Assembly (NCBI RefSeq): GCF_947077765.1
Contig: NZ_CAMTTF010000002.1
Coordinates: forward strand, 62,001 to 126,000
Reading direction: 5' to 3'
DNA: 64,000 nt
Source of the DNA: Salinibacter grassmerensis
Lineage (GTDB): Bacteria > Bacteroidota > Rhodothermia > Rhodothermales > Salinibacteraceae
Shown: positions 1 through 64,000 of the stretch, piece by piece
Layout: the number at the start of each line of letters is the position of its first letter
Position numbering within the stretch: position 1 is the first letter of the stretch
Notes under the pieces: generated by a model
What the model was told of the DNA's origin: nothing
The model's database searches: none
Seen by the model: the letters and a program-made list of their open reading frames with translations, nothing else
Made by a program: the position numbers and the translations under genes

Positions 1-1206
1 ATCGAGACTTGTCTGTGACCAGTCAACGAACTCTACGTCGGCCGAGATCAGAAACGGGTCGCGCGTGTAGCTCACGCCCGTGCTGAGGCGCCACGGAGTT
101 TGCAACTCGTACTGAAATTCCCCCCGGGCGGCGTCTTCGTCGGAATCGTCGCCGTAGGTCAGCGACCCATTTCCGAACTCGGTACGAATAAACGCGTCCG
201 TGAACGTCTCGTCAATGGAGTACCAGGTGGGGGTCTCTACCGTGAACCCGAGCCGAACGTGCTTGGCTGCACTAGCCGAGAGGCCGAGACGAAGGTTGAA
301 GCCCGTAAGGTCGGAGGTGAATCGCTCTCGGAAGAGCATGCTCCGGAAGCCCTCCAGTAGTCTGTTGCCCACGACGACGGAGTACCCGTCGCTGGAGCCG
401 GGATTGGTCGCCGTCTCCGTCAGTTCATTCTCGAAAACGTACGTGCCGTACGAGATATTGGCGGATCCTCCAATCATTACGTCTGGGGCTACTTCAGCAG
501 CGCCGGCGAAGCTGAATTCGTTCATGGAACCGCCCCGTGTCACCGTCCCGTCTTGCTGGATGCTTCGGCCTGGGGCAACGGCCTGAAGAAATGGATACTG
601 GTCGTTCTGAAATCGAGAGTTGAAAAATTCAATGGCCCCTGCTTGGAAGGCGACGAAGGGGATGACGGGAAAGACATCAATGTTGATGGTGCCGTTGTCC
701 TCTGAGGCGTCGAATTCCTCTCCGAACGGCAGAAACGTATCTGTGATCGAGCTGGCAGAACTTTCGCCGCTGTACGTCAGCTCCCGGTCGAACGCAGATG
801 TCCGGTTGAAGCCGAGCGCAAAGACGAGCGATCCCTGTTTCGTATCCACATTGTAGATTCCCGTGAGGTGGCCGAGCCGCGTAGTCGCATTATTGCCGGT
901 GTTCTGGGAGGAAGGCTGATAGGTGGATTCATCTCGACTGAGCAGTCCGCTGAGGCTCCCACTGATCTCCGACGCCTGGTAGTATCCAAGGCCCGCCGGG
1001 TTGGTGTAGGGCGCACTCGGGTCGGCCCACCCGCCTACGCCGCCAGCGCCGCTCATCCCGGTCGCACGTGTGCCCACCGCCGGAAATCGATTTGAGAAGC
1101 GGTACGCATCATCCGCTGTTTGTGCGGCGGCGATCGACGGAAACCACCCGAGAACGCCAACGAGGAGGAGCAGGGAGAGTCGAGAGCAAAACGACCGCGA
1201 AGGCAT
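1..1206 (-). CDS. FadL/OmpP1-family outer membrane protein (C-terminus cut by window edge)
   Basis: The minus-strand frame is open from an ATG at 1206 down to base 1, giving 402 visible residues with no stop, so the gene continues left of the window. It begins with a signal peptide (hydrophobic residues 12-22, likely cleavage after SIAAA near residue 28). Residues 37-70 carry the pattern typical of OmpP1/FadL/TodX transporters: a GTRATGMSGAGGVGGWADPS stretch followed by a TNPAGL motif. The rest is beta-strand-rich with many aromatic residues, as expected for a barrel in the outer membrane. Members of this family move hydrophobic compounds such as long-chain fatty acids. The substrate here is unknown. 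The gene lies 83 bp downstream of the lipoprotein gene on the same strand. Confidence 0.8.
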   Translation of the reverse strand, partial: MPSRSFCSRLSLLLLVGVLGWFPSIAAAQTADDAYRFSNRFPAVGTRATGMSGAGGVGGWADPSAPYTNPAGLGYYQASEISGSLSGLLSRDESTYQPSSQNTGNNATTRLGHLTGIYNVDTKQGSLVFALGFNRTSAFDRELTYSGESSASSITDTFLPFGEEFDASEDNGTINIDVFPVIPFVAFQAGAIEFFNSRFQNDQYPFLQAVAPGRSIQQDGTVTRGGSMNEFSFAGAAEVAPDVMIGGSANISYGTYVFENELTETATNPGSSDGYSVVVGNRLLEGFRSMLFRERFTSDLTGFNLRLGLSASAAKHVRLGFTVETPTWYSIDETFTDAFIRTEFGNGSLTYGDDSDEDAARGEFQYELQTPWRLSTGVSYTRDPFLISADVEFVDWSQTSLD

Positions 1207-1289
1207 AGAACGGGTGTTGCTGTGTGACAGGGTGGGTCTGAGAGCCAGAGAGATGAAAGGCGGCTTCCGTCCCGAATGCGACGTGAGCG

Positions 1290-2684
1290 CTACTGATCGT
1301 CCTCATCACTCCGGCTGTTGCGATCCGACCCTCCTCGATCCGACCGGGACGACCGCGAGCCCCGGGAGGCCGAAGACGAGCGGTCCGAGCGCGATGACTC
1401 CGCACGGGAGGAAGACCGCGACGACCGAGAGGTTGACTGTGAGCGCGAGCGGCTCGAGGAACGAGATCGCTCGAACGAGAAGGGATCGGTCCGATCGGCG
1501 AAACCAGCGGCCTCGGACTGGGAGTGTCTCCAGTTCAGGGTGCGACGGGACGCCCGCTGCTCCTGCCGAAGGCGTTTTCGCTGCTGCTCGTAGCGGTCGA
1601 TATCGAGGCGATCCGGGGTATAACGATCCAGGAGAAGCCGCTCGCCGCCGTCCTCGTTGGAGCGGGAGCCGCGGCTTGACCGAGAGCCCTCATGGTCCGA
1701 CTGCTGGCCCGACCGTGCTCGTCTGTCGTTTGAATCCGAAGACCGCCGTCGCGCCTGTCGACGAGCGTCTCGGTCTGAGGAGCGACTGGACCGCCGCACC
1801 TCCGAGTCGCCGGCCCGGCGGTTTCGCCGGGTGCCGCGTGAGCGCGATCGGTTTCGAAGGGGGCGGTTCACCACCGTGCGGTCTCGGTCCACGGTGCGGC
1901 GGCCGATGCGTCCGCTTGACGACCGGGGCCGTTCACTCCGTGCCGAGCGGGCGCGTCGGCTTCGGTCGGTGCGTCTCGACCTTGACCGCCGTGCTGCCTC
2001 GCGCCTGTCCGACGAGCGCGGACCAATACGCCCGTCCGATTCGGCCTGGCGGGTCGCCACCGCCCGGTTATCGCTTCGAGACCGTGTCCCACGACGGTCG
2101 CCATTCGGGACGCCTTGGCCCACCGTTCCACCCCGCGGGCGATAGTCCCGCCCTTGTGTCTCATCCTCTAGGGTTCCCACGTAATACGAACTGCCGTAGC
2201 CGAACCCGTAGGCGGACCCGACGGGAGAGACGACCCCATACCGGTACCCGTAAAGCGGTCGCCCGAACGGGTCAACGTAGAGGGACCGATGGTACCGCGG
2301 CCGTACGGAAACGTACGGCGTTCCGAAGCGGAAAGAGAACGAAAACTGTGAGCCGTACGGGCGGTGGTAGAACGGATCGTGAAAGAACGGGTCGTGAAAG
2401 AACGGGTCGTGAAAGAACGGATCGTAATCCAACCGGCTATACGTCACGCCCCGGTCGTAAAAGTGGTAGTTGTATTCGTGCTGCGCGGTCTTTTTCAGCT
2501 TGGTTTGCCGACGAGTCTCCCGGCGGTACTCGCGCCGATACTCGTCGGCGTACTCCTCAGCGTACGGCTCCTCAGATTTCTGCTGCTCCACCTGCCGGTC
2601 CGTAGACGTGTCGGCGACCTTCAGCTGGGTGTAACAGCCCGTGAGGCCAAAAGCCAAAGCGCCGAGGACGAGAATGAATCCCAT
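1290..2684 (-). CDS. Arg/Ser-rich lipoprotein with PFFHD repeats, unknown function
   Basis: The start at 2684 gives a compact lipoprotein signal (MGFILVLGALAFGLTGC) with the lipid-carrying Cys at residue 17. An in-frame ATG at 2726 would add 14 residues and is possible. The mature protein opens with charged Glu/Arg/Tyr-rich sequence. It then has a short repeat of the unit DPFFH (three to four copies) and an aromatic Gly/Tyr/Phe region. It ends in a roughly 280-residue low-complexity tail dominated by Arg, Ser and Asp. I do not recognise a domain family. The basic tail is striking for a halophile whose other proteins are acidic, and could bind acidic surface polymers; that is inference. The lipidation call is firm, the function unknown. 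Confidence 0.7.
   Translation of the reverse strand: MGFILVLGALAFGLTGCYTQLKVADTSTDRQVEQQKSEEPYAEEYADEYRREYRRETRRQTKLKKTAQHEYNYHFYDRGVTYSRLDYDPFFHDPFFHDPFFHDPFYHRPYGSQFSFSFRFGTPYVSVRPRYHRSLYVDPFGRPLYGYRYGVVSPVGSAYGFGYGSSYYVGTLEDETQGRDYRPRGGTVGQGVPNGDRRGTRSRSDNRAVATRQAESDGRIGPRSSDRREAARRSRSRRTDRSRRARSARSERPRSSSGRIGRRTVDRDRTVVNRPLRNRSRSRGTRRNRRAGDSEVRRSSRSSDRDARRQARRRSSDSNDRRARSGQQSDHEGSRSSRGSRSNEDGGERLLLDRYTPDRLDIDRYEQQRKRLRQEQRASRRTLNWRHSQSEAAGFADRTDPFSFERSRSSSRSRSQSTSRSSRSSSRAESSRSDRSSSASRGSRSSRSDRGGSDRNSRSDEDDQ
2379..2423. repeat. Three tandem 15-bp repeats inside the lipoprotein gene
   Basis: Three in-phase copies of the unit gtgaaagaacgggtc (last copy with one change) lie in a row, preceded by a degenerate partial copy at 2367-2378. 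On the minus strand they encode the DPFFH amino-acid repeat of the lipoprotein. Because 15 is a multiple of three, copy-number changes would keep the frame. Confidence 0.9.
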
Positions 2685-3139
2685 GTAGCGTGGTGAGGAG
2701 GGGCGAAACCAGTCAACGTATGCCATAGTGGGACACCTTCAGCCGCAGGTAGTTGTTAGAGCATTTGGGACTAGTGACACGCCGCGGAATGCCAAAAGTT
2801 GCAGCGGTGCAGCGTGGTCGTACTACCGGATGGAAACATGGAACGCAGATGGTTCTGTCTACACCTTCTGATCTTTGTAGCCGCTGGAACCGACCCGAAA
2901 GTAACAAGAATGGCGAAGACAGGCCGGTGATATGGGAAGACGCATGGTCGACGGACGTTGAGTTGCTCGCTGGCCCGAAATGCGATCGCCGTGAACACCG
3001 CCCCGGCCCGTTGATATCTGCGGGATAGGATTCCTATATTCAAATTTGTGTCACTAAACCCCAAGGCGACGTCCAACGTGCGTTGCCTCAGGGCCTCGTC
3101 CCTCGCTCGCTTCTCATCGGTCCTCAACGCCCCGAAAAC
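2685..3139. other. Divergent intergenic region between the lipoprotein gene and proS
   Basis: About 450 bp separate the two divergent starts, so promoters for both should lie here. The stretch 3015-3050 just upstream of proS is A/T-rich (gattcctatattcaaatttg) and is the best candidate for its promoter. I see no clear RNA gene, repeat or convincing small gene; open frames crossing the region start at GTG/TTG and look like chance frames. Confidence 0.4.
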
Positions 3140-4612
3140 ATGGCAGACGCAGTCACGCCCCGTGATGAAGACTACTCGCAGTGGTACCAGGACGTCGTGC
3201 GCAACGGCCAACTGGCCGAAAACTCCCCCGCCCGTGGGTGCATGATCATCAAGCCCAACGGCATGGCCCTCTGGGAGAACATGCGCGACCAGCTGGACCA
3301 GATGTTCAAGGACACGGGCCACGAAAACTACTACTTCCCGCTCTTCATCCCGGAGCGCTACATGGAACGGGAGGCCGAGCACGTGGAGGGGTTCGCGAAG
3401 GAGTGCGCCGTGGTGACCCACTCCCGCCTCACGGAGGACGAGGACGGCGACCTGATTCCCGACCCGGAGTCGGAGCTGGGCGAGAACTACATTGTGCGCC
3501 CCACCTCCGAGACCATCATCTGGGATACGTACTCGAAGTGGATCCAGTCGTACCGCGACCTGCCGCTCCTGTACAATCAGTGGGCCAATGTCGTCCGGTG
3601 GGAGATGCGGCCGCGCCTCTTCCTGCGCACCGCCGAGTTCCTGTGGCAGGAGGGGCACACCGCCCACGCCACGGAGACGGGGGCGGTCGAGGAGGCCGAG
3701 CGGATGCTCGACGTCTACACCACCTTCGCCGAAGAGTACATGGCGATGCCGGTGCTTCAGGGGCGGAAGACGGAGAGTGAGCGCTTTCCCGGGGCAGTGG
3801 ACACCTACTGCATCGAGGCGATGATGCAGGACGGCAAGGCGCTACAGGCCGGCACGAGCCACTTTCTGGGCCAGAACTTCGCGAAGGCCTTCGATTGCAC
3901 CTTCACCAACGAGAACAACGAGGAGGAGCACGTGTGGGCCACCTCGTGGGGCGTGTCGACCCGCCTGATCGGCGGCCTTATCATGACCCACTCCGATGAT
4001 CAGGGCCTCGTCTTGCCCCCTAAGCTGGCGCCGCATCAGGTCGTGATCGTGCCCCTCTTCTTCGACGACGACCAGGAGGGGCCGGTGATGGAGAAGTGCG
4101 AGCGCCTGCAGGAGATGTTGGAGGACCACGGCATCCGCGTGAAGATGGACCAGAATCACACGCAGAGTCCGGGCTGGCGCTTCAGCGAACACGAACTGCG
4201 CGGCGTGCCGCTCCGTCTCGCCATCGGGCCGCGCGACCTGGAAAACGACAACGTGGAGATGGCCCGCCGCGACACGCAGGAGAAGGAGGTGGTGCCACAG
4301 GCCGGCATCGCGGAGCGCGTGTCCGACGCGCTCGACGACATTCAGCATTCCCTCTACGAACGGGCACAGGACCGACAGGCAGACAACACCCGCGTCGCTG
4401 AGGACTACGACGAGTTCCGGGAGGTCATTGGGCGTGGGGGCTTCGCGTGGGCCCACTGGGACGGCACGCCGGAGACCGAAGAGCGGATCCAGGAGGAGAC
4501 CTCCGCGACCATCCGCCTCATTCCCTTCGACCGTGAGGACCACGAGGAGGGAGAAGACATGCTCACGGGCGAGCCCTCGGACGGCCGCGTGCTGTTCGCG
4601 CAGGCATACTAG
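3140..4612 (+). CDS. proS: Prolyl-tRNA synthetase, archaeal/eukaryotic type
   Basis: The 490-residue product attaches proline to tRNA-Pro in the cytoplasm. The ATG at 3140 starts the conserved N-terminus; a longer frame exists only from a TTG at 3083. The class II aminoacyl-tRNA synthetase core is clear: the [14 protein letters not shown] region, motif 2 around [20 protein letters not shown], and motif 3 in the segment with [17 protein letters not shown]. It is followed by an anticodon-binding domain ([11 protein letters not shown]). The protein ends in Tyr (FAQAY), as is typical of the short archaeal-type ProRS, and lacks the editing insertion of the long bacterial type. It stands alone, with about 150 bp before the next gene. 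Confidence 0.96.
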
Positions 4613-4762
4613 CGGCGTCCTGATTGTGCACGGCGGAGGAGGGGAGCCCTCTGAGACGCTCCAGAAATATGCACCGCCGTAACATTTTCTGGTGCTGTGC
4701 GTGGTTGAAAGGGACGAAGGGAGCGCCCGTCCGTCAATCACCGCCTACTGCCTTCGGTCACG

Positions 4763-5974
4763 ATGAGCACTCCGCCGCTCGGCTCTGAGTCCGGCCGCCC
4801 CGAAGACGATCCTTCGGGAGGTCTCGGCGACGAGGGCCCGTCTGGACAGTCTGCGTCGGACCCGGACGAGGCCCGGGCCGCGGCCGAGGACGCCCTGGCG
4901 CAGATTGAAGCGATGGCCGACCTCGACGAAGAGCCGGACGTCGAGGCCGAGGATGAGCGAGAGACACCGCCCTCCGATTCGTCGTCCGACCCGACTGACC
5001 CGGGCGCATCCTCCTCGTCGGGTCCCCTCGAAGACCAGTGCGAGAACTGCGGTGCACTCCTGCACGGGCCGTACTGTTCAAAGTGCGGGCAGCGGGCCGC
5101 CGAACGGGTCGTTCCCATCTGGCACATGCTTAATGAGGCACTGGAGGCCGTCATTGAGCTCGACATGCGGGTGCTCTGGACCCTGCCCAAGTTCCTGTTT
5201 CTGCCCGGTCGGCTCACGAAAGAGTACATCAACGGGCGGCGCAAGCGCTACATCCGGCCCTTCCGGCTGTACCTGTTTACGACATTCGTCCTGTTCACCG
5301 TTCTTGCCCTCACCGCCGGAGGGGGCTTCCAGGTGCCCTTCAACCCGCAGATGTCCCCTGCGCAGGCGGACACGCTCCAGGCGGGGACGGTAGCGGCCGG
5401 AATGGACACGACCGCAGTGGCCTCGGCGCCCTGGTTCATGGGCAATCCGGAGCAGCGAGAGCGATGGGCGCGGTCGTTTCGTCAGAACCCAGGCACAGTG
5501 GATGTGCTGTTTGGGGACTCGGAGACACAGGCACGCCTGGAGCCACTCCTCCGGGCGAAGATCGCCGACGCCATTCGGAACCCCCGAGACCTGATCGGAA
5601 GCATGATTGACCGGGGGCCCTACGTCATGTTCTTGATGCTGCCCGTCTTTGCCTTTCTGCTCAAGCTGCTCTACATCCGGCGGGGGCGTCTCTACGTGGA
5701 GCATCTTATCTTCAGCCTCCACCTGCACGCATTTGCCTTTTTCGCCTTTACCGTCGGAATTCTTCTCGGCGAGATTGAGGCCCCGTGGGTCCAGACCGCG
5801 GCGACCTGGGTTGAGTTGGCGCCCCTCTTGTACCTCGTCGTCGCGATGGGACACGTCTACGATCAGGGCCTTATCAAATCGACGATCAAGGCATTCCTCC
5901 TGCTGTTCGTGTACTCGATCATGCTGTTGATCGGGTTCATCGTGCTCGCCCTCGCGGCCGTGGTGCTGATGTAG
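4763..5974 (+). CDS. DUF3667-type zinc-ribbon membrane protein
   Basis: The 403-residue product has a long acidic, Ser/Pro-rich N-terminal tail (residues 1-90). A zinc ribbon with Cys93, Cys96, Cys105 and Cys108 (CENCG and CSKCGQ) follows, and then a membrane region. Hydrophobic helices are visible near 150-170, 288-306, 317-338, 347-365 and 378-403. Four cysteines followed by several membrane helices and a segment like LTKEYINGRRKRYIRPFRLY is characteristic of the DUF3667 family, common in Bacteroidota and of unknown function. The gene precedes the PAP2-like membrane protein by 36 bp on the same strand, so the two are probably co-transcribed. Confidence 0.8.
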   Translation: MSTPPLGSESGRPEDDPSGGLGDEGPSGQSASDPDEARAAAEDALAQIEAMADLDEEPDVEAEDERETPPSDSSSDPTDPGASSSSGPLEDQCENCGALLHGPYCSKCGQRAAERVVPIWHMLNEALEAVIELDMRVLWTLPKFLFLPGRLTKEYINGRRKRYIRPFRLYLFTTFVLFTVLALTAGGGFQVPFNPQMSPAQADTLQAGTVAAGMDTTAVASAPWFMGNPEQRERWARSFRQNPGTVDVLFGDSETQARLEPLLRAKIADAIRNPRDLIGSMIDRGPYVMFLMLPVFAFLLKLLYIRRGRLYVEHLIFSLHLHAFAFFAFTVGILLGEIEAPWVQTAATWVELAPLLYLVVAMGHVYDQGLIKSTIKAFLLLFVYSIMLLIGFIVLALAAVVLM

Positions 5975-6010
5975 CGCCCCGGCAGACTGGAATCCCGCCA
6001 ATGTAGATCC

Positions 6011-6712
6011 ATGGCGTTTCCCAACCTGTCCCCCGATCCCACTGTGTCCCAGACCGATGCGTCCGGCGGGGTTGGCCTGTGGGCGGCTGTGGCCGTGAGC
6101 TACGTGGTGAGTCCCCTCGCCCTGCCCCCGCTGGTGTACGGATTGGTGCTGGCCCATGTGGGGGCGCCCTGGGCCGACGTGGCGTGGGGGGCAGGAATTG
6201 GATTCGTGTTTCTGTCCGTCGTGCCGCTCGCATACGTGGGAGGGATGCGCCTGCAGGGGCGGATCGAGTCGCTGGAGATCCGGGACCGGACGAAGCGCAC
6301 CGAGCCGTTCCTGGTGGCGCTCGGGGCCAGCGGGACGGCACTGGCCACGGTGCTGGGCGTCGACGTTGCGGGGCGTTGGCTACTGGCGGCGCTGGTGGCG
6401 TGCCACGCCCTCAACACGACTTTCCTCTTTCTCATTACCACCCGCTGGAAAATCTCGGTGCACTGTGCGTCGGTGGCCGGGGCCGTCTCAACCCTTGCCT
6501 TCGTCCAGGGGCACGTGCCCGGGCAGCTTCTCACGGCCGCCCCCGCAGGGCCTGCGGTGCTGGTCGGGGGGGTGGGGCTGGCCGGACTCATCCTCTGGGC
6601 GCGCGTTCGGAGCCGGGCGCACACCCTGGCCCAGGCCGTGGCGGGAACGGGGATGGGGCTCGTGGCGCCCTACCTGGAACTGGTTGCCGTGTCGGGCGTG
6701 ATCGGGGTGTAA
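6011..6712 (+). CDS. Multi-pass membrane protein, PAP2-phosphatase-like
   Basis: The product has 233 residues and about six hydrophobic helices. The order of polar motifs resembles the PAP2 lipid phosphatase signature: RDRTKRTEPF where the family has K-x6-RP, then WKISVHCASVAG around a His in place of PSGH, then RVRSRAHTLAQ in place of SR-x5-H. The match is degenerate, so it may be a diverged PAP2 enzyme or a non-catalytic relative. If active it would dephosphorylate a lipid phosphate in the inner membrane. It lies 36 bp downstream of the DUF3667 gene. Confidence 0.65.
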   Translation: MAFPNLSPDPTVSQTDASGGVGLWAAVAVSYVVSPLALPPLVYGLVLAHVGAPWADVAWGAGIGFVFLSVVPLAYVGGMRLQGRIESLEIRDRTKRTEPFLVALGASGTALATVLGVDVAGRWLLAALVACHALNTTFLFLITTRWKISVHCASVAGAVSTLAFVQGHVPGQLLTAAPAGPAVLVGGVGLAGLILWARVRSRAHTLAQAVAGTGMGLVAPYLELVAVSGVIGV

Positions 6713-6719
6713 GCGGAAA

Positions 6720-6760
6720 AATGCAGGGAGTTGGATCACACTGCATTGTTTCGTTTCTTA
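6720..6760 (+). terminator. Possible weak terminator after the PAP2-like gene
   Basis: A perfect 7-bp inverted repeat (AATGCAG at 6720-6726, CTGCATT at 6741-6747) with a 14-nt loop is followed by a T-rich stretch. It sits 8 bp after the stop codon. The stem is short and the T tract interrupted, so the call is tentative. Confidence 0.3.
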
Positions 6761-6873
6761 ACAAACGCGCCTACCGGCCCACGGCTCGTTCGTCGCTCTG
6801 TCCCATCATCTCCCCGTGCCCTCTGACGGACTGATACGGCACTCCCTAGATCACCGACCGTACTCCATCGCCC

Positions 6874-9384
6874 ATGCGCCTGCACCGCGTTTTCATCCTT
6901 GCGGCCTGCTGTTGGCTCCTGGGGGCCACGCCCGTCCACGCCCAGACCTGGGGCACCGTCACGGGCACCGTCACGGACTCGGTACAGGGGGCGCCCCTGC
7001 CGAGCGTGACGGTTCTGGTAGAGGGCACCGACTTCGGCACGGCCACCGGGGCCAACGGCCGGTACCGCCTGGAGCTTCCCACGGGCCGCTACACGCTCCG
7101 CTTCTCGGCGATCGGCTTTGCCACGCGCGTCGACTCGGTGACGGTGGTGGAGGGGACGACGCGGCTCGACGCAACCTTGGCCTCCACCATCTTGAAAATG
7201 GACGAGCTGACGGTGACGGAGGGGGCCGTTCCCGATCGGCCCGGCGTGTACGAGGTGGATCCGGCCGATGTGCAGAACATGCCCACGCCCTTCAAGGATG
7301 GTTTCCGGGCCCTCAAGACCACACCAGGAGTGGCAACCAACAGCGAGCTGACCCAGCAGTATTCGGTGCGCGGCGGGGGGTACAACGAGAACCTCGTCTT
7401 TATCAACGGCTTCGAGATTTTCTTTCCCTTCCGGCCCCGGCAGGGTGAGCAGGAGGGGATGGGGCTGTTGAACCCGGCCCTCGCGTCGGACATCACGTTC
7501 TACACGGGCGGCTTTCCGCCCGAGTACGGGGGCAAGCTCTCCTCCGCACTGGACGTGCAGTATGCGCAGCCGAAGGCCGAGCCCCTGAGCGGGTCGGTCG
7601 ACCTCTCCACGCTCGACGCCAGTGCGCATCTTCAGTCGTCGGCCTTGGGGGGCGACCTCGGGTGGGCCTTCGGGATGCGGCGGGCACAGCCCGGCCGGTT
7701 CTTTGGGACGCAGGACCTAAAGGGCGACTACAGCCCCCGCTTTACCGACCTGCAGGGCACGGTGTCCTACCGGTTCTCCGATCGCGTCTCGGTGGAGGCC
7801 CTTGGCATCTGGGCCGACAACACCTTTGAACTGGAGCCTGAGGAGCGGACCACCTACTTCGGGGTCATCAGTCTCGACCCGGAGCGGCCCTCCGACTTCA
7901 AGGCGCTTCGGGCCAGCCTAAACGGGGCCCGCACGGACGGGTACACCACCACGTTTGGGGGCGTGCGGCTCCACACGGACCTCTCCGACCGGCTCTCGAT
8001 GGAGCACGACGTGGCCTACTTCGGGACGCGGGAGACTGAGGCCTTCAATATCCAAAGCCGGCGGCGGGTCTGTCAGGTCGATCCGACGGCGGGGGACAAT
8101 CCGTCAAACTGTACCAGTGTGCTTCAAGGAGAGTCTACGGTGACCCGGTTTGCCGACAATTCCGTAGAGGTGCAGCGTCGAACCGGGCGGGGGCGTTACG
8201 AATGGGATCTCGACCGACAGACGCTGAAGGGCGGCTGGCACCTACGGGGCCTCCACTTCGACGACAACCTCAACGAGCGGACCACGATCGACGGGCGATT
8301 GGACGGTCAGGACTCCACGCTGGTCGACCAGCTCGACGACAGTGCGATATTCGACGAGCATCAGTTTGGGGCTCACCTTCAGGACGCCGTGGATGTGCTC
8401 CCCACCGACGGCCGGCTCACCGTTACGGGCGGAGTGCGGGCCGACTACTTCTCGTTCAACGACGAGTGGACCATCTCCCCACGTCTGTCGGGCCGCTTCG
8501 TAGCCACCGACCGTCTCACCCTCACGGGGGCGTGGGGGATTTATCACCAGAAGCCGACCTACCGGGAGCTTCGCGGCACCCCGTCGGACAGCTCGTCGAT
8601 TCGGGACGCGCTGGACCAAAATCGGGACATCCGGTCGCAGCGGTCGGTGCAGTACGTATTTGGCGGGGAGTACTTCTTCCCCGATCGGCGGCTGTATCTG
8701 CGGGCCGAGGCGTACTACAAGGACCTCGACGACTTGATTTCCTACACCATTGAGGATGTGCGGGTGAACTATTCCGGGCAGAACGATACCTACGGGTACA
8801 CCTACGGGCTGGACTTCCAGCTTCGGGGAGAGCTCGTGCCCGGCCTGGAGAGCTGGTTCAACTACAGCTATCTGGTATCCCGCGAGCGGTTCACGGACGC
8901 GGCGCTGGAGCGGTACGCGGCGCAGGCCCCGGGGGGCTTCTCCGAAGAGTTTCGGGGGAACCGAACGGGGCTCTTGCCCCGCCCCGCCGATCAGCGCCAC
9001 ACCTTCTCGGCGTTCGTGCAGGACTACGTGCCGGGGGATCAGTCCTGGAAGGTACACATGCGCCTGCTGTACGGCAGTGGACTGCCGTACACCCCCACCA
9101 GTCCGGGCCCAGAGACCCCGGGCGGGGCCGAAACCCGCATTCCGGGCGACCGGATGAGCGGGCGGCTCCCGGCCTACCGGCGCGTGGACGTGGGGGCGAC
9201 GAAGCGCATCGAGCTCGCCCAAAGCGGAATCGGCGGGCCCGTCCACCTGGAGCTCACGCTCGAGGTCCTCAATCTCTTCGACATGGACAACACCGTCGAC
9301 TACAGCTGGACGAACAACTTCCAGCGCGTCCCCAAGCGCCTTACCCCGCGGACCCTGAACGCGCGCCTCCACCTCACTTTTTAG
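6874..9384 (+). CDS. TonB-dependent outer membrane receptor with N-terminal carboxypeptidase-regulatory-like domain
   Basis: The 836-residue product carries a signal peptide (cleavage after VHA, about residue 23). A CarboxypepD_reg-like beta-sandwich follows (about 27-105, GTVTGTVTDSVQGAPLPSV), then a plug domain (about 120-220, with the QYSVRGGGYNENLVFINGF segment). A long beta barrel ends in aromatic Phe (RLHLTF). This is the architecture of energised outer membrane transporters in Bacteroidota. No SusD-like partner follows, so it is not a classical Sus pair. The substrate cannot be read from sequence. A small ArsR-type regulator gene lies 43 bp downstream on the same strand. Confidence 0.9.
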   Translation: MRLHRVFILAACCWLLGATPVHAQTWGTVTGTVTDSVQGAPLPSVTVLVEGTDFGTATGANGRYRLELPTGRYTLRFSAIGFATRVDSVTVVEGTTRLDATLASTILKMDELTVTEGAVPDRPGVYEVDPADVQNMPTPFKDGFRALKTTPGVATNSELTQQYSVRGGGYNENLVFINGFEIFFPFRPRQGEQEGMGLLNPALASDITFYTGGFPPEYGGKLSSALDVQYAQPKAEPLSGSVDLSTLDASAHLQSSALGGDLGWAFGMRRAQPGRFFGTQDLKGDYSPRFTDLQGTVSYRFSDRVSVEALGIWADNTFELEPEERTTYFGVISLDPERPSDFKALRASLNGARTDGYTTTFGGVRLHTDLSDRLSMEHDVAYFGTRETEAFNIQSRRRVCQVDPTAGDNPSNCTSVLQGESTVTRFADNSVEVQRRTGRGRYEWDLDRQTLKGGWHLRGLHFDDNLNERTTIDGRLDGQDSTLVDQLDDSAIFDEHQFGAHLQDAVDVLPTDGRLTVTGGVRADYFSFNDEWTISPRLSGRFVATDRLTLTGAWGIYHQKPTYRELRGTPSDSSSIRDALDQNRDIRSQRSVQYVFGGEYFFPDRRLYLRAEAYYKDLDDLISYTIEDVRVNYSGQNDTYGYTYGLDFQLRGELVPGLESWFNYSYLVSRERFTDAALERYAAQAPGGFSEEFRGNRTGLLPRPADQRHTFSAFVQDYVPGDQSWKVHMRLLYGSGLPYTPTSPGPETPGGAETRIPGDRMSGRLPAYRRVDVGATKRIELAQSGIGGPVHLELTLEVLNLFDMDNTVDYSWTNNFQRVPKRLTPRTLNARLHLTF

Positions 9385-9427
9385 CCCTCCGCCTGAGGCG
9401 CGTCCGTTGCGCCCCTGCACTCGCCCC

Positions 9428-9739
9428 ATGGATCGTTCCTTGCTTCCGCCCGACGAGATTGAGGCCGTGGCGCGCCGTTTCGGCGTGCTCGGCGTGCCGG
9501 CTCGGCTCCGGTTGCTCAACGCGTTGCACGCAGAGGGAGAGCAGCCGGTTGGCGAGCTGGTGGAGGCGACCGGCATCCGGCAGTCCAACGTCAGCAAGCA
9601 CCTCGGCCTGATGGCGGAGGAGGGGCTACTGACGCGGCGGCGCGACGGCGTGCACGTCTACTACGCGCTCGACGACCCCACGCTGGGGGCCCTTTGCATG
9701 CTCGTGTCCCGTCGCCTGCGTGACGAGGGCGAGAGGTAG
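9428..9739 (+). CDS. ArsR-family winged-helix transcriptional regulator
   Basis: The product has 103 residues from the ATG at 9428 (the frame opens at a TTG at 9407). It shows the ArsR/SmtB winged-helix layout: FGVLGVPARLRLLNAL, the recognition helix region GIRQSNVSKHLGLMAEEGLL, then the wing RRRDGVHVYYAL. Only one cysteine is present, near the end, so the typical metal-binding Cys pairs are missing and a non-metal signal is likely. It follows the TonB-dependent receptor by 43 bp and may regulate it. Confidence 0.85.
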   Translation: MDRSLLPPDEIEAVARRFGVLGVPARLRLLNALHAEGEQPVGELVEATGIRQSNVSKHLGLMAEEGLLTRRRDGVHVYYALDDPTLGALCMLVSRRLRDEGER

Positions 9740-9776
9740 CGCAGTGTGGCTGCCGCGTGGAGGGCCAGGCGGAGTG

Positions 9777-10781
9777 CTACTCCTCCCCGAACGCCGCCTC
9801 GAAGCCGGCGTCGGGGGGCGGAAAGTCGACGGCGCGGACCCGCCCGAGGGCGTCCGCGGCCCCGTGCTCCCGCTCCATGCCACTGTCTTCCCACTCGACG
9901 GAGAGGGGGCCGTCGTAGCCGATCCGGTTGAGGCGGCGGGTGATCGCCTCGAAGTCAATCTTGCCGCGGCCGATGGAGCGAAAGTCCCAGTAGCGATCCT
10001 CGTGTCCGAACGGCAGGTGGCCGCCGAAGACCCCGGCCTCCCGCCGCCCGTCGGCCCACCAGACGTCCTTCATGTGGACGTGGTCGATGCGGTCGGCAAA
10101 CCGGTCCAGAAAGGCGAGGTAATCGACGCCCTGGTAGCCGAGGTGGCTGGGATCGTAGTTGAAGCCAAACGCCGAGTGCCCGTCAAGGGCGGCGAGGGTA
10201 CGCTGGGCCGTGCTGAGATCGAACGCAATTTCGGTGGGGTGCACCTCCAGGGCGAACTGCACGCCCTCGTCCGCGAAGGCATCGAGGATGGGCATCCACT
10301 GGTCGGCGAACGCCTCGTACCCCTCGTCGATCATCGACTGCGGGGTGGGCGGAAAGGCGTACAGCAGGTGCCAGACGGGGGAGCCGGTGAAGCCGGTTAC
10401 CACGTCGATCCCGAGCGTGCGCGCCGCGGTGGCGGTGCGCTTCAGTTCCTCGATGGCGCGCCGCGTTACGCCGTCGGGATCGCCGTCGCCCCACACGCGC
10501 TCCGGCAGTACGGCCTCGTGGCGCGCGTCGATGCGGTCGCTCACGGCCTGGCCCACCAGGTGCTGACTGAGGGCCCAGGCGTCCAGGTCGTGCGCCTCTA
10601 GTTGGTTGCGCTTGTTGCGGACGTAGCCGTCTTCGTTCACGGCCCGTGCGGCATCGAAGTGGTCGCCCGCGCAGGCCAGTTCCAGGCCGTCGTAGCCCCA
10701 GCCCGCAGCCTTTTCGGCGAGGGTGCGGAGGGGCAGGTCGGCCCACTGTCCGGTGAAGAGGGTGACGGGCCGGTAGGACAT
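9777..10781 (-). CDS. Sugar phosphate isomerase/epimerase-like TIM-barrel protein
   Basis: The 334-residue product starts at the ATG at 10781 ([13 protein letters not shown]); upstream extension uses no better start. It has the xylose-isomerase-like/AP-endonuclease-2 fold signature. Candidate metal ligands occur in order: the Glu of FALEVHPTE, the Asp/His of [11 protein letters not shown], the His of HVHMKD, and the Glu of LSVEWED. Members isomerise, epimerise or eliminate sugar derivatives including 3-keto sugars. The protein has no signal peptide, so it should act in the cytoplasm. It is the last gene of a minus-strand run with a Gfo/Idh/MocA oxidoreductase 50 bp upstream and a DUF1080 gene before that. 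Confidence 0.85.
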
Positions 10782-10831
10782 TGGGGCGGGGGCATGAGTG
10801 AGGACAAACGACGACAGAATTCGCCTGGGCG

Positions 10832-12244
10832 CTACAGCGACCACTCCCCACGGTAGTCCCGGCGCAGGTAATGCTCCGCCTCCGGCGCGTTGGGAATGCT
10901 CATGGAGCGCGGGTCGTACCGTACCGGGGTTCCGGCCTGGAGGGACACCACTCCCAGAAGGAGCGTCTCCGTCAGCGGGGCTGCGTAGTCGAAGGGACAC
11001 GTCGCCTCGGCCTGCCCCTTGCAGGCCTCCACCCAGTTCATCTGATGGCCCGTGCCGACACGGGGAAGCTGCCGGGGGGCGGTGCTGTACTGGGCCTCCA
11101 GTTCCGTGGGGTAGAGGCGAGGGTTCCGGCCGTAGGTGTCGTGCATCAAAATGCCCTCGTCTCCCACCCAGATCGCGCCGCCCCAGGACGGCGGGGGCCC
11201 CTCCTCGTCCGCGCCGAGCTCCCGCACCAGGGGCACGTCGTTCGGGAGGGCCTGCGGGCGTGGCGGCAGCAGGCCGCCGTCGTACCAGGTCAGGTGGACT
11301 GGGTCCCGGCCGCCCCGGCCAAATGTGTAGTGCATCGTCTCGGCGGTGGGCCAGGAGACACGCTCATCCCCGTGCATGCCAAAGGCGTTCGACGAGCCCC
11401 ATACCTCCGTCGGGGAGCCCAGGTCGAGGGCCCACATCGCGTGGTCGATGAGGTGCGCCCCCATGTCGCCCAGGGCGCCGGTGCCGTAGTCGACCCATCC
11501 ACGCCAGTCGAACGGGTGGTAGGCCTCGTGGTAGGAGACCTCCGGGGCCGGGCCCAGGAAGAGGTCCCAGTTGACCGCGTCGGGGGGCGACATCGAGTCC
11601 TCCGGGCGGGAGACGCCCTGCGGCCACCACCTGGCCGGGCGGTCGGTCCAGGCGTGAATCTCCTGCACCGAGCCGATGGCTCCGTCCCACACCCACTCGA
11701 TCGCGCGGCGCCCGTCGGGGTGGGTGTGGCCCTGATTGCCCATCTGGGTCACGACATCCATCTCGTCGGCCGTCTCCATCAGCGTCCGTGCTTCCCGAAC
11801 GGTCCGGGTCAGTGGCTTCTCGACGTAGACGTGCAGCCCGCGCTGCATCGCCTCCTGCGCGGCGACGGCGTGGAGGTGGTCCGGGGTCGAGATGACGACC
11901 CCGTCGATCTCATCCCCCAGGTCGTCAAACATGCGGCGGTAGTCGGCGTAGCGCTCGGCCTGCTCGTACGCCTCGTGCAGGGCCTCAAGCCCGTCTGCAA
12001 CATTGCCGTCTCCGTCGCGAAGCGACTGGTCGACGTGGTCGAAGTCGATGTCGCAGACGGCAACGATGTTCTCGCTCGTCATCGCGTTCATGTTGCTGGT
12101 GCCCCGCCCCCCAACGCCAATGCCGGCGATGTTGAGGGTGTCGCTCGGGGGCTGGTGGCCGGCGCCGCCCAGCACGTGGCGGGGCACCACGCTAAGGCCT
12201 GCGGCGGTCAGGGCGGACCCTTTCAAAAACGTGCGTCGATCCAT
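10832..12244 (-). CDS. Gfo/Idh/MocA-family NAD(P)-dependent oxidoreductase with Tat signal
   Basis: The 470-residue product begins at 12244 with a twin-arginine signal ([18 protein letters not shown]), implying export of the folded, cofactor-loaded enzyme. The Rossmann motif [13 protein letters not shown] and the family's EKPL motif (residues near 135) are present. So is a [16 protein letters not shown] segment that places the catalytic Asp-x3-His in the C-terminal domain. Such enzymes oxidise or reduce sugar hydroxyls, and exported ones with tightly bound cofactor are common in Bacteroidota glycoside-3-oxidation loci. It lies 105 bp downstream of the DUF1080 gene and 50 bp upstream of the isomerase gene on the same strand. 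Confidence 0.9.
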
Positions 12245-12348
12245 CGTGTCGGTGTCTGTGATTGAACGGTCGCGGGAAGCGCAATACCGAAGCGCCGCAG
12301 CCGAGAAGGCAGACGGCAGGGCGCCACGTGCACACGGCCGCCGTGCGG

Positions 12349-13104
12349 CTAGAGCTCCTTGATCTTGATGTTGCGGAAGTGAGCCGTCGTTCCGTGGTCC
12401 TGAAGACCAATGTAGCCCTCGCGCGCATCTCCAAACTCCGGGTGGTCCCGGAACTTGCTGTCGCGAATCATCCGGTACCAGTCGGGGGTCCACGTCTCGT
12501 ACGCCAGCACCTTCTGGCCGTTGAGCCAGTGCTCCACGTGGCTGCCCTCGACGACGATCATGACGTCCTGCCACTCGCCGTGGCCGGAGAACGGCTGGGG
12601 ATCGGCCGGAATCAGATCGTAGAGCGACCCGGACTTTCGGTTGCCGTCCTCGCCCCGGGTCGCGTCCGGGTGGTTGGCGTTGTCTAGGACCTGCATCTCC
12701 GGGGCCGACCAGTAGATGGGCTGGTCCGGCTGTTCGATTGCGCGGTAGAAGATGCCGCTGTTGCCGCCCTCAGAGATCTTCCACTCCAGCTTGAGGACGA
12801 AGTCCTCGTACGTCTCGGTCGTGATAATATCGCCCCCCGATCCGCCCACGCCGCCGTCGGAGCCCTCGATGGTGAGGACGCCGTCCTCAACCCTCCATCC
12901 GGTCTCGGGGAAGGCCTCATCGTTGTATCCGCGCCATCCCTCGGTCGTCTCCCCATCGAACAACAGCGTCCAGCCGTCGGCCCGTTCCTCCGGCGTCAGT
13001 GTGTTGGGGGCGTCCATGTTCTGGGCGCTTGCGGGCGCAACCAGAAGCAGGGCGGACGAAAGTGCAACAAGAATCGTGGCCGCTAGCATCGTGTGTTTGG
13101 TCAT
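12349..13104 (-). CDS. DUF1080 protein (3-keto-glycoside hydrolase family)
   Basis: The 251-residue product starts at the ATG at 13104 with a signal peptide (cleavage after PASAQ, about residue 28), so it acts in the periplasm or beyond. The domain begins with DGWTLLFDGETTEGWRGY. It continues through EWKISEGGNSGIFYR and ends with GYIGLQDHGTTAHFRNIKIK, all hallmark segments of DUF1080, a concanavalin-like fold. Characterised family members hydrolyse 3-keto-disaccharides or glycosides. Its position between two Gfo/Idh/MocA dehydrogenases and next to a TIM-barrel isomerase fits that role. Confidence 0.88.
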   Translation of the reverse strand: MTKHTMLAATILVALSSALLLVAPASAQNMDAPNTLTPEERADGWTLLFDGETTEGWRGYNDEAFPETGWRVEDGVLTIEGSDGGVGGSGGDIITTETYEDFVLKLEWKISEGGNSGIFYRAIEQPDQPIYWSAPEMQVLDNANHPDATRGEDGNRKSGSLYDLIPADPQPFSGHGEWQDVMIVVEGSHVEHWLNGQKVLAYETWTPDWYRMIRDSKFRDHPEFGDAREGYIGLQDHGTTAHFRNIKIKEL

Positions 13105-13204
13105 GGTGGTACAGGGGGGTGACAAAGAAACCGTGTATGCGTTTGGGCGTCGATCCGTAACGGATGATCGACAGCCACAGGGATGTGATGCGGAACGAAA
13201 AGCG

Positions 13205-14380
13205 TCAGGCATGCGGGGCCGTGTAGGCGGCGTCGACCCAGGCCTCCTGCTCGCTGCTTTCGAGTGCGGTGTGGATGAAGTGGACGCCGGCGGCCCCGTC
13301 CTGCACCGTCGGGAAGTCTCGGGCCCACGGCTCAGGCTCCACGCCGGCCTCGTGGGCCGCGATGGCGTGAGCCGCGCTCCGGTAGATGTTGGCGAAGGCC
13401 TCAATGAAGCCTTCGGGGTGGCCCTGCGGGGTGCGGATGAACGGCTGCACCGAGTCGGCGAGGGAGGCGCGGCCGTGGCTGAAGATTTGTTGGGGGGCCT
13501 CGCCGTTGATGTCGGTGAGGAGGGTCAACCGATGCGGGTCCTCCTGGCGCCAGTCGAGCCCGGCCTCGGTTCCGTAGACGCGCAGGCGAAGGTTGTTTTC
13601 CTCCCCGGCCGAGATCTGTGAGAAGTGGAGGAGGCCGCGCACTCCCCCCTCGTAGCGGGCAAGGATGCTGGCATCGTCGTCGACGGGGCGCCCCTCCACG
13701 ACCGTCCCCACGTCGGCACACATGCGCTCCAGGGACAGGCCCGTCACGTAGCGGGCCAGGTGCTCGGCGTGGGTGCCGATGTCGCCCAGCGCGCCGGCAC
13801 CGGCCTTCTCCGGGTCGGTCCGCCACGAGGCCTGCTTGTTGCCCTCTTCCTCGAGTCGGCGGTTCAGCCAGCCCTGTGGGTACTCCACCACGATCTTGCG
13901 TAGGTCGCCGAGGCGGCCCTGTTCTACGAGTGCCCGGGCCTGCTTCACCAGCGGGTAGCCGGCGTAGTTGTGCGTGAGGCAGAAGACCACGTCCTGCTCG
14001 TCGACACGCCGGCACAGGTCTTCGGCGTCCTCGAGGGTGGTCGTCATCGGCTTGTCACAGATGACGTGAAAGCCCCGGTCGATGAAGGTGCGGGCCACGT
14101 CGTGGTGCAGGAAGTTGGGCGTGACGATGGAGACGACGTCGATGCCGTCGGGCCGCTCGGCCTCCGCGTCGGCCATCTCCTCGTAGGTGTCGTAAACCCG
14201 GTCGGGGTCGAGGTGCAGGCTGTCGCCCTGGTCCTGGGACTTCTCGGGATCGGAGGAGAAGGCCCCGGCGACGAGGTCCATCTCGCCGTCCAGGGCGGCG
14301 GCGGAGCGGTGCACGGCGCCAATGAAGGCCCCCGGCCCGCCCCCTACCATGCCGTAGCGAATTGTTCGGTCGAGCGCCAT
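13205..14380 (-). CDS. Gfo/Idh/MocA-family oxidoreductase
   Basis: The 391-residue product starts at the ATG at 14380 ([15 protein letters not shown]). It shows the dinucleotide-binding motif [17 protein letters not shown], the CDKPMTTT segment that corresponds to the family's E/D-K-P motif, and [13 protein letters not shown] for the catalytic region. Unlike the neighbouring oxidoreductase it has no Tat signal, so it should work in the cytoplasm. A plausible role is re-reducing or epimerising a keto sugar that has been taken up. It lies 100 bp upstream of the DUF1080 gene on the same strand. Confidence 0.9.
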
Positions 14381-14736
14381 GAAGAGCTTTGGGGTGGGTG
14401 AAACGAGTGTTCGGAAGAAGAGGGCGAAAGGCCGGGTCGCGACGAGGAGACGAGAAACCGCTTCCAAAGCGCCCCCAAATAGGAACGCGAGCACCGAGGT
14501 GCGGATGGACATCTGCCGTGCAGTCAAACATCGTGCGCTGTCCCGTCGATCTCAAACGCCGGGTGCTTCTCGACGAGGCGGGGAGGTGTTGGGCGGACGG
14601 CCGGCACGGGGGCTGTCCCCTGCGCGAGCGACTGAAATCGGCCCACACGCGTGCCGTGAACGTCGATTATCAATCGTCGCCTCCCGCGGCTGTGCCCCCC
14701 GACCCACGGGGCCGGCGACTGGCCCGCCGGATTCCT
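14381..14736. other. Intergenic region between two minus-strand sugar genes
   Basis: 356 bp upstream of the cytoplasmic oxidoreductase gene and downstream of the Tat-isomerase gene. It probably holds the promoter for the 14380-to-9777 gene run. Only chance frames cross it. I see no repeat, RNA gene or clear terminator. Confidence 0.35.
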
Positions 14737-15720
14737 CTACTCCTCAGTTGATCGGGCGTACTCACGCTCAAGTCGACTGCGCACGTCGACGAGGAGCTGC
14801 TTCGTGGCCCGGATGCCGGCCCGCTCGCTCAGGTCGTCGCCCTCGTACTCGATCCCCACGTGGCCCCGGTACCCTGCGTCGAGCACGACGCGCATCAGCT
14901 TCGTGTAGTCGAGGCCTGTCGCCCGCCCCTGGTCGTCGAAGGCATGCGTCTTCGCGCTGATGGCCTTCGCGTGGGGCATGAGGTCGCGGACACCCTCGTA
15001 CGGGTCGTAGGATTCCCCCTCGCGGATCTGCCAGTTGCCGAAGTCCGGGAGCGTGCCGCAGTGCTTACGGTCCACCTCGTTCATGACGCCGGCGAGCCAC
15101 TCGCCATCGGACGAGAGGCCGCCGTGGTTCTCCACGAGTACATTGATGTCCCGCTCGGCGGCAAACGCGGTGAGGCGACGAAGCCCATCGGCCGCCCGCT
15201 TCTGCTGCTCGGTGGGGGATCCCGCTTCCATCGTCCGGGCGTTCACGCGAACGGCGTGGCATCCCAGCGTCGCGGCCGCCTCGACCCACTTGTGGTGGTT
15301 CTCCACGGCGGTCGTTCGCTCCGCCGCGTCCGGGTGTCCGAGCGCGCCCTCCCCATCGCACATGATGAGCAGGCTCTGCACGCCCGCGTCCTCGGCACGC
15401 GTCTTCATTGTCTGTAGGTACTGTGCGTCCGTCGCCCGGTCCATGAAGAACTGGTTGACGTACTCGATGGCCCCGATGTCAAACTCCTCGCGGGCCGTGC
15501 GGGCGAAGTCGAGATTGTCGAGGTCGCCGTCGAAGAGGGCTCGATGAAGGGACCACTGCGCGAGGGAGATTCGGTAGAGGGGCGCATTTCCCGTGGCGCC
15601 CCCCTCGCTTCGGGCGGGGGCGGGGTTGTGATCGGAAGCATAGCCCCCCGCGGGAAAGGCGGTGCCGAGGGCAAGGGCGGCGGAGGTCTTCAGAAAAGTG
15701 CGTCGGGTCGAAGCAGGCAT
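14737..15720 (-). CDS. Tat-exported TIM-barrel sugar isomerase/epimerase-like protein
   Basis: The 327-residue product begins with a twin-arginine signal ([16 protein letters not shown]). A xylose-isomerase-like TIM barrel follows. The acidic and His residues expected for metal binding appear in [31 protein letters not shown] and [11 protein letters not shown]. It is a second member of the same fold as the isomerase ending at 9777, but it is predicted to be periplasmic. Two isomerases in different compartments suggest successive steps in one route. It sits about 130 bp from the NagB-PIG-L gene on the same strand. Confidence 0.85.
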
Positions 15721-15850
15721 GGGGGCGCGATGATGATCGAAGTAGCACCGGGAGCGGCGTCGCCGCGCATGGTGGAAGGGCTGCGTGGTGTCCCTTCCTG
15801 GTCTCCTGGCTAGATGGCCGGGCTACCAGAGGCGTGTGGACTCAGGGGCA

Positions 15851-17818
15851 TCAGGGCATGTCGTAGGTCGTTACGAACGCCTCGGCGGCGTAGAATTCCG
15901 GAAGCCCCAGGCCGTTCAGGGCGTCGGCGGTGTCGCGGTTTCGGTCGCGAGCCCGTTCCCAAAATTCACGGTCGTCGTAGGCCCCCGGAAACATCGCCCG
16001 GTCCTTCTGGCTCTCGTGCTTGAAGATGGCCTCGACCTTGCGGTCGAGATCCGCCTTGGAGAGTGGGGTGAACACGTCGGCCTCGTGGAGCGGCCACTCC
16101 TGCCAGGCCCCCCGGTAGAGCCACACGAGGGGTTGGGGACGGGCCGTCTCGTTCGTCGTGGAGGCCTCCCCGTTCGCGCCGGCCGGCACGGTGGCGTCGT
16201 CGTTGTACCGGTGGAGCGCCTCCTTGATGGCCTTATAGCACATCCGGTGCGTGCCGTGGGGGTCCGAGAGGTCGCCGGCGACGAAAATGTGGGTGGGCTC
16301 GACCTCCGTAAGCAGGTTGTGCACGACCTCCACGTCCGCCTCCGTAATGGGGTCCTTGCGCACGCGTCCGGTCTTGTAGAAGGGCATGTCCAGGAACTCG
16401 GCGTGGTCGGCGTCCAGGCCCATCACCTCGATCGCCGCGATGGCCTCGCCGTACCGGATGTGGGACTTGAGGGTTTGCACCTCCGGCGGATCCACCTCCG
16501 CCGGGTCCTTCTCGGCGAAAAAGGTCTCGATCTCCTCACGCCGGTCGCGGAAACCCGACAGATCCTCGGCGCTCATGTTGAGCGCATCGCTGCTGAGGCC
16601 GACGAAGCGGAGGTAGCGGCGCACATCGGCATCGAAGACGGCCACCGACCCGTTCGTCATGTACGAGACGGTGATGTCGTTGCCGTTCGACACGAGTTTG
16701 TCGAACATGCCCCCCATCGAGATTACGTCGTCGTCCGGGTGGGGGCTGAAGATGAGGACGCGCTCGTCGGAGAGGAGGTTTTCGCGGTACGTGATGCGCT
16801 GGCGTAGGTCCTCGAAGACCTCCCGGGCCAGATCGTCGACGTCGTCGTAGCGGTGAACCAGGCTATGAAGCTGATTCTGGTAGTAGTCGGACGCCTCGAG
16901 GCGAGGGATTGGGGTGTCGAGCGTCTCGGACAGCCAAATGACGGCGCGCTTGGCCTTCTGGTCGGTCCAGTCGACCTCGCGGACGCGCCACGGCATCTTT
17001 TCCCGCGTGAGCTCGCCCGCGGCCGCCCGGTCGAGATAAAAGGTGGCGTTGGGATGGTCCTGCAGGTAACTGGCCGTCACCTCGCGGGACGGGGGCTCCT
17101 CCACCGCCCGCTTCACGATGGGGGCCTTGTGCTCCCCCGTGGCCATGAGCACAATCTCGTCGCAGTCGAGAATGGTGCCCACGCCCATCGTGATCGCCTC
17201 CTGAGGCACGTTGGATTCCCCGAAAAAGTCGCTCGCAGCGTCCTTGCGCGTGATTTCGTCGAGGATGACCTGGCGGGTGCGCGTCTGGTGCCCGGAGCCC
17301 GGCTCGTTGAAGCCCACGTGGCCGGAGCGCCCGATGCCGAGCAGCATGAGATCGATCCCGCCGGCCTTCTCGATCTCGTGCTCGTACTCCACGCAGTGAC
17401 GCTCCACGGCGTCCGGGGGAATGTCGCCGCGGGGAATGTGGATCTGGTCCGTCGGGATGTTGACGTGGTTGAAGAGGTTCTCCTGCATGAACCGGTGGTA
17501 GCTCTGCAGGCTATTCGGATCCATGGGGTAGTACTCGTCGAGGTTGAACGTCACCACGTTCGAGAGATCAAGCCCATCCTCCTGGTGCATCCGAACGAGC
17601 TCCTGGTATACGCCAATGGGGGTAGACCCGGTCGGCAGGCCCAAGACCGCCTGCTGGTCGACGGCCTGTCGCTCTTCGATCAGGGTGGCGATGCGCCGGG
17701 CCACGCGATGGGCCATCTCGGCCGGGTCATCAAAGATGAGGGTTTCGACCCGCTCGTGTTGTGTGTCGGGCCGGGTGGCGTGTTCGGAGGCGTTGGCCGG
17801 GGGGGAGTACGAGTCCAT
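15851..17818 (-). CDS. nagB: Glucosamine-6-phosphate deaminase fused to a PIG-L/LmbE-type deacetylase
   Basis: The 655-residue product starts at the ATG at 17818. Residues about 30-290 form a NagB domain (LGLPTGSTPIGVYQEL; FNLDEYYPM with Asp94, matching E. coli Asp72; GIGRSGHVGFNEPG with His167 and Glu172, matching His143 and Glu148). The residue matching E. coli Asp141 is Ser165. Residues about 350-600 form a PIG-L/LmbE zinc deacetylase domain, with HPDDD at 360-364 and DPHGTH near 519-524. NagB converts glucosamine-6-phosphate to fructose-6-phosphate and ammonia. The fused domain could remove an acetyl group from the sugar first; that is inference. Stand-alone NagB is about 260 residues, so the fusion is clear. 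Confidence 0.92.
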   Translation of the reverse strand: MDSYSPPANASEHATRPDTQHERVETLIFDDPAEMAHRVARRIATLIEERQAVDQQAVLGLPTGSTPIGVYQELVRMHQEDGLDLSNVVTFNLDEYYPMDPNSLQSYHRFMQENLFNHVNIPTDQIHIPRGDIPPDAVERHCVEYEHEIEKAGGIDLMLLGIGRSGHVGFNEPGSGHQTRTRQVILDEITRKDAASDFFGESNVPQEAITMGVGTILDCDEIVLMATGEHKAPIVKRAVEEPPSREVTASYLQDHPNATFYLDRAAAGELTREKMPWRVREVDWTDQKAKRAVIWLSETLDTPIPRLEASDYYQNQLHSLVHRYDDVDDLAREVFEDLRQRITYRENLLSDERVLIFSPHPDDDVISMGGMFDKLVSNGNDITVSYMTNGSVAVFDADVRRYLRFVGLSSDALNMSAEDLSGFRDRREEIETFFAEKDPAEVDPPEVQTLKSHIRYGEAIAAIEVMGLDADHAEFLDMPFYKTGRVRKDPITEADVEVVHNLLTEVEPTHIFVAGDLSDPHGTHRMCYKAIKEALHRYNDDATVPAGANGEASTTNETARPQPLVWLYRGAWQEWPLHEADVFTPLSKADLDRKVEAIFKHESQKDRAMFPGAYDDREFWERARDRNRDTADALNGLGLPEFYAAEAFVTTYDMP

Positions 17819-18074
17819 GGCTCGGGAGACGGCGGTGGTTTGGGGAGGGAGGAACGCGCAGTGAGACGCAGCGCTCGGATCCTGTATGATAGAAGACGGG
17901 GATCGCCGTAACAATATCGAGAGAAGTTCGGGACCGCTTCCAGATCGCAAAACACCCGGAACCGGTTCCAAATTTCGATGCACCGCTCTAAAACGGGGCA
18001 TTTGGTTGCGTCTGAATCCACCCCGTAATTACCTTCTTTCAGATGCGCTACTTATCTCACGTCCCGTCCTCTAC

Positions 18075-19808
18075 ATGCCTTTTGTTCAGGAGACCCCCGA
18101 CACCTACGATGTTTGCATTGTTGGCTCCGGCGCGGGGGGCAGCATGGCCGCGAAGGTGCTGGCGGAGGCCGGGGCCGATGTCGTGGTTCTGGAGGCCGGC
18201 CCGGAATGGAGCGTCGAGGAGGACGGGGCGATGTTCGACTGGAACTACTCCTCGCCCCGCCGGGGGGCGTCGACGAAGGCGCGGCCCTTCGGAGAGATGG
18301 ACGCGTGTCTTGGGGGGTGGGACATCGAGGGAGAGCCGTACACGACCGCCGAGGACACCAGCTGGAACTGGTTCCGGGCTCGGATGCTGGGGGGGCGCAC
18401 GCACCACTGGGGCCGCATTTCTCTCCGCTTCGGACCGGACGACTTCAACGGACGGAGCGTCGACGGCCACGGGCAGAACTGGCCCATCGACTACCAGGAC
18501 CTGAAGCCCTACTACGACCGGGTCGACCGGCTGATTGGCCTCTTCGGGTCGGAGGAAGGATTTTACAACTCCCCCGACGGGATTTTTATGAAGCCGCCCG
18601 AGCCTCGCTGCTACGAGAAGTTCATCAAGCAAGGAGCGGAGGACGTCGGCGTGCCGGTCATTCCGTCCCGCCTCTCGATCCTCACCGAGCAACACAACGG
18701 ACGGGCGCCCTGCCACTACTGCGCGCAGTGCAACCGGGGCTGCACGACGCACTCGAACTTCTCAGCGCCGCCGGTGCTGCTGGACCCGGCCCTCCAAACC
18801 GGCAATGTGACCCTGATCACCCACGCGATGGCCCGGGAGGTGACCACCGATCAGGAGGGGCAGGCCACCGGTGTTTCCTACGTCGACACCCAGAGCCGGC
18901 GGGAGCAGAAGGTAAAAGCCGACGTGGTGGTCCTAGCCGCCAGTGCGTGTGAGTCGGCCCGCCTCCTGCTAAACTCCACGTCCCGCCAGCACCCCAACGG
19001 CCTGGCCAACTCCAGCGGCGCGGTTGGGCGCTACCTGATGGACTCGACGGGGTCGACCGTTATGGGGGTGGCCCCGCAGCTGATGGACCAGCCGGCCCAC
19101 AACTGCGATGGGGTCGGGGGCATGCACTCCTACATCCCGTGGTGGGCCCACGATCAGGACCTCGACTTTCCGCGGGGCTACCACTTCGAGCTGTGGGGCG
19201 GGCGTGGGATGCCGGGCTACGGCTTCGGAAGCGGCATTCAAAATCTCAACGGCATGTTTCCCGGCGACGAGGAGACCAAGACAAAGGGCGGGGGCGGCTA
19301 CGGCCAACAGCTCAAGAACGACTACCGCCGCTTCTACGGGGCGACGGTCGGGATGTCCGGGCGGGGCGAGTCGATTGCCCGCCGGGACAACTACTGTGAG
19401 ATCGATCCGGACGCCCGGGACGAGTACGGCATTCCGGTGCTGCGCTTCAACCACTCCTGGGGAGAGGAGGAGTACCTGCAGGTCAAGCACATGCAGGAGA
19501 AGGGACGAGAGATTCTGCGGTCGGCCGGGGCCGAGCCGCTCGGGTCGGTGCCGAGCAAGGAGGACGGCTATGGCATTACCATGCCGGGAGAGATCATCCA
19601 CGAATCAGGGGTGACCCGGATGGGGGCCGATCCAGACACCTCGGTGCTCAATGCCCAGTGCCAGGCCCACGACGTGGACAACCTATTTGTGGCCGACGCC
19701 GGGCCGTTTACGTCGATGCCGCACAAGAACCCGACCTGGACGATCCTCGCCCTCTCGATGCGCACCTCCGAGTACATCATCGACCAGCGCAACAAGGGCA
19801 ACATCTGA
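18075..19808 (+). CDS. GMC-family FAD oxidoreductase, probable sugar/glycoside dehydrogenase large subunit
   Basis: The 577-residue product starts at the ATG at 18075. The FAD-binding motif CIVGSGAGGSMAAKVLAEAG and the ribose-binding VVLEAG segment are at the N-terminus. A Cys-rich segment CHYCAQCNRGC lies mid-protein, and the C-terminal PHKNPTWTILALSMRTSEYI matches the GMC C-terminal signature. There is no signal peptide. The next gene encodes a Gluconate_2-dh3 small subunit with a Tat signal. This pairing is known from gluconate, fructose and glucoside-3-dehydrogenases, where the large subunit is exported together with the small one. It is divergent from the NagB fusion, with 256 bp between starts. 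Confidence 0.92.
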   Translation: MPFVQETPDTYDVCIVGSGAGGSMAAKVLAEAGADVVVLEAGPEWSVEEDGAMFDWNYSSPRRGASTKARPFGEMDACLGGWDIEGEPYTTAEDTSWNWFRARMLGGRTHHWGRISLRFGPDDFNGRSVDGHGQNWPIDYQDLKPYYDRVDRLIGLFGSEEGFYNSPDGIFMKPPEPRCYEKFIKQGAEDVGVPVIPSRLSILTEQHNGRAPCHYCAQCNRGCTTHSNFSAPPVLLDPALQTGNVTLITHAMAREVTTDQEGQATGVSYVDTQSRREQKVKADVVVLAASACESARLLLNSTSRQHPNGLANSSGAVGRYLMDSTGSTVMGVAPQLMDQPAHNCDGVGGMHSYIPWWAHDQDLDFPRGYHFELWGGRGMPGYGFGSGIQNLNGMFPGDEETKTKGGGGYGQQLKNDYRRFYGATVGMSGRGESIARRDNYCEIDPDARDEYGIPVLRFNHSWGEEEYLQVKHMQEKGREILRSAGAEPLGSVPSKEDGYGITMPGEIIHESGVTRMGADPDTSVLNAQCQAHDVDNLFVADAGPFTSMPHKNPTWTILALSMRTSEYIIDQRNKGNI

Positions 19809-19907
19809 GCCGCCTGGGCCGCTGAGAAGCGAGGCGCGTCCGCCGCGCGTCCTTCGCCCCGAGCATCCTTGTCCGAACGTCTTTCCCTCAACGCCTCCCC
19901 GAGTTCC

Positions 19908-20534
19908 ATGAGCGATCTCAACCGCCGAGACGCCCTCAAGATGCTAGGCCTGATGGCGGCCGCGCCGACCTTCAGCGTGGCCTGTTCCTCCGAAGAAGTG
20001 CAGCGGGCCCGCGAGCAGCAGGCCGAACAGGCCCCCACCCAGCCCGCGCCGCAGGACTACGACCATCAGCTCTTCACCGACCACGAGTTTGAGACCGTCC
20101 GCGTGCTCACCGACTGGATCATCCCGGCCGACGACCGCTCCGGCAGCGCTACGGATGCGGGTGTGCCGGCGTTTATCGATTTCATCCTGACCGACGAGCA
20201 GTTGCCGGACCGGGACGAGCAGCAGGCCGCCTTCCGTGGGGGCCTCGCGTGGGTCGACTACACGTGCCTCGACCGGCACGGCGCCCCGTTCGTCGAGTGC
20301 ACCGAGGCTCAGCAGCAGGGGCTGCTCGACGACATCGCGTGGCCGGAGGACGCCGAGCCAGAGATGCAGCCCGGGGTAGAGTTTTTCAACAGCCTCCGCG
20401 ACCTGACCGCGTCAGGGTTTTTCAGCTCGAAGATGGGGATGGAGGACCTGCAGTATCAGGGCAACCAGTTCGTGGCCGAGTGGACCGGCTGTCCCGACGA
20501 GGTGCTTCAGCACATCGGGGTGGAGACGGCATGA
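19908..20534 (+). CDS. Gluconate_2-dh3-type small subunit with Tat-lipoprotein signal
   Basis: The 208-residue product starts at the ATG at 19908. The N-terminus combines twin arginines (NRRDALKMLGLM) with a lipobox-like SVAC, so it is likely a Tat-exported lipoprotein. The body has FTDHEFETVRVLTDWIIPADD, the opening of Gluconate_2-dh3 domains, and a C-terminal part with two Cys-containing segments. It follows the GMC oxidoreductase gene by 99 bp. The small subunit is expected to carry the FAD subunit across the membrane and anchor it. Confidence 0.88.
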   Translation: MSDLNRRDALKMLGLMAAAPTFSVACSSEEVQRAREQQAEQAPTQPAPQDYDHQLFTDHEFETVRVLTDWIIPADDRSGSATDAGVPAFIDFILTDEQLPDRDEQQAAFRGGLAWVDYTCLDRHGAPFVECTEAQQQGLLDDIAWPEDAEPEMQPGVEFFNSLRDLTASGFFSSKMGMEDLQYQGNQFVAEWTGCPDEVLQHIGVETA

Positions 20535-20630
20535 GAGTTGGCGGGCCGAGACCGTCAGCGGCCCAGGCGGCCAGAGAAGACAGTGCCCGAGAGAGCCCGC
20601 ACTGGAGAGAACGAGGTGCGCCCATGAGTC

Positions 20631-21980
20631 TCAACGGAAGGTCGCCTCGATGGCGTTCGTGAAGTGAACCGCTGCGTCGCTGTAGATGTTGACCTGATAG
20701 GGCCGAAATACATCCCCCGAAATGATCTGGGAGGCGTCGCTCCAGCTGTCTGCCGTGCGCAGGCGCTTCAGCACGCGGCGGTAGGCGCTCTGGTCGCCAT
20801 CGAAGAGGGCGTCTACGTACACCTCGCGCTTCGGCGTATGTGACGGCCCAAACACCTCTCGCTCCAGGGTCGACAGGTCATCGGGGTCGGAGACGGTCGA
20901 CCGCTGGGCCGACGAGGAAGACGACGCTGTATTCGCAGACGAAGAGGAGGTGCTTGTTTCTTCGGATCCGTCCGAGGGGCGCTGCTGGAACTGGGCCCAG
21001 AGAGGCTGGGCGCCGTCCTCGGACGTGTCGGTCTCGGTGCGGCGCTGGGTGGCGTCCTGCTCGAACTGCTTCCACATCGGCGTGGCTTGTGGGGCGGCCT
21101 CCGACGACGAGTTCGAACCCGACGCGGACGTCTCGTCGGCTGGCTTGTGGAGGCTGGGGTCTAAAGGGGCGTCCGGGGCGTCGTGCTGCCCGGAGGGAGC
21201 GTCGGCGGAGGACCCCTGGGTGAGGGCGGCGTCGACCAGCCGACGCAGCGCATCGGGGGCGACGGTGTCGGCGTCCTCGGTCCGGCCGTAGGCAGTCAGG
21301 CGCTCGGTGAGGGTGTCGGCCTTCTTCTCCTCGAAGTACGTACGCAGGAGAGAGAGGGGGACCTGGGTACGGCCGGTGGCACAGCGGGCCGTGTCGAAGA
21401 GGGGATCGAGCAGGTCAAGCCAGCGATCCGCGTCGAAGTCCGCCGTCATGCGCTCGTCGACGCGTCGGAGGACGCGCTCGAAGGCGTCCGGCGTGAAGGC
21501 GTCCCGGTCCTGCTTGTCGGCGAAGGCCTGTACGGCATTCCGAAGGTAGGCGTACGGCCCGAAGAAGCGCATGCGCCACTGCACCTGTGGCACCGGCACC
21601 GCCCCGGTGGCGTCCTCAAAGACGAAGGCGCTCAGCGTCGGGACCGGGCGCACGAGGTAGTTCGTCGTGCGGCGGGCGGCCGTACGAAGCGTTTCGGCCC
21701 ACTGGTCGCGCGGCACCTGCATGTGCTGATCCACCGCGTCGAGAAACGCGTGGGCGGCCTGCTCCATCTCCGGGTGGTCGTAGTTTACCCAGTCCGTCCG
21801 CGCCCGGCGCAGCTGGCGTGTCTCGCGCCGATGGTGGTGTCGCAGGAGGTGGGTCAGGTAGTGACGGAGGGGGGCTGGCATCGCGTCTGCCGCCCAGTCG
21901 GCTTCCGTGTAGGCTTGGTCGGGGGGGAAGGCGTCGAGCAGGCGCTCAGAGAGAGCGTCGGCGAGCGAACGCGTAGGCAT
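20631..21980 (-). CDS. Unrecognised protein with acidic Ser-rich linker and repeated W-x-x-F motifs
   Basis: The 449-residue product starts at the ATG at 21980 (MPTRSLADALSERLL); a GTG at 22031 could extend it. The N-terminal part (about 1-270) is helical and charged with many aromatic residues. A linker rich in Ser, Asp and Pro follows. Within it two short similar motifs occur (PMWKQFEQ and PLWAQFQQ) about 30 residues apart. A compact C-terminal part ends in NIYSDAAVHFTNAIEATFR. There is no signal peptide or membrane helix, so it is likely cytoplasmic. I do not recognise the family. The repeated Trp-x-x-Phe peptides in a disordered linker look like partner-binding motifs. Confidence 0.7.
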   Translation of the reverse strand: MPTRSLADALSERLLDAFPPDQAYTEADWAADAMPAPLRHYLTHLLRHHHRRETRQLRRARTDWVNYDHPEMEQAAHAFLDAVDQHMQVPRDQWAETLRTAARRTTNYLVRPVPTLSAFVFEDATGAVPVPQVQWRMRFFGPYAYLRNAVQAFADKQDRDAFTPDAFERVLRRVDERMTADFDADRWLDLLDPLFDTARCATGRTQVPLSLLRTYFEEKKADTLTERLTAYGRTEDADTVAPDALRRLVDAALTQGSSADAPSGQHDAPDAPLDPSLHKPADETSASGSNSSSEAAPQATPMWKQFEQDATQRRTETDTSEDGAQPLWAQFQQRPSDGSEETSTSSSSANTASSSSSAQRSTVSDPDDLSTLEREVFGPSHTPKREVYVDALFDGDQSAYRRVLKRLRTADSWSDASQIISGDVFRPYQVNIYSDAAVHFTNAIEATFR

Positions 21981-22106
21981 GAGGAGCACAACGGGCGATG
22001 CAGGAAATGAAATGCGTCGTGGCGTGTACACGCATGACGGAGGAGAGGTTTTCGGAGAGGCCTAAAAGGCCGCCGCGCCCCGACGGCAGGAGGCCCGGTG
22101 TGCCGC

Positions 22107-22715
22107 TCAGGAGGCGCTCTCCTCTACCTTTTCGAGCAGGCGGGTCAGCCTCTCGTAGCGCGGCTCGTAGGTGCAACGCCGGCCCCGTTGGTTGAACAGG
22201 TAGACGGCTCCGGCGACGAGGAGCACCAGGACGGCCTGGATGAGGGCGCTCCAGGTCCACCCATTGCTCCCCACTACGATGAGGAGGGCGCCCAGCGTGA
22301 TCGGGGCAAGGTACCACCCGAGAATGTTGTTGAGCAGCTGAATTTGTTCCTCCACTTTCGCCCGTTCGGTGCGGAGGACCTCCGCCACGGGACGATCCGG
22401 GGAGGGAGCGGCGTGCCGGGTGCGGGCCCGGCGTAGGCGCCAGAAGACGTACGCACTTCCCGCCATGAGCAGAAGGGCCCCGGAGCGGGTCCACCAGGAT
22501 GGATCCCGGAGCAGAATCCAGCCGAAGAACAAGAAGGTCGCGACGGCGGCGATCGATTCCAAAAGGTCGCGTCGCCAGAGTCGCTGATTGAAGGCCTCGG
22601 CTTTTTCTTTGACGAGGCGCAGCAGTTCGTCGTCGGATAGAGAGCGTGCAGACATGGATGGGGTGTTGGAGTCTTGTTCTGAGGTCCAGAGTTCTTTGGC
22701 GTCGTCGAGGTTCAT
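22107..22715 (-). CDS. Four-helix membrane protein coupled to an ECF sigma factor
   Basis: The 202-residue product begins at an ATG at 22715 that overlaps the sigma factor stop codon (ATGA, 4 bp), so the two genes are translationally coupled. After a short soluble N-terminus (MNLDDAKELWTSEQ) there are four hydrophobic helices arranged as two hairpins, about residues 53-72, 78-93, 127-147 and 155-173. A charged C-terminus follows. There is no zinc-binding anti-sigma motif. Position and topology suggest it senses or transmits the signal that controls the sigma factor, but this is inference. Confidence 0.78.
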   Translation of the reverse strand: MNLDDAKELWTSEQDSNTPSMSARSLSDDELLRLVKEKAEAFNQRLWRRDLLESIAAVATFLFFGWILLRDPSWWTRSGALLLMAGSAYVFWRLRRARTRHAAPSPDRPVAEVLRTERAKVEEQIQLLNNILGWYLAPITLGALLIVVGSNGWTWSALIQAVLVLLVAGAVYLFNQRGRRCTYEPRYERLTRLLEKVEESAS

Positions 22716-23221
22716 ACCGGGGTCTCCTCCAGCCACGAGGCCAGTTTGTTCTTGACTCGGTGCAGTTTCACGCCGACGTGGGACTCGCTGAGGCCGAGCA
22801 CATCGGCCATCTCTCGATAGCTCTTCTCGTCGAGGTACATCATCACGAGTGCCTTGTCGACGTCGTCGAGACGGTCGATAGCGACGTACAGCCGGTCGAG
22901 CTTCTCGTCCCGATCGAGGCGCTCGTCGGGGCGGCTCATGCCGTCCGTCCATACCGGATGATCGGTGTCGAGCGTCGCCTCGTCCCGTACCACCTTGGAG
23001 CGGTCGTGGCTCAGGGCCGTGTTGAGGGCCACGCGGTAGAGCCAGGTACTCGGCTCAGCGTCCCCCTCGAACGAGGAAAAAGACCGCCAGAGCTCCACGA
23101 GAATGTCCTGGTACAGGTCGTGATGCGCCTCCGCACCGTCCGCGTACACGCGGCAGATTTTGCGAAGACGCGCATCGTTCTCGCGCACCAGCTGTACAAA
23201 CTCGTCGTCCCGATCGGGCAT
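22712..23221 (-). CDS. ECF-type RNA polymerase sigma factor
   Basis: The 169-residue product starts at the ATG at 23221 (a GTG at 23257 could add 12 residues). Region 2 is clear in DLYQDILVELWRSFSSFEG and STWLYRVALNTALSHDRSK. Region 4 is clear in LDEKSYREMADVLGLSESHV and KLHRVKNKLASWL. It directs RNA polymerase to a small set of promoters. It overlaps the downstream membrane protein gene by 4 bp. The start region faces the divergent ABC permease gene across about 214 bp. Confidence 0.92.
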   Translation of the reverse strand: MPDRDDEFVQLVRENDARLRKICRVYADGAEAHHDLYQDILVELWRSFSSFEGDAEPSTWLYRVALNTALSHDRSKVVRDEATLDTDHPVWTDGMSRPDERLDRDEKLDRLYVAIDRLDDVDKALVMMYLDEKSYREMADVLGLSESHVGVKLHRVKNKLASWLEETPV

Positions 23222-23435
23222 GACGCGGGCCTTGACGCATCCACGGAATTCTTTCACTACAATGAGTCCCTCGAGACACGCCGATCTTACAGACGGACTC
23301 CTGGTTTTGGTAAAACTTCACAAGAGTGGGCACGGGGACGAACGGGCGGCAGTTCGGGCACATTTGGTCTGATTTTCCCGGGGGCGAATGGACATGAAGG
23401 CCTGCTCGGCAATACGTTGCTTTAGCCGTTGATCA

Positions 23436-24719
23436 TTGAAACTGTCCCGCACCGTCGTGCTGCCTCATTCCCTCACGGCCCCGATTCGCCACGTCCGCGG
23501 GTGGGCGACCCGGCTCGCCTACGGACTGCTCCTGGGGGTGCTCAGTACGGCGGCCCTGCTGCTCGCCGCCGGGGCCGATCCTGGGACGCGGGCCGCCGGG
23601 CTTCGGCTGTGGGCGTTGGCGGGTGCGGGCGTGTTCGCCGTGGCGCCGCCGAACGTGCTGTTCCCGGATCCGAACGTCTCGATGCTGCAGCGACTGAACT
23701 GGTCGCCCCCGCGGCTCCTGCGCTACCAGGCGCGCCGGCTGGGGCCGCTCGTGCTGCTGGCGGCGGTGCCGGCCGTTCTCGTGGCGTACGGGGATCCCGG
23801 CGGCCCCCTCCAACACCTTGGCGTGAAAACCATGGCCCTGGGGCAGGGGCTCCTCTTAATCGGAGGCACCGCGCTGGACAGCTTCGTCCACTTTGCGACC
23901 CTCGGGGCCCGCTCACAAGCCTGGCAGGAGGGACGGGCCGGACAGTGGTACGCCCGAGCCGTGGAGGAGCAGGGACAGGGAATCAGTCTCCCGCGTGGGC
24001 TTGTGCCGGCCCTCTTTGCCACCACCCGGTGCTTTGCGGTGGGGGTCGGTGTCGTCGTGGCCACCGCGGCGGCCGCGGCCAACGGGCTGTACGGGCTGGC
24101 GTGGGCGCCCGGGCTTTTCCTCACGGGCTGGGCGGGCGTGCGCCTGTGGCGATCGCGGTCCGCGTACGACCGGCATTTCTACCACACCACGGCCTTCTAC
24201 GCAGAGGTGCTGGGTGGGGGCACGGTGGCGGCCACCGACCGTGAACCGGTGCCGTACGACGCGCTCTACTGGGTGCCCTCACGGTGGCGCCCGGCCACCT
24301 GGGCCAGCATCCGCCAGCTCGACCGCCGTCTCCCCCTCGGCCGCCTCGTGGCGGTTGCTCACCTTGGCCTCTGGCTTTTCTGCATCCGCGGGGGGGCTCC
24401 GGCCTTTGTCACTGGGTACCTGACGCTGATTTTCACCGGGCAGGTGGCCGCCTGTGCGGTGTTGGGCACCCCATCGGCGGCGCCCCGCTTGTTCCAGCGG
24501 GCCCTGCAGTCGGTGGGCGACTGGATCGGCACCCGCACCTTCGTCAACCTGCGCTGGTTTGGCCCGCATGTGGGGAGCCTCGCGCTCGTGGTGCTGTTCG
24601 GCAATACCTACGGATGGGCCTGGGTCGGGGCCTGGGCGGCCGTCCACATTGGGCTCTCAGTGGCGGCGGCCACGGCCGTGACCCTGGCCACGGAAGGAAC
24701 GGTGCGCTCCGCCGCGTAG
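23436..24719 (+). CDS. Multi-pass membrane protein, probable ABC transporter permease
   Basis: The 427-residue product has about ten hydrophobic helices spread over its length and short polar loops. The first start in frame is a TTG at 23436; a GTG at 23457 is an alternative, and the next ATG is inside the protein. The gene is followed 71 bp later by an ABC ATPase gene on the same strand, which is the basis for the permease call. The sequence does not match a permease family I can name, and the substrate is unknown. Confidence 0.7.
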   Translation: MKLSRTVVLPHSLTAPIRHVRGWATRLAYGLLLGVLSTAALLLAAGADPGTRAAGLRLWALAGAGVFAVAPPNVLFPDPNVSMLQRLNWSPPRLLRYQARRLGPLVLLAAVPAVLVAYGDPGGPLQHLGVKTMALGQGLLLIGGTALDSFVHFATLGARSQAWQEGRAGQWYARAVEEQGQGISLPRGLVPALFATTRCFAVGVGVVVATAAAAANGLYGLAWAPGLFLTGWAGVRLWRSRSAYDRHFYHTTAFYAEVLGGGTVAATDREPVPYDALYWVPSRWRPATWASIRQLDRRLPLGRLVAVAHLGLWLFCIRGGAPAFVTGYLTLIFTGQVAACAVLGTPSAAPRLFQRALQSVGDWIGTRTFVNLRWFGPHVGSLALVVLFGNTYGWAWVGAWAAVHIGLSVAAATAVTLATEGTVRSAA

Positions 24720-24790
24720 CCCGCAGCTGGCCCTCAGCCCCACCAGCGGGCCAATCGCCCACACGCTTTCTCTCCACATCGACTCGCGTC

Positions 24791-25447
24791 ATGGCCGACA
24801 CCCTCACCCTCGACGCCCTCTCCAAACGGTACGGCGACGGCCCTCCCATCCTGTCGGACCTCTCGCGGTCATTTGACCCGGGGACACTCACGCTCCTCGT
24901 GGGGCCCAATGGCGCGGGCAAGACCACACTCCTGCGCCTGCTGGCCGTGCAGGGCTACCCCACGGACGGGACGGTGCGCTACGGCGAGATCGACGTGCAC
25001 GACGAGCCGTACCGGTATCTTCAGCGGGTGGGCCTCGTCCACGCGGGGCCTGAACTGCCGGAGCACCTCACTGCGGTGGAGCTGCTGGAGTGGATCCTGC
25101 GCAGCCGGGGACGCTGGACGGACGACGAGGGCCCGGCCCGCGTCGCGGCGGTGCTCGACCGCCTCCGGCTCGACGAGCGCCGCGAGAACCTGATCGGGAC
25201 CTACTCGAGCGGCATGACGCAGAAGGCGCAGGTGGCCGCCGCGTTCGTGGCCGATCCGGCAGTCGTGCTCATGGACGAGCCCCTTCGCAGTCTCGACACT
25301 GCCACCACCGAGGCCACCGTCGATCTCCTGGACGAGTTTGTGGCGGACGGCGGGCTTGCCATTGTGGCCAGCCACCTCACGGACGCGCTGCGCCCGCTTG
25401 CCGACGAGGTGATGCGCCTGGGCGAGGAGTCGCCCGTGTCTGCCTAG
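24791..25447 (+). CDS. ABC transporter ATP-binding protein
   Basis: The 218-residue product starts at the ATG at 24791. It contains Walker A (VGPNGAGKTT), the Q-loop region, the ABC signature in the form YSSGMTQK, Walker B (VVLMDEPLRSLD) and the switch His in VASHLT. It is a single-domain ATPase expected to power the membrane protein encoded just upstream. The shape (short ATPase plus one large membrane subunit, no binding protein) suggests an exporter. Confidence 0.92.
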   Translation: MADTLTLDALSKRYGDGPPILSDLSRSFDPGTLTLLVGPNGAGKTTLLRLLAVQGYPTDGTVRYGEIDVHDEPYRYLQRVGLVHAGPELPEHLTAVELLEWILRSRGRWTDDEGPARVAAVLDRLRLDERRENLIGTYSSGMTQKAQVAAAFVADPAVVLMDEPLRSLDTATTEATVDLLDEFVADGGLAIVASHLTDALRPLADEVMRLGEESPVSA

Positions 25448-25473
25448 AAGGGGGCGGCGAGGCGGTCGCTGGG

Positions 25474-26757
25474 CTACTCCGCTGTCCGGGCCACCGCGGG
25501 CACGAGGAGCGGCCGGGCCGCCTCCAGCCGCCCGTCGTTGGGGGCGGGCTCCACGTCGAGCAGCGCGCTCATCAGTTCGTAGAGGTGGAGCAGGGACAGT
25601 TGGTCGATCGTTGTGTTGCTCCGGAACCCAGGACCCCGGGCGGCGAGCAGCGTATGCATGTTCTCGGACCGAGGGTCGTAGCCGTGGGTGCCGCCGCCGG
25701 TCCAGTCCGGATTGTTTGCCATCCAGCGCCGGGTGCGGATGCTCCACCGGTCGTCGGCCACGGCGATCACGGATGGGATGCGGCGGTGGCCTTCAAAGTG
25801 GAGGGTGTCCGGCAGTGCGCCGCGCCGGTACGCTGAGAGGTGGGGGGCTTGCTCGAGTGCCGTCACCATCGAGTCGGTCGACACGCCGGACCGGGGCTCC
25901 ATCATGGCCACCGGATTGCGGGCGGTGAGCCGCACATCGTCGGGGTCGATGTAGTCGTCGAGGACGATGGTGCGGTCTCGAGAGGTAGGGCTCATGCCGT
26001 GGTCGGAGGTCACCATCAGGTTGACCTCGCCCGTGAGGCCCCGTGCGTCGAGCCCGTCGAGCAGACGCTGGACGAAGCCGTCGACCTCGCGTAGGGCCGT
26101 GGCGACTGAGTCGGAGCGGGGGCCGTGCTCGTGTCCCTTCGTGTCGACGCGGCTGAAGTAAAGCGTGATGAGGTCGGGGCGCGTGTCCGTCGGGCGGTCG
26201 AGCCACTGCAGGGCCTGGTCGACGCGGGTGGTCCCGGGCACGCTGCCGTCGTACTCAAACCATTCGGTGGGCCGCGTGCCCTGGACGGGCGCCTCGGAGC
26301 CGGGCCAGAAGTACGTGGCCGCGGTGCGCCCCTGCTGCTCGGCCGTCACCCAGATGGGCTCGCCGCCCCACCAGTCCGGATTCATCACAGCCTCCCGGTC
26401 GCCCAGGCTGAACGAGGCATCCATCGCCGGGTCGTACATCGTGTTTGCGATGATGCCGTGGCTGGAGGGGTACAGCCCCGTGACCGCGCTGTAGTGATTG
26501 GGAAAGGTCTTGGTGGGGAAGACCGGCGTGAGGTGGTCGACGTGAGCCCCGCCCTCGGCGATCTTCGACAGGGCCGGCGCCTCGTGCAGGTCGAGGTAGT
26601 CCCAGCGGAGGCCGTCGATGGAAATCACGATCAGGGGCGCCGGCGCCTCCTCCGTTGCGGTGGTCGGTGAGACAGACGGCGCCGTCGACTGGCACCCGGT
26701 GCCAAGGGTCGGAAGGACGAGGAAAAGGGCGATCGTCAGCGAGTGTCGGGTCGGCAT
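25474..26757 (-). CDS. Lipoprotein phosphodiesterase/nucleotide pyrophosphatase (NPP family)
   Basis: The 427-residue product has a lipoprotein signal with the acceptor Cys at residue 22 (TLGTGC). The alkaline-phosphatase-superfamily NPP motifs are visible: metal ligand Asp48 in ISIDGLRWDY; the nucleophile Thr84 in FPTKTFPNHY; the SHG segment at 99-101; TSDHGM with Asp/His ligands; and a C-terminal GTHGYDP His. It should hydrolyse phosphodiester or pyrophosphate bonds of nucleotides or lipids outside the cytoplasm. It is convergent with the ABC ATPase gene (26 bp gap). Confidence 0.92.
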   Translation of the reverse strand: MPTRHSLTIALFLVLPTLGTGCQSTAPSVSPTTATEEAPAPLIVISIDGLRWDYLDLHEAPALSKIAEGGAHVDHLTPVFPTKTFPNHYSAVTGLYPSSHGIIANTMYDPAMDASFSLGDREAVMNPDWWGGEPIWVTAEQQGRTAATYFWPGSEAPVQGTRPTEWFEYDGSVPGTTRVDQALQWLDRPTDTRPDLITLYFSRVDTKGHEHGPRSDSVATALREVDGFVQRLLDGLDARGLTGEVNLMVTSDHGMSPTSRDRTIVLDDYIDPDDVRLTARNPVAMMEPRSGVSTDSMVTALEQAPHLSAYRRGALPDTLHFEGHRRIPSVIAVADDRWSIRTRRWMANNPDWTGGGTHGYDPRSENMHTLLAARGPGFRSNTTIDQLSLLHLYELMSALLDVEPAPNDGRLEAARPLLVPAVARTAE

Positions 26758-26845
26758 TGGGGGCGGGGTGGTGGAAACAGACAGTCACGTTCTTAGATGT
26801 GCACCCGACCATACGACCGTGCAACCCGCGAAGAAAAAATGCGGG

Positions 26846-27619
26846 TCACTCTGAGCTGTCGCAGTACGCAGCCGTCGAGTACGTGGCCCGGACGATTCCG
26901 GGCCGGCCGGGCCGTAGCACAAACTCGCTGGGCCCGACCTCGTCGGTCGATGGGTGCCAGTCGTAGGTGTAGCCGAGCCCCGTGAAGGGGTAGCCGTCCG
27001 GGCCGTAGGAGGTCTCTTTCAACTCCCGAAACCAGTCCCGGTGGGCGTTGCTGACCTGCGCGTGTGTCCGAGGGAGAGGCGATCGCAGTTCGCACTCGCG
27101 GTCCGTCACTTCTGGGTCCGGGCAGGGACGCACAAGGTCTCGGGGACGGACCCAGAGCTCCACGAAGCGGTCGTAGTCCGCGTCGGGCGGCAGGCCAAGG
27201 CGCTGTGCAAGGCGGAGCCGAAGGGCATCGTCGGTGCGGTCGGAGGCGCGGCAGAACTGTTTGAGGGCGGGGGCGGCGGTCACCCACACGTCCCGGTCGG
27301 CCGTCACCGTGTCGCTTGCCGCGGCGGTGGGGAGGGTGTCGGCCCCGGCCCAGGTCACCACGAGCACCTGCCGCGTTGAATCGGCCGTGGTGCGCCAGGC
27401 GAGCGAGTCGTTGTAGGGGGCGAGGGGCGTGAGTGTCGTCCTAATCTCCGAGGGCTCCGCCGTGCGGGCGTCCGCAATGGCGGCCTGATACTGGGCCTTC
27501 GGGGACGACTCCGCTGCGGGGCGCGTCCCACCACACGCCAGCAGAATGCCCGACAGGATCATGAGGGCGGCTCCACGGGCTACGGCGCCTCGCCTGGAGG
27601 TCCATACGCTTGTGTGCAT
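26846..27619 (-). CDS. Conserved-looking lipoprotein, unknown function
   Basis: The 257-residue product starts at the ATG at 27619 and has a lipoprotein signal (GILLACGG). The mature part contains a distinctive segment, DVWVTAAPALKQFC, followed by RLAQRLGLPPDADYDRFVEL and several Cys residues (CRASDR, RPCPDPE, DRECELR). This spacing suggests disulfides outside the cytoplasm. The C-terminal part (YPFTGLGYTYDW, GPSEFVLRPG) looks like a folded domain rather than low complexity. The gene is 4 bp downstream of the small PLDc_N protein gene, so they are one operon. Confidence 0.75.
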   Translation of the reverse strand: MHTSVWTSRRGAVARGAALMILSGILLACGGTRPAAESSPKAQYQAAIADARTAEPSEIRTTLTPLAPYNDSLAWRTTADSTRQVLVVTWAGADTLPTAAASDTVTADRDVWVTAAPALKQFCRASDRTDDALRLRLAQRLGLPPDADYDRFVELWVRPRDLVRPCPDPEVTDRECELRSPLPRTHAQVSNAHRDWFRELKETSYGPDGYPFTGLGYTYDWHPSTDEVGPSEFVLRPGRPGIVRATYSTAAYCDSSE

Positions 27620-27623
27620 ACTG

Positions 27624-27911
27624 CTACTCGCGACCAAAGATAAAGTACAGGATCACCCCGAGCACTGGTGCAAAGACGATGAGGAGCGCCCAGACGACTG
27701 TGCTGGTCGTGCTCCGGCTGCCGTCCCCGAGCAGGTCGACCAGCGCCACGAGGTCGAGCACGATGATGACGGTTCCCCAGAAGCCCCAGCTGGCCGTCGA
27801 GATGCGTTCGAGGAGGTTCGGGCCGCCACAGCCGGTGAGCAGAACCGTAAGCGGCGCGAGCAGGGCGAGCGAGAGCGGGCGGAGGGGAGAAGAGCGGTGT
27901 TCGTCGGACAT
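27624..27911 (-). CDS. Small PLDc_N-domain membrane lipoprotein
   Basis: The 95-residue product starts at the ATG at 27911. It has a lipoprotein-like signal (TVLLTGCGG). Two membrane helices follow in the pattern of the phospholipase D nuclease N-terminal domain (WGFWGTVIIVLDLVALVDLL, then VVWALLIVFAPVLGVILYF and IFGRE). Stand-alone PLDc_N proteins are common small membrane proteins of unknown role. It is 4 bp upstream of the next lipoprotein gene. Confidence 0.78.
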   Translation of the reverse strand: MSDEHRSSPLRPLSLALLAPLTVLLTGCGGPNLLERISTASWGFWGTVIIVLDLVALVDLLGDGSRSTTSTVVWALLIVFAPVLGVILYFIFGRE

Positions 27912-28136
27912 GAAGACCAGAAGGTCAAGGAGAAAGAGACCGTGCACTCAACCTACGGATGAGCGACCGGAATGGGTACAGTTTCGCCTATTGGTGGATG
28001 GGTAGGCTACCCGACAACCGTTCCAACGTTCGGTCGGCCATCCCGTCCCTGTCTCTTCCGGAACCACCACACGCGCCTGATACGTTTTTGCACGCCTAAT
28101 GGCACACGTATTACCCCCTAAATCGTCCCTGTTTCG

Positions 28137-29276
28137 ATGCGTATCGGCCACCTTGACTTCGACGACCGGCCCCTCTTCCTCGCGCCCATGGAGGACGTAA
28201 GCGATCCGCCGTTCCGCGTCCTCTGCAAGCGGTACGGGGCCGACATGATGTACACCGAGTTCGTCTCCTCCGCCGGCCTCCTCCGCGAGCAGGAGCACGA
28301 GCACCAGAAGCTGGAGATTTTCGACGAGGAGCGCCCCGTCGGCATCCAGGTGTGGGGCGGCGGGATCGACGAGGTCCGAAACGCGACGCCCATGGTCGAC
28401 GCCGCCGGGCCGGACGTCATCGACATCAATTTCGGCTGTCCCGTCCGCAAGATCGTGCAGAAGGACGGCGGGGCCGGGGTGCTGCGCAACCTCGACAAGA
28501 TGAAGCGCATCACGGCGGCGGTGATGGAGGAGGCCACCCGGCCGGTAACTGTCAAGACGCGCCTCGGCTGGGACGACGACTCGATTCACATCGTAGACGT
28601 GGCCCGCATGCTCGAAGACATGGGCGTCGCGGCGCTCACCGTGCACGCCCGCACCCGGGAACAGAAATACAAGGGCGACGCCCGGTGGGAGTGGCTCCGC
28701 AAGATCAAGGAAGAGGGCACCCGCGACATGCCGTTCATCGGGAACGGGGACGCGCTCGACCCGGAGGCCATCGAGGCAATGTTTGAGGAAACGGGCGTCG
28801 ACGGCGTCATGCTCGGCCGCGGCGCGCTGGGCAACCCGTGGATTTTTGAGCGCGCGAAGACCTACATGGAGACCGGCGAGTTGCCCCCGCCGCCCGACTG
28901 GGAGGAGCGGGTGCAGGTGGTGGCCGAGCACCTGTCGCTCAAGTGCGAGTGGCTGGGGGAGCACACCGGCGTCATGGAGATGCGCAAGAACTACAGCAGC
29001 TACTTCAAGGGCTTCCGCAACGCCTCTACGCTGCGGCACGAGCTCATGCAGCCGGAGACGAAGGAGGGCGTGCTGGAGGTGATGCTCAACTTCAAGCCCG
29101 ACGCGCCGGACATCCAGGTGCCCGCCGCCAAGCTTCCGGAGCAGACCGCCGACCCGGACGCGGTGGACACGAAGAAGCCCGACGTGCCGGACGACCTGCC
29201 GTCGCCGGGGGGCGACGGGGCGTCCGAAGAGGTGGGAACGAAGAAGGCCGAGCTGCCGGCGTCGATGGCCTCGTAG
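28137..29276 (+). CDS. dusB: tRNA-dihydrouridine synthase
   Basis: The 379-residue product reduces uridine to dihydrouridine in the tRNA D-loop using FMN. It has the FMN-binding APMEDVSDPPFR near the N-terminus and the catalytic Cys101 in NFGCPVRKIVQKDGGAG. VKTRLGWDDD, HARTREQKYKGDARW, GNGDAL and GRGALGNPWIF follow, in the usual order for DusB-type enzymes. The family is normally about 320-340 residues. Here a roughly 50-residue Asp/Pro/Lys-rich tail follows the helical domain, without recognisable motif. No Shine-Dalgarno precedes the ATG. Confidence 0.95.
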   Translation: MRIGHLDFDDRPLFLAPMEDVSDPPFRVLCKRYGADMMYTEFVSSAGLLREQEHEHQKLEIFDEERPVGIQVWGGGIDEVRNATPMVDAAGPDVIDINFGCPVRKIVQKDGGAGVLRNLDKMKRITAAVMEEATRPVTVKTRLGWDDDSIHIVDVARMLEDMGVAALTVHARTREQKYKGDARWEWLRKIKEEGTRDMPFIGNGDALDPEAIEAMFEETGVDGVMLGRGALGNPWIFERAKTYMETGELPPPPDWEERVQVVAEHLSLKCEWLGEHTGVMEMRKNYSSYFKGFRNASTLRHELMQPETKEGVLEVMLNFKPDAPDIQVPAAKLPEQTADPDAVDTKKPDVPDDLPSPGGDGASEEVGTKKAELPASMAS

Positions 29277-29500
29277 CTCGTGGATCGTGTAGGGACGATG
29301 CACGTCCGAGTCCGCGTCGAGTGTCCCCTTCGACGCCGAAAATGCACCAACCTGCCACCGTCGACGGGCGTGATGGGGCGCCGGACATCGACGTGCGGTT
29401 GTGGGGGGCGCCGGACGTCCTCTCTACCAGCCAGACGTGGACGCATGGCACATCGCGTTCGGGGATAGTTCAGGCGTCCATACCACAGGAGTCGAGGGCG

Positions 29501-29974
29501 CTAGAGATCAAATACCGCTGCCGCCTCGTCTTCCAGCACAGGGCCGATCACCTCGGCCTTATGGTTGCCCCGTGCAAGCACCTCCTCGCAGGGAAGGGCA
29601 AGCTGGCGTCCCGAATCCCCCTTCATCTCGTAGAGGCGCTCGGCGCGCAGCCCAAATACGACGCGCCCGATGCGGGCCCAGAAGATCGCCCCGGCGCACA
29701 TTGCGCACGGCTCTGTGCTGGCGTAGAGGGTGGTCTTCTCGAGCCGCTCCGGCTCGTATTCTTGAGAGGCGACGCGGACGAGATTGGTCTCGGCGTGCCC
29801 CGTGCAGTCCCCCGTGTGGCCCTCCGTATTGCCGGCACGGTCCAGGACCGTCCCGGTCGGGCCCACCAGCACAGCGCCGAAAGGCGGGTTTCCGGCGTCT
29901 TGGGCCGAGGCGGCTTCGTCGATGGCGGCCCGGACGAACCGCTCGTGATCGAGGGCGTCGACGGCGTCGGACAT
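29501..29974 (-). CDS. Nucleoside/cytidine deaminase-family protein
   Basis: The 157-residue product has the zinc deaminase signature: His60-Ala61-Glu62 in CTGHAETNL and Cys90/Cys93 in STEPCAMCAGAIFWA. The following RVVFGL segment resembles guanine deaminases and other purine/pyrimidine deaminases more than tRNA adenosine deaminase, but the substrate is not certain. The enzyme is cytoplasmic. It is convergent with dusB across 224 bp that hold no other gene. Confidence 0.88.
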   Translation of the reverse strand: MSDAVDALDHERFVRAAIDEAASAQDAGNPPFGAVLVGPTGTVLDRAGNTEGHTGDCTGHAETNLVRVASQEYEPERLEKTTLYASTEPCAMCAGAIFWARIGRVVFGLRAERLYEMKGDSGRQLALPCEEVLARGNHKAEVIGPVLEDEAAAVFDL

Positions 29975-30126
29975 AAAGCAGTTGAGATGTGCAAAAGAGA
30001 AAGAGGGGGGCTAGAAGTCCATTCCGAAGATCCAAGCCCGGTCCTGCATGGTGGGTGCCCGGTCCCGGTCGGTCCTGTGTCCAAACGTCCGCGGACCACA
30101 GGAACACCCGTGGCTTACGTGTACCC

Positions 30127-30399
30127 TTAAGACGCCGGATTGCCTTCTGCCCTCCCGGCCTGAAGATGGGGAGTAGTGTCCATCCATGCCACATACGCTC
30201 GGTATCCACCCATGGCGGCCAATGAAAGCAGAACCCCAGCCGAGAACAGGTCGGCCGGGGCACCCCCTGATGTGACCCCTACCCAAATTCCGAACACCAC
30301 GAGCGTCGGGGTGAGGAGCAGGTTCGCATGATCTCTTGGCCGTAGGGCAGCGAGCCGCGTGCCAAACGAGAGGTCCGAAGTCTTGCCTGCTGGACTCAT
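30127..30399 (-). CDS. Small two-helix membrane protein, unknown function
   Basis: The 90-residue product starts at the ATG at 30399 (MSPAGKTSDLS). It has a soluble, Arg-containing N-terminus and two hydrophobic helices (LLLTPTLVVFGIWVGVTSG and AGVLLSLAAMGGYRAYVAWM), followed by a short polar tail. The frame is open far upstream but that part reads as non-coding. It has no close partner on its strand. It is a plausible gene on the basis of membrane topology only. Confidence 0.5.
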   Translation of the reverse strand: MSPAGKTSDLSFGTRLAALRPRDHANLLLTPTLVVFGIWVGVTSGGAPADLFSAGVLLSLAAMGGYRAYVAWMDTTPHLQAGRAEGNPAS

Positions 30400-30725
30400 G
30401 CCGTTGGCGTGTACGGTTGTCGGGGGCGAAGCGGCGGAGGACCAGTGTTGGGGCCGATTCACATAAACCTGCACTGAACAGACCGTTCCTATCCCCAACA
30501 GATGAGGCCGTAGGGGTTCAAATGTGGAACGAGCACGGAATGACGAGCGGGACACCGGTCGGCGACGCAGGGTCTGTAACAACTCCGCCCGTTCCGTCGT
30601 GAGGAGGATGTGTGCAACCACAAAAATTCCGCAGAAGCCATTCCCCTGGCGCACAGACGGATTATGCCGGTCTGCGGCCCGGCGTTCGAAGGTACGCTTC
30701 TTTACAAGCACCACTCCCCTTCCCC
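30400..30725. other. Divergent intergenic region upstream of the SPFH pair
   Basis: 326 bp between the start of the small membrane protein (minus) and the first SPFH gene (plus). It must contain the SPFH operon promoter. I see no repeats or RNA gene. The sequence right before the SPFH ATG is C-rich (cactccccttcccc) with no Shine-Dalgarno. Confidence 0.35.
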
Positions 30726-32414
30726 ATGGATTCTGTGATTGGGATCACCGAAACGCAGGGCAGTTATCAGGAAGCGCTCCGGCGGATCGGGCAGCAGGAT
30801 GAGGACGGCCAGACCATCGGCATCGTCTACGTCGGGAGCGGGATGTTTAGCTTCTTCCCGACGTTCTTCCGGGCCCTTGGCCTCCTGTTCGTCCTCTCGG
30901 TATACTTCATAAGCCAGCCGCTCGGCTTCCTGCCGGAGGGAGTGCACTGGACGATCGATGCGCTCCACGGGTGGGAGGTGGTGTCGCTCGGGACGTGGCT
31001 GACCGCCGTCGTGCTCTATCTGGTCTATTTTGGGTTCTCGCTGGTGAAAAACAACCTCTACACCGGCCAGCCCGGGGCCGAAATCCACTTCATGAAGCAC
31101 GAGAAGATCGTCAAGACGCTTCAGCCGGGGGAGTGGAGCTTCGTGCTCGACCCGCGGGTCCAGCCCTACGCGGTGGTGTCCTCGAAGCTGATTGTGCTCG
31201 AGATGCCGGAGATTGCCGGAAACACCAGCGAGAACATCACTCAGAAGTATCGCGGGGCCATCCGCATGCGAGTCACCGACACGTACCGCCTCCTCGAACG
31301 GGGCGGGTTCGAGAAATTCCTGCGCCAGCTCCGAGAGGTGTACGAGAGCATCATCAAGGACGCGGTGCTCAAGATCAGTGCCCGGGAGTTCAACCAGTTT
31401 ATGGTCGAATCGGTGGCGGTGCCGGAGATTGAGGGGGAGAGCGTCACGGAGCGCCTCGACAACCTGGAGTCGAGCAATCTTTCGGTGGAGTACCTGACGG
31501 GCGCCTCCCAGATCGAGGAGATCGACATTTCGCAGTTCGACCTCGAAGAGTCCGACGACCCGGACCGGCGCCAGATTCTTGATCGGTTGCAGCGGCTCGG
31601 CTCGGACTACGGCATCGAAATCATCGACCACATCCCCGTCGGCAACCTCACGAGCGGGGACTACCTGCGCACGCTGGCCCTGCCGCTCGTGTCGTCGATC
31701 ACGCGGCTGCGCCAGGCCACCGAGACGCTGCGCGAAATTACCGAGGAGGAGATCGACGAAGAGATCCAGGCGAAGGTGGCCGAGCTCAAGCTGGCGGTGC
31801 GGGAGACCGATCAGGTCCTCCGTGAGATCAAGTCCATGCGCCAGACGCTCAACGATGAGGAGAACAAGGAGGCCATCATGCAGGCCCGGGAGGCCACCAT
31901 CGAGAACGCGGCACAGGAGGAAATCGCCCCGGCCATCTCGCTCATCGAGTCGCTGCAGGCGCAGATTCGGGCGAAGGAGATGAGCACGATTGGGGCGATC
32001 GAGCGGTTCAATTCGGAATGGGAGCAGATTCTGGACGAGCTCGAAACCAAGCTGCCGGAGTACGTCCCGCAGGTCGAATCCGTGGTCGTGAGCGGAGTGA
32101 ACGAGGACATCATTCCTGGGGAGGATGTGGTCCAGCGCGTGCTGGAGGACACCGGGACGCTCCAGCAGCTCGAACGCCTCGTCGAGGAGGCCGGCGACTC
32201 CTACACCGAGGCGGAGATCGAGGCCATCATCCAGGAGATCGAGGAGAAGGCCGAAGACGTGAACGTCAGTGAGATCATGAATCGCCTCCAGGCGGCCCTC
32301 GACACGATCTCGTCCGAGTCGGAAATTTCGACCGAGCGGTTCTCGCTGGACAATGTCGAGTCGCGGCTCGACAAGATCTCCAAGAATGTCGAGGCGTCGC
32401 TGCAGGAGGGATAG
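30726..32414 (+). CDS. SPFH/band-7-like membrane protein with long C-terminal coiled coil (first of a pair)
   Basis: The 562-residue product starts at the ATG at 30726. Two hydrophobic segments (about 41-67 and 85-107) precede a beta-rich SPFH-like domain. That domain includes LQPGEWSFVLDPRVQPYAVV, YRGAIRMRVTDTYRLL and LRQLREVYESIIKDAVLKIS. From about residue 310 onward the sequence is almost pure charged helix with heptad character. SPFH proteins such as stomatin and flotillin form ring or cage assemblies on membranes. This one is longer than typical prohibitin-like members. Its stop lies 60 bp before the second SPFH gene, so they are likely co-transcribed and may assemble together. Confidence 0.8.
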   Translation: MDSVIGITETQGSYQEALRRIGQQDEDGQTIGIVYVGSGMFSFFPTFFRALGLLFVLSVYFISQPLGFLPEGVHWTIDALHGWEVVSLGTWLTAVVLYLVYFGFSLVKNNLYTGQPGAEIHFMKHEKIVKTLQPGEWSFVLDPRVQPYAVVSSKLIVLEMPEIAGNTSENITQKYRGAIRMRVTDTYRLLERGGFEKFLRQLREVYESIIKDAVLKISAREFNQFMVESVAVPEIEGESVTERLDNLESSNLSVEYLTGASQIEEIDISQFDLEESDDPDRRQILDRLQRLGSDYGIEIIDHIPVGNLTSGDYLRTLALPLVSSITRLRQATETLREITEEEIDEEIQAKVAELKLAVRETDQVLREIKSMRQTLNDEENKEAIMQAREATIENAAQEEIAPAISLIESLQAQIRAKEMSTIGAIERFNSEWEQILDELETKLPEYVPQVESVVVSGVNEDIIPGEDVVQRVLEDTGTLQQLERLVEEAGDSYTEAEIEAIIQEIEEKAEDVNVSEIMNRLQAALDTISSESEISTERFSLDNVESRLDKISKNVEASLQEG

Positions 32415-32474
32415 CGCCCCCTGCTGGTTCTCCGCGGATCACTTCCCGTTGGCATCGACAAAGCCTACACAGCC

Positions 32475-33830
32475 ATGGAAAGCGTAAAAGACGCGGCCGG
32501 CGACATCGCAAACGAGGTGGGCGACAAGGCCTCCGACGAGCTCCAGGCCTCAATCGAGGAGGGACGGAGGCAAGTTCAGGGGGAGATTGAGGACAAGCTT
32601 GGGGCGATGGTCGGAATGGTGACCGACTCGGCCCGAGAGACCCTCAAGGAGCAATTTCGAGGGATTGACGAGGAGGAGGTGCTCAAGTTCGTCCCCGACC
32701 AGCGTCGATTTGCGGGCATTGGCCCCCTGCTCATGGGGCTCTTTCTGCTGGTCCTTCTGCCCTCGATCCTCAACGTCGTCGCGTACCTGTTCTTCCTCGG
32801 CGGGGGTCTCGCGTTCGTGGCCCGGTACCTCCTCAACGCCAAGGTGGACGTGCCGGAGGGCTATGAAGGGGTGCTGTGCCGATTCGGCGAGCCATACGAG
32901 AATACGGAAACCCGCAACGGACGCAACTGGCTGTTTCGATTTTCCGACTACATCCCCTACCTCGTCTCGAAGCGGGACCAGGTGGTGGACATGCACAATG
33001 CGAACTTTACCGCCGACTACGCGAGTATCGGCATCTCCAGCCAGATCGTCTTCCAGGTGGTCGACTCAAAGAAGTTCATCGCGAACACGACCCCGGCGGG
33101 CATCATGAAGAGCCTGAACCTCTACGCGTCGTACATCGCGCTGCGCATCATCACGTCCGTGGAGGATGCCCGGGTGAAATTCAGCGGGCGCGACTCGCTC
33201 GACAACATTGTGGCGGCGCTGAACGACCACCTCTCAGACGACTTCGGCATCGAGGTGACGAACGTGAGCATGCCCTCGGCCAACAATCAGATCCTGGAGG
33301 ACCTCGAAGGGATCCGCACGCTCCTCAAGGAGATCGACGCCATGAAGGAGAAGCGGCAGGTGCGGCTCGAGTCGGCCGTGAAGGCGGTGGAGTCCGAGCT
33401 CCGCACGAAGCGGAAGCAGGCTCGTCGCCTGACCCCGGAGCTACAACAGGCCAAGATCTCGCTGGACACCGACATCACCGAGCTCGTCAACGAGAAGCGC
33501 CAGGAAGTGCTCATCGGGGCGCGGCGGAAGCTGGAGGAGGGCGCGTCGGAGCTGGACCGGGACTTGGCCAACTTCCGGGCGCGGCTCAAGAAGGCCATCT
33601 CGCTACAGAACTCCCTCGAGGCGCTCAAGCGCAACTTCGAGCTCCGGACGTCGAAGCTCAAGCGCCGGGCCTTTAACCTCATCGGGCCGGATCAGGTAAC
33701 GGTGCTCGGGGTGTCCGGTATTGGCACCGGCGTGGGGTTGGGCATGAGCAAGGATGTCGTCAAGAAGATTCTGAGCAACGGGTCCGGCCCGCTCGTCGAG
33801 CAGGACCAACCGACGCAGGCGGCAGAGTGA
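32475..33830 (+). CDS. SPFH/band-7 membrane protein (second of a pair)
   Basis: The 451-residue product begins with an amphipathic, charged helix (1-70). A hydrophobic hairpin (about 83-119) follows, then an SPFH core (VPEGYEGVLCRFGEPYEN, GISSQIVFQVVDSKKFI, LSDDFGIEVTNVSMPS) and a coiled coil (about 275-400). A small Gly-rich hydrophobic segment lies near the C-terminus (VTVLGVSGIGTGVGLGMS). The opening of the core, where a bound ligand would be presented, is well conserved. It is the more typical SPFH member of the pair. The gene is convergent with the HDOD protein gene (83 bp). Confidence 0.85.
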   Translation: MESVKDAAGDIANEVGDKASDELQASIEEGRRQVQGEIEDKLGAMVGMVTDSARETLKEQFRGIDEEEVLKFVPDQRRFAGIGPLLMGLFLLVLLPSILNVVAYLFFLGGGLAFVARYLLNAKVDVPEGYEGVLCRFGEPYENTETRNGRNWLFRFSDYIPYLVSKRDQVVDMHNANFTADYASIGISSQIVFQVVDSKKFIANTTPAGIMKSLNLYASYIALRIITSVEDARVKFSGRDSLDNIVAALNDHLSDDFGIEVTNVSMPSANNQILEDLEGIRTLLKEIDAMKEKRQVRLESAVKAVESELRTKRKQARRLTPELQQAKISLDTDITELVNEKRQEVLIGARRKLEEGASELDRDLANFRARLKKAISLQNSLEALKRNFELRTSKLKRRAFNLIGPDQVTVLGVSGIGTGVGLGMSKDVVKKILSNGSGPLVEQDQPTQAAE

Positions 33831-33913
33831 CCTGGCAACTGATACGAGGCGCCCTAGGGAGATGCCGGCACTTCACGCGCCGGATCGTCGCGGGGACCGG
33901 GGCCCATCACACA

Positions 33914-34747
33914 TCAAAAGACGCCCAGATTCGCGGCGTAGTCCGTTGCGTCATCGGCGGCGACAGCCACGAGCTCTTCCGACAGGGACGTTTCGGCGGT
34001 CGGCAGGCCCTCCGGGAGCGTGAGCGATTCACCAGTCAGGTCCTGCTGGGCCAGTGCGCTCCCCACCCGAACGGTCACCGCCACCGTCTGAGGCCGGCCC
34101 GTCGAGGGCCCTGACAGGTCGATGGCCCCGCGCAGCACCGAGCAGATGCGGTCGGAGAGGCTCCAGTGTTCGCCGGCGCGGTGGGCGAGACTGCGATGGC
34201 TCTCCCCGAAGAGGTGCCGTTCATCCTCCACCTCGGGAAGGGGGCTGTCCCGTTCATCGAACAGGGGGGCATACTGGTCCGGAGCGGAGTACAGAAGCAC
34301 GAGGCGGCCCATCACGTGGAGGAGCCCCACCGAGAAGGCCAGGCGCACCCAGTCGCCGGCCAGGTCGAGTTGACGGGTTAGCTGTTGGGTAAACCGGCCG
34401 GTGAAGATGGAGGCATGCATGATGCGGTCGAGAAGGCCGGTGTGGTTTGTGAGCTGCTCCCGCATCTTGTTGGCGCCTTCGAGAACGACGATCGACGTCA
34501 CTTCGACGAAGCCAAGGAGGCGCACCGCCTGCTCGACGCTCTCGACCTCGTGTCGCAGCCCGTAGTATGCGGAGTTTGCCCGCCGAAGGACGTTGAGGGA
34601 CGTAGACGGACACTGCTTAACAATCTCGATCAACTTCTCGGGGGCGGTCTGTCCAGACCCGACTAATTCCTCAACCTCCTCGATCGTGGAGGGAAGTGTA
34701 GGGAATGAAACCTCCAGCATTTCGGTCTCCACGGCGTGTCTGCTCAT
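33914..34747 (-). CDS. HDOD-domain signalling protein
   Basis: The 277-residue product starts at the ATG at 34747. It has the HDOD layout: FPTLPSTIEEVEELVG at the front, then LIEIVKQCPSTSLNVLRRAN and SVEQAVRLLGFVEVTSIVV, and helices through SVGLLHVMGRLVLL. Catalytic His-Asp residues of true HD phosphohydrolases are not conserved, as is normal for HDOD proteins, which act as regulators in motility and second-messenger circuits. It lies 55 bp downstream of a histidine kinase gene on the same strand, so it is probably in the kinase's operon. Confidence 0.85.
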   Translation of the reverse strand: MSRHAVETEMLEVSFPTLPSTIEEVEELVGSGQTAPEKLIEIVKQCPSTSLNVLRRANSAYYGLRHEVESVEQAVRLLGFVEVTSIVVLEGANKMREQLTNHTGLLDRIMHASIFTGRFTQQLTRQLDLAGDWVRLAFSVGLLHVMGRLVLLYSAPDQYAPLFDERDSPLPEVEDERHLFGESHRSLAHRAGEHWSLSDRICSVLRGAIDLSGPSTGRPQTVAVTVRVGSALAQQDLTGESLTLPEGLPTAETSLSEELVAVAADDATDYAANLGVF

Positions 34748-34802
34748 GGTTGGGAGGAAGGGAAGGGTGATGTGAGGAACGTGGGGGCAGCTGTGTCCGG
34801 CT

Positions 34803-36572
34803 TCAGTGCGTCGTGGTCCTCTGGTGGTCCCCGCGCGGGTCAACGGGCTCTCCGGTGTGGTCAACGGGGCCGTCTTTGCAGTCTCGAGTGCCAGAGGCGG
34901 TCGTCGGAAGCCGGACGAGGAATCGGCTGCCCGCGTCCGGTTCCGTCTGTACCGTAATCGACCCGCCCATCTGCTCGGTCGCCTCTCTTGTCACCGCGAG
35001 TCCGACCCCGGCGCCCTCGTACTCGCGTCCCAGGCCTGTGGAGGCCTGTCGGAACGGTTCGAAGAGCTGATCGACCGTCGCCGGCTCCATTCCGGCGCCG
35101 TTGTCCTTTACCTCCAACACGGCCCACTCCGGCTCCAGACGGGTCCGCACCCACACGGTGCCCCCGTCTGCGGTATACTTAATCGCGTTGTCCAGTAGGT
35201 TCTGCACCACGACCTGCACCCCATTCTTGTTAGCGTGCGCCTGCACACTGGTGGCCTCCAGTCGAAGATCGATCTCTCTTTCCTGCGCGTTGGCTTGACA
35301 CTCCTCGACGGCTCGGCGGGACTGCTCGGCGAGGTCGACCGTTTCGGGGTCGAGCTCCATTTGGCCCGCCTCCAGCTGCGAGAGGTCCAGCATGTCCTCA
35401 AAGGTCTCGAGCAGGCGCTTTCCGCTCTGTTCAATCAGGTCGGCGTAGCCGGTCAATGGAAGATTTTCGGGCAGATCCATTTCACTGGCATTCGTCCCGA
35501 TCGCCTCGGCGAACCCGATGATTGCGGTCAGGGGCGTGCGGATTTCGTGGTTCATGTTGGCCAACAGGGCAGACTTCAGGCGATCGGCCTCTTCGGCCTC
35601 CTCCTCGGCCCGCCGAAGGGCCTGCTTCCGATGCTCCTGCTCGGTGACGTCCTCGAGGTGAAAGACAGACTCGCAAATCGTCCCGTCGGCCCCTCGCACC
35701 GGCGCGCCGCTTACCGAAAGCACACGCGGGGTGCCGTCCGGCCGCTCCACCGAGCACTCCAGATTGCGCACCACGCGTGTCGCTCGAAGGATCTGCGAAA
35801 GAGAGCGGCTTTCAGTCGCCGTCATATCTCCCTTGTCTCCGGAAGACGTTCCCGGTGAGGAATCAGGCGGACGGCTGAGGATCTCCTCTACATCGGTGCC
35901 GAGAATTTCTTCGGCCCGGCCGTTCGCGTCGATGGCCGTTCCGTTCCCGTCGATCCGAACAACCGCGTGGGGGCTTGTCTCCACGAGGCGGTTCAGGCGG
36001 TCGCGCTGCTCGTGGAGGGTTTGTGTTTGGGTCCGGAGGCGACCGCGCACCGACAGGGCCCACCGTACAGCCACCCCCTCGGCGATGGCCGTGACGGCCA
36101 CGGCCCCGAACAGGGCCCAAGGACTCGTCTGAGGAGAGGTGGTCCAAATCAGAGCGCCCCCAATAAACAGCGCACCCGCGGCGAGAAACGATAAGACCGG
36201 TCGCATCGATGTGCTCCCAAGCACCACGACTCCCCCGAAGACGGCGTAGACGATCAGGACGCCCACCGCGTACTCGCCGGCGAACCCGTTGAGCGCAGCG
36301 AGGGCCACGGCCCATCCCATGATGGCGTAGAGGCCACCCCGTGTGATCGCTACGTGGCGACGACGAACCGTTTCGGACACGTAGGTGGCCCCGATGAGGG
36401 CCACGAGCAGTCCCGCTACGCCGGAGTGAATCCGGCCCACCCAGACAGGAGCGTCGGCGCCGTACAAGGGGGCGTAGAACGACACCAGAACGGCCCCTAA
36501 TCCCAGTAGACACAGGAAGCGGGCGATCCGAACGTGGTCGTGGTCATCGACAAGAAGCGGCTCGCCGTCCAT
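34803..36572 (-). CDS. Membrane sensor histidine kinase: six-helix N-terminal domain, PAS, HisKA, HATPase
   Basis: The 589-residue product starts at the ATG at 36572 (MDGEPLLVDDHD); an ATG at 36737 could add 55 residues of poor quality. About six helices span residues 14-172, followed by a coiled segment, one PAS domain (about 193-312), the phospho-acceptor His342 in ANMNHEIRTPLTAIIGF, and an ATPase domain (QNLLDNAIKYT, VKDNGAGMEP, EYEGAGVGLAV). There is no receiver domain. The N-terminal membrane domain is clearly homologous to that of the kinase at 42590-45445. An HDOD gene follows in the same operon. Confidence 0.9.
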   Translation of the reverse strand: MDGEPLLVDDHDHVRIARFLCLLGLGAVLVSFYAPLYGADAPVWVGRIHSGVAGLLVALIGATYVSETVRRRHVAITRGGLYAIMGWAVALAALNGFAGEYAVGVLIVYAVFGGVVVLGSTSMRPVLSFLAAGALFIGGALIWTTSPQTSPWALFGAVAVTAIAEGVAVRWALSVRGRLRTQTQTLHEQRDRLNRLVETSPHAVVRIDGNGTAIDANGRAEEILGTDVEEILSRPPDSSPGTSSGDKGDMTATESRSLSQILRATRVVRNLECSVERPDGTPRVLSVSGAPVRGADGTICESVFHLEDVTEQEHRKQALRRAEEEAEEADRLKSALLANMNHEIRTPLTAIIGFAEAIGTNASEMDLPENLPLTGYADLIEQSGKRLLETFEDMLDLSQLEAGQMELDPETVDLAEQSRRAVEECQANAQEREIDLRLEATSVQAHANKNGVQVVVQNLLDNAIKYTADGGTVWVRTRLEPEWAVLEVKDNGAGMEPATVDQLFEPFRQASTGLGREYEGAGVGLAVTREATEQMGGSITVQTEPDAGSRFLVRLPTTASGTRDCKDGPVDHTGEPVDPRGDHQRTTTH

Positions 36573-37236
36573 GCGAGACAAGAAGAAAAGTCTCAGTTCA
36601 GGTGCGTCGTGCAGCACCGGATGATACAGGCCTTTGTGCCCACCACGGGATGATCGGAAGCGGGTGCTCCGTACCTCTGCGCCCCGAAAGTCTTCGCGTC
36701 CACCGGACCGTAATAATCGGCTCAGCTGGGGAAGCATTAAATGCCTGAATTTGAAAAATACATTATGCGACGCGCTCTCCGACTGAGCGGCCTCGTTTTC
36801 AATATTCGACGACTACGGCTCCAGTGTGTGAAGCGAGTATGCGAAGTTCTGTTTGTCGAGAGAGGCACGAGGCGGGGGAGTAGGAGAAAGCTGTTTGTGA
36901 TACCACACGGGTGAACCCCAACACAGGAAGCAGGATGCCGGGAGCAAATGAGTGCCTGGAGAACGCCGGGGTGAGAAAAACAAAGTCTGTCCCAGTACCA
37001 CGGCGCGTCCACGTCGTAAAATTACCGGGGGTTGGTAGCTGTGAAAGCCCCTCCTGCGGCACTAAACGCCCAATGCCAGAGGCCCCTGAGGTAGAAAGTT
37101 TAACGGGGCTTGTGACGAGCCCTATCGAGTTTGACGAGTCCGATACGGATCAGCTTTTAGAGCAAGTACGGCGCTTTTATTGCTCCATAAACACGTACAT
37201 TTGTTGTAGCGGACTCCCCTGTACAGCAATTCGATC
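36573..37236. other. Long A/T-richer intergenic region between divergent kinase genes
   Basis: About 660 bp between the starts of two divergent histidine kinase genes. The part from 36738 on is clearly richer in A/T than the surrounding genes. It should contain promoters for both. Short frames here lack any recognisable protein feature. I see no tRNA or strong hairpin. Confidence 0.4.
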
Positions 37237-39531
37237 ATGATCGGAAGCCTGATTGAGGCATCCACACCCCTGACGTACTCCGGCTATCTTGTTGCCTTCG
37301 TTCTCGCAACCGCTGCCTGCTTGGGCGCTGCCTGGCGCGCCCAGTCGATCCCCTCCCCGGAGACGCGGCGGGCCCTGACGTGGTTCTTTCTCGGGAGTGC
37401 CGGCTGGGCCGGGGCCTACGTTGGTTTTCTGCTCGCCGGCTCGGCGCTGGGAAAGCACCTCTTCTACCAGGCGAGCCTGATTGTCGGCTTCGCCACCGTC
37501 TTCGCCTGGCTCTGGTTCTGCTCCGCCTACAGCGGGCGGCAGCTCCACCGCAACCGAACGGTCCAACAGTTTGCGGCCGTCGTGTACGTGGCCGTGACGG
37601 CCCTGAAGGTCACGAACCCGCTGCACGGCCTGTACTACGGGCTGGAACCGGCCGGAGGGGCCTTCGGCCTGGTCGTGACCCACGAGACGCTCTACTGGGT
37701 CGTGATGTCGGTGGCCTACGCCCTGTCGGCGGCCGGCTACCTGATGATCTTCGAGCTGTTTCTGAAGGCGGAGGCCCGGACCTGGCCGCTGGGGGTGCTC
37801 ACCGGGCTGACGGCCCTGCCGGCGGCGTTCAACGTGATCGGTCACGTCGAGCCAGCGCTGCTGGACATTACCCACGAGCCGCTGGGGGTGGCGGTGTTTG
37901 CGGTGGGGCTCCTGTTTGCCTACGAGACGCAGTTCAGCGTCGTGCAGTTGACCGGGAACGTGGAGGACCCGAACCTGACGATCGGGAGCGACGGCCGGAT
38001 CCGCGGGTTCGGGGGCGGGCTGGAGGAGATTGTGCCTGTGCTTGGAAAGGAAGCGCCTGACGAGGAAGCCCTTGAAAAGGAAGCGCTCGGGGAGCCGCTG
38101 GCGGAGGTGCTTCCGGGGCTGGCGGAGACGATCGAGGAGGGACGGGAGGTGTGGAAGGCTGGCTTTGACGAGGGGGAGGAGAAGTCGTGTCGGGACTCTC
38201 GGGACGAGGCAGCCCCTCGCCCGAGAGAGAGTGCCCAGCCGGAGGCGGATTGCCAGTACTTCCAGGTGGTACAGGCCGGTTTGAGTAGGGTGGGGAAGAC
38301 CCAAACAGTGATCCTGTCGGACATCACCGACAGGAAGCGGCGGGAGCAGGAGCTACGGGAGAGCGAGCGGCGCTTTCAGGCGATGCTGAACGATCCGAAC
38401 ATCCTCGCGGGTGTGCTTTCGCCGGATGGCACATTTCAGAAAGTCAACGACACGGCCCTGGAGTATATCGAGGCCACTCGGGAGGACATTCTCGGTCAGC
38501 CCTTCTGGGACACACCCTGGTGGGAGACGGATGACAAGCCGGCCGTCCAGGAGAAGGTGAAGAGCGCGGCTGAGGGGGAGTACGTGAGCTTCGAGGCCGA
38601 GCACGTGACGCCTGATGGGGACGCACGAACCGTTACTGGATTCATTCGCCCGGCCACCAACGAGAATGGGAACGTCGTCTCCCTCTTTGTTTCGGCCCGA
38701 GACATCACCGAGCGGAAGCGGAAGGCCCGGCGGCTCAAGGAGGCGAAAGAGCAGGCCGAGTTTGCGAAGCTGGAGGCGGAGGAGGCTAGCCGAATGAAAT
38801 CCGCGATGCTCGCGAACATGAGCCACGAGATCCGGACGCCGCTGACCGGGATTATTGGGTTCGCCGAAGCGATCGGGGATGAGATCGAGGGGGACGACGG
38901 AGTCGCTCACTTCGCAGGCCTTATTGAAGACAGTGGGCGGCGGCTGCTGGACACCCTGGATGCCGTGCTCAACCTCTCGAAACTGGAGGCCGGACAGATG
39001 ACCCTGGAGTCCCAACCGGTCGATTTAGCGAACCAGGCCCGCCAGGTCGCCAGGGAGTTCGCGGCGGAGGCGGAAGAAAGCGGGCTCACGCTTGAGGTCG
39101 AGGCCGAGGAGGTGGGGGCCCGGGCCGACGAGGGCGGGCTGAAGATCGTGCTACAGAACCTCCTGTCCAACGCAATCAAGTATACCGAAGAGGGAACGGT
39201 CCGGGTGCGGACCTACCGAGAAGACGAGACGGCCGTACTGCAGATCGAGGATACCGGAATTGGAATGGACCCGGAGGTGGCCGAGTCACTGTTCGAGCCG
39301 TTCCGGCAGGGGTCTGAGGGGCTGTCCCGCGAGTACGAGGGAACCGGCATCGGACTGGCGGTGACAAAGAAAGCGACCGAGCAGATGGGGGGGGCGATCG
39401 ATGTGGAAACGGCGAAGGGGGAGGGGAGCACGTTCACCGCCCGGCTGCCAGCGGCGGATAGAAAGAACAGGCGCCCGATAACGGACTCAGAAGAAAAGAG
39501 ATCGCTTCGGCCGAACCGAGTCGGTGGATAA
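37237..39531 (+). CDS. Membrane sensor histidine kinase with N-terminal seven-helix domain, PAS, HisKA, HATPase
   Basis: The 764-residue product has about seven helices in residues 12-235. Their pattern is like the histidine-kinase N-terminal 7TM domain (ALTWFFLGSAGWAGAYVGFL; KVTNPLHGLYYGLE). A Glu-rich linker (about 260-345) and a PAS domain (about 365-490) follow, then His530 in ANMSHEIRTPLTGIIGF and an ATPase domain (QNLLSNAIKYT, IEDTGIGMDPE, EYEGTGIGLAV). No receiver domain is present. Its PAS domain is nearly a copy of one in the kinase at 42590-45445 (ERRFQAMLN-P-NILAGVL...). It lies about 390 bp upstream of the sensory rhodopsin gene on the same strand. Confidence 0.9.
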   Translation: MIGSLIEASTPLTYSGYLVAFVLATAACLGAAWRAQSIPSPETRRALTWFFLGSAGWAGAYVGFLLAGSALGKHLFYQASLIVGFATVFAWLWFCSAYSGRQLHRNRTVQQFAAVVYVAVTALKVTNPLHGLYYGLEPAGGAFGLVVTHETLYWVVMSVAYALSAAGYLMIFELFLKAEARTWPLGVLTGLTALPAAFNVIGHVEPALLDITHEPLGVAVFAVGLLFAYETQFSVVQLTGNVEDPNLTIGSDGRIRGFGGGLEEIVPVLGKEAPDEEALEKEALGEPLAEVLPGLAETIEEGREVWKAGFDEGEEKSCRDSRDEAAPRPRESAQPEADCQYFQVVQAGLSRVGKTQTVILSDITDRKRREQELRESERRFQAMLNDPNILAGVLSPDGTFQKVNDTALEYIEATREDILGQPFWDTPWWETDDKPAVQEKVKSAAEGEYVSFEAEHVTPDGDARTVTGFIRPATNENGNVVSLFVSARDITERKRKARRLKEAKEQAEFAKLEAEEASRMKSAMLANMSHEIRTPLTGIIGFAEAIGDEIEGDDGVAHFAGLIEDSGRRLLDTLDAVLNLSKLEAGQMTLESQPVDLANQARQVAREFAAEAEESGLTLEVEAEEVGARADEGGLKIVLQNLLSNAIKYTEEGTVRVRTYREDETAVLQIEDTGIGMDPEVAESLFEPFRQGSEGLSREYEGTGIGLAVTKKATEQMGGAIDVETAKGEGSTFTARLPAADRKNRRPITDSEEKRSLRPNRVGG

Positions 39532-39917
39532 GACCCCCGGTCCAAGGGCCGTCTGTGGTCGTCGCACATCGACAACCCGAGGTGCGCGTTTCGGGCAAGG
39601 CACGCCCGACACATTCGTTTAGGCAACGAAGCCCCGCGTCTCCTTCATCCCACAGGGTATTTCGAGATCGTTCTATATATAAATGCGGAGGCAAACGGGA
39701 CACCTCCGGCTTAAAAAGTCAGATATCACGTCCGATAAACCAAAATGGAAGGATACATTGATCTGTCGCGGAGCCTAGCGGCAGGCTTATGGAGGGAAGT
39801 GCCCATTACAAGCTTTACTGAGAAAATCGCCCACAGAGAAGATTCCTTTGCGAGAAGAGCTTCTCTTCTGGGAGGAAGCCCCAAACGTTCTGTCTGGACT
39901 CAGAGATGTGCATCCCT
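39532..39917. other. Leader and promoter region of the sensory rhodopsin operon
   Basis: 386 bp, visibly more A/T-rich than the genes around it, especially 39660-39800 (ttctatatataaatgcgg). It likely holds the promoter of the rhodopsin-transducer pair. A short inverted repeat (cGGAGG/CCTCCg, about 39689-39711) is present but without a T tract. An open frame starting at 39745 overlaps the rhodopsin gene in another frame and has no protein features. Confidence 0.4.
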
Positions 39918-40637
39918 ATGGACCCGATCACGGCCGTCTACATCATTGGAACCCTCGGAATGCTCGTTGGAATTCCCCCTGCGTTGTCGCTTGTCGGCGA
40001 CGAGGTGGGACTCGACTTCGACTACGTTTGGGCTATACCCGGAATCGCTGCTCTGATGTATTCGCTTATGATATTCGACATCGGGTCGGTGCAATTTCAG
40101 GGGTACCACGTTCCTCTCCCCCGGTACATTGACTGGGCCCTCACCACGCCGCTTCTCGTGGGGTATACCGCCTACGTTGCCGGGGCCAGTCGAAGCATGA
40201 TTGCCGGCACCGCCCTGGCCGACTTCATGATGATTGTGTTTGGGATGGGGGCTGTTGCGTTCGCGTCCACGGCCCAGTGGGTGTTCTTCGGGCTGTCCTC
40301 GCTCTGTCACGTGACCCTTCTCGCCTGCCTGTACGGGCCGGTGCGCAACTCGGCCTTTGGAGAACCGCCCTCCCACCGGCGGCTCGCGCGGCTTCTGCTA
40401 AACTACGTCGGGATGCTCTGGCTCGCATACCCGCTGGTGTGGCTGTTCGGGCCGGGACTGCAGTGGGTCGACGCAACAGGAATTGCGGTGATCATCAGCT
40501 ACCTAGACGTCACCGCGAAAGTGCCTTTCGTCTACTTCATCTACCGGGCGCGGAAGAACTTCGTCAAGGTGACGGACGATGCCTCCGAGTCCGCATCTGT
40601 CCAGAGAGACGTTGCGACGGTCCCGTCTGCCGCCTAA
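39918..40637 (+). CDS. sopI: Sensory rhodopsin I
   Basis: A 239-residue, seven-helix retinal protein that controls phototaxis through a bound transducer. The second ATG (39918) is preferred over the in-frame ATG at 39906. It places the counter-ion Asp at 72 (RYIDWALTTPLL), His131 (LCHVTLL; the chloride-linked site reported for S. ruber SRI) and the retinal-binding Lys at 201 (YLDVTAKVPFVYF), matching the numbering of the described protein. Asp72 with a following Thr-Thr-Pro is typical of microbial rhodopsins. The transducer gene starts 61 bp downstream. Close relatives are haloarchaeal, so ancient gene transfer is likely. Confidence 0.96.
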   Translation: MDPITAVYIIGTLGMLVGIPPALSLVGDEVGLDFDYVWAIPGIAALMYSLMIFDIGSVQFQGYHVPLPRYIDWALTTPLLVGYTAYVAGASRSMIAGTALADFMMIVFGMGAVAFASTAQWVFFGLSSLCHVTLLACLYGPVRNSAFGEPPSHRRLARLLLNYVGMLWLAYPLVWLFGPGLQWVDATGIAVIISYLDVTAKVPFVYFIYRARKNFVKVTDDASESASVQRDVATVPSAA

Positions 40638-40698
40638 ATGCCGCGCTCTTGTTTTCTGCGTCTCCTCATTGCTCTGGATCCCAACGCCCTGATCTGCT

Positions 40699-42255
40699 AT
40701 GAAACGCTTTCTGACGAAGTACATCTTCTGGTACTTGCTCACCGGTATCATGATCGTGACGACAGTCCTCGTCACACAGAGTCCCTTCGCGAGTGGTCTG
40801 GCAACATTTGTCGGCTTCCTCACGATCGGGTCCATCACGGGGACGATCACCATCACCACCCTCACGGACCTGCGCTACGTCACCTCGAAGCTTGCGGACG
40901 GGACCCTCGACAAGTCCATCCGCACCGGGCGCAGCGACGAGTTCGGCGATGTGTACCGGGCCGTTGACGACCTTCGGCAGTCTCTGCGCACCCGCATTGA
41001 GGAGGTTGAGAAGCGAAAGGCAGAGGCCGAAGAGACGAAGCGTGAGGCAGAGTCCCTTGCCAACAAGCGAGAGAATGAAAAAGAGGCCCTCTCCGAAGAG
41101 GTCGACCGCATGGTGGAGGCCATGGACCGCTTTGTCAGAGGAGACCTGACGGTCCAAATTGACGCCGAGACGGAGGACAGAGAGCTCGCGTCGAAGATGG
41201 AGGCCTCACAGGCCGAAGAGATCGGGCGGCTGCAGAGGAAGTTCAACCAGTCCGTCCAGAACATCCAGCAGGTCTTTCATCGTCTGTCCGGGGCGGTCGA
41301 GAAGACCGACGCGGTTGCCAACCAGCTTGCAAGCTCGGCCGACCAGCTCAACGCCGGGGTGCAGAAGCAGGCCCAGCAGGCCGATGAGGCCGCCGCCGCC
41401 ATGGAGCAAATGGCCCGTACGATTGACGGCAACGCGGAAAACGCGACCGAGACGGCGAAGGCCGCCCGCAAGAATGGGGAGTTGGCCGAGGAGAACGGAG
41501 ACGTGGTGCTGAAGGCGGTCAGCAAGATGGAAGAGATCGGGGATGTCGTGAAGCGTTCTGCCGAAACCGTCAGCGGACTGAAGGAGTCGAGCGAGGAGAT
41601 CGGAAAGATCGTGGCGACGATCGACGAGATTGCCGATCAGACCAATCTGCTCGCCCTAAACGCAGCCATCGAGGCGGCCCGTGCGGGGGGCGAAGGCTCC
41701 GGAAAGACGGGCCAGGGATTCGCCGTCGTGGCCGAAGAGGTCCGCGAGCTGGCCGAGCGAACGTCAAAGGCCACCGACGAAATCGAGCAGATGGTCTCGT
41801 CCGTACAGGAGGACACCAGTGAGGCGGTGGGCGCCATCGAGCAGGGACAGGCTGAGGTGGACGCCGGAATTGAATTGGCTGGACAGGCGGCCGATGCCTT
41901 CGAGGAGATTGTCGACAGCACCGGAGGTATCACCGATCGGGTCGATAGCATCGCCACCGCGACCGAAGAGCAGGCCGCAACGGGAGACCAGATTTCCGAA
42001 AGCGTACAGTCGATCTCAGAGGTGTCTGACGAGTCGGCACGGGGCATTGAGGAGGTCGTGCAGGCGGCCTCCGAGCTGGAAGAGCTCACGGGCAGCCTCC
42101 GCGGGCTGGTCGAAGAATTTCACGTTGGCAGTCGGGGCGCCAACGGCCGTGCGGAAAGCCCACAGGTTTCTTCCAACGACACGGAGGGGAGCTTCGAGAG
42201 CACCACCGGAGATGGTGCGGCGGGCCGGACGGAGGCGCCGGAGATTGGGGCGTAG
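40699..42255 (+). CDS. htrI: Sensory rhodopsin I transducer, methyl-accepting chemotaxis protein
   Basis: The 518-residue product has two membrane helices (about 8-27 and 34-55) joined by a very short outer loop. It therefore has no external sensor domain and must take its input from a membrane partner, the rhodopsin. HAMP-like helices follow (about 56-110 and 135-190), then a long signalling coiled coil with the conserved tip [20 protein letters not shown] (310-329) and [15 protein letters not shown] (341-355). Five extra residues (around 331-336, GEGSGK) sit just after the tip relative to the usual form. The protein signals to CheA/CheW. No Shine-Dalgarno precedes the ATG. Confidence 0.95.
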
Positions 42256-42264
42256 GCCGCAAGT

Positions 42265-42280
42265 GCACGTACGTACGTGC
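42265..42280. repeat. Perfect 16-bp palindrome just after htrI
   Basis: GCACGTACGTACGTGC is identical on both strands and starts 10 bp after the htrI stop codon. It could be an operator-like protein site or a compact hairpin; it has no T tract. By chance a perfect 16-bp palindrome at such a position is uncommon. Confidence 0.7.
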
Positions 42281-42589
42281 TAAGCATCGGGCCTAGGTGT
42301 CCGTTGGTCATTTGAAGACGCCCAGGATGTGGCGGTGTCGCCTCGAAGGGGAGAGCAGGTGGGGAGCGCCGATGGCCGAGGAAGATTGTCGTGCCGATTC
42401 GCGGCGACCATGTGATGCCTTTGGCTCATCCAGGAAGGCATCCAGGTCGAGTGGAAGACCTGGATGTCGTTTGGGCACGTCTTCGAAGACTAATGGGGAG
42501 GCAACGAGGCAAAAAGTCTTCGTGCGATGACCTTGCGGCTTCGTCGCATCCGTCTCTGCGAAGAAGGTCTATCGGTCGAAGTCTTTATC
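42281..42589. other. Convergent intergenic region between htrI and the PAS kinase gene
   Basis: With the preceding palindrome this makes 334 bp without a gene. Apart from the palindrome and inverted repeats listed separately, it contains a direct repeat of catccagg near 42428 and 42439. No coding frame with protein-like features was seen. Confidence 0.4.
42439..42466. terminator. Strong inverted repeat between convergent htrI and kinase genes, possible bidirectional terminator
   Basis: A perfect 10-bp stem (CATCCAGGTC at 42439-42448 and GACCTGGATG at 42457-42466) with an 8-nt loop sits between the convergent 3' ends of htrI and the downstream kinase gene. It lacks a clean T run on either side, so it may stop RNA polymerase with help or protect 3' ends. 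A 12-bp palindrome (GTCTTCGAAGAC, 42479-42490) follows, and a copy of its half-site occurs near 42516. Confidence 0.45.
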
Positions 42590-45445
42590 TTACGAGGCTG
42601 GAAGCTGGACGGTAAACTGGGTGCCTTCATCTTCTTCAGTGTCTACCTCGATGGATCCCTTCATCCGAGCAACAGCCTTGTTCGTGACTGCCAGGCCGAC
42701 GCCGGTCCCCTCGTACTCGCGGTTCAGTCCCTCCGACGCCTGTCGAAACGGCTCAAAAAGGGACTCGGCCACCTCCGGGTTCATTCCAATTCCGTTGTCT
42801 TCGACCTCCAGTACCGCCCGGTCCTCGTCCTGAAACGACCGGACCCAGATGTGACCGCCCTGCCCAGTGTACTTGATCGCATTGGAAACTAGGTTTTGAA
42901 CCACGATCTGGACGCCCCCTTCGTCGGCCTCAGCCATGACGGAATCGGTCTCGAGTTGAAGACGAACTCCCTTTTCCTCAGCCTTCGGCCGAAGCTCCTG
43001 GACAGCCCAGCGGACCTGCTTTGCCAGGTCGACCGGTTCCACTTCCATTTCCATCTGCCCGGACTGAAGCTTGGAGAGATTGAGCACACCCTCCAGCGTT
43101 TCGAGTAGCCGCTTTCCGCTTCGCTCGATCATGGTGGCGTATCCCGGCAGCGGACTCCCCGAGAGATCCAACTCGCTGGCCTCCGAGCCGATCAGTTCAG
43201 CGAAGCCGATAATTGAGGTCAGCGGCGTGCGGATCTCATGGCTGATGTTGGCGAGGAAGGCGCTTTTGAGGCGGCTGGCCTCCTCGGCCTCTTGGCGGGC
43301 CGCCTCCGCGTCGGTCTTGGCTGCGCGGAGGGCCTGCTCTCGCCTCTTTTGGTGGGTGATGTCCTGTATCGTCCCCCGAATCCGAACGGTCCGCCCGTTT
43401 TCCTGCTGCGGCTCCCCACGGGTGCGGATCCATTTCTTCTCGCCGGCTTGGGTGGTCAGGCGGGCCTCGACGTCGTAGGGCACCCCGTCTTCGGCGGCTC
43501 GGCGAAAGGCCTCTCTGGCCTCCCCCCGGTCATCGGGGTGGTACAGTCCGTGGCTGCGTTCCGGCGTCATCTCCGTCCCGGGCGAAACACCGTGGATGCG
43601 GTAGGCCTGGTCGGTGAGTGTGAGTGTGTCCGCATCTATGTCAAATTCCCATCCGCCGACACTGGCAATCTCTTGAGCCCGCTGGAACAGATCGTTCTTC
43701 CGCTCGAGTTCTTCTTTGCGGCGGCGCTCCTCGGTGATGTCCTGAGCGACCGCCATCCCGGCGATAACCGCTCCGGTCTCGTCTCGAACTGGAAGCGCTC
43801 GGTTAACGTACCGGCGCCCATCCATCGTCTGCTCGAAGGTGTTCTTCTCGCCGTCGAGCGCACGCCGGAAATACGCCTCGAGCTCCTCGGCCAGGGCGGC
43901 CGGAAATATGTCGTGCGGGCCCTCTCCGTTCACGTCCGACGGGGAGAGGCCGACGTTCCGGAGCTCTCGTCCACCCGCCAGTGTATATTCCAGGTCCTCG
44001 TTGAAGAGAAAAACGCCGCCCGGGAAGTTCTCGATGAGCGTCCGGTAACGCCCCTCCGCCGCCCGAAGGGCCTCCTCCCGCATCTTTCGTTCGGTGATGT
44101 CCCGGGCCGAGACGACCATTGAGACGATGTCGCCGTCGTCGTTGGGAACCGGCCGGATCGATCCGGTGACGGTGTAGGGCTCCCCGGACGGCGTTTCGAG
44201 ATCTGCCTCGTACTCAACATACTCGCCCGAGGCGGCCCGATTGACCTTTTTCCGGATAAACGGCCGCGTCTCCTCGTCCCACCACGGCGTCTCCCAGAAC
44301 AGTTGACCCGTCACGGCGTCGGGGGTAGCCTCCACATACGCCATTGCCGTCTCGTTCTGCTCGATCAGCGTGCCGTCCGGTGCGAGCACGCCGGCCAGAA
44401 TGTTCGGGGCGTTGAGCATCGCCTGGAAGCGCCGCTCGCTCTCCCGCAGCTCCCGCTCCCGCCGTTTTCGCTCGGCAACGTTCCGGCCGACGCACACGAT
44501 CTGGCGCTCCCCCTCCGGGTTCTTGACAGGGTTGCCCACGAACTCGTAGGGCACCGCCGCCCCGCCGTTGGCCACCAGGGGCACCTCCACCTGCCCGCTG
44601 CCGGTCTCAAACACCCTGCGAATGGCCTGCCTGGCCTGTTTTTCCCTCTCGGCCGGCACAAAGTGGTCCAGTGCGTCCACGCTTCTTACCTCTGCTTCGG
44701 ACAGCCCGGTCGTCTCCAGCACGCGGTCGTTCCACCACTGGAACTGGCCCTTCTTGTCCAGGGCGAAGAACAGGTCGTCGGTCGCGTTGAGCAAACGGTT
44801 GGTGTACGCCCGATGGCCTTCCAGCCGGTCTCGCTGTTCCTGGAGCTCACGTGCCTGACTCGCAAGGCGCCTCCGCATGAGCAACGCCCATCGGGCAATC
44901 ACCCCGACGAGGAGAGCCACAATGGCCATGCCCCCGCCCAGCACCAGGGGGCTTACCTGAACGGTAGGGGCCCACAGCAGTGCGGCCCCTACGAAGACCA
45001 AGCCCGCCGACAGAAACGACAGAACGGACCGCAGCAGCTCACTGCCGAACACCACGAGCGTGGCGGACACCGCATACACGACGAGTATGCCCACCACGTA
45101 CTCCCCCGAAAACTGATTTGCCGCCGCCAGGGCCGTGGCCCAGGCCATCAAAAGGTAGAGCAATCCCCAGGCAATCCCAACGCAGTGGGTGCGAAATGCC
45201 CGGAAGGCGTAGGTGCCCGCCACGAACCCCCCCAAGACGGCCGCAATGCCGAGCCGGACCCACATCGGATCGGTTGCCTCGGGGCGTGCGGCTTCGTACA
45301 AGAGGCCGTAGAGTGGGATCAGAACGCTCCCAAGGAGACAGAGCAGCCGAACGACCTGTACCCGAGACTTTGCACTGGCAGAGAGGGTGTCGTCGCTCGG
45401 CCAGAATAGTGTGCTGGCGTCACGGGTAAGGGAAGGCATGAGCAT
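42590..45445 (-). CDS. Membrane sensor histidine kinase with six-helix N-terminus and four PAS domains
   Basis: The 951-residue product starts at 45445 (a second in-frame ATG lies at 45439). About six helices span residues 31-195, homologous to the kinase at 34803-36572. Four PAS/PAC modules follow (about 215-335, 340-465, 470-590 and 600-715), each ending in a D-I-T-x-R/K-type or related segment. Then come His736 in ANISHEIRTPLTSIIGF and an ATPase domain (QNLVSNAIKYT, VEDNGIGMNPE, EYEGTGVGLAV). No receiver domain is present. The third PAS lacks obvious cofactor residues. It is convergent with htrI. Confidence 0.92.
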   Translation of the reverse strand: MLMPSLTRDASTLFWPSDDTLSASAKSRVQVVRLLCLLGSVLIPLYGLLYEAARPEATDPMWVRLGIAAVLGGFVAGTYAFRAFRTHCVGIAWGLLYLLMAWATALAAANQFSGEYVVGILVVYAVSATLVVFGSELLRSVLSFLSAGLVFVGAALLWAPTVQVSPLVLGGGMAIVALLVGVIARWALLMRRRLASQARELQEQRDRLEGHRAYTNRLLNATDDLFFALDKKGQFQWWNDRVLETTGLSEAEVRSVDALDHFVPAEREKQARQAIRRVFETGSGQVEVPLVANGGAAVPYEFVGNPVKNPEGERQIVCVGRNVAERKRRERELRESERRFQAMLNAPNILAGVLAPDGTLIEQNETAMAYVEATPDAVTGQLFWETPWWDEETRPFIRKKVNRAASGEYVEYEADLETPSGEPYTVTGSIRPVPNDDGDIVSMVVSARDITERKMREEALRAAEGRYRTLIENFPGGVFLFNEDLEYTLAGGRELRNVGLSPSDVNGEGPHDIFPAALAEELEAYFRRALDGEKNTFEQTMDGRRYVNRALPVRDETGAVIAGMAVAQDITEERRRKEELERKNDLFQRAQEIASVGGWEFDIDADTLTLTDQAYRIHGVSPGTEMTPERSHGLYHPDDRGEAREAFRRAAEDGVPYDVEARLTTQAGEKKWIRTRGEPQQENGRTVRIRGTIQDITHQKRREQALRAAKTDAEAARQEAEEASRLKSAFLANISHEIRTPLTSIIGFAELIGSEASELDLSGSPLPGYATMIERSGKRLLETLEGVLNLSKLQSGQMEMEVEPVDLAKQVRWAVQELRPKAEEKGVRLQLETDSVMAEADEGGVQIVVQNLVSNAIKYTGQGGHIWVRSFQDEDRAVLEVEDNGIGMNPEVAESLFEPFRQASEGLNREYEGTGVGLAVTNKAVARMKGSIEVDTEEDEGTQFTVQLPAS

Positions 45446-45942
45446 ATCCCGAGAGTGGCAGAAACCGACGGCCGTGAATTCAAGAAAGATGTGAGGGCCG
45501 TCTTCAGACTACAATGTTAACGTTGCATCACGGGATGTGGACGTGAGTTCCAGGGCAGAGGCGTGCAGGAGGGGAATTCCCTTGCCTTTACGTCGTGCCC
45601 GTGCTGGTGAAAAGGGAGGTAGACCGGATTCTATACCGCTTCCGGCAGGGTCCGCTACGAGGAGGTACTCTCTCAATCGTTCTGGGTCGCGGCCCGCCCG
45701 CTGGTTCCAATGAGTAGTTGAGGCGCCGTTGACTTTGTCCCTCATCAAGTCGAGGGATGGGCAATACGTCCAGAATACCAGTGATCCGTGACTCAGGACT
45801 CTGAGGATTCAGATGTCCTGTGGGGCGGGGCGGCACCAGGAATTACGCACCTGGACTAGACTCGGGCCACTCCCGGCGCGCACTGCACCCAGGCTCCCTC
45901 TAGTATTGTGAACGGTCTCTGACCCCTACGGGCCCGATGTTT
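45446..45942. other. Intergenic region upstream of the four-PAS kinase gene
   Basis: 497 bp between the kinase start (minus strand) and the stop of the CBS protein gene (minus strand). It should hold the kinase promoter. Frames here are short and without protein features. I see no convincing RNA gene or repeat. Confidence 0.35.
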
Positions 45943-46425
45943 CTACCGGGTGGAGTACTGGCCCGTCACGTAGTTCACCAACTGTGTCGCACCCGACTCC
46001 GCCGACTCGGCGACCTGCTCTGCACAGTCCCGCATCGAGATGATGTCGGCGAGGTTCCCCTCATCGTCGACCACAGGAAGGTGACGGCACTTCAGGTCGT
46101 TCATCCGGTCCAGGCAATCTCGAAGCTGATCCTCTGCCTCGGCGGTGACGACGTCTTCCGTCATGACCTCCTGCACCTCGGTCTCCGGGGAGGAGCGTCC
46201 TTTCAGGGCAATGTCGCGCATGTAGTCCCGCTCGGTGAAGATGCCGACCATCTCGTCGTCCTCAGTCACGACGATGGACCCGATGCCACGGTCCACCATG
46301 GCGTCAATACAGTCATAAACAGTGTCGGTGGGCGTGGCCGTGAGGACATCTCCGTTCTGCTGCAGGGTGCCCTTCGTTCGCAGCACGTCCCGGACTCGTG
46401 TCTCAACAAGTTCACGTTCGTCCAT
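45943..46425 (-). CDS. Two-CBS-domain protein
   Basis: The 160-residue product starts at the ATG at 46425 (MDERELVETRVRDVL). It is a stand-alone pair of CBS domains. The first runs from about residue 28 (VLTATPTDTVYDCI...GSIVVTEDDEMVGIFTERDY) and the second from about 90 (VMTEDVVTAEAEDQLRDCL...HLPVVDDEGNLADIISMRD). Such pairs bind adenosine nucleotides such as AMP or ATP and act as energy-state sensors. No partner gene is adjacent. The frame continues upstream of the ATG but reads as non-coding. Confidence 0.9.
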   Translation of the reverse strand: MDERELVETRVRDVLRTKGTLQQNGDVLTATPTDTVYDCIDAMVDRGIGSIVVTEDDEMVGIFTERDYMRDIALKGRSSPETEVQEVMTEDVVTAEAEDQLRDCLDRMNDLKCRHLPVVDDEGNLADIISMRDCAEQVAESAESGATQLVNYVTGQYSTR

Positions 46426-46989
46426 GGCAAGCAAAAGTATTTGAGGAAAGGTATGGGATATGAGATGAATCACGACTGCTGGTTCTTCTTTCTCTGTCGG
46501 GTGGTTCCCGCTTTCTCTGCATTGTAACGCGTTCACGATACCCTCTCCCAGTTGCGGGGCATACCACGTCTGATACACAGACCCCCACACCCGCAGGAGA
46601 CTGCTTCCGTGAAGGGTCGAGGCCGCAGGCCCCATGGTGGATACTCTCAGGACCAGTTCCCACCGGCGTAAGACGGGTCGGCGACCGGAGCGCGATCCAG
46701 GTCCCCCAAAAAAGCGAGGCCTGATCTTGAGAAATCCCCGTTGCTTCCCATCTCTGACCCCAAGCCCTCTCCTCACAAACTGTAGGACCGGATGTCTGAC
46801 TGGATGGGTTCTATGTGCAGCTCAGGGCAACACGGCCCCCCATTTCCCGTTGCGCGGGTCTTCCAAGCCACTTGGGGGAGACGTAACGGATTTCGATTGT
46901 ATTTTGAGCCTCAGTGGAGGCATCGAGGCCTTCTCTGCGGACCTCCCACGCTCTCCGTTGGTTCCTCTATCGGGAACTCACTACACCCT
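46426..46989. other. Gene-poor stretch upstream of the candidate RNA
   Basis: About 560 bp without a supported gene. The beginning should contain the promoter of the CBS protein gene (minus strand). The A/T-richer segment 46890-46915 (ggatttcgattgtattttg) may be a plus-strand promoter for the RNA that ends at the terminator near 47147. Frames crossing this stretch lack protein features. Confidence 0.35.
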
Positions 46990-47147
46990 GCGGCCCTGCA
47001 CAGAGTTACTCGCTGCACAAAAATCTTCCGACGCCGTCACGGTGAAAGAGAGGACTACGGAGCGAAGTTTGCACGCTTACGTTGCAGGGACGCAGACGGA
47101 AATAACTCTGCGAGCCTGCCCCGTCACGCTTTGAGGGCAGGCTTTTT
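46990..47147 (+). ncRNA. Candidate structured RNA ending in a strong terminator
   Basis: Upstream of a clear terminator and without any open reading frame that looks real, two long-range complementary pairs occur: CAGAGTTA (47001-47008) with TAACTCTG (47103-47110), and CCCTGCA (46994-47000) with TGCAGGG (47083-47089). Formed together they would be a pseudoknot. The 5' end is not known and could lie 80-90 bp further left. It does not match tmRNA, RNase P RNA, SRP RNA or a tRNA by eye. It could instead be the leader of the next small gene. Confidence 0.3.
47113..47147 (+). terminator. Factor-independent terminator
   Basis: A perfect 9-bp stem (AGCCTGCCC at 47113-47121 and GGGCAGGCT at 47135-47143), 13-nt loop, followed by a run of T. 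It is oriented for plus-strand transcripts and lies only 22 bp upstream of the small membrane protein gene. It must therefore end something transcribed from the left, or attenuate that gene. Confidence 0.85.
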
Positions 47148-47169
47148 CTGTGCGTGAACATCCATCTTT

Positions 47170-47487
47170 ATGAGCCACAGCGAAGACGAGACGATTTCTA
47201 CCCCACTGGTTGGCGGCCTGCTGATCGAGGACCTGGTTCGGTCTGCATTCTTCGGGTTTGTGTTCGGGGCCATTCTCTTCGTGGTTTCCGATCAGACCGG
47301 TATGGTCCAGCGGGTACTATCCCAGATGGGGTTCGTCGGTGCCAGCAGGTACCTGGGCGTGAAGGAGCTCGCCATTTTCGGGATGGGCCTCGGCGTTACC
47401 CTGGGCATTGCCGGGCAACTCCTCAGTCGGGGATTCTCCTCCCTCGTCGCCGCCCCGGGTGAGGGCCCAGGCCCGATCGATTCTTAG
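47170..47487 (+). CDS. Small two-helix membrane protein, unknown function
   Basis: The 105-residue product has an acidic N-terminus (MSHSEDETIS), two hydrophobic helices (about 23-42, VRSAFFGFVFGAILFVVSD; about 68-87, LAIFGMGLGVTLGIAGQLLS) and a short Pro/Gly tail. The sequence composition and topology look like a real protein. It starts 22 bp after a terminator, which could act as an attenuator. I do not recognise a family. Confidence 0.65.
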   Translation: MSHSEDETISTPLVGGLLIEDLVRSAFFGFVFGAILFVVSDQTGMVQRVLSQMGFVGASRYLGVKELAIFGMGLGVTLGIAGQLLSRGFSSLVAAPGEGPGPIDS

Positions 47488-48075
47488 GGCCGAGCATGCG
47501 CATCTCCGGAGGTGGGCTTCAGGCGTACTCGTGCGTGCTCGCATCCGCTCTGGTGGGAAAAGGCTGGTCCGGAGCCCCCACCCCAAGAACCAGGCACAGT
47601 TCGTTCCAGCCGCCCCCGCCGTCAAGACCCGATGGGTCGCTTTTCGTCGAAGGACCGGCCCCCGAGCGTTGTGAGACTGGTAGATCTCTCCTGGGTGTCC
47701 CGCAGAGCATGCAGGGATTCACGGGTCTGAATCAGGCGAGTCCGGTGCCCCGTCCTCGGTTCCGGTCTGCGGCCCCGATCTCCCACAGAAGGGTACGTTG
47801 CGGGTCACCCTGCCTACCTTGAAAGGTGTCCGCGTAACCAGTTGAGGGGTTGGCGCTGACCGGCGTGGTGTGGCCAGTACAGAGATGAGGGCGGAGACGC
47901 CCTGGCTGGGGCTTGCGGAGGGCATCCTCCAGTGGCACACGTGTCTCCTCCCGATCCTGTGGGGGACCGGTCGTGCTCCCCGTCTCGGTCCCGCGTGCGC
48001 TCCGTGTCGCTTGCCACTCTCCCCCCCGCACGGCTACACTACGGCGCGGTCTTCTGAAAAATCTCTTCCCCGATC
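47488..48075. other. 588-bp stretch without a supported gene
   Basis: Several short frames on both strands cross it, but all have skewed Pro/Arg/Ser composition typical of chance frames in high-GC DNA. A small hairpin (AGGGCG/CGCCCT, near 47888-47903) lacks a T tract. The promoter for the SCP2-like gene should be near the right end, where the sequence becomes C/T-rich. Confidence 0.35.
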
Positions 48076-48519
48076 ATGAGCAACGACGCCCCCCGCTACT
48101 GGACGCCCGAGTACGTCGAACGCTTCGTCGAAGCGCTGAACCGCGACGACGAGTTTCAGGACACGGCGGGCTCCTTCTCCGAAACCATCGAACTGCGGTG
48201 CCTCGACACGCCCGACGCCGAGGACGTATCGGCCACCTACACGTTCGAGGAGGGCCAGGTGGTGGACGTGGACCTGTGGATCGACGACGCCCCCTCCGAC
48301 CAGATGCGTGAGGAGGGGGTGGATACCGACGCCGTCATGGCGCGGGCCACGGCGCCGTACGACGTATGGACGAAGATGGACCGGGGCGAGATGGGGGCCA
48401 CCGAGGCCATCGCGTCGCCGGACTACAAGATCGACGGCTCCATGATGCAGATCATGTCCAACATGGGCGTCTTCCGCGGCATGATGTCCGTCGCGGCCGA
48501 GGTGGAGAAAACGTACTAG
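48076..48519 (+). CDS. SCP2-like (sterol carrier protein-type) small protein
   Basis: The 147-residue acidic product has TEYVERFVEAL-like helical start, a beta-rich middle (YTFEEGQVVDVDLWI) and a C-terminal segment DYKIDGSMMQIMSNMGVFRG resembling the lipid-pocket end of SCP2 domains. Such proteins bind hydrophobic ligands or serve as accessory lipid carriers in the cytoplasm. The assignment is by pattern and moderate. A phasin-like gene follows 52 bp downstream, and a wax ester synthase is next, consistent with storage lipid metabolism. Confidence 0.6.
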   Translation: MSNDAPRYWTPEYVERFVEALNRDDEFQDTAGSFSETIELRCLDTPDAEDVSATYTFEEGQVVDVDLWIDDAPSDQMREEGVDTDAVMARATAPYDVWTKMDRGEMGATEAIASPDYKIDGSMMQIMSNMGVFRGMMSVAAEVEKTY

Positions 48520-48571
48520 TGCCGCGTTGAAGAGACAGAACGGGTCATTTCTCGCCGCCAAACGTAGACTC

Positions 48572-49051
48572 ATGAGCGACAACGGACCCACAATTACCGT
48601 CACGCGTGGCACACGAACCGGGCGGTCCGGGCAGAAGCGCTCCGCGTCGGCCCGCTCGCGGTCGTCGGGGTGGGGCCTGCCGGGGCCCGGCTCGGTGGTA
48701 TCGGGCCTGGTTCGAGGGGCGCGTGCGGCTTGGTGGGCCGGCCTCGGGGTCGTTGGGGCGGTGCAGGACGCCAGCACGCAGGTGTTCGACGCGCTCGTGG
48801 AGGAGGGCCGGTCGTGGGAGCGAGCCCGGCGCGAGCGCACGGAGGCGACGGCCCAGCGGGTGCGGCGGGTAACAGATGAATCCGATGCGATTCGGGCGGT
48901 GGGGGAACGCGCCCGGACGGAACTGAGCAGCATGCTCCGGCGGGTGGGCGTGCCGTCCCGCGATGACGTGGAGGAACTGCGCGAAAAGGTCGACGCCCTC
49001 GGCACCCAAATTGAGGCGCTCTCCCGCTCCGTCGAGGAGATGGATCCTTAA
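48572..49051 (+). CDS. Phasin-like polyhydroxyalkanoate granule-associated protein
   Basis: The 159-residue product starts at the ATG at 48572. A basic, disordered N-terminus (1-45) precedes a helical region with the phasin pattern AAWWAGLGVVGAVQDAS, FDALVEEGRSWERARRER. A C-terminal coiled coil follows (VEELREKVDALGTQIEALSR). Phasins coat PHA granules and control their size; S. ruber is known to accumulate PHB. Its 3' end overlaps that of the wax ester synthase gene by 4 bp on opposite strands. Confidence 0.78.
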   Translation: MSDNGPTITVTRGTRTGRSGQKRSASARSRSSGWGLPGPGSVVSGLVRGARAAWWAGLGVVGAVQDASTQVFDALVEEGRSWERARRERTEATAQRVRRVTDESDAIRAVGERARTELSSMLRRVGVPSRDDVEELREKVDALGTQIEALSRSVEEMDP

Positions 49052-50457
49052 TCTTGAGGGGACGACGTGGAGGGGCACCCGTCGTCCGCGGCGGGCAGCA
49101 GGTCGTTCGCGAGCCGGTCGAACTCGCGCTGAAAGCCCTCGATGATTGTGTCGGGATCGGGAATGAGGCCGGCGTCGCAGGCGATGCCGAGGCGCACCGT
49201 GCCGTCGTAGCTGAAGATGCTCACGCCCAGGCCCATGCGCCCCGCCCGCGGTACCCACGGCATCACGTGCTGCACGTGCCGCCCCTTCATGTGGAGCGGC
49301 TCCTGCGGCCCCGGCACATTCGTCATCACCGCACTGGCCCGGTTGCTGAAGTGGCGCACGGCGCGGTCCTCCACGCTCAGCGGCAGGTACCCGAGACTCT
49401 CCAGCACGCTGAGTGCGGCAACGGCCTCCGCCGAGCCCTTGAGCGCGTCCATGCGCTGCTTCACCGCCAGCATCCGCTCCAGGGGGTCGTCGAGGCCAAC
49501 GGGCAGGTCCAGAAATACGAGCCCGAAGTGGTTGCCGAGCTCGAAGGCCTGCTCTCGCGGGCGCAGGTTGACCGGAATGAGGGCGCGCACCGTTTCCGTG
49601 TCGCTCGCCTCCGTGCGAGCGGCCAGGTAGTACCGCAGCGCGCCGGCCACCGCCCCGAGCAGCACGTCGTTCACCTTGGCGTCCACAATCCCTCCGATGC
49701 GCTTGACGCGGGCGAGGTCGAGGGGGGCGGACCACGTGGCGCGCTGCTTCACCCCCAGCTCGCCCTTGAGGAGGGTATCGTTGTCGTGGGGCAGCGAGAG
49801 AAACTTCGACAGGGACGCCCCGAAGCTCAAGCCCTGCTTCACACGCCGCAGGGCGCGGGACGGATTCGAGAGCGACTTTGCGCCTTCACGAAGCAGGCGT
49901 TGCCCGGTCCGGGCGGTGCCCCGGACGGTGTCGAGGGCGCTCTGCACCACGCCGGAGAGAAGGCCGCGGTCTTCCGTCGTTGGGAAGCGGCCCGGATCGA
50001 AATATTCGTCGGTCAGCGAGAGCAGCACCTCCAGCAGGGCCATGCCGTCGCCGATGCAGTGGTGCAGCCGCACGATGATGGCACTGCCGCCGAGGTAGTC
50101 TTCCACCAGTTCCATCTCCCAGAGCGGCTTGTCCCGGTCGAGAGGCACGCTCATGAGCTCACTCACCCGCTCTTTGAGTTCGTCGCGTCCGGCCGCGCCC
50201 GGCAGCGCCGTGCGGTGCACGTGCCGGTCGAGGTCGAAGTACGGGTCGGGCTCCCAGTAGGGAGAGCCCTCGGGGTCGCGCACCCGCTGCCGAAACCGGT
50301 CGAAGCCCAGGAAGCGCTCCTCCAGAAGCGTCTTGAACGTGTCGACGTCCATCGGGGCGTCGAGCACGAGCACGCCCGTGATGGTCATCAGGTTCGTCGG
50401 CTCGTCCATGCGCAGCCACGCCGCGTCGATGCCGGAAAGGGGCTCGTGGGGAGGCAT
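49048..50457 (-). CDS. Wax ester synthase/diacylglycerol acyltransferase
   Basis: The 469-residue product starts at the ATG at 50457 (MPPHEPLSGIDAAWL). It has the acyltransferase active-site motif HHxxxDG as HHCIGDG in VRLHHCIGDGMALLEVL. The family signatures VNDVLLGAVAGALR and MTNVPGPQEPLHMKG, and the start FDRFRQRV near residue 60, are also present. The enzyme joins acyl-CoA to a fatty alcohol or diacylglycerol, making storage neutral lipid at the inner face of the membrane. The family length of about 450-500 fits. It is preceded (upstream on its strand) by the DUF445 gene. Confidence 0.92.
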   Translation of the reverse strand: MPPHEPLSGIDAAWLRMDEPTNLMTITGVLVLDAPMDVDTFKTLLEERFLGFDRFRQRVRDPEGSPYWEPDPYFDLDRHVHRTALPGAAGRDELKERVSELMSVPLDRDKPLWEMELVEDYLGGSAIIVRLHHCIGDGMALLEVLLSLTDEYFDPGRFPTTEDRGLLSGVVQSALDTVRGTARTGQRLLREGAKSLSNPSRALRRVKQGLSFGASLSKFLSLPHDNDTLLKGELGVKQRATWSAPLDLARVKRIGGIVDAKVNDVLLGAVAGALRYYLAARTEASDTETVRALIPVNLRPREQAFELGNHFGLVFLDLPVGLDDPLERMLAVKQRMDALKGSAEAVAALSVLESLGYLPLSVEDRAVRHFSNRASAVMTNVPGPQEPLHMKGRHVQHVMPWVPRAGRMGLGVSIFSYDGTVRLGIACDAGLIPDPDTIIEGFQREFDRLANDLLPAADDGCPSTSSPQD

Positions 50458-50519
50458 GGCGATGAGGCGAGTCGTGAAAGAGAGCAAAGACGGCCGACCG
50501 GTGCGGGCGGTCTCGATCC

Positions 50520-51701
50520 TTACGAGGATGGCGTAGCATCTGTCCGGGCGCGGAAGAGGGTTTCGTCCACGGCGTAGATGGCAAGGCCGATCGTCGTGAC
50601 TGCGACGAGCGCGGCTGCCGGCGCCCAGATGATGAAGCCGCCGATGATGCCGAGCGCCGCCCCGAGGTACTTGATGTAGTTGAGCTGCTCGTTGGTGGTG
50701 CGGCGCAGCAGCATTTCGAGCTGGCGCTCATCGTAAGCGCGGACGTTCTCGTAGATCATGCGCTCCAGGTCGAGCGTGTCTACGAGGCGGAGCACCACGC
50801 GCGTCAGCAGGGCCTCGATCTCGTCGCCGCGTCGCTCCAGTGCCGCGGGAAGGCGGTCGAGCACCGGGTCGAGTTCCTCGACCAGCGGGTCGACCGCGTC
50901 GGGCAGGCGCCGGACGGTCTCCCGCAACCGGGCCCGAAAGTCGTCCTCGCCGAAGTACCGGTAGGTGCGCAGCATCAGTCCCGAGAGGCCCTCCCCGGCC
51001 TGCGCCTCCACCTGCTCGGCCGTGAGGGCGACGATGCGTTTCTGCACCGACGGGGTGGAGAGCACGTCCCGCAGCACGCCACGGAGCAGGGCCTTCCCCT
51101 CCGTGCGCACCGCATCGTCGGTCGCCACGTCGCTGGCCGCCGCCACGAGCAGATCCCGGTACTTGGCGACGAGGCCGCTCTCCCGAATTTTCTCCTTGAT
51201 GAGCGCCTTGTTGATGAGCTCGTCGCTCACCGCCTGGGCGAGGCGGTAGGCCACCCGCTCCCGCTGGGCGGGCACGAGGCCCTGGCCCACGAGGGGCCGC
51301 GGCTCGCGGGGCCGGAAGAGCATCGTGATGGCGAGCCAATTCGTGCCGAACCCGACGAGGCCGCTGACCGTGGTGAAGCGCAGCAGGCCCTCGAGCACAA
51401 CGGGATACCCGGCCACGGTGAGGGTCACGCCGGGGAAGTCCCACACGAACGAGAGGGCAAAGAGTGCGCCCAGCACCCAGGGCAGGGCCTTCAGCACCGG
51501 CAGCCACCGGGCGTAGCTTCCCGTGCGCTTGGGGGGCGGGTCCACGGCCTCCTCGTCCGTGCCGGGGGCATCGGGCAGGTGGCGGCTCGCCGTGCGAAAG
51601 ATCTGTCGCTGCAGGCGGGGCCACGACGCGTCGCGGCCAGCTGCACCGTTTTGGGACGAGGCACGCATCGCCGCCTCCGAGGCCTCCGGCTCGTCGTTCA
51701 T
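50520..51701 (-). CDS. DUF445-family membrane protein
   Basis: The 393-residue product starts at the ATG at 51701 (a GTG at 51722 is in frame). After an acidic N-terminus there are two helices (about 75-110) around the DUF445 hallmark FGTNWLAITMLFRPREP. A long helical, coiled middle part follows, with a C-terminal hydrophobic pair (AALGIIGGFIIWAPAAALVAV). Family members are inner membrane proteins of unknown function. It sits between the Mla-type operon and the wax ester synthase gene, on the same strand. Confidence 0.88.
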   Translation of the reverse strand: MNDEPEASEAAMRASSQNGAAGRDASWPRLQRQIFRTASRHLPDAPGTDEEAVDPPPKRTGSYARWLPVLKALPWVLGALFALSFVWDFPGVTLTVAGYPVVLEGLLRFTTVSGLVGFGTNWLAITMLFRPREPRPLVGQGLVPAQRERVAYRLAQAVSDELINKALIKEKIRESGLVAKYRDLLVAAASDVATDDAVRTEGKALLRGVLRDVLSTPSVQKRIVALTAEQVEAQAGEGLSGLMLRTYRYFGEDDFRARLRETVRRLPDAVDPLVEELDPVLDRLPAALERRGDEIEALLTRVVLRLVDTLDLERMIYENVRAYDERQLEMLLRRTTNEQLNYIKYLGAALGIIGGFIIWAPAAALVAVTTIGLAIYAVDETLFRARTDATPSS

Positions 51702-51770
51702 GTTGGGGTCGGACGCAGCCACGAGCGAAGGGGCAGTTTCGTGCAGGAAATGGGTGTCGCGCGGCCCTTG

Positions 51771-52703
51771 CTAAAACACCTTCACGAGCGTCATGTCGTT
51801 CAGGTAGCGCCCCGGGTCGCGCTGGAAGTCCTGGAGAAGCGTGTTGGTGCGGGCCGCGGCCGAGTCCAGTCGCATGTAGAGGCTCGGGTCGTTGAGGAGG
51901 CGTCCGGCCGTGCCGTCGCCCTCGTTCAGCTTGGTGGCCACCGTGTCGAGCGTGGCGGACGTCTCCTCGAGGGAGGCGAGCCCCTGGTTGAGGCGATCGA
52001 GCGACTGGTTCAGACGCCGTACGGCCACATCCAACGAGTCGCCGTTTTCGCCCATGAACGTGTCGAGGTCGCTCGACACCGACTGCAGGTTCTGGAGGAG
52101 GGCGCGGATGGTTTTCTTCTCCGCCTCGGTGACCGATTCGAGGTCGCCCGTGATGTTTTTGGCCGAGGTGAGGGCCTGCCGCAGGTCGCTGCTCGGGTCC
52201 TGGAGCTGCGCGCTCAGGGCCGACATGGTCGTGTTTGTGCTCGTGAGCACACTGTCGGCCTTGTTTGCGAGCGCGGGGGCCTGGTCGGTGAGGCGGTCGA
52301 AGACACTTCCCTCAGGGGGCGCCGAGAGCATGGCGTCCGGCGGAAGCGGAGGGTTGTCCCTGGGACCTGGGATAATGCTAATGCGGACGCCCCCGATGCC
52401 ACTGAAACCAGCCACCTTTGCGTGGGAGCCCTCCGGGATCCGAATGCCCTTCTCGATGCGGAGGCGGGCCCGCACGGTCTGGGTCTCTTGGTCGAGGCGG
52501 ATCGACCCCACGGAGCCGACGTTGACGCCCTTCATGCGCACCGGGTTGCCCGCCGTGAGGCCGCTGGCCTCCTCGAATTCGGCCTTCACGGCGTACGTGT
52601 CCCCAAACAGTGGGAGGTCTTGAAGGAAGCGAACCCCAAAGATGGCCGCGATGACCGCGACGATGATGGCGATCCCAACCTTGATTTCGTTGCTGTATTC
52701 CAT
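51771..52703 (-). CDS. MCE/MlaD-type lipid transport protein
   Basis: The 310-residue product has one N-terminal membrane helix (about 8-24). A single MCE domain follows (about 38-118, with FEEASGLTAGNPVRMKGVNV and GSVGSIRL), then a long helical tail. MlaD-like proteins form a hexameric ring that passes phospholipids between the inner and outer membranes. It is the last gene of an operon ordered permease, ATPase, MCE protein. The spacing to the ATPase gene is 55 bp. Confidence 0.9.
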   Translation of the reverse strand: MEYSNEIKVGIAIIVAVIAAIFGVRFLQDLPLFGDTYAVKAEFEEASGLTAGNPVRMKGVNVGSVGSIRLDQETQTVRARLRIEKGIRIPEGSHAKVAGFSGIGGVRISIIPGPRDNPPLPPDAMLSAPPEGSVFDRLTDQAPALANKADSVLTSTNTTMSALSAQLQDPSSDLRQALTSAKNITGDLESVTEAEKKTIRALLQNLQSVSSDLDTFMGENGDSLDVAVRRLNQSLDRLNQGLASLEETSATLDTVATKLNEGDGTAGRLLNDPSLYMRLDSAAARTNTLLQDFQRDPGRYLNDMTLVKVF

Positions 52704-52758
52704 GTAGTGAGAAAGCGGCGTGCGAAAACGGCGAAGAGTCCGACACGAGCCGGAGGGG

Positions 52759-53529
52759 TCAGGCCGACGGCCCGGACAGGGCAGGGGGGGTGTCGCCCAC
52801 CTGGTACTCGTTGGCTTTCACAAAGGAGTTGAGGTGCGGGTTCGAGCAGTCGTGAATCCCGGACACGGGCCCCACCCACTCAAGGCTGCGCTCGTGGAGA
52901 AAGGCGACCCGGTCGGCAATGGAGAGGACCGAGTGCATGTCGTGAGTCACGACAACACTCGTCACGTTAAGCTCCTCAGCGAGGTGGCTAATCAGGTCGT
53001 TGATGGTATTGGAGGTCTGGGGGTCGAGGCCACTCGTCGGCTCATCGTAGAGGATGTATTCCGGCTCGATGGCGATGGCCCGGGCGAGGGCGACCCGCTT
53101 CCGCATGCCCCCGGACAGGTCGGTCGGGCGCTGCGCCCCCGCTTCCGAGAGGCGAACGAGGTTGAGGCACTCCTGCACCCGATCCTGAATGCCCCCCTCG
53201 TCCAGCGACGAGAAGTAGCGGAGGGGGAAGGCAATGTTTTCGAACGTGGTCATCGAGTCGAACAGCGCGCCGCCCTGGAACAGGACGCCGAACCGGCGCC
53301 GGAGCCGGCGAAGGTCCTCGTAGGGAATTCCATCGATGTCCGTGTCGTCCACGAGCACACGCCCCGCGTCCGGTGTTAGCAGCCCCACGAAGTGCTTCAT
53401 CAGCACGCTCTTCCCAGACCCGGACCGCCCGATGATCGCGAGCGTCTCGCCGTCGTGGATCTTGAGCGAGACGCCCTCGAGCACCTGGAGCGTTCCGAAC
53501 CCCTTCGACAAGTTTTGGACCTCAATCAT
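52759..53529 (-). CDS. MlaF-type ABC ATPase
   Basis: The 256-residue product starts at the ATG at 53529 (MIEVQNLSKGFG). It has Walker A (IIGRSGSGKSVLMK), signature LSGGMRKRVALARAI, Walker B YILYDEPTSGLDP and the switch His in VVTHDM. The FQGGALFDSMTTFENIAFPL segment is characteristic of the Mkl/MlaF family. It drives the lipid permease encoded 69 bp upstream. Confidence 0.93.
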   Translation of the reverse strand: MIEVQNLSKGFGTLQVLEGVSLKIHDGETLAIIGRSGSGKSVLMKHFVGLLTPDAGRVLVDDTDIDGIPYEDLRRLRRRFGVLFQGGALFDSMTTFENIAFPLRYFSSLDEGGIQDRVQECLNLVRLSEAGAQRPTDLSGGMRKRVALARAIAIEPEYILYDEPTSGLDPQTSNTINDLISHLAEELNVTSVVVTHDMHSVLSIADRVAFLHERSLEWVGPVSGIHDCSNPHLNSFVKANEYQVGDTPPALSGPSA

Positions 53530-53598
53530 GGCGGGGAGGGAGGCACGTAACAGAAAGACGACCCGTGGCACGGGGCGGCGGGGGGCGCATCGGCCCCG

Positions 53599-54384
53599 TC
53601 ACAGCAGCACCAGGGCGATGAGGAGGTCGGCGACGAGGATGAACACGCAACTTAGGACGGCGGCCTGAGTCGTGCTGTCGCCCACCCCCACGGCCCCGCT
53701 GCTCGTGTAGTAGCCCTTGTAGCAGGCGATGGAGGTGATGATAAACCCGAAGGTGAACGACTTGATGAGCCCGATGGTGGGGTCGAGCAGCTTGAAAAAC
53801 TGGCGCGCGCCCTCCAGAAACTCGCCGGCGCTCAAGAACCCCCCAAAGTGCCCCACCCCGATGCCGGTCCCGATCCCGACGACGCAGGAGACGACGTACA
53901 GCACCGGAAACATGAGGACCCCGGCCAGCACGCGCGGAAGGATCAGGAACCCGACGGAGTTGAGCCCCATGACCTCCAGGGCGTCGATCTGCTCGGACAC
54001 CCGCATCGTGCCCAGCTCCGCCGCGATCCGTGCGCCCACGCGCCCCGCCAGAATGAAGCCCGCGATGACGGCCCCCAGCTCCAGCATGATGGACGGCGCC
54101 ACGATCGACCCGATGATCGTCTTCGGGATGAAGGGCGTCTCCAGTTGGTAAGCGGTCTGCACGGTAAACACCGCCCCCGTAAACGCTGCGGCGAGGGCGA
54201 CGATGGGAATCGAGTCGATCCCCACGCGCACCATCTGGATGAAGAGGTTATTCCAGTAGGTGCCCACTTTGTCGATCGAGGCAAACGCCCGGCCCATGAG
54301 TGTTGCGTACCGGCCGAGGGCCCGAAACGGAGAGAGCAGAGCGTCGAGCAACGAGACAGAAGAGACGGAGAATGCGCAGGGCAC
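53599..54384 (-). CDS. MlaE-type permease
   Basis: The 261-residue product starts at a GTG at 54384, which gives a usual length; the next ATG lies 29 residues in. It is a five-to-six-helix membrane protein with the MlaE signature GRVGARIAAELGTMRVSEQI and DALEVMGLNSVGFLILPR. It is the permease of the lipid transport system with the following ATPase and MCE genes. It is divergent from radA, about 200 bp between the starts. Confidence 0.92.
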   Translation of the reverse strand: MPCAFSVSSVSLLDALLSPFRALGRYATLMGRAFASIDKVGTYWNNLFIQMVRVGIDSIPIVALAAAFTGAVFTVQTAYQLETPFIPKTIIGSIVAPSIMLELGAVIAGFILAGRVGARIAAELGTMRVSEQIDALEVMGLNSVGFLILPRVLAGVLMFPVLYVVSCVVGIGTGIGVGHFGGFLSAGEFLEGARQFFKLLDPTIGLIKSFTFGFIITSIACYKGYYTSSGAVGVGDSTTQAAVLSCVFILVADLLIALVLL

Positions 54385-54584
54385 GAACGGGACGGCCCGG
54401 AGCCGAGGAGGCTCCGAGCCATAGCCTGCATATGCACATCCAACTCGAGGAAGAGGTTCCTCTTCACCGCGACGCGGACGGATCCCTGGCGGGCCGGTGG
54501 CAGTGCACTACACACGCGCAGATGCCGCCGAATGGCGCGCCGCGTCCCCTTCAGTCGTCGACGCACGAATACACTGGTGTTTGC

Positions 54585-55964
54585 ATGGCCAGCTCCGAGC
54601 CGCGATACGTATGTCAGGAATGTGGGCACGAGGCCCACAAGTGGATGGGCAAGTGCACCGGGTGCGGGTCCTGGAATACGCTCGTGAAGGAAGCCGAGAG
54701 TGCCGACGTGGAGGCCCAGGTCCCGGATCTCAGTCCGGACAATCAAAACGGAAGCGCGACGGCCCAGAACCAGCCGACCCAGCTGACGGAGGTGGAGATG
54801 GAGGGGGAGTCCCGTCTCCAAACCGGGGTCGACGAGTTCGACCGCGTCATGGGCGGCGGCATCATGCAGGGCTCGTTCAGCCTCATTGCCGGGGACCCTG
54901 GCATCGGCAAAAGCACGCTCATGACCGAGTTGGGCGGCTATCTGCCGGGCCGCAAGATCCTGTACGTGACCGGGGAGGAGTCGAAGCGGCAGGTCAAGTT
55001 ACGCGCCCAGCGGCTCGGGGTCGACAGCGACGCCCTCTACCTGCTGGCCGAGACGAACGTGCAGGAGATCGCCAACGCCGTCGACAACGTAGAGCCCGAC
55101 CTGCTCGTGGCCGACTCCATTCAGACGATCTACCGGCCCGACCTGACGAGCGCCCCCGGCTCGGTCAGCCAGGTGCGGGAGAGCACCGCCTCGCTCCTCA
55201 AGCTCACGAAGGAGCTGGAATTCTCGACCTTCCTCGTGGGGCACGTCACCAAGAAGGGCACCATCGCGGGGCCCCGAGTGCTGGAGCATATGGTGGACAC
55301 GGTGTTGTACTTTGAGGGCGATCAGAACCACGCCTACCGCATCCTTCGCAGCGTGAAAAATCGCTTTGGGGCGGCCAACGAGATCGGGGTGTTTGAGATG
55401 CGGGAGGACGGGCTGCGGGAGGTGCCGAACCCGAGCGAGATCTTTCTGTCCGAGCGCGGCTATGGCGTGAGCGGATCCACGGTCGTGTGCTCCCTGGAGG
55501 GCACCCGCCCCATCCTGGTCGAGATCCAGGCACTCGTCACGCCCACCTCTTACAGCACCCCCCAGCGCACGGTTACCGGCTTCGCGTCGCAGCGGCTCCA
55601 GATGATCCTGGCGGTGCTGGAGAAGCGCGCCGGACTGGCCTTCAGCGACCATGACGTGTTCATCAACGTCGCGGGCGGGGTGCGTCTCGAAGAGCCGGCC
55701 GTGGACCTGGGCGTCGCCATCGCGGCGGCGTCCTCGTTCCGTGACATTCCCGCCGACACCGGCTCGGCCCTCATCGGCGAGGTGGGGCTCGGCGGCGAGA
55801 TCCGCACCGTGAGCCGAGTCGAGCCGCGCCTCAAGGAGGCCGCCAAGCTGGGCTTCGACCGGGCGGTGGTGCCGGAGAACAACCTCGATCGCATTGCGGG
55901 AGACTACGACATCGACGTGACCGGGGCGCAGCAGTTGAAGGAAGTCGTGGACGTGGTCCTGTAA
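54585..55964 (+). CDS. radA: DNA repair protein RadA
   Basis: The 459-residue product starts at the ATG at 54585. It has the zinc finger (Cys10, Cys13, Cys24, Cys27), a RecA-like ATPase with Walker A AGDPGIGKST, the RadA-specific KNRFG motif in SVKNRFGAANEIG, and a Lon-protease-like C-terminal domain without protease function. RadA promotes branch migration in recombination. The frame is open upstream, but the zinc-finger N-terminus fixes the start. Confidence 0.96.
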   Translation: MASSEPRYVCQECGHEAHKWMGKCTGCGSWNTLVKEAESADVEAQVPDLSPDNQNGSATAQNQPTQLTEVEMEGESRLQTGVDEFDRVMGGGIMQGSFSLIAGDPGIGKSTLMTELGGYLPGRKILYVTGEESKRQVKLRAQRLGVDSDALYLLAETNVQEIANAVDNVEPDLLVADSIQTIYRPDLTSAPGSVSQVRESTASLLKLTKELEFSTFLVGHVTKKGTIAGPRVLEHMVDTVLYFEGDQNHAYRILRSVKNRFGAANEIGVFEMREDGLREVPNPSEIFLSERGYGVSGSTVVCSLEGTRPILVEIQALVTPTSYSTPQRTVTGFASQRLQMILAVLEKRAGLAFSDHDVFINVAGGVRLEEPAVDLGVAIAAASSFRDIPADTGSALIGEVGLGGEIRTVSRVEPRLKEAAKLGFDRAVVPENNLDRIAGDYDIDVTGAQQLKEVVDVVL

Positions 55965-56105
55965 CGGCGGACCGCTGCCACGGAACAGTCCTTGTAAACG
56001 TAGACCATTCGAGCGCATAGGGCATGTAATAATTGCGCTGGGACGCTCGTTTGAATCAGCACCATGCCCTTCCGTCCCGGCACTTGCCAATGATTGGGTT
56101 TCCGC

Positions 56106-56711
56106 ATGCAGCCTACGGATGAGGAACTGGTATCGGCGTACCTGGACGAGAGCGACGAGCAGGCCTTTCGGCGGCTCGTCGAACGGCACCAGGACCGTAT
56201 CTTTGGCTACCTGATGGGCATGGTGAAAGACCGGGCGGTGGCCAACGATCTCTTCCAGGAAACCTTCGAGCGCGTAGTGAAGGCCATGCATGGCGAACGC
56301 GGGTCGTACGACCGGCAGGGCCAGTGGCTGAGTTGGGTGATGAGCATTGCGCGCAACGCGGCGATCGACCACACGCGGAAGCAAAAGAAGTGGACGGACG
56401 TGCCGCAGGACGAGGACGACGGGCGGTCCTTCTGGGATACCCTTGAGGACGACTCGCCCTACGCCGACGAGCAGCTCCACCGCGCGGAGCAGCGCGAGTG
56501 GCTCGACGACCACATCGAACAGCTCGCGCCCGAGCAGAAAGAGGTGCTGCTCCTGCGGCAGGAGACGGATCTCACTTTTCGGGAGATCGCGGAGCTCCAG
56601 GACGTGTCCATCAACACCGCCCTTGGCCGCATGCGGTACGCCCTCAAGAACCTTCGCAAGATGATGGAGGCCTCCGACGAGACCGCGCTGGTCGGCACGA
56701 TCGATACGTGA
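56106..56711 (+). CDS. ECF-type RNA polymerase sigma factor
   Basis: The 201-residue product starts at the ATG at 56106. Region 2 (FRRLVERHQDRIFGYLMGMV, DLFQETFERVVKAM, WLSWVMSIARNAAIDHTRK) and region 4 (LAPEQKEVLLLRQETDLTF, EIAELQDVSINTALGRMRYA) are plain. An acidic insert lies between them. A single-helix membrane protein follows 48 bp downstream, a probable anti-sigma factor. Confidence 0.93.
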   Translation: MQPTDEELVSAYLDESDEQAFRRLVERHQDRIFGYLMGMVKDRAVANDLFQETFERVVKAMHGERGSYDRQGQWLSWVMSIARNAAIDHTRKQKKWTDVPQDEDDGRSFWDTLEDDSPYADEQLHRAEQREWLDDHIEQLAPEQKEVLLLRQETDLTFREIAELQDVSINTALGRMRYALKNLRKMMEASDETALVGTIDT

Positions 56712-56759
56712 AGATTCCGGCGCGGTCCGGCCTGCTCCACAGAGCAACTCTTTTCTCCT

Positions 56760-57329
56760 ATGGACGATCGGCTACGTCTCATTCGGTACCTGTACGACGA
56801 AGAGGTGGACGAGTCGGCGCTTGCGCGCCGGCTGTCCGGCGATGAGGACCTCTACCGCGAGTACGAAGAGCTGGCCGCGACGAAGCGGGCGCTCGACGAC
56901 CGGCCCGCACGCCAGCCGGACGCGGCGGTCGTGGACCAGGTGGTGGACGAGGCCCGCACGGCTGCCCAATCGGCCGCCCCCCCAACCGAGGACCGCCCGG
57001 CGCGCGCCCCATCCCACTCCTGGACCCGCCGCCTGCAGCCGGCCAGCGCCGCGCTCGCCCTGCTGTTGGTCATCGGGCTGGGGTGGTGGCAGGGAGGCGG
57101 AACGTCCGGCGGCCCGGTCGCGGACTCCGCGACGCCCGGCGCGCCTCAAGATGAAGGAACGCCCCAGCGGGCCCCTGCGACCGCCGAGACCCAGACGCGT
57201 GACGCGGACGCCATTCCGGCGTGGGACGACGGGGAAGAGTTGATCCGCATACAGCGCCGCATCGACCGGCTGCAGGCACGGAGCGCGCCGGACCGGTGGG
57301 GCTCCCTCCAGCGGGTCAGCCGCCCCTAG
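56760..57329 (+). CDS. Probable anti-sigma factor, single membrane helix
   Basis: The 189-residue product has an N-terminal domain of about 75 residues (MDDRLRLIRYLYDEEVDESA) that looks like the cytoplasmic helical part of anti-sigma factors, without the zinc motif. One membrane helix follows (about 97-110, ASAALALLLVIGLGWW). The periplasmic tail is acidic and Pro-rich and ends in a short basic helix (LIRIQRRIDRLQARSA). Position directly after the sigma factor supports the call. Confidence 0.72.
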   Translation: MDDRLRLIRYLYDEEVDESALARRLSGDEDLYREYEELAATKRALDDRPARQPDAAVVDQVVDEARTAAQSAAPPTEDRPARAPSHSWTRRLQPASAALALLLVIGLGWWQGGGTSGGPVADSATPGAPQDEGTPQRAPATAETQTRDADAIPAWDDGEELIRIQRRIDRLQARSAPDRWGSLQRVSRP

Positions 57330-57383
57330 AATCTTTCCCTTCCCAATACACCTCGCGCACCACCGTTTCCGTCTCGCTCCCCC

Positions 57384-58127
57384 ATGATCGCTCTGCACCG
57401 CCTGCATTCTACCTGTCGTCGGCTCGTGGCTGGGCTCGCCCTGGGGCTTCTCCTGTGGGGCTCGCTTCTGCCCGCCGCGTCCGCCCAGCAGACCCACACG
57501 CTGAACATTCAGGACGGCACGGTCTACGTCGACGGACGGCCTCTATCGGCGGACCAGCTCCCGGACAGCTTAGACCTGCGAGGGGTGCGGGCCAACTACC
57601 GGTTCGTGGGCGTCCGGCGCCCCGTCATCGAGCTCAGGGGGCGTCTGTTCGTCGTGCAGGACGGGCTGAGGCCCATCACTGAAGAGGAGGTGCGACAGCA
57701 GCGCGCCTCCGTCGTGCTGGGAAACGGCGGGGTGCAGGCACGAGCCTCTTCGTCCTCTGACAGGGTCGGGGCCGCGAGTTCCCCCGAGGCGTCGCACCGG
57801 CAGTATCTCGATGCGGTGCAACGCTCCAGCCGGGAGCTCTACGAGCGGCTCCAGCGCGAGCGCCAGATGGAGCAGGACGCGCAGAACCTCGCGCGCACCG
57901 TTCGGTTGCTACCGAAGGGCGCTGAGCGACAGGCCCAGATCGACACGCTCCGCACCATGCTCGAAGATATCTTTGCGGTAAAGCAGGAAAACCGGCGCCG
58001 CGAGATTGAGCGCCTGCAGCGGCAGATCCGAGAACTGCAGGAAAACCTTCAGCGGCGAGCACAGATGCGGGACCGGATGATTGACCGGCACCTCCGCCAG
58101 CTCATCGACTCCACGCGCGGCCGCTGA
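57384..58127 (+). CDS. Periplasmic coiled-coil protein, unknown function
   Basis: The 247-residue product has a signal peptide (cleavage after ASAQ, about residue 35). It then has a small beta-rich segment (THTLNIQDGTVYVDGRPL, VIELRGRLFVVQDGL). The second half (about 150-245) is a strongly charged, Arg/Glu/Gln-rich coiled coil. It follows the sigma/anti-sigma pair by 54 bp and may belong to that operon. I do not recognise a family. The charged helix could bind envelope polymers or the anti-sigma tail; that is inference. Confidence 0.72.
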   Translation: MIALHRLHSTCRRLVAGLALGLLLWGSLLPAASAQQTHTLNIQDGTVYVDGRPLSADQLPDSLDLRGVRANYRFVGVRRPVIELRGRLFVVQDGLRPITEEEVRQQRASVVLGNGGVQARASSSSDRVGAASSPEASHRQYLDAVQRSSRELYERLQRERQMEQDAQNLARTVRLLPKGAERQAQIDTLRTMLEDIFAVKQENRRREIERLQRQIRELQENLQRRAQMRDRMIDRHLRQLIDSTRGR

Positions 58128-58277
58128 CGGTGCCGCGCAGGACCGCCCGCCGCCCGAAAGGTCCTCGTCGTCACCTCATCCTTTACTTTAAGTGGGCTGC
58201 GTCGCACCTTGTGGGGCAACGGTGGGACAAAATCACCGTCCGCACGTCGCTTTTCGTCAGGGGTGTCGCATTGATCT

Positions 58278-59564
58278 ATGGATTGGTTCCCGGCCCACAT
58301 CGCTCGTCGTGTCGACTACGGGCATGGATCTCGTCGGGGCCTGCTGTGGCTCGTGGTTGGGCTTCTGCTTCTAGCAGCGGGGCCGGCCCGGGCCGAAGTC
58401 CTCGTGACCGACGTGATCTTCTCTCCCCGATCCGACGGGCAGGGGTACGTCGTGCGCGTCCGGACGACGTCCTCCCCGGAAGCGTACATGCTGCAGCCGG
58501 ACGAGGCGCGCGAACTAAAGTGGGTGCTCTACAACACGACCCTCCACGAGGACTACGAAAAGCGGGCGCCGGAAGGGCCGATTGAGGACTACACGGTGAC
58601 GCAGCAAAACGGCCACCTCATCCTCCGGGTGAGTCTGGCTGCAGACCGGTCGGTCTCGCCCACGGCCTACCGTGATGGGGCGTCCGACGACCTGCTGCTA
58701 AACCTTGCGTACGACGACGCGACGCCGGTGGCCACGGAGGCCGCCTCGTCCCCGGCGTCGACTGCGTCTGCCTCGTCTTCATCCTCTGAGGACGAGCCCA
58801 CGGCCCCTTCGGCAGAACGACGCCAGCGAGATCCGGTAGCGGCCCTCTCCCGTGAGCGCTCACGGCTCGACACGGTGGTAATCGACCCAGGGCATGGGGG
58901 CAAGGATCCGGGGGCCGTGGCCCATGGCCTGGAGGAGAAAGACATTGTGCTGGATGTGGCCCACAAGCTCGAAGATTATGTCGAGAACCGCCTCAACCTT
59001 GAAGTGATCTACACCCGGTCGGACGATCGCTTCATTGCCCTGGAGGAGCGTGGCCACCTCGCCAACCGGGCGGGCGGAGACCTTTTCATCTCGCTCCACG
59101 CCAACGCCTTTCAGTCCTCGTCCGTCCAGGGCACCGAGACGTACTTTCTGGGGCGCTCCAAGACGGACGCGGCACGGCGCGTGATGAAGCAGGAGAACAG
59201 CGTCGTGCGGGAGTACGAGGAGAATCCGGACCGCTACGACGAGTACGACGCGGAGGCCTTTGTGAAGGGAGAGCTCTTTCTTAGCGCCAGCATGCAGTTC
59301 AGCGAGGAGTTCGCCTCGATCGTGCAGAACCAGTTCAAAGAGCGGGTTCAGCGTCGCAGCCGTGGGGTGCACCAGGCCGGGTTCTACGTCCTGTGGAGCG
59401 CCTCGATGCCGTCGGTCCTCGTGGAGCTAGGGTACCTGACCAATCCCCAGGAGGCCCGCTTCCTCAACAGCGACCGGGGCCAGACCTATCTGGCGAGTGC
59501 CATTTTTCGGGCCGTGCGGAAGTATAAGAACCAGTACAACAAGGGCATCGTCTCCAGTGAGTAG
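58278..59564 (+). CDS. N-acetylmuramoyl-L-alanine amidase (Amidase_3)
   Basis: The 428-residue product has a signal region (residues 20-40), an N-terminal beta domain (about 42-150), an acidic Ser-rich linker, and an Amidase_3 domain (about 197-418). Zinc ligands and catalytic Glu are in VVIDPGHGGKDPGA, in the Glu of the following EEKD helix, in FISLHANAF and in VELGYLTNPQEA. It cleaves the peptide from the glycan of peptidoglycan during cell division or remodelling. No LysM or SH3 binding domain was seen; the N-terminal part may act in targeting. Confidence 0.92.
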   Translation: MDWFPAHIARRVDYGHGSRRGLLWLVVGLLLLAAGPARAEVLVTDVIFSPRSDGQGYVVRVRTTSSPEAYMLQPDEARELKWVLYNTTLHEDYEKRAPEGPIEDYTVTQQNGHLILRVSLAADRSVSPTAYRDGASDDLLLNLAYDDATPVATEAASSPASTASASSSSSEDEPTAPSAERRQRDPVAALSRERSRLDTVVIDPGHGGKDPGAVAHGLEEKDIVLDVAHKLEDYVENRLNLEVIYTRSDDRFIALEERGHLANRAGGDLFISLHANAFQSSSVQGTETYFLGRSKTDAARRVMKQENSVVREYEENPDRYDEYDAEAFVKGELFLSASMQFSEEFASIVQNQFKERVQRRSRGVHQAGFYVLWSASMPSVLVELGYLTNPQEARFLNSDRGQTYLASAIFRAVRKYKNQYNKGIVSSE

Positions 59565-59646
59565 CTGCCCGCGCACGGTGTTGGAATGAGCGGTCCTAAG
59601 CTTCTCTTACTGGTGCCCCACGTCTTCACAGCCGACCGCATGTGTC

Positions 59647-60198
59647 ATGACTGTTGCCGAATGTATTCGGTCCCGAGGACCCTTGCTAATCGTGCTGCTG
59701 GCCGGTGTGGTATGGACCAGCTGTGACCTTGCGTCGGCGGGCAACACGGTCATCCTGAGTGCGAACTCGCCCCCATCCATCGAGCCGACCGTGCAGCACC
59801 GGTTCGAGTACGAAAAAGAGGCTGTTGTGGACGGGAGAGTGGCAGTCGAGTCGGAGATTCAGTTGGATTCTCTCGACAACATCTTGTCCCGTAACGGATT
59901 CGGTCGGAGCGATGTGGTCGACGCCCGGATTGATAGCGTAGAAGTTAACCGGGAATCTGCCCCGTCGCTGACAGATGCAGATGTGTTCCTAGGAACGAGC
60001 GCAGACGGCCCTCGCGTCGCCCAGGTTGCGTCTTTTCCAGACGGCGCGTCGTCTGTCGTTGATGACACGTCCACGCCCGTTCGCGAGGCGGTCCAAAACC
60101 GAATACGAACGCTCCACGGCCGGTTTGGGCTAGAGCGTCCTGATGACGGGGTGGTCCGGGCCAAAGTGTATTACCGTCTCAAGGTAGAGGGTGTGTAG
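59647..60198 (+). CDS. Lipoprotein, unknown function
   Basis: The 183-residue product has a lipoprotein signal with acceptor Cys26 (AGVVWTSC). The mature domain is acidic with regular beta-like pattern (VQHRFEYEKEAVVDGRVAVE, VVDARIDSVEVNRE, VVRAKVYYRLKVEGV). There is no recognisable motif. The gene is alone, 82 bp after the amidase gene. Confidence 0.72.
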   Translation: MTVAECIRSRGPLLIVLLAGVVWTSCDLASAGNTVILSANSPPSIEPTVQHRFEYEKEAVVDGRVAVESEIQLDSLDNILSRNGFGRSDVVDARIDSVEVNRESAPSLTDADVFLGTSADGPRVAQVASFPDGASSVVDDTSTPVREAVQNRIRTLHGRFGLERPDDGVVRAKVYYRLKVEGV

Positions 60199-60214
60199 GG
60201 GGCCTCCCAGAGCC

Positions 60215-60613
60215 CTACCGGATGGCAATGCAGGACACCTCGACCCGCGCGTTGCGGGGGAGCTCGGCTACCTGTACGGCCTGCCGGGCCGGCGGCTTCT
60301 CGTTGAAGTACCGCGCGTACACCTCGTTGATCTGCGCGTAGTCGTTCATGTCGGTCATGAAGACCTCGCACCGCACCACGTTCTCGAACGACATGCTCGC
60401 GGCCTTCAGGACGGCCCCAACGTTTTCGAGCACGCGCTCTGTTTCCGCCTCGATTGCCCCATCAACCATGCTGTCGGTGTCCGGGTCGATCGCGATTTGG
60501 CCCGAGACGTAAAGCCGGCCGTCAACGAGAACGCCCTGGCTGTACGGGCCGATGGCCGCGGGGGCGAGGGGGGTCGTGACGGTACTACGAGACGCAGAGG
60601 TCGACGTGGACAT
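60215..60613 (-). CDS. RidA-family reactive enamine/imine deaminase
   Basis: The 132-residue product starts at the ATG at 60613. It has the RidA signature: APAAIGPYSQGVLVDG, LYVSGQIAIDPDT, NEVYARYFNEKPPARQAVQV and a C-terminal LPRNARVEVSCIAI with the substrate-binding Arg in the PPARQ segment. RidA proteins hydrolyse reactive enamines formed by PLP enzymes. The length matches the family. It is divergent from mnmA, 243 bp between the starts. Confidence 0.93.
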   Translation of the reverse strand: MSTSTSASRSTVTTPLAPAAIGPYSQGVLVDGRLYVSGQIAIDPDTDSMVDGAIEAETERVLENVGAVLKAASMSFENVVRCEVFMTDMNDYAQINEVYARYFNEKPPARQAVQVAELPRNARVEVSCIAIR

Positions 60614-60856
60614 AGGGTTACGTATCGAAGGGATTTGGTAGAAAGCGACATCTCCAAACTTCTGTTTTCCGGGGATGTGGTACAAGCAAATATTTTCTGA
60701 AGACCATTCCTTGTCCGAATCGGTCGAACCGCAGGCTGTGGGAGTGGACACAGGCGTTTCTGTTTGGAAGGGCACCAGGGCGAATAGGAGGAACGCCCGT
60801 CCATGCGCGACGGTTTTATCTCTCTACAGTATTCTCTTCTACTCATCGTCTACACC

Positions 60857-62008
60857 ATGAGCAAAAAGGGACGTGTGCTCGTCGCCATGAGCGGCGGTGT
60901 CGACTCCTCGGTGACGGCCGTGCTGCTCAAGGAACGCGGCTACGACGTAGTGGGCCTCACCATGAAAACCTGGGACTACTCCACCAGCGGGGGGCGCGAC
61001 GGGAAAGAGGTGGGCTGTTGCTCCATCGAGTCGATGAACGACGCCCGCGTGGTGGCGACCAAGCACGGCTTTCCGCACTTCGTAGTGGACCTTCGAGAGG
61101 AGTTCGGGGACTGGGTGATTGAGCGCTTCACCGACGAGTACCTCTCGGGCCGCACGCCCAACCCCTGTGTGCTCTGCAACACCCACATCAAGTGGGATGC
61201 CCTGCTACAGCGGGCCGACGACCTGGACTGCGAGTACATCGCCACGGGGCACTATGCCAACGTGCGCTACGATGACGAGCGGGATCGACACCTCTTGAGC
61301 CGTGGGCTCGACCGCAACAAGGACCAGAGCTACGCGCTCTGGGGCCTGCCGCAGGAGCACCTCGCCCGGTCGATCTTCCCGCTCGGCGCCTACGAGAAGC
61401 CGGAGATTCGTGAGATGGCGGCGGAATTCGGCCTCGACAATGTGGCCGACAAGCCCGACTCCTACGAGATCTGCTTCATTCCGGACAACGATTACCCCCG
61501 CTTCCTGAAGGACCGTGTCGACGGGCTCGAGGACGAGGTGAGCGGCGGCAAGTTTGTGCTCAGCGACGGCACCGTAGTGGGCACGCACGACGGCTATCCC
61601 TTCTACACCATCGGCCAGCGTCGGGGGCTCGACCTTGCGCTCGGCGAGCGCGTCTACGTGACCGACATTGATCCCGAGACGAATACGATTACGGTGGGGC
61701 CGAAGGAGGAACTCATGGAGCAAACCCTGACGGCCCACGAGATCAACCTCGTAAAGTATCCCGAGTTTGAAGGAGAGCGCCCGGCCTGGGGCACCATCCG
61801 CTACAACGACGACGGGGCGGGATGCCTCGCCTGGCAGCCAGACGAGGATACCTTGAAGGTGGCCTTTGCCGAGCCGAAGCGCGCCATTACGCCGGGACAG
61901 AGCCTCGTGCTATACGAGGAAGACGACGTGCTCGGTGGGGGGTGGATTCGCGAGGTAGGCAGTGCCGAGGCCGAGACGGCGGAGCAGGCGGCCGAGGCGC
62001 CCGCGTGA
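60857..62008 (+). CDS. mnmA: tRNA-specific 2-thiouridylase MnmA
   Basis: The 383-residue product starts at the ATG at 60857. The ATP-binding loop (AMSGGVDSSVTAVLL), the nucleophile Cys in TPNPCVLCNTHIKW and the second catalytic Cys in DSYEICFIPD are present, with the TIGQRRGLDLALGERVYV segment typical of MnmA. It adds sulfur to U34 of tRNA for Lys, Glu and Gln. A short Glu/Ala-rich tail is extra. The frame upstream of the ATG is open but non-conserved. Confidence 0.95.
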   Translation: MSKKGRVLVAMSGGVDSSVTAVLLKERGYDVVGLTMKTWDYSTSGGRDGKEVGCCSIESMNDARVVATKHGFPHFVVDLREEFGDWVIERFTDEYLSGRTPNPCVLCNTHIKWDALLQRADDLDCEYIATGHYANVRYDDERDRHLLSRGLDRNKDQSYALWGLPQEHLARSIFPLGAYEKPEIREMAAEFGLDNVADKPDSYEICFIPDNDYPRFLKDRVDGLEDEVSGGKFVLSDGTVVGTHDGYPFYTIGQRRGLDLALGERVYVTDIDPETNTITVGPKEELMEQTLTAHEINLVKYPEFEGERPAWGTIRYNDDGAGCLAWQPDEDTLKVAFAEPKRAITPGQSLVLYEEDDVLGGGWIREVGSAEAETAEQAAEAPA

Positions 62009-62232
62009 GCCCGCCGAAGCCGACGTGCTGAGGGAGGGAGGAGTGGTGCCCGAATCACGCGCACCGCGCTTTCGGGGAAGGGAGGTGTGGCGCGGTGACG
62101 CGCGAAAATCGACCGGGAGGAACACTGAATTTCTCCCGATGGTTCAATTTCCACTCACTTACGTCTCAAAAATAACAAGACGCGGCGCTCTGGACGGCCG
62201 TTTGTCCAGGAGCGTGCGCGAGCCCCTAGCGT

Positions 62233-63663
62233 ATGGAACGCACGGACCTGACGCGGATCGACGAGTTCACATGGGAAATTCCCCAGTCGTTCCAGGACGC
62301 AATGCGGGTGCCCGTGCGCATCCTCGCGAGTGAGAATCTCATCGACGAGATTCTCGAGCGAAAGGCCATTGATCAGGCCATTCGCACCTCGATGCTATCC
62401 GGGCTGGTGGGACACCTCGTGGTGATGCCCGATGTCTACAGTGGGCAGGGGGCACCGGTGGGCATCGTGGCCGTGTCGAAGTGGCCGGTGGGCACCATTG
62501 CGCCCGGTGCCATCGGGCACGACATCAACGCGGGCGTCCGGCTGCTGGGGTCGGACATCAAGGCGGAGGAGGCGGAGGGCAACTTCGACGCCCTCGCTGA
62601 CGCCCTGAAGGATCACATCCCGAGCGGGACGGACGCAGAAGGGTCCATCTCACTCAACAAGAGCGAGGTCGACCACGTTGCCCAGTCTGGTGCCCAGTGG
62701 GCCCTGCGCAAAGACATGGCGCAGCAGGATGACCTCGTCCGCGCCGAGGAGGGGGGGCGCCTCAACGAGGCGGACCCGAAGAAGGTGAGTGAGGCGGCCC
62801 GGTCGATCGGAGCGCAGCAGCTTGGGACGCTCGGGGGCGGGGAGCACTTCATCGAGATTCACTCCGTGGAGGAGGTCTTCAACCGCGCGGCGGCCGTCAC
62901 AATGGGACTCAAGGAGGGCACCCTTGTCGCCCAAATTCACTGCGGCTCCCGTGGGTACGGACGTCAGGTCTGTGCCGACTACATCGAGCGGTTCCAGGAG
63001 GTGGCGCCGTCGTACGACGTCGATCCGCCGGACCCGAATTTGGCGTCGGTGCCGCTCGACTCAGGGGAGGCCGAAGACTACATGGGGGCGATGCGGGCCG
63101 CGGCCAACTACGCCTACGCCAACCGCCAGGTGCTGGCCCACCGCGTCCGTGAGGTGTTCGACGACCTGCTTGACGGATCCGGTCAGCGGCTCAAGACGGT
63201 CTACGACGTGGCCCACAACCTAGGGCAGGTGGAGATGCATCAGGTCGACGGCAAGCACATGCGCTGCTACGTCCACCGCAAGGGGGCGGCGCGCGCCTTC
63301 GGCCCCGGCACGCCAGGCATCTCGCTTCCGTACCGCGCCCTGGGACAGCCGGTGCTGGTCCCTGGAAGCATGGGCGAGACCTCGTGGGTCATGCTGGCCA
63401 CCCGCGACGCCATGCAGAAGAGCTTCGGGTCGGCCTGCCACGGCGCCGGACGGACCATGAGCCGCCACGAGGCAAACCACCAGGCCGAGCCGGTGCCGCT
63501 CGAGGGGGACGGAGATGGCGTCGCCGTCCGGTCCGGCGACGGATCAGCGTCCGCCGGCGTCCAGCTCAAGGAAAACATCGGCGGAGTCGTGGAGACGGTA
63601 GCCGGGTCGCGACTCGCCGGCAAGGTGGCGCGACTGGAGCCCCTCGCCGTCATGCACGGATAA
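62233..63663 (+). CDS. rtcB: RtcB-family RNA ligase-like protein with altered metal site
   Basis: The 476-residue product has the full RtcB scaffold: MPDVYSGQGAPVGIVA, GHDINAGVRLL, LGTLGGGEHFIEIH, IHCGSRGYG, VYDVAHNLG and the guanylylation-site His403 in ACHGAGRTMSR. RtcB enzymes join 2',3'-cyclic phosphate and 5'-OH RNA ends using Mn and GTP. Here the bridging metal ligand Cys of the DINCGVR motif is Ala100, the Asn before the conserved His is Glu204, and the first His of MPDVH is Tyr69; His205, His236 and His328 are kept. Activity may be altered. The gene stands alone. Confidence 0.9.
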   Translation: MERTDLTRIDEFTWEIPQSFQDAMRVPVRILASENLIDEILERKAIDQAIRTSMLSGLVGHLVVMPDVYSGQGAPVGIVAVSKWPVGTIAPGAIGHDINAGVRLLGSDIKAEEAEGNFDALADALKDHIPSGTDAEGSISLNKSEVDHVAQSGAQWALRKDMAQQDDLVRAEEGGRLNEADPKKVSEAARSIGAQQLGTLGGGEHFIEIHSVEEVFNRAAAVTMGLKEGTLVAQIHCGSRGYGRQVCADYIERFQEVAPSYDVDPPDPNLASVPLDSGEAEDYMGAMRAAANYAYANRQVLAHRVREVFDDLLDGSGQRLKTVYDVAHNLGQVEMHQVDGKHMRCYVHRKGAARAFGPGTPGISLPYRALGQPVLVPGSMGETSWVMLATRDAMQKSFGSACHGAGRTMSRHEANHQAEPVPLEGDGDGVAVRSGDGSASAGVQLKENIGGVVETVAGSRLAGKVARLEPLAVMHG

Positions 63664-63782
63664 ATCCCTGGGCGTCTCCAGGCCACCGCTCCTTCTCTGT
63701 CTCGGCCGCGGGTCCCATGTGGGCTCGCCGTGGCAGGCAGGGCGTGCGAGTGGCCGAAGAGATGTGAACCTGTTGAACCAGT

Positions 63783-63801
63783 CCCTCTTTTTCCGAGAGG
63801 G
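63783..63801. repeat. Short hairpin upstream of the response regulator gene
   Basis: CCCTCT (63783-63788) and AGAGGG (63796-63801) can pair around a 7-nt T-rich loop. There is no T tract after it. It lies between rtcB and the partial regulator gene. Confidence 0.35.
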
Positions 63802-63903
63802 TAATAGGACAGGGCCTCACATCGGAAGCGTACCGTGCTTGGTGTCGTATAGGCAACTCAGGTTTATTCCAGTTCTCCTCCCCACTTAACTCTTCCTGTT
63901 CCC

Positions 63904-64000
63904 ATGTCTGACTCCGACCCTGAAGGCCCATCCCTCCTCGTCGTCGAGGATGACAGCGAGCTTAGCACGAGTCTTCTGCTCTACCTAGAATCCGAGGGCT
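63904..64000 (+). CDS. Response regulator, N-terminal part only (cut by window edge)
   Basis: The frame from the ATG at 63904 runs to the window end and gives 32 residues. After an acidic leader, SLLVVEDDSELSTSLLLYLE matches the start of a receiver domain, with the acidic pair that binds magnesium in VVEDD. The output domain lies outside the window. No kinase gene is adjacent within the window. Confidence 0.8.
   Translation, partial: MSDSDPEGPSLLVVEDDSELSTSLLLYLESEG

Follow-up and report, generated by a model that had tools for sequence, protein, structure and literature searches.

The genome of Salinibacter grassmerensis encodes a protein that, by homology and predicted fold, is a member of the RtcB family and that lacks defining active-site features of RtcB ligases. 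Its gene is located at 62233..63663 on the forward strand of the window, the stretch of 64,000 nucleotides analysed here, starts with ATG and encodes 476 amino acids. It lacks the metal-bridging cysteine, is under strong purifying selection and is kept family-wide in the Salinibacteraceae. The explanation that we regard as the best, with about even confidence on the sequence comparisons below, is that the protein is a vertically inherited Salinibacteraceae RtcB paralogue that gave up GTP/Mn-dependent ligation of 3'-P and 5'-OH ends and is kept for another function. No description of a Cys-less RtcB was found in the open-access literature, which is weak evidence of absence as subscription papers lie outside that scope.

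Among the sequences compared, Cys98, Asn202, Tyr451 and Lys480 (numbering of Pyrococcus horikoshii RtcB, 1UC2, the reference for our alignments) hardly vary from archaea to phages. A strongly selected natural clade that lacks all four and keeps the metal-binding histidines distinguishes the requirements of the fold from those of ligation. In Salinibacter-type bacteria, 'tRNA-splicing ligase RtcB' is probably a misannotation.

Active-site residues lost and kept

The protein matches PF01139 with an E-value of 1.3e-134 (450 bits) over the full model, positions 1-426 of 426, and is homologous over its full length to the RtcBs of P. horikoshii (1UC2/4DWQ) and Thermus thermophilus (2EPG), with phmmer E-values of 3e-119 and 4e-108, respectively. 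An AlphaFold2 model made from a shallow alignment (pTM 0.83) has the RtcB fold, with a TM score of 0.90 to 4DWQ. Its confidence is lowest around the active-site loop and His403; a canonical control dips there too on the same sequences, so this feature is not interpreted.

Alignment to 1UC2 places Ala100 (codon gcg, 62530..62532) at the metal-bridging Cys98, Glu204 (gag, 62842..62844) at the alpha-phosphate-binding Asn202, and Tyr69 (tac, 62437..62439) at His67 of the MPDxH motif. The equivalent of the guanylylated His404, His403 (cac, 63439..63441), is retained, as are Asp97, His205, His236 and His328, which correspond to the metal ligands Asp95, His203, His234 and His329. All of these codons are on the forward strand. 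The original prediction had identified and placed these residues correctly. It had also described the three substitutions as changes at metal-site positions, and this holds for the cysteine. The metal ligands of RtcB are an Asp, the Cys and three His, and Asn202 contacts the alpha-phosphate (PMC8668186, PMC10944509); of the three changes, the cysteine alone thus concerns a metal ligand. His67 is not given as a metal ligand in these or the other sources consulted.

The change is also much wider than three sites. When 20 Cys-less sequences were compared with 44 canonical RtcBs, the commonest residue in the Cys-less clade differed at 23 sites where the canonical set is conserved to at least 95%, so at least 23 otherwise conserved sites are affected. 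They include Cys98, Asn202, His67, Tyr70, Thr354, Arg190, Lys333, Tyr451 and Lys480, and thus the nucleotide-binding pocket. In the guanine pocket of the window protein, Tyr451 is replaced by Lys446 (63568..63570, forward strand) and the guanine-contacting Lys480 by His475 (63655..63657, forward strand). A further 71 positions are common to both sets with little or no variation, and another 40 vary elsewhere but not within the Cys-less clade.

Cys98 is present in all 44 canonical sequences. In the Cys-less orthologues the position is Ala, Thr, Ser or Val, with at least five changes among these residues on the clade tree; the orthologue of genus g9 is an exception and keeps Cys. Asp95, His203, His234, His329 and His404 show zero changes on the same tree, g9 included. 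Thus, no fixed replacement for the cysteine exists at its own site, whereas selection still acts on the remainder of the metal cradle. Glu206, Lys351, Arg355 and Ser385 are likewise retained by the whole clade including g9, and Asp67 of the window protein, the partner of the nucleophile His403, is invariant outside g9. Position 202 is Glu, Gln or Ala in the clade. Tyr69 is not universal, being His in two members (L020 and L024) and Ser in two others (L021 and L022). Cys237 is fixed in the clade, yet it is also found in canonical enzymes that keep Cys98. Glu204 or Cys237 could act as compensation and restore a two-metal site.

Some clade members in small, incomplete genomes (L024/L110 in G010 and L026/L111 in G009) carry insertions and further losses. 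In L024 the HGAGR motif reads HGSAS, and the G009 copy is divided between two reading frames.

Inheritance, selection and genome context

An orthologue is present in 24 of the 27 Salinibacteraceae genomes, and the three without a match (G007, G008 and G025) are all incomplete. With a profile of the clade, full-length Cys-less members score 860-1017 bits, and nothing outside the family exceeds 500 bits. The Cys-less set and the g9 orthologue form one branch (support 100/100), as does the Cys-less set alone (96/88); the canonical Salinibacteraceae RtcBs branch with homologues from other Rhodothermales. The branches at the base of g9 are long and were flagged by the tree program; the position of this genus therefore rests partly on synteny.

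The neighbouring genes are conserved. Upstream is an mnmA-type tRNA 2-thiouridylase gene (60803..62008, forward strand; PF03054/PF20259/PF20258), and downstream is an OmpR-type response regulator gene (PF00072 and PF00486), which starts within 63904..64000 on the forward strand and runs beyond the window. An OmpR-type response regulator lies 3' of the gene in several genera (for example L107:7904-8641). No histidine kinase directly adjoins the response regulator; the nearest one seen is about 4.4 kb downstream (L107:13071-14624).

The loss of otherwise near-universal catalytic residues could be taken as the sign of a former ligase that was recently freed from selection and is decaying. This is very improbable, and we reject it on the dN/dS values, which are 0.03-0.07 where dS is unsaturated and 0.02-0.05 in the remaining pairs, at or below those of most canonical RtcB pairs. 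The presence of the orthologue in nearly the whole family, the intact reading frames of nearly all members and the 40 clade-specific fixed positions also stand against decay. The tree, dN/dS and synteny agree with the proposal, made from the sequence at the outset, of a distinct, constrained subfamily. Chance or an assembly or sequencing error was rejected too, as orthologues in independent genomes likewise lack the cysteine.

Within the phylum, a scan with a DNA pattern for DIN[not C]GVR matched RtcB genes only in the Salinibacteraceae, in eight genomes. Two matches were found outside this family; one was read and is not an RtcB, and the other (L122) has no such reading in six frames. The same scan of Pseudomonadota was empty, as was its positive control, because the motif differs there (DISCGVR in L044). 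No relative was confirmed in viral contigs.

The original prediction had called for a check for a second, canonical rtcB. The genome of the window (G000, 99.7% complete) has none: the gene described here is its sole PF01139 gene, so the Cys-less protein is its only RtcB. Neither archease, in a PF01951 search, nor RtcA was found in this genome. A canonical RtcB is present in 12 sister genomes, always with archease, which adjoins it in most of them; archease occurs in only one of the 15 genomes without a canonical RtcB (Fisher p = 7e-7). The distribution of archease thus matches that of the canonical enzyme, not that of the Cys-less paralogue. The lone archease without a detected canonical RtcB (G001:C220:171-575) is at a contig end, and its canonical partner gene may have been lost in an assembly gap.

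Ligation and the probable function

Substitution of the cysteine by Ala abolishes ligation in the RtcBs of Escherichia coli, human and Pyrobaculum aerophilum (PMC10630183). In P. horikoshii RtcB, D65A, D95A, N202A, H203A, F204A, E206A, H404A and K480A are each inactive alone, and archease rescues only F204A, E206A and K480A among them, while N202A stays dead (PMC3973293). The window protein combines the losses of Cys, Asn202 and Lys480 in a genome without archease. Taken with the published mutants, these combined losses make canonical ligation by the window protein unlikely. Each of those mutants carries one substitution in a different protein background, and many coordinated changes could together have restored ligation.

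With such a regained activity, the protein would continue to ligate RNA through a reconstructed metal site and a different use of cofactors; for example, it might resist oxidation by lacking an active-site thiol. Thiol oxidation inactivates canonical RtcB (PMC10630183), and the Cys-less copy is the only RtcB in the near-complete genomes G000, G014, G015 and G023, where RNA repair could have passed to it. We nevertheless consider a rebuilt ligase quite unlikely, given that characterised enzymes lose ligation when the Cys or Asn202 is mutated, in N202A even with archease (PMC10630183, PMC3973293), that archease is absent from these genomes, and that sister species within the genus, like haloarchaea (L141), still have a canonical RtcB with its Cys. 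Since these same-genus copies and L141, a haloarchaeal plasmid RtcB, have the cysteine, its loss is not forced by either salt or oxygen, and halophily or oxygen as the sole cause was rejected.

The opposite possibility is a catalytically dead pseudoenzyme, the fold of which is kept as a regulatory or scaffold factor binding RNA ends or proteins. The loss of Cys98, Asn202, Tyr451, Lys480, Thr354, Arg190 and Lys333, the drift of position 98 among small residues, and the conservation of mnmA and the response regulator as neighbours are all consistent with this. A pure scaffold, however, would not need His404 and the four remaining metal ligands, which never change, g9 included, and we therefore find it rather doubtful.

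We favour instead a paralogue that gave up ligation and was kept for another function. Judging from its residues, the protein has most likely lost the ability to bind and activate GTP. An adjacent pair of Mn ions would not be held in the RtcB manner once the bridging thiolate is gone, and the three His and the Asp may then bind one metal or a looser pair. The active site would still handle an RNA phosphate end without guanylylation. As His403 never varies, nor does its partner Asp67 except in g9, handling of phosphate ends appears the most likely role, and we put the chance that the window protein handles phosphate in this manner at about one half. Candidate reactions are phosphoryl transfer to His, or the hydrolysis or opening of a 3'-phosphate or 2',3'-cyclic phosphate. 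More tentatively, the conserved Asp-His pair might carry out a metal-dependent reaction on RNA phosphate ends without nucleotide activation, which would be a second chemistry on the RtcB fold.

Comparison with known RtcBs

With the archaeal and Thermus-type RtcBs (P. horikoshii 1UC2/4DWQ and T. thermophilus 2EPG), the window protein shares the predicted fold, the metal-ligand Asp and three His, the nucleophile His, and Glu206, Lys351, Arg355 and Ser385. It differs from them in lacking the bridging Cys, the alpha-phosphate Asn, the guanine-pocket Tyr and Lys, and Arg190, Lys333 and Thr354, and its genome lacks archease.

The canonical RtcBs of sister Salinibacteraceae (L002-L009, L013 and L027) belong to the same protein family and often occur in one genome with a Cys-less copy. 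They keep DINCGVR and GSGNHF, and archease usually adjoins them. In some genomes an intein splits them at DIN|C. The canonical RtcB of G016 (L114, G016:C4:1610001-1629000) carries an intein exactly between DIN and the metal-bridging Cys, adjoining the very residue that the Cys-less paralogue has lost; similar split matches were found in G012 and G020.

The short, E. coli-type RtcBs of bacteria and those of phages share the family and the set of metal ligands and nucleophile His, and are much more distant in sequence. They keep Cys98, Asn202 and Tyr451, and also Lys480 where sampled from plasmids and phages. The 11 plasmid and phage RtcBs compared, the most divergent of which share about 22% identity with the query, all keep Cys98, Asn202, His404 and Tyr451, and Lys480 is kept in every one in which that end is present. 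Even these very distant sequences thus have Cys98, Asn202, Tyr451 and Lys480, whereas the Cys-less clade, at about 40% identity to canonical RtcB, does not. Two bacterial-type copies from low-completeness genomes of the family (L025 and L054) keep the Cys, Asn and Tyr and have Met at position 480.

The g9 orthologue (L023 and L053) is a sister branch with 45% identity and in L023 likewise has mnmA on one side and the response regulator on the other. Like the Cys-less set, it lacks Asn202, Tyr451, Lys480 and Thr354. Unlike that set, it keeps the Cys and has lost Asp65, Arg238 and the HGAGR loop. The two lineages thus differ in their losses, indicating that the features of the ligase were given up in different combinations.
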